Position numbers and translations under genes: made by a program | Notes under the pieces: model-generated | The model's database searches: none | Seen by the model: only the letters and a program-made list of their open reading frames with translations | What the model was told of the DNA's origin: nothing | In this document: positions 1 through 28,736 of the stretch, piece after piece | Position numbering within the stretch: position 1 is the first letter of the stretch | Layout of the letters: the number at the start of each line of letters is the position of its first letter | DNA from: a virus | Virus record (IMG/VR): IMGVR_UViG_3300035156_000217 | Coordinates: 1 to 28,736 of that record | Length of the DNA stretch: 28,736 nucleotides | Direction: 5' to 3' (one strand)

Positions 1-129
1 TGATCATGGAACGTCTCCTTGGGTAAAGCGGCGAACGCCGCTGTCGGTCAGGCCGTCAAGCCTCCTCCTTCATCGACCGACACAACGCCCAAAGTTTCCA
101 TCGTTTTGCGAACCGTCCGCTGTGCGCGA

Positions 130-1014
130 TTAGGCCGCCGCCGGTTTCCGGCTGCCAAAAAGCTTGGGGCCAAGCAGGTTGACCACCAAGCCGAGCATGA
201 CAAGCAGACCGCCGGCGCACTGCAGGACGCTCAGCCGCTCGCCCAGCACGAGCGCGGAGGAGCTCAGGCCAACCACCGGAACGAGCAATGAAAACGGCGC
301 AATTTTGCCCGCAGGGTAACGAGACAGCAGTTTGCTCCAGTTGATGTAGCCAAAAAGCGTGGCGATGAACGCCAGATACGCCAGCGCCAGTACCGAGGTC
401 CACCCCAAATTGCGCATCGAGTGCTCGATCAGGTCAGGGCCCTCTAGCCACAACGACATGGCCAGAAACGGCAGCGGCGGCACGATCGCTCCCCACACCA
501 CCAGCGCGACCAGATCGACGTTTCCGAACCGCCGCGTGATGACATTGCCCAGCGCCCACATCGACGCCGCACACAACACCAGCAGCACCGCCAGCAACGG
601 AGTCGCCGCGCCGGTGCCCACGCCGATGAGGGTCAGCCCGGCAGCGGCGATAAGAAGGCCGACGACGCTAAAGACGCGGAGTTTTTCACCAATAAAAATG
701 GCCGCGAACAGCAGCGTGAAAAACGCCTGGGCTTGAAGCAGCAACGAGGCCAACCCCGGCGGCATGCCGTGCGCCATGCTTTCAAACAGGAACGCGAACT
801 GCCCGAAGGAAATCGTCGATCCGTAGGCGATCAGCCAGAACCACGGCAGTTGCGGACGGCGAATGAAGAAGACCGCGGGAATGGCGACCAAGGTGAACCG
901 CAACGCGCCCAGCAGCATGGGCGGCAAGCCATCAAGTCCGTATTTGATAACGATGAAATTCAAGCCCCATGCGACGATGACAAGCAGTGCCAGACACAAA
1001 TCCTTTAACGGCAT
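130..1014 (-). CDS. eamA: EamA-family (YdeD-like) metabolite exporter
   Basis: Inner-membrane transporter of the drug/metabolite transporter superfamily, 294 aa with about ten hydrophobic segments in two EamA halves. From memory it aligns along its length with E. coli EamA/YdeD, the O-acetylserine/cysteine exporter: shared stretches include AWGLNFIVIK near residue 16, QFAFLF and GMPPGLASLLLQAQAFFT near 72-99, and APFSLLVPVVGL near 239-250. An AAGGA motif sits 5 nt before the ATG at 1014. This is host chromosomal flank, not phage: it lies outside the tRNA-Ser junction. The family and orthology are strong; the substrate in this organism is inferred. Confidence 0.85.
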   Translation of the reverse strand: MPLKDLCLALLVIVAWGLNFIVIKYGLDGLPPMLLGALRFTLVAIPAVFFIRRPQLPWFWLIAYGSTISFGQFAFLFESMAHGMPPGLASLLLQAQAFFTLLFAAIFIGEKLRVFSVVGLLIAAAGLTLIGVGTGAATPLLAVLLVLCAASMWALGNVITRRFGNVDLVALVVWGAIVPPLPFLAMSLWLEGPDLIEHSMRNLGWTSVLALAYLAFIATLFGYINWSKLLSRYPAGKIAPFSLLVPVVGLSSSALVLGERLSVLQCAGGLLVMLGLVVNLLGPKLFGSRKPAAA

Positions 1015-1171
1015 GGTGTTCCTTAATAAGGCAGTTCCAGGGGCCCGATCGGGCGCACTAACGCGGCAAAGTGTGCATCAGCGGACCGCGGCGCTCAACT
1101 GCGCGGTCGCGTGGTAACCGTTGAAAGGGTGGTGGCTGGAAAGACTCAGGCATCTGGCGATTCGGCGGGCA

Positions 1172-1206
1172 CAAAAAAAGGCCTGAATCTCTTCAGGCCC
1201 TTTTTT
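1172..1206 (-). terminator. Rho-independent terminator of the tRNA-Ser gene
   Basis: Perfect 8-bp stem (GGCCTGAA at 1180-1187 with TTCAGGCC at 1192-1199, loop TCTC) with A/T tracts on both sides, so it can act in both directions. It lies just after the 3' end of the minus-strand tRNA-Ser. The 300-odd bases between eamA and the first phage gene otherwise hold only the tRNA fragment and short GC-rich hairpins (for example GGGGCGCCCC at 1295-1304). Confidence 0.85.
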
Positions 1207-1214
1207 ACTGCGTT

Positions 1215-1277
1215 TGGCGGGGAACTAGGGATTCGAACCCTAGAAACGCTATTAACGTTCGCCGGTTTTCAAGACCG
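1215..1277 (-). tRNA. tRNA-Ser(TGA) 3' fragment, prophage left attachment site (attL)
   Basis: On the minus strand one reads the anticodon loop CTTGAAA (anticodon TGA), the 3' anticodon strand ACCGG, a long serine-type variable arm, a T-arm TAGGG-TTCGAAT-CCCTA, acceptor strand GTTCCCC, discriminator G and encoded CCA. The 5' anticodon strand is ACGGT where CCGGT is needed, so identity stops at about 1277, and no D-arm or 5' acceptor strand follows. This is therefore a 3' remnant. Phages that use tRNA genes carry the 3' end so that the tRNA is rebuilt at the other junction. Here the intact gene would lie at attR, right of the window. Confidence 0.85.
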
Positions 1278-1436
1278 TTATGGAAAAAGCAGCGGGGCGC
1301 CCCTTTGGGGGCGATTGGCGTTCCCATACTTTTCTAAAACCACTGGGCTACAGACCGCATTCCACGCGGGGCGCCCGTTGAGTTTCGGAACTAATTTCGC
1401 CCTGGCGGGACATCGCCCCTCAAGGGGTGAGGAGCG

Positions 1437-2429
1437 TCACAGCGAGTTACTTCGAGTCAGGCCGAGACTCAATCCATCGGGGAGGTTTTCAATCGCAATA
1501 AGTGCAAGGTTGTCAGTGATGATCCGATCATCTTTGAGCAAGATGAACGACGGTGCCCATAAAAGAGCGTCCTTATCGAACTCATAGACCATTTGCCGAG
1601 CTATCTTTCCTTGAGCCTTCAATCTCGAAACCAGCCGCGCTGCCTGAGCCGCCGCGCCCGCCAATGCGTCCATGGCCGCATGAAGCTTTATCGCATCCTT
1701 GCCTCTAAACAAAAACGAGATCTGGCAGCCGTCCTGGTGTGAATGAAAATCTAGTATAGGGTTGCGTCTATCAGCCATTCGACTAAGCAATCTCCGAAAC
1801 CACGCATGTATTCCTGCATAGGAAGCTTTACCAGCCTCAGTAGCGATTGATTTTACGAACGGGTTCCAAACGAGCACAACGTAGGGTAGACCAACTCTAA
1901 TCAGTTCTTGGAAAGAGTCTACTGCGTTATGAGACAACTCAGACCGCTCAACTCTGACCGGCGAGTCGTTAGCAACCTGATCCAACCAGGCTTTATCTAC
2001 CTCCCTCGCATCTGTCGCGATCTCGATCCTCATATCATCTAACAAGCCTGGGAGCCGCCGAGGTGGCGGAACTGATTCGTCAACATCTATGCCCAAGCCA
2101 CGAAAGCTCAGAACGTCCCCGCCTGCGTAGTACCCCAGAACAGCCGCAACAAATTTACGTCCGTCGTGACTTTCAAACGATGCACTTTCCAGCACCTGCC
2201 CCTTTGGGCGGCCGGGATCGTGATTTTCAAGAAGAGTAAATGGGTTGCTGTTTATCTTGGCAGCCAACCTCTCGGGGTCGACATCAATTATTAGCTGGTT
2301 ATCCGAACCGCGCGCATCTGTCCAGATCACACCCCGGACTATCTTGCCGAATTTCCCCGCTTGCTGTCGGTGCTCAGCGTCCTCCGCCCATCTGAGGGCA
2401 GCGGGTGTCTCTTGAAAAAGATCAGACAT
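1437..2429 (-). CDS. Accessory protein with a prohead-protease-like N-terminal motif
   Basis: 330 aa, soluble, first phage gene inside attL. The ATG at 2429 is preferred: GGAAGG lies 10 nt upstream, while the longer frame to 2567 lacks a good binding site. Near residues 65-80 it reads NHDPGRPKGQVL, then DGRKFVAAV and a LSFRGLGID stretch about 40 residues after the histidine. This recalls the S78 prohead protease pattern (HD-x-G-x-P-x-G, then a serine in a GLSIG-like motif). The C-terminal half has an HSHQDG motif and a mixed alpha/beta look I do not recognise. The phage's own protease should lie beyond the capsid gene at the right, so this would be a second copy or only a fold relative. Function unknown. 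Confidence 0.7.
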   Translation of the reverse strand: MSDLFQETPAALRWAEDAEHRQQAGKFGKIVRGVIWTDARGSDNQLIIDVDPERLAAKINSNPFTLLENHDPGRPKGQVLESASFESHDGRKFVAAVLGYYAGGDVLSFRGLGIDVDESVPPPRRLPGLLDDMRIEIATDAREVDKAWLDQVANDSPVRVERSELSHNAVDSFQELIRVGLPYVVLVWNPFVKSIATEAGKASYAGIHAWFRRLLSRMADRRNPILDFHSHQDGCQISFLFRGKDAIKLHAAMDALAGAAAQAARLVSRLKAQGKIARQMVYEFDKDALLWAPSFILLKDDRIITDNLALIAIENLPDGLSLGLTRSNSL

Positions 2430-2838
2430 AGGTCTTTTACCTTCCGATTTAGCATCCCAAACGACGAAGATAGACCCTACTATGGTTGACCCAAAAATTT
2501 TTTGGACCCGGACCGGTAGCCTAATCAACAATAGGTCCGCTATTGGCCAGGCCAGGAATTGCGACATAATTCCGAGTGCGTTGATCCCAGTAGACTAGGG
2601 CAATGATTCCGGGGGGTTGCTTACCCGGATCAACCCGCCTTTACCGGCTCTTACTCCACAGGTGGTACAAAAAGTGGTACGAGAGCTCTAACCCCGCTGT
2701 GATGCGACGGCGAGAGCTACTCCCCTCGCCGGCGTTCTGCCGACCTTCGCCGCCCCTTCTTTTTTCCAGCTTCGCCGACCTACCGCCAGCCCCGGCTTTC
2801 GAACTGCCGCCCCTCAGCATCCGATTATGGCGGCTGTT
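2430..2838. other. 409-bp intergenic region, no convincing gene
   Basis: Upstream of the 1437-2429 gene. It holds the inverted repeat GTTGATCC (2580-2587) / GGATCAAC (2627-2634), a tandem GTGGTAC pair separated by five A's near 2664-2683, and a near-palindromic A/T block at about 2491-2505. A possible minus promoter is TTGGGT-16-TATCTT about 50-80 nt before the start at 2429. A 59-codon minus frame (about 2639-2818) has arginine/glycine-rich low-complexity content and no clear binding site, so I do not call it. Confidence 0.5.
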
Positions 2839-3345
2839 TCAGCGAGCCGGCGGAGGCTTCTGTATGTCTTGCAACAACTTTTTATCCAACCGCTCAGCGT
2901 CAAGTGTCCCCGACTTAATTCCCTCAATCAGCATCTTCTTCAAATCACCCTTAGTCAGAGTTTTGAAGTCATCCAACTGAACCTTACGCTTAACATGTAT
3001 GGCTACTTTTTCAAGGCCGGCATGGTCCAAGTCTACAATATCTCGATGCAGCTGGTTGCTGCCAACTGCTGCCGTTTGCCCTTCACTGTCGACCAGACGA
3101 AGCGCATCTTTTTCGAGCTCAGCAACATCTAATATAATGTAGCTAATTGTCTCAATCCTTGTTAATGACGACCCCAGTGCAAGCAATGACTTTTGCGCTT
3201 CTTCATCCGTATTAAACTTCCATACAGAGAGAGTGTTTCCGGTTGTTCGGAGGCACCCTGTAATAGCGTCCGCACTGAGAAACTCCGGGCCGACCTGTAA
3301 AGATGCTTTCCATTTAGCTACGCTTATCTTCCTTAGTAGCTGCAT
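2839..3345 (-). CDS. Hypothetical protein, third gene of the unknown operon
   Basis: 168 aa, no membrane segment or signal peptide. The N-terminal ~75 residues look like a small alpha/beta domain (…SADAITGCLRTTGNTLSVWKF…), the C-terminal part is charged and helical (KGDLKKMLIEG, LDKKLLQDI). Three bases separate it from the gene ending at 3349, so it is translated as part of the same message as the two genes upstream. Base composition is lower in GC than the tail genes. I recall proteins of similar layout as hypotheticals in pseudomonads but no function; it could be an immunity, regulatory or defence component. Confidence 0.7.
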   Translation of the reverse strand: MQLLRKISVAKWKASLQVGPEFLSADAITGCLRTTGNTLSVWKFNTDEEAQKSLLALGSSLTRIETISYIILDVAELEKDALRLVDSEGQTAAVGSNQLHRDIVDLDHAGLEKVAIHVKRKVQLDDFKTLTKGDLKKMLIEGIKSGTLDAERLDKKLLQDIQKPPPAR

Positions 3346-3348
3346 CGC

Positions 3349-4047
3349 TCAAAATCCCTTAAGATACTCGATCGTCGCCAGTCGGTATTTTTCCAGCCAA
3401 GACTCGCGCATTTGAACACTTTGGAGTATCTCGATCCCAAAACTGGACTCCCAATTCTCGAACGCTCTGATTCCCGCTTCGGCGAGTTCATCATCTTCCA
3501 TCGCCAGATAAGCCATGGCTTGGACTTGACCATACGGTTCCACATCCCCATATTGCAAATTGCTTATTGCCTTCAACAATAGCAAAATGCTTTGTTTTTC
3601 CCTCAACGACTTTAAGAAAATATAATTTATAACCGGACCGAGCTTCTGACCCAACAACTCGAACCAATCCTGCAATAATTCGTCACAACGCGTAACGCTT
3701 CCATATTCAAGGAAATCCGAATTGGCAATACGACGAAACTCCCTAAGATAACTCTCATGACTCGGATTAGAGTTATCTAAACGCGCTGCCGCCGCAGGCG
3801 TTTGGAAAACCTCCGTGACCGAGCTCAAGGGGCGAACTACCGAAAGTCTTCCAGGCTCTGTGGACAACGAGAAGTCACGCGACGATATACCCAGTTGACT
3901 CTTAACAACAACATCGGGCATGTCTGCGGACCATGAGGTCAAAATTATCCTGCTGGAAAGTTCAGTCGATACATCCAGCTGCTTACGCAGGGAACTGCCT
4001 CCCTCATTTGAAAGTTCTTGATTTAGAGTGGTCTGAGAATTAGCCAC
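3349..4047 (-). CDS. Hypothetical protein with helical repeat-like C-terminus, second gene of the unknown operon
   Basis: 232 aa, soluble. The N-terminal ~95 residues are polar and serine-rich; residues from about 100 are helical, with leucine-spaced stretches (LLLLKAISNL, MAYLAMEDDELAEAGIRAFENW) that resemble HEAT or TPR-like packing, a fold often used for protein contacts. The start overlaps the upstream gene by 8 bp (4040-4047), implying translational coupling. No catalytic motif is visible. Codon use and AT content differ from the phage tail genes, suggesting separate acquisition. Confidence 0.7.
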   Translation of the reverse strand: MANSQTTLNQELSNEGGSSLRKQLDVSTELSSRIILTSWSADMPDVVVKSQLGISSRDFSLSTEPGRLSVVRPLSSVTEVFQTPAAAARLDNSNPSHESYLREFRRIANSDFLEYGSVTRCDELLQDWFELLGQKLGPVINYIFLKSLREKQSILLLLKAISNLQYGDVEPYGQVQAMAYLAMEDDELAEAGIRAFENWESSFGIEILQSVQMRESWLEKYRLATIEYLKGF

Positions 4048-4756
4048 GATAGGCTTCCTCTACGTGGACAAATGCAGAGTCAAGTTGGCCATGCAATGTA
4101 TCAATAAGCGCCGCAGCAGAATCGATCGTAAATCGCATCGACTTATCCATCATATTAGTGCCGATCTCAATCTTTGTTCTTACTGCATCAAACGGCGTTT
4201 GAGCGGTACCTTGCTGAATGAAGCCTTGAGCACGGCTGACCTCAACAACTTTGAGAAGAGTATCTGTACCCGTTTCTAAGAAACGAGAAGAACGTGTAAA
4301 CCATTCGAATGGGTTTTCATCGCTACCGTAAACCAAAAATCTCTTGCAAATCCGGTCATAAGCTGACTTATCTCTTTCATCTTTCATCTTCTCGCGCACC
4401 ATAACCACGCGATGAATATCTAATTCAAAGCTTTGTTTTAATGCGTCGCACAATTCTGCAACGATTGTTGGGAATGGGATCTCGGCCGGCCGGTCGTCGG
4501 GCCGCGGTGTTCTTATTACTTGAATACGGTCCGAGTTGAAACCGATGTTCACATCGACTGTATTTGTCAGGCTTATTCGGTTTTGACTTCGACCATCAAT
4601 CAAACTTATCTCTTGAGTAATACTTGGCAAATAACCCTTACTGCCAAGGCTGCCCAATAGTTTCATCGTATTCTCAGGAGATGCGGGTATATCCACCACC
4701 CCGATCATTAGAAATTGCTCACCTATAATCTTACCGGCCATCAACACACCGTCCAT
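4040..4756 (-). CDS. Hypothetical protein, first gene of the unknown operon
   Basis: 238 aa, soluble. The first ~80 residues alternate short strands (FLMIGVVDIP, NRISLTNTVDVNIGF, DRIQVIR), then comes a helical middle rich in charge and a helical C-terminus. The ATG at 4756 gives the full frame; the Met at 4741 is an alternative with GGACGG upstream, and neither site has a textbook ribosome binding site. No known domain is recognised. Its overlap with the next gene, and the 3-bp gap after that one, mark a three-gene operon transcribed toward attL, a place where temperate phages often keep fitness or defence genes. Confidence 0.7.
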   Translation of the reverse strand: MDGVLMAGKIIGEQFLMIGVVDIPASPENTMKLLGSLGSKGYLPSITQEISLIDGRSQNRISLTNTVDVNIGFNSDRIQVIRTPRPDDRPAEIPFPTIVAELCDALKQSFELDIHRVVMVREKMKDERDKSAYDRICKRFLVYGSDENPFEWFTRSSRFLETGTDTLLKVVEVSRAQGFIQQGTAQTPFDAVRTKIEIGTNMMDKSMRFTIDSAAALIDTLHGQLDSAFVHVEEAYRG

Positions 4757-5090
4757 CAGTCATTGTTAAAGGATTCCCTGGCCTACTCACTAATGAGCTC
4801 ACCTAAACGTAGCTTACGACGAACTGAACATACCTGCATTTTTTTTTGCCCAGGCCGGCTCTACCCACAATCGCAAGCCGGCAAATCAGGGCTCAGCAGT
4901 CATTCCTAGCTGCACAGTACGCTTACTCACGCCCTTCAGCTCAGCTACGGGGCTCGCAACCGGCCTATTGGGTTGCTGCTCTTGCCTAAGGCCAATATGA
5001 CTTCAATCTCATGAAGACCAACTGAAATACCGTCGACCTTGCGAACTACTCTCTTGTCAGATCCACAAACCGGTGCCTGGCCGGTGTTAG
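4757..5090. other. 334-bp intergenic region upstream of the unknown operon
   Basis: Presumably holds the operon promoter. Visible: a minus-strand hairpin GCCGGCT…AGCCGGC around 4850-4885 followed by a run of nine A's, which is not a terminator on that strand. Between about 4945 and 5100 the minus strand keeps an uninterrupted frame (…VRKVDGISVGLHEIEVILALG…) with no start codon, shifted by one frame against the end of the 5091-5282 gene. It may be a remnant of a longer ancestral reading frame. Confidence 0.4.
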
Positions 5091-5282
5091 CTACGTCGTG
5101 AGCACATCCTCGTACGCGGCGTCCGCGTACTCAAGCATTTCTCGTAGCTCCTCTACGTCAATGAGACCGACCCGGTGCAAAGCTTCAGCGTTGCCATGCC
5201 AGCATTCAAGTGCGGACTGACACCGAGCCGCAGTTTCCCCTGAGTCGTGCCGAATTCCGATATCGCGCTCTTCGACGCCCAT
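5091..5282 (-). CDS. Small hypothetical protein in the SOS cluster
   Basis: 63 aa, acidic, with a helical C-terminus (VGLIDVEELREMLEYADAAYEDVL). The ATG is two bases past the TGA of the UmuD-like gene, with AGGAAC upstream, so it is the last gene of the LexA-controlled minus-strand cluster. No known domain. It may be truncated: an open frame continues downstream in another phase. Confidence 0.55.
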   Translation of the reverse strand: MGVEERDIGIRHDSGETAARCQSALECWHGNAEALHRVGLIDVEELREMLEYADAAYEDVLTT

Positions 5283-5284
5283 GT

Positions 5285-5695
5285 TCAGTTCCTCGCGTGA
5301 TCGCGGATGCTGTGTGTGACCACACCCCAGATATCGAAATAGTCCCCTTCCATGATGAAGCGGTCGGGATACTTGCGATTAGCCGAACGCAATACTGGGT
5401 GGCTACCCACGAAGGCAAGGTACTTGACCAGAGGCTGCTGATTGACGACACCGATGATGACCTGCCCGGCCTTGGCGTCGATCCCCTTGTCTACGATCAG
5501 CAGATCGCCGCAAAAGATACCCGCCCCCTCCATGCTGTCGCCTTCAACCTTCACCAGGTAAGTGCCCGGCGCGCGGATGTTCAGCCACTCGTCCAGGGAG
5601 ATGTCGAGGTGGTCAGGAGCAATGTCGTCATTCAAAGCGGCACCACCACGACTGAAAGTAGAACGCCTCGCCCACCTGCTCAATGCCGGAGACAA
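5285..5695 (-). CDS. UmuD/LexA-like S24 peptidase-domain protein
   Basis: Self-cleaving S24 fold found in LexA, phage repressors and UmuD. Counting from the TTG at 5695, EGDSM places the nucleophile at Ser54 and QPLVKYL the general base at Lys91; the spacing of 37 equals Ser60-Lys97 of E. coli UmuD. There is no DNA-binding domain, which points to UmuD rather than a repressor. The N-terminus is odd: it has no clear UmuD cleavage segment and no ATG; TTG at 5695, or a TTG at the stop of the upstream gene, are the only starts. Overlaps the upstream gene. No umuC polymerase partner is next to it. The fold is sure; activity and start are not. Confidence 0.75.
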   Translation of the reverse strand: MSPALSRWARRSTFSRGGAALNDDIAPDHLDISLDEWLNIRAPGTYLVKVEGDSMEGAGIFCGDLLIVDKGIDAKAGQVIIGVVNQQPLVKYLAFVGSHPVLRSANRKYPDRFIMEGDYFDIWGVVTHSIRDHARN

Positions 5696-5924
5696 TCAAC
5701 CCTTGCGTGCCCATGCTCGTCACGCTGGCGTCTAGGAGCCTAGGCAAAACATCGGGGGCGTGACCGACGCTGTTCAAAATGAAGGCTTCCCGGGTGATGC
5801 GGCCAAGCGCGGAGCACTGAGACTCCACGATCTGCACGTCACCTTTGAGCGGCGGGATCTTGCTGAGCTGGTCTTTCGGTACGGCGACGCCCATCTGACG
5901 GCGCGGAGTGATAAGGACGTACAT
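5628..5924 (-). CDS. Small hypothetical protein, first gene of LexA-controlled cluster
   Basis: 98 aa, ends in an aromatic tail (AFYFQSWWCRFE). Not recognised as a named domain, though the layout resembles small proteins next to S24 genes in Pseudomonas prophages. The ATG at 5924 lies 22 nt downstream of a LexA box, so it is the promoter-proximal SOS gene. Its 3' end overlaps the S24 frame by up to 68 bp if that protein starts at the upstream TTG. Confidence 0.6.
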   Translation of the reverse strand: MYVLITPRRQMGVAVPKDQLSKIPPLKGDVQIVESQCSALGRITREAFILNSVGHAPDVLPRLLDASVTSMGTQGLIVSGIEQVGEAFYFQSWWCRFE

Positions 5925-5946
5925 GGGAATGCTTCGCTTGTTGATA

Positions 5947-5962
5947 CTGTATATGCGTACAG
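5947..5962. promoter_or_regulatory. LexA (SOS) box
   Basis: CTGTATATGCGTACAG, a perfect CTGT-N8-ACAG with an AT-rich core. It lies between the divergent gene at 5924 (minus) and the SRAP gene at 6023 (plus), so LexA could control both. Confidence 0.8.
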
Positions 5963-6022
5963 TTAACTAAGCGGTGCGATTGCGGTCAACACTGTATAAG
6001 CCGATTTGCGACAGGTGACCTC

Positions 6023-6733
6023 ATGTGCGGACGCTACTCGATCTACGAGCCGATGGATCATTACCTCAAGGAGCTCGCGCCAGAGCAGTTGGTCATCAAT
6101 GGGTACGATCTCTGGCCGATCGAGCGTTACAACGTCGCGCCGACGACTCGCGTGGAGATCATCAGGCCAACCGAGGAAGGATTGAGCGTAAACAAGGTGC
6201 GGTGGGGATGGTCGCCGTTTTGGGCGAAAGGTGAAGGGAAGCGTCCGGCCCCGATCAATGCCAGGGTCGAAACGGTGATGACAGGGAAGTACTTCAAGCA
6301 GCTATGGCCGAACGGCCGGGCGCTGGCTCCGGCGAACGGCTGGTTTGAGTGGGTGAAAGATCCGAACGATCCTAAAAAGAAGCAGCCCTACTTCATCAGG
6401 TTGAAAGAGGAAGGCCCGATGTTCTTCGCCGCGCTGGCGGAAGTGCATCAGGGGCTGGAGCCCGACCCGCAGGACGGCTTCGTGATCATCACCGCCGACA
6501 GCGATCAAGGCATGGTCGACATTCACGATCGCCGGCCAGTGGTGCTGAGCCCCGAGCACGCCCGGGAGTGGGTGGATCCCGAAACGACGCCGGAGCGCGC
6601 TGCCGAGATCGCAAAGGAGTGCTGCAGGCCGACTGAGGAATTCACCTGGTTCGAGGTGAGCAAGGATGTCGGAAACGTGCGGAATCAGGGCCAACACCTG
6701 ATAGCGCCGTCGAAGCCTACCCCCAATTCATGA
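6023..6733 (+). CDS. SRAP-domain protein (HMCES/YedK type)
   Basis: 236 aa, the usual family length. SRAP proteins form a thiazolidine cross-link through Cys2 with abasic sites in single-stranded DNA and shield them from strand breaks and error-prone synthesis. Present are the start MCGRY (Cys2), NARVET (Asn79), GWFEW (Glu109) and DIHDRRP (His168), the conserved active-site set. Translation starts at the ATG with AGGTG six bases upstream; Cys2 fixes this start. It is the only plus-strand gene in this part, divergent from the UmuD-like cluster across the LexA box, and converges on the methylase with a 17-bp overlap. Confidence 0.9.
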   Translation: MCGRYSIYEPMDHYLKELAPEQLVINGYDLWPIERYNVAPTTRVEIIRPTEEGLSVNKVRWGWSPFWAKGEGKRPAPINARVETVMTGKYFKQLWPNGRALAPANGWFEWVKDPNDPKKKQPYFIRLKEEGPMFFAALAEVHQGLEPDPQDGFVIITADSDQGMVDIHDRRPVVLSPEHAREWVDPETTPERAAEIAKECCRPTEEFTWFEVSKDVGNVRNQGQHLIAPSKPTPNS

Positions 6734-7487
6734 TTGCCAGCTCACCCGTCACCGAGGCTTTGCCGGTCCTGTGGTTAGCGGTGCTGTACCGAATACTCAG
6801 CTCCTCCATCCGGAAACCCTCGAACACTTTGCGGATGTCCGGATGGTCGTTGATGCTGACCATTACCTTTCCCTGGCACCGCCGCATGAAATCGGCCATC
6901 GCCTGATACTCGCCGATCCCGAACTCAGCGCCGTATCCCTGTGTTTGCCAGTACGGCGGGTCCATGTAGTGGAACGTGTGTGGCCGATCGTATTTCTCAG
7001 CGCATTTCAGCCAGGGTAAGTTCTCCACGTAGGTGCCAGCCAAGCGCTGCCACGCATCCGAGAGCGTTTCTTCGATACGCAGCAGGTTGATTGGGCGTCC
7101 AGTGGTGGCTGTGCCAAATGTCTGCCCAGTGGCCTTGGCGCCGAAGGCATGGTGCTGAAGGTAGAAGAACCGGGCCGCACGCTGAATGTCGGTCAACGTT
7201 TCCGGTCGGGTCATCTTCTGCCACTCGAAAATCTGCCTTGAGCTGAGCGCCCACTTGAACTGGCGGACGAATTCTTCAAGGTGGTTCTGCACAACCCAGT
7301 ACAGGCTGACCAACTCACCATTGATGTCGTTCAAGACCTCAACCTTTGCTGGCTGTGGCCTTTTGAAATAAAGCGCTGCGCCGCCGGCGAACACTTCAAC
7401 GTAGCAATCATGCGCTGGAAACAGCGCAAGCAGCGGTTTTGCGAGGCGGCGTTTGCCGCCCATCCACGGAACAATCGGGTTGGTCAT
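6717..7487 (-). CDS. D12-class DNA N6-adenine methyltransferase (Dam-like)
   Basis: 256 aa, complete. Transfers a methyl group from S-adenosylmethionine to adenine in DNA. Motifs: PWMGGKRRL (7-15), EVFAGGAALYF (31-41, cofactor site) and DPPY (176-179, catalytic). The order fits the alpha group of Dam/DpnM enzymes, which often recognise GATC, but the target is not provable here. No restriction enzyme is adjacent, so it is an orphan methylase, plausibly protecting phage DNA or altering regulation. The start has AAAGG eight bases upstream, and a LexA box lies 14 nt before the ATG. Confidence 0.88.
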   Translation of the reverse strand: MTNPIVPWMGGKRRLAKPLLALFPAHDCYVEVFAGGAALYFKRPQPAKVEVLNDINGELVSLYWVVQNHLEEFVRQFKWALSSRQIFEWQKMTRPETLTDIQRAARFFYLQHHAFGAKATGQTFGTATTGRPINLLRIEETLSDAWQRLAGTYVENLPWLKCAEKYDRPHTFHYMDPPYWQTQGYGAEFGIGEYQAMADFMRRCQGKVMVSINDHPDIRKVFEGFRMEELSIRYSTANHRTGKASVTGELAIMNWG

Positions 7488-7501
7488 TATGCAAGCCTTT
7501 A

Positions 7502-7517
7502 CTGTATGGATAAACAG
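7502..7517. promoter_or_regulatory. LexA (SOS) box upstream of the methylase
   Basis: CTGTATGGATAAACAG on the plus strand, CTGTTTATCCATACAG on the minus: CTGT-N8-ACAG. It is 14 nt upstream of the methylase ATG, close enough to cover its promoter, and faces an unassigned plus-strand interval that ends in a strong terminator at 7590-7634. Confidence 0.7.
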
Positions 7518-7589
7518 GTGCTAGGCTCGCCGCGCTTTGTGCACAGAGCGGGAGCCTTGGCTGGACTTGCAGGGATAGTCTGCGGTTCG

Positions 7590-7634
7590 GCGGCCAGCTT
7601 GGATGTTGATGCATCCTGCTGGCCGCTCCTTTTT
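7590..7634 (+). terminator. Strong plus-strand terminator without an obvious gene
   Basis: Stem GCGGCCAGC (7590-7598) / GCTGGCCGC (7618-7626), an inner GGATG/CATCC pairing, then TCCTTTTT. No plus-strand coding sequence precedes it, so it may end a small RNA starting near the LexA box at 7502. Confidence 0.65.
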
Positions 7635-7658
7635 GTGGCGCGAAGCGTCTATTCTCGA

Positions 7659-7682
7659 CCAGCCCTCCAATAAGAGGGCTGG
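7659..7682 (-). terminator. Hairpin after the SGNH-hydrolase gene
   Basis: Perfect 9-bp stem CCAGCCCTC / GAGGGCTGG with a 6-nt loop, 13 nt past the stop of the 7696-8940 gene. There is no U-tract, so it may block RNA decay rather than terminate transcription. Confidence 0.45.
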
Positions 7683-7695
7683 TACCAAACTCGAC

Positions 7696-8940
7696 TCAAA
7701 CCTTTCGAATCCCGAACTGAGTAGCTTTGACTTTTGAGTCCTGATTGATGCCTGCAGCCAAATAGAGCCCCATCCGAGCGGTTACGACCGTTTCAGTGAC
7801 ATCACACGGGTAGCGCTGGGTCTCCAGCTCCCCTTTCCAGTTAGCTGGCAGCGTGAATGGCTCTTGGTACTTGTCCATCGAGCGGTAGTAGATGGTTGTA
7901 GAGGTGCCCGCCACCGGTTTGGTGATGATCAGCTCCGCCTCCCAGCCGAGGATGCCCCGGCTATTTCCGACGATCTGCGGCGCCGCAACCATCTCGATGA
8001 CATCCCCTGCGAGGAGATTCGACAGCGTGACGTTCGCCGCCGGCTGCAGATAGATGTACCCGCCCGCGGCTGCCATGGTCCCGGCCAACTCAATGCACTG
8101 CGCCTCGCCGAATGCCGCAGGCTCTTTGTACCAGCGAGTGGTAATGCCAGTCAGGCCCGAGCCCGAGCCTTTGTAGTTGTCCGCCAGCACCGATCCGGCG
8201 ACTGGGTTAACCGATGCGTTAATCACGCCGGTCGAGCCAGTCATCAGAGGGTTGGCGTTCAGGCAGCCGAACGGGCGAATCGCTGAGTACAGGTCGGCAG
8301 CATCTGTGGGCAGCGGCACGCCGAAGAACTCGAAATGAGCGTTGATGATCGGCACGAACTGGGACTGGATGAAATCTGCGCCGATTAGGTTTGGGTGCAG
8401 ATCATCGACGGTCATGTCTTGGGTGAACCCATCCCAGATATTGACCACTGGCACGAACTGTCGGACGTAGCTCAGCACCCAATCCTTATATGCGATCGCA
8501 TCTGCCAAGGCTTGGCCGGCCAGCGCCTTAGTGCCGAACCGCGGCGTGCCCGTTCCGACAATCAGGTACTTACCGGGCGTGTTCTGGAAAGCGGTGATCG
8601 CCTTCATCACGTTCGCCTTGCTGTCGGCCAGCGTCATCCCGGGCGTGGTGCTGTCGTTGGTGCGCGACAGCAGTAGCCACAAATCCGCCGTGAGTGACGT
8701 CAGACAAGACGGCAGCCTCGACATGAACTGGCCCGAGTGGTCGCCCACCTTGCCCTGATTGTCCAGGTAGCTGGGAAAGAGGCCAGTCTTTGCCGCGATC
8801 GCGCCGGCGGGGCCATACGCCTCAGTACCGAAAGCAGTGGCAGCAATGGTGTGGCTGTTCGCGCTGAAGCTGTCGCCCAACAATCCGAGACCGCGACGGA
8901 TGCGGCGGCGAGGTACGGCAGTGCTGATAAGCAGACTCAT
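7696..8940 (-). CDS. SGNH/GDSL-hydrolase tail protein
   Basis: 414 aa. Block I is LLGDSFS (Ser24) and block V VDDLHPN (Asp179, His182), the catalytic set of SGNH esterases; residues 20-210 form the hydrolase domain. The C-terminal ~200 residues are beta-rich and probably form a binding domain. Position beside the endolysin and tail fibres suggests a virion-borne esterase that removes acetyl groups from surface polysaccharide at adsorption. It overlaps the upstream gene by 4 bp. Enzyme class is clear; the substrate is inferred. Confidence 0.8.
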   Translation of the reverse strand: MSLLISTAVPRRRIRRGLGLLGDSFSANSHTIAATAFGTEAYGPAGAIAAKTGLFPSYLDNQGKVGDHSGQFMSRLPSCLTSLTADLWLLLSRTNDSTTPGMTLADSKANVMKAITAFQNTPGKYLIVGTGTPRFGTKALAGQALADAIAYKDWVLSYVRQFVPVVNIWDGFTQDMTVDDLHPNLIGADFIQSQFVPIINAHFEFFGVPLPTDAADLYSAIRPFGCLNANPLMTGSTGVINASVNPVAGSVLADNYKGSGSGLTGITTRWYKEPAAFGEAQCIELAGTMAAAGGYIYLQPAANVTLSNLLAGDVIEMVAAPQIVGNSRGILGWEAELIITKPVAGTSTTIYYRSMDKYQEPFTLPANWKGELETQRYPCDVTETVVTARMGLYLAAGINQDSKVKATQFGIRKV

Positions 8941-9152
8941 GACGAAATCTCGAATACCGCGCCGCCCACTGGCGTAAAGCGCGTTTGCGAATACCCGAGA
9001 TCGAGACGCCAGGCGCCGTCCTGCGCGAACACATCAGAGACAACCCAGTCGACACCCACCTGTTTTTCGACCTTCACGCTTCCGCCATTTGCTTTGACAG
9101 CGAGCGTCACCGGCGCCAAGCTCGCCGGCGCAATGTATTGCTGAGATTGCAT
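8937..9152 (-). CDS. Small tail-associated hypothetical protein
   Basis: 71 aa from the ATG at 9152, which has AGGAG six bases upstream; a Met two codons earlier directly touches that site and is less likely. Beta-rich (APVTLAVKANGGSVKVEKQVG). It overlaps the SGNH gene by 4 bp, implying coupled translation, so it may be an assembly partner or adaptor of that protein. Not otherwise recognised. Confidence 0.6.
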   Translation of the reverse strand: MQSQQYIAPASLAPVTLAVKANGGSVKVEKQVGVDWVVSDVFAQDGAWRLDLGYSQTRFTPVGGAVFEISS

Positions 9153-9204
9153 CTTCATCTCCTAATCTGAATCTGTACCGACAGCGCCCTGATGAGCAGC
9201 GCGG

Positions 9205-9630
9205 TTAAGGTACGTCGCGGAAGAACACGTGGTTGCCCAGCTTCAGCGTCACCTTCGCCTTCGCCGCCCAGTCCGGTGCCTTCGGCATCGTGGTCGCGTA
9301 GTAGTGGGTCGCGCCGCCGGTGGGGTCCGGCACCTTGCCGTCGATCACCTGGTCAGCAGCAATCCGGCACTGCGCCAGCTCGCGGAACGGGATTTGCCGC
9401 GCGCCGTTCAGGAACTGATAGTTCGGATCGCTCCGGTTCCAGCAACTGAACTGGTACGGCTTCTGGCACACGCCGGCATAGCCTTCGCCCCACCACGAGC
9501 GGTCCTTACCGTCGTCCACTCGATTGCGGATCGTCCAGGCCACGGCCACCATCCCGGCCAGCCCTTCCCCGCGCGCTTCGCCCCACAGCGTGCGCGCCAG
9601 TACATCGCGATCTTTATCGGTCACGGTCAT
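9205..9630 (-). CDS. SleB/CwlJ-type cell wall hydrolase, probable endolysin
   Basis: 141 aa, a single Hydrolase_2 domain: LARTLWGEARGEG near residues 11-23 carries the presumed catalytic Glu, followed by VAWTIRNRV and a late ATHYYA motif, the family signature. It cleaves peptidoglycan. In this position it most likely releases progeny at lysis. No signal peptide is seen, and no holin or spanin gene is visible nearby, so export would depend on a holin encoded elsewhere. GGAG lies seven bases before the ATG. Confidence 0.85.
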   Translation of the reverse strand: MTVTDKDRDVLARTLWGEARGEGLAGMVAVAWTIRNRVDDGKDRSWWGEGYAGVCQKPYQFSCWNRSDPNYQFLNGARQIPFRELAQCRIAADQVIDGKVPDPTGGATHYYATTMPKAPDWAAKAKVTLKLGNHVFFRDVP

Positions 9631-9645
9631 TGCTTTTCTCCAGGC

Positions 9646-9670
9646 AAAAAAATCCCGCTCGATGGCGGGT
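9646..9670 (-). terminator. Terminator after the tail-fibre gene
   Basis: Minus strand: CCCGC/GCGGG stem with a 6-nt loop followed by seven T's. It lies between the fibre gene (ends 9691) and the endolysin (starts 9630). Confidence 0.75.
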
Positions 9671-9690
9671 TGCGGTACAACGGTTCGCTT

Positions 9691-11055
9691 CTACCCGGGG
9701 TCGGCGGGAGGCTGGGCTGCTAGTTTCAACGCGTTCACTTCGGCCCGCAGCTCCTTGACGGCGCCCATCAGGTCGGTGATTAAGGCGATGGGGTCAAGCT
9801 GTTGAATTCGTGGATTGCCGTCCTCGTCTACTCCGTCTTTCTCGCCACTGGCGGCAAGTGGGTTGACTGCCTGCACCTCGTGCGCAATCAGACCTTGATA
9901 AGTTGTGCCGTCGCCTCGAAAGACATCTCCGAAGACCTTTTTCTGGAAGGTTACGATTCGATAAGCGTCAATGCGATCCAGAAACGACGCCGGCGCAAAA
10001 TCTTTTACATACTTCTTGATTCGGTAATCCGACGTGTAGAGCGAAACAGATCCGATGTATGTAGCGTCAACCCAGAAGTCTACGGCTGAACCTGTCCAGT
10101 TCATGTTATAGCGAGCAGAGCCACGAGCAGCGTTTACACCTGCCTTGCACAAGATCCCGCGAGGGCTAATGTCCCCAGACATCCACAATTGCCCGCCAGC
10201 GTCGTTTATAATCCTGAAGTCATAATCCGCTGCGGTGTTGTTGTAATGGAAATCGATATATGGCGCCGTCCCTACGAGTTCCATGCTTGAAAAAGTTACG
10301 TTACTCGTAGAGCTAAGCCCTAGCGCAGTTCGCGCTGCGGCCTGCGAATTTCCTCCGGTGCCGCCTGACGTGATAGGTAGCGGCGTTGACAGGGCCATCG
10401 ACGGAACCTTCAACAGGCCGTCATATGAGTATGTCATCGTAGGCCCGCCGGCCGTATTAGCGGCATTCACAGAACGCCAGCTAAACCCGCCTGACCCGCC
10501 GCCGATGTTTGCGGTAAAGGCCATTTGACCTGTAAAGCCTGAACTATCGTTCTGATCGTTCCAGCCAATATATCCCCCTTGCCCTTGATTATATTGGCCA
10601 CCGGCCAAAGTCCTCAGGGAATTCAGCGTGGCGACGTAAGTGCCACCGGCCGTGGGCATGGCCCCGATTGCGGACAGCAAAGCAGCGTTACTTGCCGCCG
10701 CGACTCCGGTACCCCCTTTCGCGAGGGGCAGGATCTCGTAGTTGCCGGTCGTGCCCAGTGCAGCCATTTTGTCACCGAACTGCAGCCGCAACTGGTTGAA
10801 CGCATCCACCATCAGCTTCGGATAACCCTGCACGGGCATGATGGCGTACGCCGCGCCGCTCACGGTCGCACCCTTGTAGGCGGGCAAGATCGAGATCACC
10901 GTGGGGCTGGCCACGTTGGCAATCTCGTAGTTCAGTCCGTCGGGCCCGACGAAGGCGTCCCCTACCCGCGCGTTCGCGTCGAACGCGGCATTGGTGCCAG
11001 TCACCGCGGTTGATCCGTTTGTCACGGACACAGTCCCACCTCTGAGCCAAGGCAT
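9691..11055 (-). CDS. Tail fibre with S74 intramolecular chaperone domain
   Basis: 454 aa. N-terminal ~80 residues (GGTVSVTNGSTAVTGTNAAF) resemble the phage-attachment module of Pseudomonas fibres; the middle has glycine/serine-rich repeats typical of triple beta-helical shafts (LPLAKGGTGVAAAS, PITSGGTGGNSQAA). The C-terminus from about residue 340 matches the S74 chaperone: TSDYRIKKYVKDF, then YQGLIAHEVQ and a final coiled coil (VKELRAEVNALKLA). S74 domains drive trimer folding and cleave themselves off at the conserved Ser. GGAG is seven bases before the start. Receptor unknown. Confidence 0.85.
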   Translation of the reverse strand: MPWLRGGTVSVTNGSTAVTGTNAAFDANARVGDAFVGPDGLNYEIANVASPTVISILPAYKGATVSGAAYAIMPVQGYPKLMVDAFNQLRLQFGDKMAALGTTGNYEILPLAKGGTGVAAASNAALLSAIGAMPTAGGTYVATLNSLRTLAGGQYNQGQGGYIGWNDQNDSSGFTGQMAFTANIGGGSGGFSWRSVNAANTAGGPTMTYSYDGLLKVPSMALSTPLPITSGGTGGNSQAAARTALGLSSTSNVTFSSMELVGTAPYIDFHYNNTAADYDFRIINDAGGQLWMSGDISPRGILCKAGVNAARGSARYNMNWTGSAVDFWVDATYIGSVSLYTSDYRIKKYVKDFAPASFLDRIDAYRIVTFQKKVFGDVFRGDGTTYQGLIAHEVQAVNPLAASGEKDGVDEDGNPRIQQLDPIALITDLMGAVKELRAEVNALKLAAQPPADPG

Positions 11056-11094
11056 CAGATATCTCCAGATTGTTTGAAAGTTTGGCTTACGCGG

Positions 11095-11775
11095 CTACAC
11101 AGCCATCTTTGCGAAAATGGCTGGCAGATAAAAGGCGTTGGGGTTCGAGGTAGATGCCGTCACTGCGTAAAGCGTACTGTCGGCAAAGTTCCAAAGCATA
11201 TACAGCTGTCTTCCAGGACCATTACCGGCAACGAGATTCATGCCGAAATTATTAATCAATACAAACTCGTTCTCAGGGAAATTAAAGTCGACCTTATAAT
11301 AGTTGAAATAAGTAGGCGCTTGAACGACAGTTCTGACGTATGCCCAGTTTTGAAATGACCTAGTAAATACCGCAGCAGGATTTCCGCTGTCGAAAATGAT
11401 TGACCCTGCTCCGTCCCACATCCGCATGCCAAACGAGGCTGTGGGCTTGGACATGAATGCGGCCGCAAACCATCGACCATTTGGCTGCAGCGTGTCGTTG
11501 TTGTAACCCCTTACATAAAATCCAGTCCATGCGCCGGGCGAGCCCACCACGCGCATCAGACACAGCCCCGCAATCCCTCCAGCCACCGTATCGGGCCGCA
11601 CAAAGACCAACGGTGGTTCCTGGCTGGTGATTGTCTGCGGAAAGCTCGTAACCGAGCCAATTCCTGACTCTTGCGTCGGCGCATACCTTCCACTGCTGAG
11701 CACGGTGAGCCTTGCAAATTCAGAATCTAGCGTTACGACATTGCTGCTATTGATGAACTGGAGACCGTAGCTCAT
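11095..11775 (-). CDS. Hypothetical tail-tip protein, paralog of its upstream neighbour
   Basis: 226 aa, beta-rich, no enzyme motif. Its start (MSYGLQFINSSNVVTLDSEF) mirrors that of the next gene upstream (MAYGMRIWGADGALQLDENS), suggesting a shared N-terminal domain that docks to the tail tip. The ATG directly follows the TGA of that gene. Located between gpJ and the S74 fibre, it is likely a tail accessory or receptor-binding component. Confidence 0.65.
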   Translation of the reverse strand: MSYGLQFINSSNVVTLDSEFARLTVLSSGRYAPTQESGIGSVTSFPQTITSQEPPLVFVRPDTVAGGIAGLCLMRVVGSPGAWTGFYVRGYNNDTLQPNGRWFAAAFMSKPTASFGMRMWDGAGSIIFDSGNPAAVFTRSFQNWAYVRTVVQAPTYFNYYKVDFNFPENEFVLINNFGMNLVAGNGPGRQLYMLWNFADSTLYAVTASTSNPNAFYLPAIFAKMAV

Positions 11776-12123
11776 TCAGGAAAACCTCATTACCATAAGT
11801 CGCATTGGCCCGGCCGTCGCAGCCCATGTTCCGGATGGGAACCCGCGATTGTAGTTGTAGACGCGAACAACTTCGTTCAGAACCTCGGTCTCGAATTGAG
11901 TGGTGTCAGCGTTGTAGGAGCCGATGGGTACTACGGTTGCGCAGGAGTTTCCTGGGGTTATTCCGGGGGCCGAAAAGTCCTTATAGCCCAATCCGTATCT
12001 GCTATTGGTTATTGTCCAGCCCGAGTTAGGCACGACAACAGACAGTACCACCCTGAATGTAAAAGAATTTTCATCCAGCTGGAGCGCTCCATCAGCACCC
12101 CATATCCTCATTCCATATGCCAT
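11776..12123 (-). CDS. Small hypothetical tail-tip protein
   Basis: 115 aa, beta-rich. Directly downstream of gpJ (stop at 12127, three bases between). N-terminal pattern YG-x-R/Q-hydrophobic-…-L-x-x-(E/S) is shared with the 226-aa neighbour, so the pair probably arose by duplication followed by different C-terminal growth. Role inferred only from position. Confidence 0.65.
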   Translation of the reverse strand: MAYGMRIWGADGALQLDENSFTFRVVLSVVVPNSGWTITNSRYGLGYKDFSAPGITPGNSCATVVPIGSYNADTTQFETEVLNEVVRVYNYNRGFPSGTWAATAGPMRLMVMRFS

Positions 12124-12126
12124 CTC

Positions 12127-15100
12127 TTACCCCAAATAGCCCAGCCGCACGCGTAGGACGTTATTCACGTCGTAGACCGAGACGTTTTGCGAGTTGATGA
12201 CCAGGCGGCCCTGCCCCGGCACGATGCCGTTGATCTCCAGCGTTCCATCCTTGTTCAAGATCCAGCCCTGCTGCCCGGCAACATAGTTGGTCGAGCTTAT
12301 GTAGTTGCCTATCTTCGCGTTGGTGATCGTGCCGTCAGCGATGAAGGCCTGATTTATGAACACCTGCCCACCCTGTACTGCGAAGGGAACCGACACCGCA
12401 CCGCCGGCGATCGTGTTGACGATGGCGAAGCGATCAGCTGACACGAGGAACTGGCTTTGGAGGCCGGCGCCAGTGTTCTCAATCCCCAGGCCGATACCGG
12501 CCGCGACGTATTGACCGCCCGCCGTGATCTGCATCTTCACGGACCACATTGTCGTCAACTTGCCGGACGTGTCAGCGTATGCGTTGGCCGTCTGCTGGAT
12601 CGCCGCTGTGTTCTTGCCGGTGGCATCGTTCGCGTCGGCAACAGACGCTGTCAGCTGCTGGAGGGTACTGGCCGTAGAAGATTGGTTTGTGGCGACCGTT
12701 GTCTCTACCGTGGTGACGCGCGCCTCGTTCGTGCTGACGCGGGCGTCCAGGACCGTGGTGCGCTGAGCCTGCGCGAAGTCCTGCTCAGTCCTGACTTTCA
12801 CCTCCTGCGCATAGCTAGCCGTGGAGTCCCAACCTTTTAGCGCGTCCGCCATCATCCCTTCGATCGGGTCGTCACGGGACGATGCCTGGATCGCTTGCAG
12901 TTGCGATGCCGTCGACGTGGTCTTGCCGTCAATGGTCGTGATGTCAGTCGTGTTCTTCGAGACCTGCGCGGCCAGGCCGTTGGCAGCCCGGATCGACTGG
13001 CCGCTGTTCACCCAGTAGGTCGGGTTTGGCGGTCCGTTCGATCCATCGGCCTTCGCGGGGATGTCAGCGGTGGCAGTCCACAGGTTGTCGCCTACCCTGA
13101 CGGTGTTGTCGCGAACGTAGGCATCCGTTGGCACATACGCCAAGGCGTCGACTAGGTCGCCTATCTCATCCTGAAGGTCGCTGATCCGCTCATTCACCGA
13201 GCCTGGGCCATTCCCGTCGATCAGATCGATGCGGTCCAACAGGTGCTGGCCCAACTCCGTTTCGGTGATCTGGTCCTTGATCAGTTCAAGGATCGGGCCG
13301 GCGTCAGAGCTGGCTTGACCCAACACGCCATTCAGGACCGGATAGAACGGACCGATGTTGCCAGTACGATCAACCAGCCGCGCCCAGAAGAAAAACGACG
13401 TACCCGCAAGAAGGCTTTGCATCGCGTATTCGGACTGCGGGTAAGCAAGGTCCGTCAACTTCGTCTTGGCGTCGAAATTGTTAGTCGGCCCATACCAGAT
13501 CTCCGTGCGCTGGGTGTCTTCCGCACCAGGCGGGAAAGTCCACTTCAGGCCAATGCCGAAGATCAGTGGTGTGGCCGTGAGCGACGTGACCCCCGGCGGC
13601 AATCCTTCCTTGCCGTTGAGCTGCGTCATTATCGAGCTGCGCCACGCCGAGGAGATGTCATAGGCGCTGACAGCCCGCACGCGCGCCAAATACGCCCCGG
13701 AGTAAATGCCGACGATATCGACGCTGGTTGCGCCGGTGCGCTGCACCTTAATCCAGTTGCCGTTGTCCTTGCGCCACTCGACGTCATAGCCCACCGCGCC
13801 ATTCACCGCGGGCCATGTCATCGTCATTGTGGTGACGGCCAAGCCCTGAGCGATCGCAGTGGTCGAACTCAGCGTCACGCTCGCCGGCGCCGGAACGACC
13901 GTCAGCGGAATCACACTGATCGGCCGCTCCTCAAGGCGCGCGCCGGTGTCGATGTAGGCAAACTTGCCCGGCTCATATTGCAGCGCCGAGATCTCGTAGT
14001 CGCCTTCGGTGGTGCGTTTGGTGCTCAAAACACGGAACAGCGGGATGGCCAGATCATCGGCGTCGAGCGCCCACTGAAGCTCAGGCCGTGGGGTTTGGCT
14101 GTACGCGGCGGTGACCGTGATCGCTCTGCCATTTACGGACTGCACGGTGCGGGCTTGCGCCTGGCCGCTGGGCAGATTGACGATCAAACGGTCGCCGGCC
14201 TTGGCCATCGTGTCTCGGTCCAACGTCACCACGCGGCCAGCAGCGGCAGAGATACGGCCGCCAACCTCGCGGCCAGCTAGCAGCGAGTCAGCCACCGGGA
14301 TGATGTAGCCCGGCAGTGGTATCGCGCCCTCCATACCGGTCTTAAAGGTGACGGTCCGATCCTGGTTGTTGCTCATCACCACCCACTTCCCGCGGCGCTG
14401 AGCTTCTGAGGCTCTGGTGCAGCCGATCGCGCTAATCTCGGTGGGTCTGTCATCGAAACGACGCTGCAGCGCCAAATCCGAATAGGCGGTCACGTCGGTG
14501 TCGTAGTTGTTGGCCGGGTTGTCGTAGCTGACGATGGCGCGGGTGTAACGCGTCTTTGCCGAGGCACTGCCGTAGTTCATTTCCCCGCCAATCACGTTGG
14601 CCCGGGTGAACACGTAGTCGAAGTCCTGCGCGCGCGGCATGTCCGCCTGCATCACGAGCTGGCCCTGCGCCCAGTAAGTCATGCCCCGGTAAATCGCCGA
14701 GATGTCGCGCAGCAGGGTCCAGGCATCTGCCTTGCCCTGGAGGTTCATGTCGCAGAGAAAGCGGGGCTCCTGCCCGCCGATGCCGTCCGACACCAGTTGA
14801 TCGCAATACTGAGCGATCCGGTACAGCTCCCACTTGTCGACCATGTACGGCTTGATGCGCTTGCCAAGTCCGAACCGATCTACCGTGCAGATGCCGTAGG
14901 TGACCCATGCAGGGTTGTTGGTCCATGCCTGCTTAAAGGTCCCGTCCCAGACGCCTGTATAGGAGCGCGCGACCGGGTCGTAGTTGCTTGGAACCTGCCA
15001 CTTGCGGCCTTTGCACTTGATGGTCACGGCCGGAATGTTGCTGAACTGCTCGGCGTCGAATTCGACATACAGCAGCGCAGTGTTGGGGTAGCGGAGCTTT

Positions 15101-15759
15101 TCGTCGATCACGTCAGTCAGACCAGCGATGAGCATCGTGTCGGCGATCTTGTTGGTGTTCTGGTTCGCTGTCAGGCGGCGCACGCGGATCTGCCAGCCAG
15201 AAGTCGCCGCCGGCAAATCAATACGGCGGGACCGCTCATACCGGGTGGTGGTCTTTCCGTCCACAGCCTCGGCGAGCACCTGTACGTACGCGCCGCCGTC
15301 GGTGGCCAGATCAACGGCATACTCGATTCGGTATCCGCCGACGTTGCCCTCGTCATCCTGCCGCTGCAGCGCTGGCCAAGCGAGCCGAATACGCACGGCA
15401 GAAAGCTGGACGTTGGTGATCGAGCGAATCCACGGGCTGTCGCTGCGCAGCTCAACGTTGATGGTGGTTTCGTTCTCAACTGACGGGATACCGGGGATGT
15501 AATCCTGCTCAACGGAGCCGGTGCGCCACTCCCACTTAACGTTCGGGAAATTGACGTTGCCGCTGGAGTCGTTGATCGGCGTGTTATCCAGGAAGATGTC
15601 GGCGGCCGTAGGCACGCCTTCAAACTCCCCCTCGCCCACTGCGATCAGGATCTTGGCCAAGTTGGTGGAACGCAGGCTGTCGGTTGCCTCCGTCGGCGTC
15701 TTCGGGCTGCTGCTGCCGCCTTTGGCGCCCCAGATGTCCACTTGCTCAGCTGCGCCCAT
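12127..15759 (-). CDS. J: Tail tip host-specificity protein J
   Basis: 1210 aa, close to lambda gpJ (1132). gpJ forms the central tip fibre that binds the outer-membrane receptor. N-terminal ~550 residues carry the family core (TNLAKILIAVGEGEFEG near 30-50; NNPAWVTYGI and GLGKR near 283-300; WTLLRDISAIYRG near 357). Two fibronectin-III-like stretches follow (about 630-830), then coiled-coil segments and a DUF1983-like C-terminal region (FINQAFIADGTITNAKIG) ending in the host-range tip. GGAG is six bases before the ATG. Directly upstream is the terminator of the KilA-N gene rather than gene I, so J may need its own promoter or read-through. Confidence 0.95.
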   Translation of the reverse strand: MGAAEQVDIWGAKGGSSSPKTPTEATDSLRSTNLAKILIAVGEGEFEGVPTAADIFLDNTPINDSSGNVNFPNVKWEWRTGSVEQDYIPGIPSVENETTINVELRSDSPWIRSITNVQLSAVRIRLAWPALQRQDDEGNVGGYRIEYAVDLATDGGAYVQVLAEAVDGKTTTRYERSRRIDLPAATSGWQIRVRRLTANQNTNKIADTMLIAGLTDVIDEKLRYPNTALLYVEFDAEQFSNIPAVTIKCKGRKWQVPSNYDPVARSYTGVWDGTFKQAWTNNPAWVTYGICTVDRFGLGKRIKPYMVDKWELYRIAQYCDQLVSDGIGGQEPRFLCDMNLQGKADAWTLLRDISAIYRGMTYWAQGQLVMQADMPRAQDFDYVFTRANVIGGEMNYGSASAKTRYTRAIVSYDNPANNYDTDVTAYSDLALQRRFDDRPTEISAIGCTRASEAQRRGKWVVMSNNQDRTVTFKTGMEGAIPLPGYIIPVADSLLAGREVGGRISAAAGRVVTLDRDTMAKAGDRLIVNLPSGQAQARTVQSVNGRAITVTAAYSQTPRPELQWALDADDLAIPLFRVLSTKRTTEGDYEISALQYEPGKFAYIDTGARLEERPISVIPLTVVPAPASVTLSSTTAIAQGLAVTTMTMTWPAVNGAVGYDVEWRKDNGNWIKVQRTGATSVDIVGIYSGAYLARVRAVSAYDISSAWRSSIMTQLNGKEGLPPGVTSLTATPLIFGIGLKWTFPPGAEDTQRTEIWYGPTNNFDAKTKLTDLAYPQSEYAMQSLLAGTSFFFWARLVDRTGNIGPFYPVLNGVLGQASSDAGPILELIKDQITETELGQHLLDRIDLIDGNGPGSVNERISDLQDEIGDLVDALAYVPTDAYVRDNTVRVGDNLWTATADIPAKADGSNGPPNPTYWVNSGQSIRAANGLAAQVSKNTTDITTIDGKTTSTASQLQAIQASSRDDPIEGMMADALKGWDSTASYAQEVKVRTEQDFAQAQRTTVLDARVSTNEARVTTVETTVATNQSSTASTLQQLTASVADANDATGKNTAAIQQTANAYADTSGKLTTMWSVKMQITAGGQYVAAGIGLGIENTGAGLQSQFLVSADRFAIVNTIAGGAVSVPFAVQGGQVFINQAFIADGTITNAKIGNYISSTNYVAGQQGWILNKDGTLEINGIVPGQGRLVINSQNVSVYDVNNVLRVRLGYLG

Positions 15760-15775
15760 GCTTTTCTCCAGGCAT

Positions 15776-15798
15776 AAAAAAACCCGCTTAAAGCGGGC
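15776..15798 (-). terminator. Terminator after the KilA-N gene
   Basis: Minus strand: CCCGC/GCGGG stem, loop TTTAA, seven T's. It stands 17 bases before the J start, so transcription reaching J from upstream must read through or be antiterminated. Confidence 0.75.
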
Positions 15799-15816
15799 AC
15801 TATATTTTTCGATCTA

Positions 15817-16332
15817 TCAGGCCACATCGAGGCCGAGAGTCATTTGCAACTGATCTCGCCAGTAATCGACTTGGTGGACAAGCCCCGGCTTCTTCCACCG
15901 AAACATTGAAAGCTCCTTTCCGTTCAAGCTTGCAAGCTGTTTCGCGTTATCAAGAGCACGACAAGCGCGCTCGAATTGTTGTTTCTCGTTCAATTCTCCG
16001 TGCAGCAAAGCATCAATGTGCAAGTCGCACCAGATAGAGAACTTCATATCCAGCCATCGGGCAAAGACGACCGCAAGCTTGGGATGCAGCCATGTGCCGG
16101 GCGACTTACCACCACGGGAAGTGCTCACCAGACCAAAGTGACCGTGGGTCACTTTGCTTTCAAGTCCAAGAGCTTCAGCCATCGTGAGCATGTAGAGCTT
16201 AGTTTCTTCCTGCTTTAACCAGTCTACTGGCCGCTTTCCGAAACGCTTTGCCACTTCAGTAGCATTGATCCAGCCGTCGCTATTAAAGCGGACAGCCTGA
16301 CCTTGGTAATTGAATGGGATGACATTATTCAT
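15817..16332 (-). CDS. KilA-N domain protein (antirepressor-type)
   Basis: 171 aa. Residues 15-105 are a KilA-N domain, the DNA-binding module of phage P1 KilA and many antirepressors: GWINATEVAKRFGKRPVDWL, then GGKSPGTWLHPKLAVVFARWLD. The C-terminal 65 residues are helical and carry no second known domain. AAGGAG lies six bases before the ATG. The gene sits between I and J, has its own terminator and a highly structured leader with two sets of self-complementary segments, so it is probably controlled separately from the tail genes. Likely a regulator of lysogeny or a growth inhibitor; target unknown. Confidence 0.85.
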   Translation of the reverse strand: MNNVIPFNYQGQAVRFNSDGWINATEVAKRFGKRPVDWLKQEETKLYMLTMAEALGLESKVTHGHFGLVSTSRGGKSPGTWLHPKLAVVFARWLDMKFSIWCDLHIDALLHGELNEKQQFERACRALDNAKQLASLNGKELSMFRWKKPGLVHQVDYWRDQLQMTLGLDVA

Positions 16333-16359
16333 TTGCAGCTCCTTCCGCCTAAGTGAGGT

Positions 16360-16421
16360 GTGCAGGCAGGGGCGTAGGCGGAGCGAAACCGACCCTTTTC
16401 GGTAGCGAACCTAGCCTGCAC
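16360..16421 (-). ncRNA. C4-like structured leader / candidate antisense RNA of the KilA-N gene
   Basis: Closed by an 8-bp inverted repeat (GTGCAGGC at 16421-16414, GCCTGCAC at 16367-16360, minus strand), with small inner hairpins such as CCGA…TCGG. Inside, TCCGCCTA (16382-16375) is the exact complement of TAGGCGGA (16351-16344), which runs into the ribosome binding site of the KilA-N gene. The C4 RNAs of P1 and P7 work in this way upstream of ant genes. Assignment to the C4 family is inference; the complementarity is seen. Confidence 0.45.
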
Positions 16422-16448
16422 GGGTATCCCGAACGGGATTCTTGGGCA

Positions 16449-16558
16449 CAAAAAAACCCCGGTGCGCGAACGCGTCCGAGGCTTCTATTGCCCGGATGAC
16501 CAATCGATCATCGGGGATCTAAGCGGTCGGTTTCCCGACCATTTGAAATTATTGCGGG
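16449..16558 (-). ncRNA. Candidate small RNA between two terminators
   Basis: A 110-nt interval without an ORF, starting just after the terminator of gene I. On the minus strand: a GGTCGG-GAAA-CCGACC hairpin (16540-16525), a GATGA/TCATC stem, then a terminator-like hairpin with TTCG loop and seven T's (16482-16450). Its GAAACCGACC is the exact complement of GGTCGGTTTC in the KilA-N leader (16394-16385). No clear promoter is seen. Confidence 0.35.
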
Positions 16559-16560
16559 CA

Positions 16561-16585
16561 CAAAAAAAGCGCCTGTAAGGCGCTT
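16561..16585 (-). terminator. Terminator downstream of gene I
   Basis: Minus strand AGCGCC/GGCGCT stem with 5-nt loop followed by seven T's, about 60 bases past the stop of gene I. Confidence 0.8.
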
Positions 16586-16646
16586 TGCTTAGTAAAATTT
16601 CCACTCTGCCTGAAAAGTACCGCAATTGGGTCAACATAGCAAATGA

Positions 16647-17258
16647 TCAGGTCTTGTCCTCAGCAAGAATCGATGCAGAGATAATCGCCCCGCCCCACCG
16701 GCGTTCGCCGATGCAGATCGCAACAGGGTTGCCGCTGGCAGTCGTATTCTTGGCACTGCCAAACGCGTAGGAAGGCAGGTTGTCCGGCGAAGCGCTTTGA
16801 CTGAGGCCTTTGGCTTGAGGGCTAAGCATCTGAATAACACCTCCGGCGGCCATAGAAGCGCCGAGAGTTATCAGCGCGGAGCCGAAAGGCGCACCAGCAC
16901 CAAACGTACCGCCTGTTATGACCAAGCCAACGACAATCAATACCGCGCCCAATATCGTTTGCAGAGAACCGGCTCGCTTACTCCCCTCGAGCACAGGGAC
17001 AATTCGGAGCTCCCGTGTGCCCGCGAGTTCGAACGCCTCCGTACCTGAGTTTTTCCTGTTTCGGAATACCGCAAACCTAAGGCCCAAGCGATCGAGGCGC
17101 TTGATCTCCTCGTCGAACCCGATCAGCGTCGCTTTGAGCGCTCGGAATGCCTCCCAAACGCTTTGACTATCGATTGCCCGGCGGTGCTCTCTGCCGAAGC
17201 GTTTCGCGAGCGATCCAGAGAGCTTGATAACCGTCATTGGCGTGTATGTGGCCGACAT
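16647..17258 (-). CDS. I: Tail assembly protein I (lambda gpI-like)
   Basis: 203 aa, usual family length. gpI is needed for building the tail tip with J, K and L, though its place in the mature tail is unclear. The N-terminal half has a ubiquitin-like beta-grasp pattern (VIKLSGSLAKRFGREHRRAI, ELRIVPVLEG); two hydrophobic glycine-rich segments follow (ILGAVLIVVGLVITGGTFGAG, ALITLGASMAAGGVIQMLSP), then the conserved PSYAFGSAKNTTASGNPVAICIGE end. The binding site before the ATG is weak. It is cut off from K by 2.6 kb of accessory genes and from J by the KilA-N unit. Confidence 0.9.
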   Translation of the reverse strand: MSATYTPMTVIKLSGSLAKRFGREHRRAIDSQSVWEAFRALKATLIGFDEEIKRLDRLGLRFAVFRNRKNSGTEAFELAGTRELRIVPVLEGSKRAGSLQTILGAVLIVVGLVITGGTFGAGAPFGSALITLGASMAAGGVIQMLSPQAKGLSQSASPDNLPSYAFGSAKNTTASGNPVAICIGERRWGGAIISASILAEDKT

Positions 17259-17271
17259 AAGGCTGTCCCAT

Positions 17272-17292
17272 TTTAAACCCGCCTAAGCGGGT
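17272..17292 (-). terminator. Probable terminator after the lipoprotein gene
   Basis: Minus strand ACCCGC-TTAG-GCGGGT followed by TTTAAAAT, 8 bases past the lipoprotein stop and just before gene I. Confidence 0.5.
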
Positions 17293-17299
17293 CGATTGT

Positions 17300-17650
17300 T
17301 TACAGGCAAGATTGGAGTTTCTCCAGCCGCGCCTTGGCTATCCAGTTTTTTGCTATTACGTAATAAGCGGCATCCGTGCCGTTTGCGCCCTGCTTGATGT
17401 CGACGAAATATTCAGAAGCTGCAGTGAATACGGTGTAGCCCTTATCCCTGCCCGCCTGCATTGTCGCCTGGGGAGTCACCCCGAACAGATCCTGGTTCTG
17501 CCATTCGTACTGGACGCATTCGGCGAGAGCCTTGTCCGTTTTTTTGGAGTGCAGGACCTTATAGGGCCCGTCCTGACGAACCTCATTCATAGGGCGCGCC
17601 ATACAGCCAACCAACAAAACAAACGCCAGCGCTCCAATTAAAATTCGCAT
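17300..17650 (-). CDS. Phage-encoded outer lipoprotein
   Basis: 116 aa. The start MRILIGALAFVLLVGC is a lipoprotein signal with lipobox LVGC and lipidated Cys16. The rest is a small soluble domain with two late Cys residues (near 45 and 115) that could pair. GAGGG is seven bases before the ATG. Lipoproteins carried as extra genes in tail operons of temperate phages often alter the envelope or block superinfection by hiding receptors; that is the likely role here but the family is not identified. Confidence 0.75.
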   Translation of the reverse strand: MRILIGALAFVLLVGCMARPMNEVRQDGPYKVLHSKKTDKALAECVQYEWQNQDLFGVTPQATMQAGRDKGYTVFTAASEYFVDIKQGANGTDAAYYVIAKNWIAKARLEKLQSCL

Positions 17651-17693
17651 GATGGTCCCTCATTGATAAAGGACTGAGCGTATCACCGGGCTG

Positions 17694-17751
17694 TGTGCCC
17701 ATCCAGCGCTGGACAAACGCTCAGTAACCCGATTGGATCCAGTCGTAGTAG
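17694..17751. repeat. Direct repeat copy 1 flanking the moron cassette
   Basis: About 90% identical to 19351-19409 in the same orientation. Contains the palindrome TCCAGCGCTGGA. ACGCTCAGT inside it pairs with ACTGAGCGT at about 17672-17680. Lies between the divergent genes starting at 17650 and 17788. Confidence 0.8.
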
Positions 17752-17787
17752 TGTCGCGTTTTTATCCGACTTATCGAACAGTTAAGA

Positions 17788-18294
17788 ATGTCCATCGACA
17801 TACATAGTATTAGCGGCCTTTTTGCTTGGCTTTGGGAAAACGCCGCGACTGGGATCTGGGGCGGCTTAGCATTAGGACTCTCAAACAAAGCGTTCAAAAG
17901 ATTTCAAAATTGGGTAGCTGGACTTCCAACCGCAATTCGCGATCAGTCCCGTAAACCTAGTAGCCCCGTCGCATATCTGAGGAAGCTAAAGCTGAAGGAT
18001 CTGCGCCAAATTCGACAATTCCGCTTCAACGATACGTGGATCGCCAGGGAGATAAGCCGAGGCAATACCGCCCTCGCCCTCTTTGGGATGAGCTCGGGAT
18101 TTTGGTTAATTGCGTTAGGGCTAAAAGAGCAGGTACTCATCTCTGGGCAACCGCTATCTGCTGACTCGGCAACGGTCTTCATCTCTGCCTTTCCAGCCTA
18201 CTTCTTCGAGATCATGTGGCTCTACAGATCCACTCGCGCAAACAGACTTGTCGATTACAGGCAAAAAGCGAAGATCTGGCGCTTTCGTCGCTGA
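17788..18294 (+). CDS. Membrane protein, plus-strand moron
   Basis: 168 aa, on the strand opposite to the tail genes. Two clear membrane segments (about 93-113, TALALFGMSSGFWLIALGL; about 128-147, ATVFISAFPAYFFEIMWLY) and a weaker hydrophobic N-terminus (10-30), with a basic stretch between (YLRKLKLKDLRQIRQFRF) and a basic C-terminus. The ribosome binding site is poor. Repeat copy 1 ends 36 bases upstream. Opposite strand and separate control are typical of prophage genes expressed in the lysogen, so superinfection exclusion is a fair guess; no family is recognised. Confidence 0.65.
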   Translation: MSIDIHSISGLFAWLWENAATGIWGGLALGLSNKAFKRFQNWVAGLPTAIRDQSRKPSSPVAYLRKLKLKDLRQIRQFRFNDTWIAREISRGNTALALFGMSSGFWLIALGLKEQVLISGQPLSADSATVFISAFPAYFFEIMWLYRSTRANRLVDYRQKAKIWRFRR

Positions 18295-18308
18295 CTGATC
18301 GCCAGATG

Positions 18309-18334
18309 CAAAAAGCCCAGCGCTAGGCTGGGCT
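18309..18334. terminator. Bidirectional terminator between convergent moron genes
   Basis: AGCCCAGC (18314-18321) / GCTGGGCT (18327-18334). The minus side has a T5 tract, the plus side a weaker ATTTAG tail. Confidence 0.7.
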
Positions 18335-18752
18335 ATTTAGATTTGATCAGATCTACCGCGGACTTAAGTAGCTCCTTCGCAAGATCCAAGCTGGCGGAAC
18401 CAGTCGGAATAAACTCGTCGCTATCTCCTTTAGGCCTATGATTGAAATAACGGAGTAGGGCGACCAGCAGCAGCGTAGGTACTGCAGCAAGCGAAACGAC
18501 AATAGGGATGTCGGCTGTTGTATGCGGACGGAAGGATGCGAAGAAATAGCCTTCACCAACTGTGATCCGACCATTACCAAAAAACACAAACCCAAGCAGC
18601 GCGATGTAGAAGATAACGATTACTGCTGCGGCAAGGATAGTGACGATCCTCTGCCAGTCCGCACGCCATTTCTCAGCCTCAAGCGTTCGGCGGGAGAGGC
18701 TGAAGTCTCTAGCGTCACCGTCCGCTAAATTGTTGCTCTCGTCCTCTATCAT
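18333..18752 (-). CDS. Two-TM membrane protein paired with the ImmA/IrrE peptidase
   Basis: 139 aa. Acidic N-terminus, membrane segments at about 36-60 (IVTILAAAVIVIFYIALLGFVFF) and 82-102 (DIPIVVSLAAVPTLLLVALL), then a polar C-terminal helix. The start overlaps the peptidase stop by 4 bp (ATGA), so both are made together. It could be the peptidase's substrate, its membrane anchor or the effector it controls. Not a recognised holin: it is far from the lysis gene and has long soluble ends. Confidence 0.65.
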   Translation of the reverse strand: MIEDESNNLADGDARDFSLSRRTLEAEKWRADWQRIVTILAAAVIVIFYIALLGFVFFGNGRITVGEGYFFASFRPHTTADIPIVVSLAAVPTLLLVALLRYFNHRPKGDSDEFIPTGSASLDLAKELLKSAVDLIKSK

Positions 18753-19228
18753 AGAAGCCCTAGCGCTTTGAGACGGAACTCCATGGCGGCAGTGGAGACG
18801 CCAAATTTTTTAGCCAAGTCCCTCAGGTCAGTGACACCATCGCCGTAGACAGCTTGCTTCACAACGGCAGCAGGCATGAGCAACGCTGCGGCAAAGCGGT
18901 TCGCTGCAATCTCCCGCGGATCGCGAGATTTTGCACTGAACTGCTCAGAAGTATCGCGTGGAGCATCAAGGTCACCATGAACATGGTGACCTAGCTCATG
19001 CGCGATTGTGAAACGCTGACGCACTGGCGCCTCGCCAAAGTTATAAGTGATCAGGGGGCGTTCACCGGGTCGACGCTGATAATGGCCACTCTCATTTGTG
19101 TAGCCTTCGTCGAATGGCGTCACAATATGGACATCGATGCCCATAGCCTTAGCTATGGCTTCAGGGTCAACCGGTAATCCTCCGTCCCAGTGAGCGTCAA
19201 GGACGTCGTTTGCAGTTCGGTACTCCAT
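18749..19228 (-). CDS. ImmA/IrrE-family metallopeptidase
   Basis: 159 aa. Zinc site HELGH at 77-81 and the downstream Glu in REIAANRFAAALLMP (near 106) are the family signature. Members cut repressors such as ImmR of ICEBs1 or DdrO of Deinococcus and thereby switch on genes under stress. The usual XRE-type repressor partner is missing; instead the next gene is a membrane protein. A last helical segment (LRDLAKKFGVSTAAMEFRL) resembles the HTH-like tail seen in this family. GGGAGG lies 4-5 bases before the ATG. Upstream are three GACGAAGT motifs that look like an operator. Confidence 0.85.
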   Translation of the reverse strand: MEYRTANDVLDAHWDGGLPVDPEAIAKAMGIDVHIVTPFDEGYTNESGHYQRRPGERPLITYNFGEAPVRQRFTIAHELGHHVHGDLDAPRDTSEQFSAKSRDPREIAANRFAAALLMPAAVVKQAVYGDGVTDLRDLAKKFGVSTAAMEFRLKALGLL

Positions 19229-19239
19229 ACGGCCTCCCT

Positions 19240-19327
19240 ACTTCGTCGATTCGGTACTCAAAAATGAGGCGCGAGTCTGACGAAGTCAAGGGGGCTATGT
19301 CAAATTACTCTTGACACTCACTTCGTC
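19240..19327 (-). promoter_or_regulatory. Promoter/operator region with three GACGAAGT repeats
   Basis: ACTTCGTC at 19240-19247 and 19320-19327 and its inverse GACGAAGT at 19279-19286, spaced about 40 bp. The middle copy lies in TGAC-GAA-GTCA. A minus-strand TTGACG-16-TAATTT promoter can be drawn at the distal copy. Regular spacing suggests binding of a regulator, whose gene is not identified. Confidence 0.5.
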
Positions 19328-19350
19328 AAGCTATAGAACCGCCCCCCCCC

Positions 19351-19409
19351 TGTGCACCCATCCAGCGTGGACAAACGCTCAGTAACCGGATTGGATCCTG
19401 CCGTAGTAG
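19351..19409. repeat. Direct repeat copy 2 flanking the moron cassette
   Basis: Counterpart of 17694-17751, with three small indel positions and three substitutions; the central palindrome has lost one base. Preceded by a run of nine C's at 19342-19350. Lies between the divergent genes starting at 19228 and 19488. Confidence 0.8.
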
Positions 19410-19487
19410 CTTCGCTCCTCCAACGAATAGCTCCGGTCCGTTGTCTGCAAACCCACGGACCGGGGCGGTATGACCTAGGAGGTCACC

Positions 19488-19742
19488 GTGACAGACAGTG
19501 CTGAACTCAGGCCCTACGATCGGCATGACGCTTTGATTTTGGGGCTAACAGAGGTTATTAAAAATCTAACGGCAGTGGTGTACGCCGGTAGCGCTCAAGG
19601 GCATTTGCTCGAGGAGAATTTGCGTGCGGCTCTGAAGGTAGAAAATCCGAACGCTGTACCACCTGAGAAGATCGACCTTTATAGGTCCGCTATCAGTGGG
19701 GCTCTGACTGCAATCGAAAGGGTAAAGGCGAACTCACGCTGA
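19488..19742 (+). CDS. Small hypothetical protein, plus strand
   Basis: 84 aa from a GTG start with a perfect AGGAGG five bases upstream, which decides the start. Mostly helical (ALILGLTEVIKNLTAVVYAG, YRSAISGALTAIERVKA), no membrane segment, no known domain. Stands 78 bases after repeat copy 2. Its 3' end overlaps a small minus-strand gene by about 50 bp. Confidence 0.6.
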   Translation: MTDSAELRPYDRHDALILGLTEVIKNLTAVVYAGSAQGHLLEENLRAALKVENPNAVPPEKIDLYRSAISGALTAIERVKANSR

Positions 19743-19875
19743 TCATCGCCGATGCAAGATGCAATTCACTTTCGCTGAGGGCTTTTGCATCGGCGCCCAC
19801 CATAGCGGGTATCGCCATCCCAGGCCCTGCTTCCGCCGTCAATTCGTCGCTCGATGTAGCTGCTTTCAACTCCAT
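19693..19875 (-). CDS. Small hypothetical protein downstream of gene K
   Basis: 60 aa from the ATG at 19875, with AGGAGG about four bases upstream; a longer start at 19902 would overlap K without a good binding site. Ala/Ser/Glu-rich (MELKAATSSDELTAEAGPGM), no known domain. The 3' end overlaps the plus-strand 84-aa gene. The strong binding site is the main support. Confidence 0.45.
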   Translation of the reverse strand: MELKAATSSDELTAEAGPGMAIPAMVGADAKALSESELHLASAMISVSSPLPFRLQSEPH

Positions 19876-19898
19876 ATTGCCTCCTGCGGCATCGCCGC

Positions 19899-20657
19899 TC
19901 ACCGTTTCGCATCTTTGTGCCTGAGGATCAGGCGCGTTCTGTCATGCCATGGACCGCCGAAGATGATGATCTCGGATGGCCTACCGTACATGTGGTGCAG
20001 CAGGAACGGACCGGCGCCGTGAACCTCCGCCGGTTCGCCCGGCAATGTCGAGTCTGAGCCGAGGTAAATGCCGGCATGGTTTGGGTGCCTGGTGCGGCCC
20101 ACTTCCATCACAAACATGTCCCCCCGCTGCGGTGTGCCGACGCGCTCGAACCCGGCCGCCTCGTAGGCCTGCTCGTACAGGCTCGGGCCATCGGCCTGCT
20201 CCCACCAACCGTCCTCCCGTTTGAAGCGGTCGAACTCCAGCCCCCATTCGCGCTTGTACCAGTCGGCGCAGACCTGCCAGCAATCCCAAGCACCGTGCAC
20301 AAAGGGCCGCCCCAGCAGCGGCGTATTGCCGGTGGGAACAAGCGTTCGCAGATCGCCTTCCGGCCAACTGAGGATGTGCCAGGGCAATTCAGTCGCCTCG
20401 CACATCGCCAGATCGCGCGGCGAAGGCCTGCTCGTCGCGTCCGGATGCGAGTGGACGATGCCGATCACTTCGCCCAGGTCCTCGGCGGCGGCGTAATCCT
20501 CCGGCGAGATCCGAAATTCTTCATTGGGATCAGCCGCGGTGTTCGTGCACGGTATGTACTGCTGCTTGCGCCCGATGCTAATCAGCAGACCGCAACACTC
20601 GCGAGGGTAATGGGCGGCGGCGTGCGCCTGAACCGCCTTAAGAATATGTTTCAGCAT
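19899..20657 (-). CDS. K: Tail tip protein K: JAMM peptidase plus NlpC/P60
   Basis: 252 aa with the two domains of lambda gpK. JAMM/MPN metal site: Glu20, His69, His71, Ser79, Asp82 in HSHPDATSRPSPRD. NlpC/P60 cysteine peptidase: Cys126 in HGAWDCWQVC and His194 in HPNHAGIYLG. Both active sites look complete. In lambda it is needed for tail tip assembly and may digest peptidoglycan at entry. AGGAG precedes the ATG by six bases, inside the L stop region, so L and K are coupled. Confidence 0.93.
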   Translation of the reverse strand: MLKHILKAVQAHAAAHYPRECCGLLISIGRKQQYIPCTNTAADPNEEFRISPEDYAAAEDLGEVIGIVHSHPDATSRPSPRDLAMCEATELPWHILSWPEGDLRTLVPTGNTPLLGRPFVHGAWDCWQVCADWYKREWGLEFDRFKREDGWWEQADGPSLYEQAYEAAGFERVGTPQRGDMFVMEVGRTRHPNHAGIYLGSDSTLPGEPAEVHGAGPFLLHHMYGRPSEIIIFGGPWHDRTRLILRHKDAKR

Positions 20658-20659
20658 GG

Positions 20660-21409
20660 TCAGCTCCTGGCGATCAGGGAAACGGCAGGGAAGCCGCCAA
20701 ATGGCAAGGGGTTGCCCTCACCGAAGCGAGGCACGCAGCCACGCCCCAGAGTCGCGTCGCACTCGTCCTTCTCCGGATCGTCTGTGAGGTTTCCATCCTT
20801 GTCGCGGTATGGGCCGATGTAATTGCAGTTGGGGCCGCGGTACGCACCAGTCAGGCACCAGTGGCACAGCGTCGTCATCTGCCGCCCAATTGATTCACCA
20901 CCCACATCGCCCGGGCTCGCCAACTCCCACGACACGCTCGACCCGTTCTCCGACGTCTTTTGGTCCAGAAACCAGACCTCGATCGTCTCCTGCGAGGGAT
21001 CCGCGTCGGGGTTGCCGCCGGGGAAGTTCTCGGCATCAAGATACGTGCCCAGCGTGTGCCGCATCGTCAGTTTGAAATCCAGCAGATCTTCGAAGGCCAG
21101 GCACAACGCCGTGATCCGGCCGTTGACGTTGCCCACTGAGAGCGTCGGCCGCACAGCCGTACCGTCGCCGGTCGCCTCGATGCCGTCGATCTGCATCGGC
21201 CAGGCGCCGTATTCTTCCCCCTGCCACCAGATCGCCTTTGCAGGCAGCTGATCGGCATCGGCGCCGGCGGCCATCAACTCCGCCGCGGTGTAGGGAATGG
21301 CGTGCCCATGGAACCGCAACACGTCCGCACCGTAATCCGAGCCATCCAATTCAAGCAGCAGAACTTCACTTCCAGGCTCCAGCACCTGGATGTCTTTGAT
21401 CAGTGGCAT
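20660..21409 (-). CDS. L: Minor tail protein L with Cys cluster
   Basis: 249 aa, similar in length to lambda gpL (232). Caps the tail tube end in the tip complex. The C-terminal domain has LCHWCLTGAYRGPNC, then EC and GC, five cysteines in about 50 residues; lambda gpL binds an iron-sulfur cluster in this domain, and the pattern is kept. AGGAC lies four bases before the ATG. Confidence 0.92.
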   Translation of the reverse strand: MPLIKDIQVLEPGSEVLLLELDGSDYGADVLRFHGHAIPYTAAELMAAGADADQLPAKAIWWQGEEYGAWPMQIDGIEATGDGTAVRPTLSVGNVNGRITALCLAFEDLLDFKLTMRHTLGTYLDAENFPGGNPDADPSQETIEVWFLDQKTSENGSSVSWELASPGDVGGESIGRQMTTLCHWCLTGAYRGPNCNYIGPYRDKDGNLTDDPEKDECDATLGRGCVPRFGEGNPLPFGGFPAVSLIARS

Positions 21410-21416
21410 GTTTGTC

Positions 21417-21755
21417 CTATGGCTTGAATGACTGGGTAAACGTGGTTGTTAGGGCGTAGATGCCCGCACCCTTGGGACTCACTGTTGGCGCATTTGCGCG
21501 CCAGAAACTCAGTTCGCCGAGAGGGGGCGTCCAGAAGAACGATTTGAAATTGCCGTGACGATCCAGGAAGGCTTTGATTTCCAGCGCTGTGGCTTTACCG
21601 ACCACAAAGGTTAGGGACCAACTGTCAACGCGGTTGTTGATGCCATCCCCGACCACCTGCTCATATCCATCACCAAATTTTGATGACCGGGTTCGATACT
21701 CCGGAGCGCTGGCGGCATCAATCCCTGGACACCAGGTGAACGTCTCAACGGCCAT
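21417..21755 (-). CDS. M: Minor tail protein M
   Basis: 112 aa, family length. Contains SKFGDGYEQVVGDGINNRVDSWSLTF and FFWTPP, hallmarks of the lambda gpM family, a tail tip baseplate-like ring. Overlaps the tape measure gene by 11 bp. Confidence 0.92.
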   Translation of the reverse strand: MAVETFTWCPGIDAASAPEYRTRSSKFGDGYEQVVGDGINNRVDSWSLTFVVGKATALEIKAFLDRHGNFKSFFWTPPLGELSFWRANAPTVSPKGAGIYALTTTFTQSFKP

Positions 21756-24273
21756 TTATGACTCTCCAAATTGCCCCGCCAGGCCGAAGCTCTTCGGCGA
21801 TTGCTTGCTGCGCGCCTCGCTTGGCGGTGTCCGCGTAAGCCTGGCCGACGGCCTGCATGTCCTGCGCGGAATTTCCTCCACTGGACTCGGGCACGGCAAT
21901 CGTTTGCTGAATTAGCACCTGCGTGGAAGATGCAGAACTCCCCCCGCCGATCGCCTTGACGCCTAAAGATCCATCGGAAGTACGCGAGAGAGGCAGAATC
22001 GCTTCTGGCCCAGCCTCGCCCATGAGGCCGACATTCCCTCCTGCCATCCCGAAAGTGGTCGGCGAAGAAACGAGTCCATTCGTGAACGCACCGCCCTTGG
22101 CGAACATCTGAACTCCGTTTGCCCAGGCGCCGCCCTTTGCCTGAGTACTCGCCCAGTTAGAGAAAGCCGACCCGGTGTAATCAGCTTGCGTAGCGCCTGC
22201 GGTCCCGCCACCGGCGGCAAACAATCCGCCGACGGCAGAGACACCGGCGGCCAGCAGACCGCTGGCCGCCTGCCGGGTAGCGATGCGAGCCATGTCCGCC
22301 AACACCGACTTGGCAAAGTCGGCGAACGAGAGCTTGCCCGTCAGCGCGAAGTTCGTGACTGCATCTTCCATGGAACTGAAGGCACTGGTGAACAATGTCT
22401 GCGTCTGGCTGGAAATGTCCTGCGCGCTGTCCAGATAGTTTGCCAGGGCGGCTGTCGCCCCGTTGATCCAGTCCGCCTGCGCCGTGTCCAAGCCCTTGTA
22501 ATAGTTCTGCTGAATCGCGAGGCGTTTGGCGAGAGCGTCTTTGAGTTGCCCGGTTTGCTTGGTAAATGTTTCCTGACTGATATCGCCGGTGTTCAATTGC
22601 TTCTGCAGGTCCGCCATCTGCTGGTTGAAGTCCTCCTGGATAGCCAGATCCTGCTTTAGACGATCGCGCGCCTTGTCGCCCAAACCGACGGCGGCGATCT
22701 CCTGATCAAAGCCGGATTTAGCGGTCTGGTTGGCGGCGTTCAGCGTAGCCGCATAGGCTGCTGCCTTTGCCTCGTCCTCGTTCGCCTGCTTGAGCTGTTT
22801 CTTTACATCCAATTCGGAAGCAAGCCCAAGCAGCCGTTTCTGCTGCTGAGCATTGATGCCTACCAGCTTGCCGGACTCAATCTCGAACTGAAGCTTCGAA
22901 ACCTCGGTGGCATTTTTCCTCGCATCCACCGATGTGTTGATCAGTTCGATCTGTCGCTGCAGATCCGTTTGGGAATCTGCAAACGAGTCCTGAATCTTCT
23001 TCGCGGCAGCAGCGGCATCGGATGCGGCTTTTTTGGCAGCCGCCGCGGCAGCAGCAATCGCTGCCGGGTCAACGCCCGAACCAGTGCCTGGCGTAATAGC
23101 GAGATTCGTCTTCGCCAGTTCAGCGGCCGCCTTTTTGGCATTGGCCACGTATTCCTTGAACTGATCCCCGGCCAGCGGCCGATCAAGATTTTCATGAATC
23201 TTGCCCGCAGCCTGCGCGGCCACTCCGAACTGAAGCTGGGCGCTGTTGGCAAAGTCCGCCGCGTTCTGCTTGAACTCCTTCGATGTGTCACCGAACGTAA
23301 GCACCGAAAGAGCTGTGTTGGCCTGAGCCGCCAGATTGTCGGTGTGCCCTACGGCCGTGGCGAACATCCCAACCAGAGTGTTTGCGATCACGTCAAACAC
23401 GCGCACCACGCCATCACCGGCATTGACGATGAACGCCGTTGATTCGACCAGCTTTTCGCCGAGCTCCCCTACAACACCCTTCAACCCGCCAGCCTCCTTG
23501 GCCGATGAGTTCAGGTCCTTGCTGAACTGAGCCAGCACCGGAAGAAACTCCGCGGCGAGCATGGTCTTGGCCGAGGTCAGGTATTGATCAAGGCCCTGAA
23601 TTTCGATCCCGAACTGCTTTGCCGCGGCGATGGTGCCTTCGTCCATGACGACGCCGGCGGCCTCGGCCGCCGCTCCCAATTCGTCAAAAGCCTTGCCGCC
23701 GTTGCGTAGTAGTGGCACGAGTGCAGTGGAGTCGCTCGCGATCGCTTCCATGTAGAACGTCATTTCTTGCTGGCTGACGTTCGCTTTCTCCAGACTCGTG
23801 ACATACAGCGCCAAAGCGTCTTTGCTGTTGAGCTTTTTGAAGCTGTCAGCCGTCAGGCCAACCTTGGGGGCGATGTTGGTGAAAAAGTCCTTCAGAGCGC
23901 CGCCGCCCGTATTCGCAAAATCCCCTAGTTTGTCGTTCGTGTCTTTGAAGATATCGGACAGCTTGTCTTGTTCGACTCCCACGCTCTTCGCGCCGGCTGC
24001 ATATTTCTGAAATTCAGTCGTGCCCAGACCCGCCAGCGCGGCCTGGTTGGATATCTCCTTCGCGACGCTTGCAGAGTGAACAACGAGCGCAGCAAGCACT
24101 GCGGGGATGGAACCCACAGCGGCGCCCACGCCCTTTGCAAGGTTGTCGAACGACTTCGAGATTTCAGCCGTTCGCTTTTTGGCGTCTTGGCTCGCTTTGT
24201 CGAGCGGCCCGGTGAATGCACCGATCTTTGCGATCAAATCCAGCGTGAGCGTGCCCAGTGAGTTACCGGCCAT
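21745..24273 (-). CDS. H: Tail tape measure protein (lambda gpH-like)
   Basis: 842 aa, sets tail length and travels with DNA into the host. N-terminal ~130 residues match lambda-family tape measures (KIGAFTGPLDKASQDAKKRT, then ALAGLGTTEFQKYAAGAKSVG). Long helical middle with an Ala-rich stretch near 400-430. The C-terminus has the lambda-type domain (AFSSMEDAVTNFALTGKLSF, then MARIATRQAASGLLAAG) and the GEAGPEAILPLSR motif. A hydrophobic segment near 52-66 may insert into the membrane. GGAG is seven bases before the ATG. Taking about 1.5 angstrom per residue gives a tail of roughly 125 nm (inference). Confidence 0.95.
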   Translation of the reverse strand: MAGNSLGTLTLDLIAKIGAFTGPLDKASQDAKKRTAEISKSFDNLAKGVGAAVGSIPAVLAALVVHSASVAKEISNQAALAGLGTTEFQKYAAGAKSVGVEQDKLSDIFKDTNDKLGDFANTGGGALKDFFTNIAPKVGLTADSFKKLNSKDALALYVTSLEKANVSQQEMTFYMEAIASDSTALVPLLRNGGKAFDELGAAAEAAGVVMDEGTIAAAKQFGIEIQGLDQYLTSAKTMLAAEFLPVLAQFSKDLNSSAKEAGGLKGVVGELGEKLVESTAFIVNAGDGVVRVFDVIANTLVGMFATAVGHTDNLAAQANTALSVLTFGDTSKEFKQNAADFANSAQLQFGVAAQAAGKIHENLDRPLAGDQFKEYVANAKKAAAELAKTNLAITPGTGSGVDPAAIAAAAAAAKKAASDAAAAAKKIQDSFADSQTDLQRQIELINTSVDARKNATEVSKLQFEIESGKLVGINAQQQKRLLGLASELDVKKQLKQANEDEAKAAAYAATLNAANQTAKSGFDQEIAAVGLGDKARDRLKQDLAIQEDFNQQMADLQKQLNTGDISQETFTKQTGQLKDALAKRLAIQQNYYKGLDTAQADWINGATAALANYLDSAQDISSQTQTLFTSAFSSMEDAVTNFALTGKLSFADFAKSVLADMARIATRQAASGLLAAGVSAVGGLFAAGGGTAGATQADYTGSAFSNWASTQAKGGAWANGVQMFAKGGAFTNGLVSSPTTFGMAGGNVGLMGEAGPEAILPLSRTSDGSLGVKAIGGGSSASSTQVLIQQTIAVPESSGGNSAQDMQAVGQAYADTAKRGAQQAIAEELRPGGAIWRVINGR

Positions 24274-24291
24274 TCATCTTCTCCGAGAAAT

Positions 24292-24926
24292 TCACACCCA
24301 TGCCTCCATCGCTTCCTCAAGGCTGACCTCTCGTGCCCGCTCGTGCGGCAAGAAGTCCGCGAGCTTGAAGCCGCCGTCCTTGGATATCCGGTTCGCGTAG
24401 ATGGTGGTCAATAGCGCCACGCTGCGCTCGACCCTGGCCCCCACGTTCAAAGAGCCACGTTCCCGCCGGTACTTTGCCCAGCGGTTGTATTCACGAAGGC
24501 TTAGGCGCTCTTGGGCTTCCGCGATCGTGCAACCGAACGTGACCGCGAGTTCGTGCCAGAGCTCTTCTCCGTCGGTAAGGGCGTCGTCTTTCCCAGGTTG
24601 TTCACCTCGAAAATAGCGGCGAGCAGCGCTACGGTGAGACGGCCGTCGAGCGCTCCCCGCTCGGGGTCCGCCGTACCGGTGATGTCCCCAACGGTGAAAA
24701 CAGCATTGCCGTCCTCGTCGCAGACACTGGCGGCGATGCGGCCGGCCAGGCTGTCGTGCTTGCCGTTGAGCGCTGTCACATCGCTGACCGCCGCTTGATA
24801 GCCCAACGGGCGGATAAACACCGTCGCGGTGAACTCGTCATCGCCCTGCGACCACGTGATTTCCTTTTCCACTGGCCGGCCCGTGAAGGCGCCAACCGAT
24901 TTAAGGCTTTCCAGGGTGAGTTTCAT
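24292..24926 (-). CDS. Tail assembly chaperone GT, -1 frameshift product
   Basis: Fusion of the first 113 codons of the G-like frame with 98 codons of the -1 frame, 211 aa in all. The join is at GGGAAAG. The -1 part has no start codon of its own but is a clean coding sequence: it begins DDALTDGEELWHELAVTFGC, continues EYNRWAKYRRERG and ends at the TGA at 24292, 19 bases before the tape measure start. In lambda, gpG and gpGT together hold the tape measure and recruit tail tube protein. Ordinary ORF calling would miss the T part. Confidence 0.88.
24501..24926 (-). CDS. G: Tail assembly chaperone G
   Basis: 141 aa, the unshifted product. Lies between tail tube and tape measure genes as in lambda. 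N-terminal LKSVGAFTGRPVEKEITW is a common phage chaperone opening. Past codon 113 the frame runs into a low-complexity Ser/Arg tail (SGTNSRSRSVARSRKPKSA), as expected where the -1 frame is under selection instead. Confidence 0.88.
   Translation of the reverse strand: MKLTLESLKSVGAFTGRPVEKEITWSQGDDEFTATVFIRPLGYQAAVSDVTALNGKHDSLAGRIAASVCDEDGNAVFTVGDITGTADPERGALDGRLTVALLAAIFEVNNLGKTTPLPTEKSSGTNSRSRSVARSRKPKSA
24588..24594 (-). promoter_or_regulatory. Slippery heptamer for -1 ribosomal frameshifting
   Basis: GGGAAAG read as G GGA AAG in the zero frame at codons 112-113, identical to the site in the lambda G-T overlap. Slippage back by one gives GGG AAA GAC and enters the T frame. Confidence 0.88.
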
Positions 24927-24935
24927 GCTGTGGCC

Positions 24936-25427
24936 TTATGTGGTCTTACGGATCCAGGCGGAGCCGCCGGAACGCTGGATGGTTGCCGCGGTGCTCACGA
25001 CGGTATTGCCTGCGAAGTCGAACGGGAAGTCGGAGACGTACCCGCTAAACGTGAACCAGGTGCGATCTTCTGGGAGCTCGAAATCGTCACCGTCCGCGTT
25101 CAGCGTCGGTGCAGACTTCCCGTCGGACCAGCCCACTGCCCACGGGATGGTCGTATCGCCGTTCGCTTCGGAAAGCTGGTGAAGCCGGATGTGGCTTGCA
25201 TTGTTGGGGTCAGCGTTAATAGTCAGCGAGGCTTGCCCGGGTGTTCGCAAACCCTTCTTGTAGCTGCGCTCTTGGTCTTCGAGGCAAGTGTCTTCAATCT
25301 GGTCAGCCGGAGCTCCGCCTGGGCTGAATGCTGTGGCGCATTCGATGGCGAGCACGGTCTTCAGACCGGTACCGGACAGTGGCGGCACCAGGGCGTAAAT
25401 CTGGGTTCCTTGGGACAGAATCGACAT
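24936..25427 (-). CDS. V: Major tail tube protein
   Basis: 163 aa from the ATG at 25427, which has GGAG six bases upstream; the frame can be extended four codons to a TTG but that would place the start before the binding site. Beta-rich with [18 protein letters not shown] in the middle and a Gly-rich [17 protein letters not shown] region, as in lambda gpV-type tube subunits. No Ig-like C-terminal domain is visible. Confidence 0.9.
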
Positions 25428-25449
25428 GGTGATCTCCAAATGTCGGGCA

Positions 25450-25473
25450 CAAAAAAACCCGCTCAGGGCGGGT
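25450..25473 (-). terminator. Terminator between head-tail and tail tube genes
   Basis: Minus strand ACCCGC/GCGGGT stem with 5-nt loop, then seven T's. It would separate the head/connector transcript from the tail transcript, giving the abundant tail tube gene its own control or relying on antitermination. Confidence 0.75.
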
Positions 25474-25490
25474 CGGTTTCGGGTTATCCG

Positions 25491-25859
25491 TTATCGCTGC
25501 ACGATCCAGTCGACGTCGAAGCTGTAGCGGTAGAGCATCGTCTCGGTGTCGCGGGTTTCTCCGTTGTAGCTCGTCACCCGCGCAGCCAACTCGATTGCGT
25601 ACTCAATGGCATGACCTGCTACTCGAGCAGCCGCGGCAGTGGAGGCGTAGACGTCCACCTGCAGGCCGTAGGCCTCAACGTCGGGGCGCCCCGCGAGAAA
25701 GTTCTCCGGGCTGCCGTTGATGACCTGCCACACGCAATAGGTACCAGCGGGTTTATCCGGTGCCATTCCGAATAGATAGAGCCTTACCGGGTTCTGCCCG
25801 ATTAGAGCTGTCACAGCAGGATCGGCTGCCGCCACTAGGAAGATGGGTGGGTAGTTCAT
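25491..25859 (-). CDS. Tail terminator/completion protein (DUF3168-like)
   Basis: 122 aa. PPIFLVAAADPAVTALIG at the start and the YGLQVDVYAS middle fit the DUF3168/tail-terminator family, which forms the hexameric ring closing the tail tube at the neck (lambda gpU role). Overlaps the upstream gene by 4 bp. Confidence 0.82.
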   Translation of the reverse strand: MNYPPIFLVAAADPAVTALIGQNPVRLYLFGMAPDKPAGTYCVWQVINGSPENFLAGRPDVEAYGLQVDVYASTAAAARVAGHAIEYAIELAARVTSYNGETRDTETMLYRYSFDVDWIVQR

Positions 25860-26341
25860 TTGGCCGCCTTCGCCGCGCGCCGGATCGCCCGGTCAATCGA
25901 CTTTTCGTATTCAGTGATGAACGTGCTCGTGGCGAGGCTGATGTTGTCAGCCAGCGCCTTGCGCATGAATGGGGTGGCCGCCATCTTGGCGGTGCCGAAC
26001 TCAAAGAAACGCCAGTGCGGTGTAGGTCCAGACTCCCCTTCGTCAGGGTTGCCCTTTTTGGCGATTTTGGCGCCGTGAAGAACACCAACGCGAAAAGCCA
26101 GATCCCCTGATGCTTTGAACAGCCGCCCATTCCAGCGCAGCGCGATGTTCTTTGCGATCGAGCGACCTGTCGCCGCGTCGTCCAGATTCTGCGCGCCCTC
26201 TTTGGCCTTTTCCGCGACCACCCGCGCAGCCTTGCGCAGAGCTGAACGCCCACCCTTGCGCTTGACGTCGTAAGAGACGGCTTCAAGCTTCGCCACGAGC
26301 GAGTCGATACCGATCAGACTGAACTGCACCGTATCAACCAT
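25856..26341 (-). CDS. HK97 gp10-family tail component
   Basis: 161 aa. The signature HWRFFEFGTAKMAATPFMRKAL near 108-130 is diagnostic of the HK97 gp10 family, neck proteins at the head-tail joint. Basic, Lys/Arg-rich N-terminal third. Overlaps the upstream gene by 8 bp. Confidence 0.9.
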   Translation of the reverse strand: MVDTVQFSLIGIDSLVAKLEAVSYDVKRKGGRSALRKAARVVAEKAKEGAQNLDDAATGRSIAKNIALRWNGRLFKASGDLAFRVGVLHGAKIAKKGNPDEGESGPTPHWRFFEFGTAKMAATPFMRKALADNISLATSTFITEYEKSIDRAIRRAAKAAK

Positions 26342-26666
26342 CGTTGATGCCCTCGCTGCATGGAAGCGTCAGGTACTCGCGGCCACTCTCCATGTCGGCA
26401 AGCACGCCCTGAATGTTGTAGACCTTGTGGCCTTGAATGATCCGCATGGCTGAGGTTATGCCCTGGCGGTAGCGAATCACGACACGCGAAGTGACTTCAG
26501 TCTGACCCGCTGCCGCGGCGATGAACTCTCGAGCCGACAGCGGCTCGATTCCGGCCCATACCTTGCCGACGTCAACCCATGATGGGATGACGTCTCCGCT
26601 CACTGGATCTTGCGAATACTCAGGGCGCTGAAGCATTACATGGTGTCGAAGCTTGCCTGCACGCAT
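26334..26666 (-). CDS. Head closure / head-tail adaptor protein
   Basis: 110 aa. MRAGKLRHHVMLQRPEYSQD followed by WVDVGKVWAGIEPLSAREFIAA and a late YNIQGVLADMESGREYLTL is the phage head-tail joining family (SPP1 gp16 / HK97 gp7-like), the stopper ring that keeps DNA in the capsid. Start and upstream stop share one base (TGATG). Confidence 0.92.
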   Translation of the reverse strand: MRAGKLRHHVMLQRPEYSQDPVSGDVIPSWVDVGKVWAGIEPLSAREFIAAAAGQTEVTSRVVIRYRQGITSAMRIIQGHKVYNIQGVLADMESGREYLTLPCSEGINDG

Positions 26667-27007
26667 CAGATCCCCCAGCCGATTCGGTAAGGCGTCAGCA
26701 ACGACCGCGAGCCCATCGGCAATTCACTAAATGCAGCACCGCTGGCCGAATCCTCCCGGTTGGCATAGAGCGACCCTAAGATCAGCAGACACGCCGCCCG
26801 GATCGATGCATTCATGAGCACCGGATCAAACCCGGCCGAGCCGTCGAGCACCGCGGCGCCCAGCGAATCCAAGTCCGCATAAAACCGACGATTCATGAAC
26901 TGGGAGGCACTGTCCTCGGCGGCGGTCAGCAGCAGCTCGACGTACTCGCGGTCATCCTCGTCCGCCCGCAGATGTTGCATCGCTTGATCGGTCGGGATGG
27001 CGTTCAT
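26666..27007 (-). CDS. Head-tail connector, HK97 gp6-like adaptor
   Basis: 113 aa from the ATG at 27007, one base past the stop of the upstream gene; the frame extends to 27100 inside that gene but with no support. Helical N-terminal half (HLRADEDDREYVELLLTAAEDSASQFMNRRFY) and RAACLLILGSLYANRED, the adaptor family that forms a ring under the portal. Confidence 0.9.
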   Translation of the reverse strand: MNAIPTDQAMQHLRADEDDREYVELLLTAAEDSASQFMNRRFYADLDSLGAAVLDGSAGFDPVLMNASIRAACLLILGSLYANREDSASGAAFSELPMGSRSLLTPYRIGWGI

Positions 27008-27008
27008 G

Positions 27009-27491
27009 TCAGGCCTTCGGCTTTTTGTCGGTAGCCAGGCCGGCAGCAACCAGCGACACCGCGTCATGCTTGGGCGACTTGTACCCTTCGCCACCAGCAC
27101 GGCGAATCTCTTTTCCGTCCAGGTAGCTACGCACTGGGTAGATCATGATCTCGTTGCCGTTCTCAGCAGCGCCATCCGTCTGCAACTGGTCACCGGCCGC
27201 TGCAGCAGCGTCGAGGGTAATCGTCGAGCCGGTTGCTGCGGCACCGGAGGCCGGTTGACCAGCCTGCACGGTGTTGCCAATTCCATTGGCCGGATCAGTG
27301 GGCTGGAGCGGACCAGTACCTGCGCCTGCCACGGAAGCGTTATCGCCTACCGCGGTCCCACCTTGTACGCCGGGCGCAGCGGCCGTGGCGGTGGTGCCTT
27401 CTGCTGAAGTCTGTTGACCAGACGGGGCAGAAGTCGTATTTGCGGCTGTAGCAGCCCCCTTGGTTGCATCGCTTGCGCTTGCACGCGCCAT
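27009..27491 (-). CDS. Small head-region protein with low-complexity N-terminus
   Basis: 160 aa. Residues 1-100 are an Ala/Gly/Thr-rich, probably unstructured segment; residues 115-155 (YPVRSYLDGKEIRRAGGEGY) form a short domain often found just downstream of capsid genes. AGGAG is eight bases before the ATG. It could decorate the capsid or act in assembly; function unknown. Confidence 0.75.
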   Translation of the reverse strand: MARASASDATKGAATAANTTSAPSGQQTSAEGTTATAAAPGVQGGTAVGDNASVAGAGTGPLQPTDPANGIGNTVQAGQPASGAAATGSTITLDAAAAAGDQLQTDGAAENGNEIMIYPVRSYLDGKEIRRAGGEGYKSPKHDAVSLVAAGLATDKKPKA

Positions 27492-27515
27492 GTTCGTCTC
27501 TCCTGAATCAGTGAG

Positions 27516-27531
27516 GCCGCCCGCGGGCGGC
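27516..27531. repeat. 16-bp perfect palindrome between capsid and next gene
   Basis: GCCGCCCGCGGGCGGC, no U-tract, 15 bases past the capsid stop. In RNA it could protect the capsid message from 3' decay and help set its high level. Confidence 0.5.
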
Positions 27532-27546
27532 GCTCTGTGGGAAGGG

Positions 27547-28736
27547 TTAAGCGGCTGGGGTCAGAGGACCGGTCACGAAAGCTTCCGGGCGGTACACAGA
27601 GAAGGCCAAGCGCTCTTCAGCGCGGATGGTCACCATGTTTTTCTCAAAGTCGTCGGCGTTCTCAGTCGACACCAGCACTTCGATACCCATCCGGTCGAAG
27701 ATCTGCGCAGCCAGGCTGAAGGCGCCCACCAGGAACTGGTCCTGGACGATGGCCTGGGTTTCAACGACCGGCAGGTTCCACAAACGTGCCGCGGTGCCTT
27801 CTTGCGGCTTGCCAATGATGTAGCGTCCTTCGCCGTCCTTGAGCAGCTCGATGGCCGCCCAGTCGATCGGATTCAGCACGATGCCGGTGGACGGGAACTC
27901 GGCTAACTGCGCCTGCAGCAGCGCCAGACGAATGCGGTCGATACGCTGAATCGCCTGCACCTGGATGCCAGCAGGCGCTGCGTAAATCTGGGCCTGAGGA
28001 ATGATCCCCTTCACGTTGTTGCCCGTACCGTTGCCGTACAGCAGCTGCGCTTCCTCGGCCATCAGCAGGCCGTACCGCGCGCGGGCATCAATGTAGCTCT
28101 GCAACGCAGAAGCGTCGTCCAGGATCTGGCGGCTGCCTTTGAACAGGTGCGCGATGGTTCGCACATTGGCGTTCTGCAGCTCGAACTTCAGGTCGCTGTA
28201 GGGCTTGGCCAGACCCTCGCCGACGATTGCGGCGCTATTCGTGAAGCCGGTTTCACGCACGTACTCGATGGCGTTGCTGTCGGTGGTGCCAGGTGCAACC
28301 AGATCGCGAATGGTCAGGCGGCGCTGCGGTGCGAGAACGATGCCGACGCGCTCGGTCTGCACCAGCGCGCCGCCGGAGGTAGGCACGGAGGTGATTGCGG
28401 CGCGCGGTACAGTCACACGGCGGGAGCCGCGGAAAGAGCTGTTGACGCCCTCTTCAGTCATTTTGGCGGCGACGAGCTGGCCGGCAGACTGTTGGACCTC
28501 AGGCTCATGACGCTTGTTGGCATTGACCAGCTTTTGCTCAGCATCCTGCATGCGCGCCTGAAGCTCACCCTGCTTCAGCAGCAGCTCGTCCACCTTGCCA
28601 CGGGTCTCCGCCTGCATTTCACCGGAGGCTTTGATTTCCTTCTCGGTGCGCTCAGCGTAAGTCTTGATTTGGTCGCCAACAGCCTTCAGGTCGGCTTGGG
28701 TTTGCTTTTGGGAAGCTTCAATTGCAGAAAGATCTA
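27547..28736 (-). CDS. HK97-type major capsid protein (5' end outside window)
   Basis: Coding continues without stop from the Met at 28617 to the window edge (upstream residues DLSAIEASQKQTQADLKAVG…), so the Met is internal. The N-terminal ~90 visible residues form a coiled coil, the delta domain that acts as scaffold and is removed by the protease. The core follows HK97 gp5: GLAKPYSDLKF (E-loop), NANVRTIAH, SRQILDDASALQSYID, GIVLNPIDWAAIELLKD, and KNMVTIRAEERLAFSVYRP near the end. Lys138 (counted from the Met at 28617), Asn327 and Glu334 match HK97 Lys169, Asn356 and Glu363, the cross-linking residues. Confidence 0.95.
   Translation of the reverse strand, partial: DLSAIEASQKQTQADLKAVGDQIKTYAERTEKEIKASGEMQAETRGKVDELLLKQGELQARMQDAEQKLVNANKRHEPEVQQSAGQLVAAKMTEEGVNSSFRGSRRVTVPRAAITSVPTSGGALVQTERVGIVLAPQRRLTIRDLVAPGTTDSNAIEYVRETGFTNSAAIVGEGLAKPYSDLKFELQNANVRTIAHLFKGSRQILDDASALQSYIDARARYGLLMAEEAQLLYGNGTGNNVKGIIPQAQIYAAPAGIQVQAIQRIDRIRLALLQAQLAEFPSTGIVLNPIDWAAIELLKDGEGRYIIGKPQEGTAARLWNLPVVETQAIVQDQFLVGAFSLAAQIFDRMGIEVLVSTENADDFEKNMVTIRAEERLAFSVYRPEAFVTGPLTPAA

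Follow-up and report, generated by a model that had tools for sequence, protein, structure and literature searches.

The KilA-N gene that lies between tail genes I and J of a Pseudomonas-type siphophage is preceded by a structured RNA of the int-alpA type, and a loop of this RNA carries eight bases that are exactly complementary to the part of the mRNA leader that runs up to the Shine-Dalgarno sequence of the gene. With a probability of roughly 70%, as judged from comparison of sequences, the element would be a cis-encoded, single-antisense, C4-like silencer of the translation of a cargo gene (moron).

The window, meaning the entire stretch of DNA that was analyzed, is a virus record of 28,736 bases with structural genes of a Pseudomonas-type siphophage, and its features described here are on the minus strand unless stated otherwise. 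The tail genes encode the minor tail proteins L and K, the tail assembly protein I (gpI, 16647-17258) and J (12127-15759). The KilA-N gene (15817..16332), located between gpI and J as the initial annotation had described, has its start codon at 16332 and a Shine-Dalgarno sequence, AAGGAG, at 16339..16344, and encodes a protein of 171 amino acids. This protein was found to match PF04383 with an E-value of 2.8e-19 (69.4 bits, above the curated cut-off of 23.8), and its C-terminus shows a weak, sub-threshold likeness to ORF11CD3 (3.5e-4). It was assigned to PHROG 129, transcriptional regulator. The predicted structure (mean pLDDT 82) was observed to resemble the DNA-binding domain of yeast Mbp1 with a Foldseek probability of 1.00 at an E-value of only 7.9e-3, a resemblance attributed to the protein being a KilA-N protein, and a sequence search of the PDB returned no homologues. 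The protein contains a DNA-binding KilA-N domain, and an antirepressor-type role may be guessed for it.

The gene appears to be part of a larger cassette. A promoter-like sequence, TTGCTA-N17-TACTTT (16614..16642), directly follows the gpI stop codon; it was too weak for a consensus promoter scan of the window and was found by alignment only, being kept as TTG..-N17/18-TA..TT in 15 of the 15 aligned gpI/J KilA-N cassettes. Downstream of it lie terminator T1, AAAGCGCCTTACAGGCGCTTTTTTT (16562..16586; terminator scan, fold z -2.7), with a stem and T-run conserved in the same alignment, and a terminator-like hairpin T2, AGCCTCGGACGCGTTCGCGCACCGGGGTTTTTTT (16450..16483), recognized by folding and present in the class-A relatives shown. 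A further terminator, T3 (15776..15798; terminator scan), separates KilA-N from J, such that the gene has terminators on both sides, in agreement with the previous description of a unit with its own terminator. At the empty site of phage Medea1, the gpI-J gap is 57 bp long and contains a T3-like terminator only, without the promoter-like sequence; the promoter-like sequence, T1, T2, leader and gene therefore look inserted. With its predicted promoter and its terminators, and absent from Medea1, the cassette is classed as a moron. The promoter-like site is followed by T1 within about 50 nt (16614-16566), with a stretch, GTGGACATTTTAGTAAG, conserved in relatives, and a short terminated RNA between the two is possible. 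At the gpI-J junction of phages R656 (L429), Alize (L430) and U2 (L431), other small genes, often on the opposite strand, were found; in Pseudomonas phages, this junction is a hotspot for cargo. Accessory genes were also seen between K and I. One encodes an ImmA/IrrE-type M78 peptidase (18333-19228; PADLOC capP, 1.4e-26) and has a small partner; another small gene is convergent, on the plus strand (17788-18294), and neither it nor the partner belongs to a known family.

What kind of RNA precedes the KilA-N gene? The element (16360..16421) consists of a closing stem P1, the motif CUAG, a helix P2, the motif CGAAAAG, and a helix P3 whose loop carries the antisense segment. The P1 arms, GTGCAGGC (16421-16414) and GCCTGCAC (16367-16360), form 8 bp, and the CUAG-P2-CGAAAAG core inside them reads CUAGGUUCGCUACCGAAAAG. 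At the curated threshold, the sole Rfam match in the window was int-alpA RNA (RF02996) at 16421-16347, which aligned end to end with 36.3 bits (E 1.2e-5 in 1 kb), a marginal score only 0.5 bits over the cut-off of 35.8. A separate covariance model, R1, built from 35 other int-alpA-type elements, none of them from KilA-N leaders, matched the same element with 33.4 bits (E 8.7e-7 over 203 kb) and gave no second match in the window. In 30 diverse elements of the int-alpA family, 95.6% of the stem cells were paired and 138 cells were double-changed, as against 41 in shuffles, a signal that collapsed when the partner was slid by one column; the CUAG/CGAAAA core was found to be invariant beyond its helices. 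The element shares the P1, CUAG, P2, CGAAAAG, P3 plan of int-alpA RNA, but its P3 loop is longer (20 vs. 13 nt in the consensus of the alignment) and it precedes a KilA-N cargo gene among the tail genes I and J rather than lying in an int-alpA interval. Location does not define the fold, because elements of this class (class I) generally precede many genes. From these comparisons, membership of the int-alpA family is well supported for the element, even though its score is marginal. The initial annotation had inferred membership of the C4 RNAs, which the model test rejected: with permissive filters, the C4 model (RF01695) gave no match in the window at the gathering threshold or at E<=5, and the same model matches many C4 copies in Pseudomonas genomes. 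The int-alpA RNA was originally defined by bioinformatics. Its Rfam entry describes an sRNA and states no function, and no functional account of it was found in the searchable literature.

The antisense segment in the P3 loop, UCCGCCUA (16375..16382), faces a target segment in the mRNA leader, UAGGCGGA (16344..16351): the loop bases TCCGCCTA (16382-16375) are the exact complement of TAGGCGGA (16351-16344), and the last base of the target is the first A of the Shine-Dalgarno AAGGAG (16344-16339). A check of the letters bore out the 8-bp closed stem-loop at 16360-16421 and the complement at the ribosome-binding site (RBS), both previously noted. The antisense 8-mer and its complement each occur once in the 28.7-kb window when both strands are searched. 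A match as long was obtained in 1.3% of dinucleotide shuffles, making it moderately unusual on one sequence, and the weight of the argument therefore rests on relatives. GCUCC (16384-16380), also in the loop, is an alternative possible partner for GGAGC of the Shine-Dalgarno sequence. In the relative L158, both sides of this alternative pairing are changed, to CUCCC and GGGAG, a single co-change within the clade of the window that is suggestive of pairing. The whole leader folds no better than shuffled sequences. A small hairpin, GAATCCCGTTCGGGATACCC (16422..16441), lies directly 5' of the element, and hairpins at the same place were found in most leaders of classes A, B and C.

A loop that is antisense to the gene behind it is expected to match the leader of that gene better than foreign leaders. 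For KilA-N leaders, one per class (n=11), the longest match averaged 7.27 for cognate and 5.14 for swapped combinations (permutation p 5e-5). DNA patterns for the cores gathered 234 elements preceding 47 clusters of unrelated genes, and with one element per unrelated downstream gene cluster (n=44) the means were 6.16 cognate and 4.74 swapped (permutation z 10.6); cells are not phylogenetically independent. In 82 int-alpA-class elements, the antisense loop alone gave 5.93 cognate vs. 4.15 swapped, whereas both controls on the same elements were flat (4.00 vs. 3.90 for the 5' half, 3.63 vs. 3.78 for same-strand identity). The position of the antisense within the loop is constant, and most targets are found 6-12 nt past the closing stem, with register shifts of a few nucleotides in the alignment. 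Within class B, antisense and target were observed to change in compensation (UUCGUUCAUC/GAUGAACGAG, UCGCUCAUC/GAUGAGCGA, UCCGUUCAUC/GGUGAACGGA and UCGCCCA/UGGGCGA). Class C showed only a weak antisense/target match, and in about one-third of the int-alpA-class elements the contiguous cognate match is shorter than six pairs. Classes A to D could not be told apart by whole-duplex energies of loop against leader (RNAduplex), in which scattered G-C pairs outweigh the rest, and the longest contiguous match with swap controls was used in their place. In the clade of the window itself, antisense and target hardly vary, and so its particular 8 bp are supported mainly by analogy with the sister classes. 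The C4-like antisense logic at the RBS that had been suggested for this locus is supported by co-change of antisense and target, both between leader classes and over 44 unrelated genes.

Relatives of the KilA-N protein are encoded at 78 viral and 10 genomic loci, and 96 phage records were matched by protein. Where the gene sits at I/J, its leader belongs to class A, as in the window; at other positions among virion genes, D3 orf11 being an example, class-B leaders are frequent, with a similar plan and a different antisense. Other Pseudomonas phages have classes C and D, Halomonas has class E, and further leader types were seen in SPN3UB, in HK97 and in Klebsiella phages. In the Halomonas locus L073, AGAAACGAGC/GCUCGUUUCU and CCUCAU/AUGAGG together give 16 bp between the element and its own leader, taking in AUGAGG ahead of the start codon. 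No such leader element was found for the KilA-N homologues L020, L048, L063 and L079, the starts of which overlap or abut the upstream gene. In L094 (at 1501, HK97 gp73), L095, L093 and L096, and in the Halomonas loci L073, L086 and L087, leader elements lie about 120 nt before the KilA-N start, with a longest match to their own RBS leader of mostly 8-10 nt (GAUAUGAG/CUCAUAUC plus a second segment in HK97). These leaders gave no Rfam match, and from their sequences they appear to be unrecognized C4-like RNAs.

The element is not restricted to KilA-N genes. Among the products encoded downstream of int-alpA-type elements are KilA-N proteins, the pRha-P63C regulator, HNH_3, NUMOD4, Endonuclease VII, AP2/NUMOD3 and T5orf172/MUG113 proteins, DUF927 and DUF1376. 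The E. coli members show the order int, RNA, hypothetical gene, HTH regulator, and here, with int on one side and an alpA-like regulator on the other, the loop and leader share the complement GCCUUA/UAAGGC. Class-B and then class-A elements were found in tandem ahead of the pRha-P63C regulator in L092 (2415-2589) and L150; in D14C (L092), the gene that follows, at the head-tail junction, is annotated as anti-CRISPR. In L070 (2911-3743), a KilA-N gene with an int-alpA leader is followed by isrK and C4 RNAs, such that both RNA families are adjacent.

A second pairing had been proposed for this leader, making two antisense pairings in the manner of C4/ant. The complementarity exists letter for letter between GGTCGGTTTC (16394-16385) and GAAACCGACC (16534-16525), and a pair as long was obtained in 1.3% of shuffles of the interval. 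The upstream partner, GAAACCGACC, corresponds to the loop plus the 3' arm of a hairpin, GGTCGGGAAACCGACC (16525..16540), that forms locally between T1 and T2 and was judged to be outside the mechanism. It is present, with 9-10 nt, in only some class-A relatives; the hairpin partner is absent in L002, L031, L043, L037 and L061, in which the leader element is otherwise the same, and the longest match falls to 4-5 in L002, L006, L007, L031, L142, L166 and L182, in which the element is kept. The second pairing was rejected as part of the mechanism because it is non-conserved and its partner lies upstream of the element, whereas both targets of C4 lie in the mRNA leader. Of the two pairings, a single conserved one is thus retained.

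In the proposed mechanism, a moron cassette comprising promoter, T1, T2, leader and KilA-N gene would have been inserted between tail genes I and J. The gene would be transcribed at a low level from its own promoter through T1 and T2, or by late transcription of the tail operon. Because transcripts from the promoter must pass T1 and T2, expression of KilA-N is probably controlled at two levels, namely termination and antisense pairing. The cassette mRNA would begin with the int-alpA-type RNA, the P3 loop of which would present UCCGCCUA for pairing with UAGGCGGA at the edge of the Shine-Dalgarno sequence and so block ribosome entry. Translation of KilA-N would then be silent, or limited to a burst, whenever the gene is transcribed, with repression, timing and release all putative. 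The RNA may work in cis on the mRNA that contains it, or be processed and work in trans, or do both, and in its logic it would be a one-antisense relative of the C4 RNA of phage P1.

Other readings of the element have to be weighed against this silencer. The presence of antisense and target within one mRNA, and a core that is invariant to a degree beyond what a simple antisense holder needs, would also suit a sensor, in which a protein or small molecule would be recognized by the CUAG/CGAAAA core and the pairing of antisense with RBS would be only the output, the gene being switched by the ligand instead of by the dose of antisense. However, a metabolite riboswitch would hardly be expected in front of dozens of unrelated genes, where this core occurs, and the core could equally serve as a fold or processing signal, leaving the sensor an unlikely, though not negligible, explanation. 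Much less credit is given to the idea that the stem-loop is a mere structure for transcription or mRNA stability and that the 8-bp complement arose by chance. The poor folding of the leader overall and a chance of about 1% for the match on this one sequence leave some room for it, but the cognate-versus-swapped tests across the family and the compensatory changes within class B speak against it. About as improbable, and if anything slightly more so, is that the element is a true C4 member with two antisense loops directed against an ant-type mRNA. It shares with C4 the P1/P2/P3 plan and the logic of loop to RBS (PMC5320573), and the target gene encodes a KilA-N domain. Nevertheless, RF01695 fails to match it at E<=5 even though it finds many Pseudomonas C4 copies, and one pairing only is conserved, the second partner being upstream and variable.

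How does the element compare with characterized systems? C4 is a three-stem, RNase P-processed RNA whose loops a' and b' pair with the mRNA of its target, with b' covering the RBS (PMC5320573; PMC12197685). Like C4 of P1 and P7, the element of the window has three stems, lies directly upstream of and codirectional with the gene that it matches, and directs a loop to the RBS (PMC5320573; PMC12197685). Unlike C4, it has one antisense loop instead of a' and b'; RNase P processing and action in trans were shown for C4 and would be hypothetical for this element; and C4 of P1 regulates ant, whereas the element here precedes a KilA-N moron among tail genes. With plan, position and loop-to-RBS logic shared, but one loop and no RF01695 match, the element would work like C4 but is filed under int-alpA, and the C4 label of the locus is thereby corrected. 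The Rfam C4 model itself matched in L122-L133 and in 91 of 99 sampled Pseudomonas genomes, with up to 39 scored places per genome, and in the examples examined the loop complements the leader of a short ORF close by. These examples resemble the C4-like sRNAs that A. baumannii has in multiple copies (PMC5320573). Separate isrK/c4-a1b1/C4 circuits are also present in related phages; together with the abundance of C4 in Pseudomonas, this indicates that C4 and int-alpA-type systems coexist.

RBS-sequestering hairpins silence the translation of phage homing endonucleases, namely T4 I-TevI and Aeh1 mobE (PMC3014915). Like these, several int-alpA-type elements are associated with mobile cargo, preceding HNH, NUMOD and T5orf172 genes, but the hairpins are simple local pairings of RBS and flank, whereas the window has a separate conserved RNA fold with a swappable antisense loop. 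As homing endonucleases are silenced in this way in T4-like phages, silencing of inserted genes is a plausible common purpose. A close parallel to the KilA-N moron is D3 orf11, the source of the ORF11CD3 name, which encodes a homologue with 54.7% identity, is likewise cargo among virion genes, and is preceded by a class-B element of the same architecture, but is located at the head-tail junction rather than at I/J and uses the antisense/target pair UCGCUCAUC/GAUGAGCGA.

The int-alpA family and the related leaders outside Rfam (class B/D of Pseudomonas, Halomonas, HK97/HK022-type and SPN3UB) are, as judged from sequence statistics, more likely than not modular C4-like antisense silencers. With similar, somewhat guarded confidence, they would combine one conserved scaffold with a swappable antisense of 6-10 nt against the RBS leader of the following cargo gene, the cargo classes being KilA-N and Rha-type regulators, homing endonucleases and satellite genes. 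The co-change of the loop with the leader of the following gene gives int-alpA RNA a concrete, testable function, and links C4 immunity RNAs, silenced homing endonucleases and phage morons. If this is true, cargo genes should be recognizable, and their silencing reprogrammable, from a short loop sequence, and phages and satellites would use the scaffold as a general gate on acquired genes.
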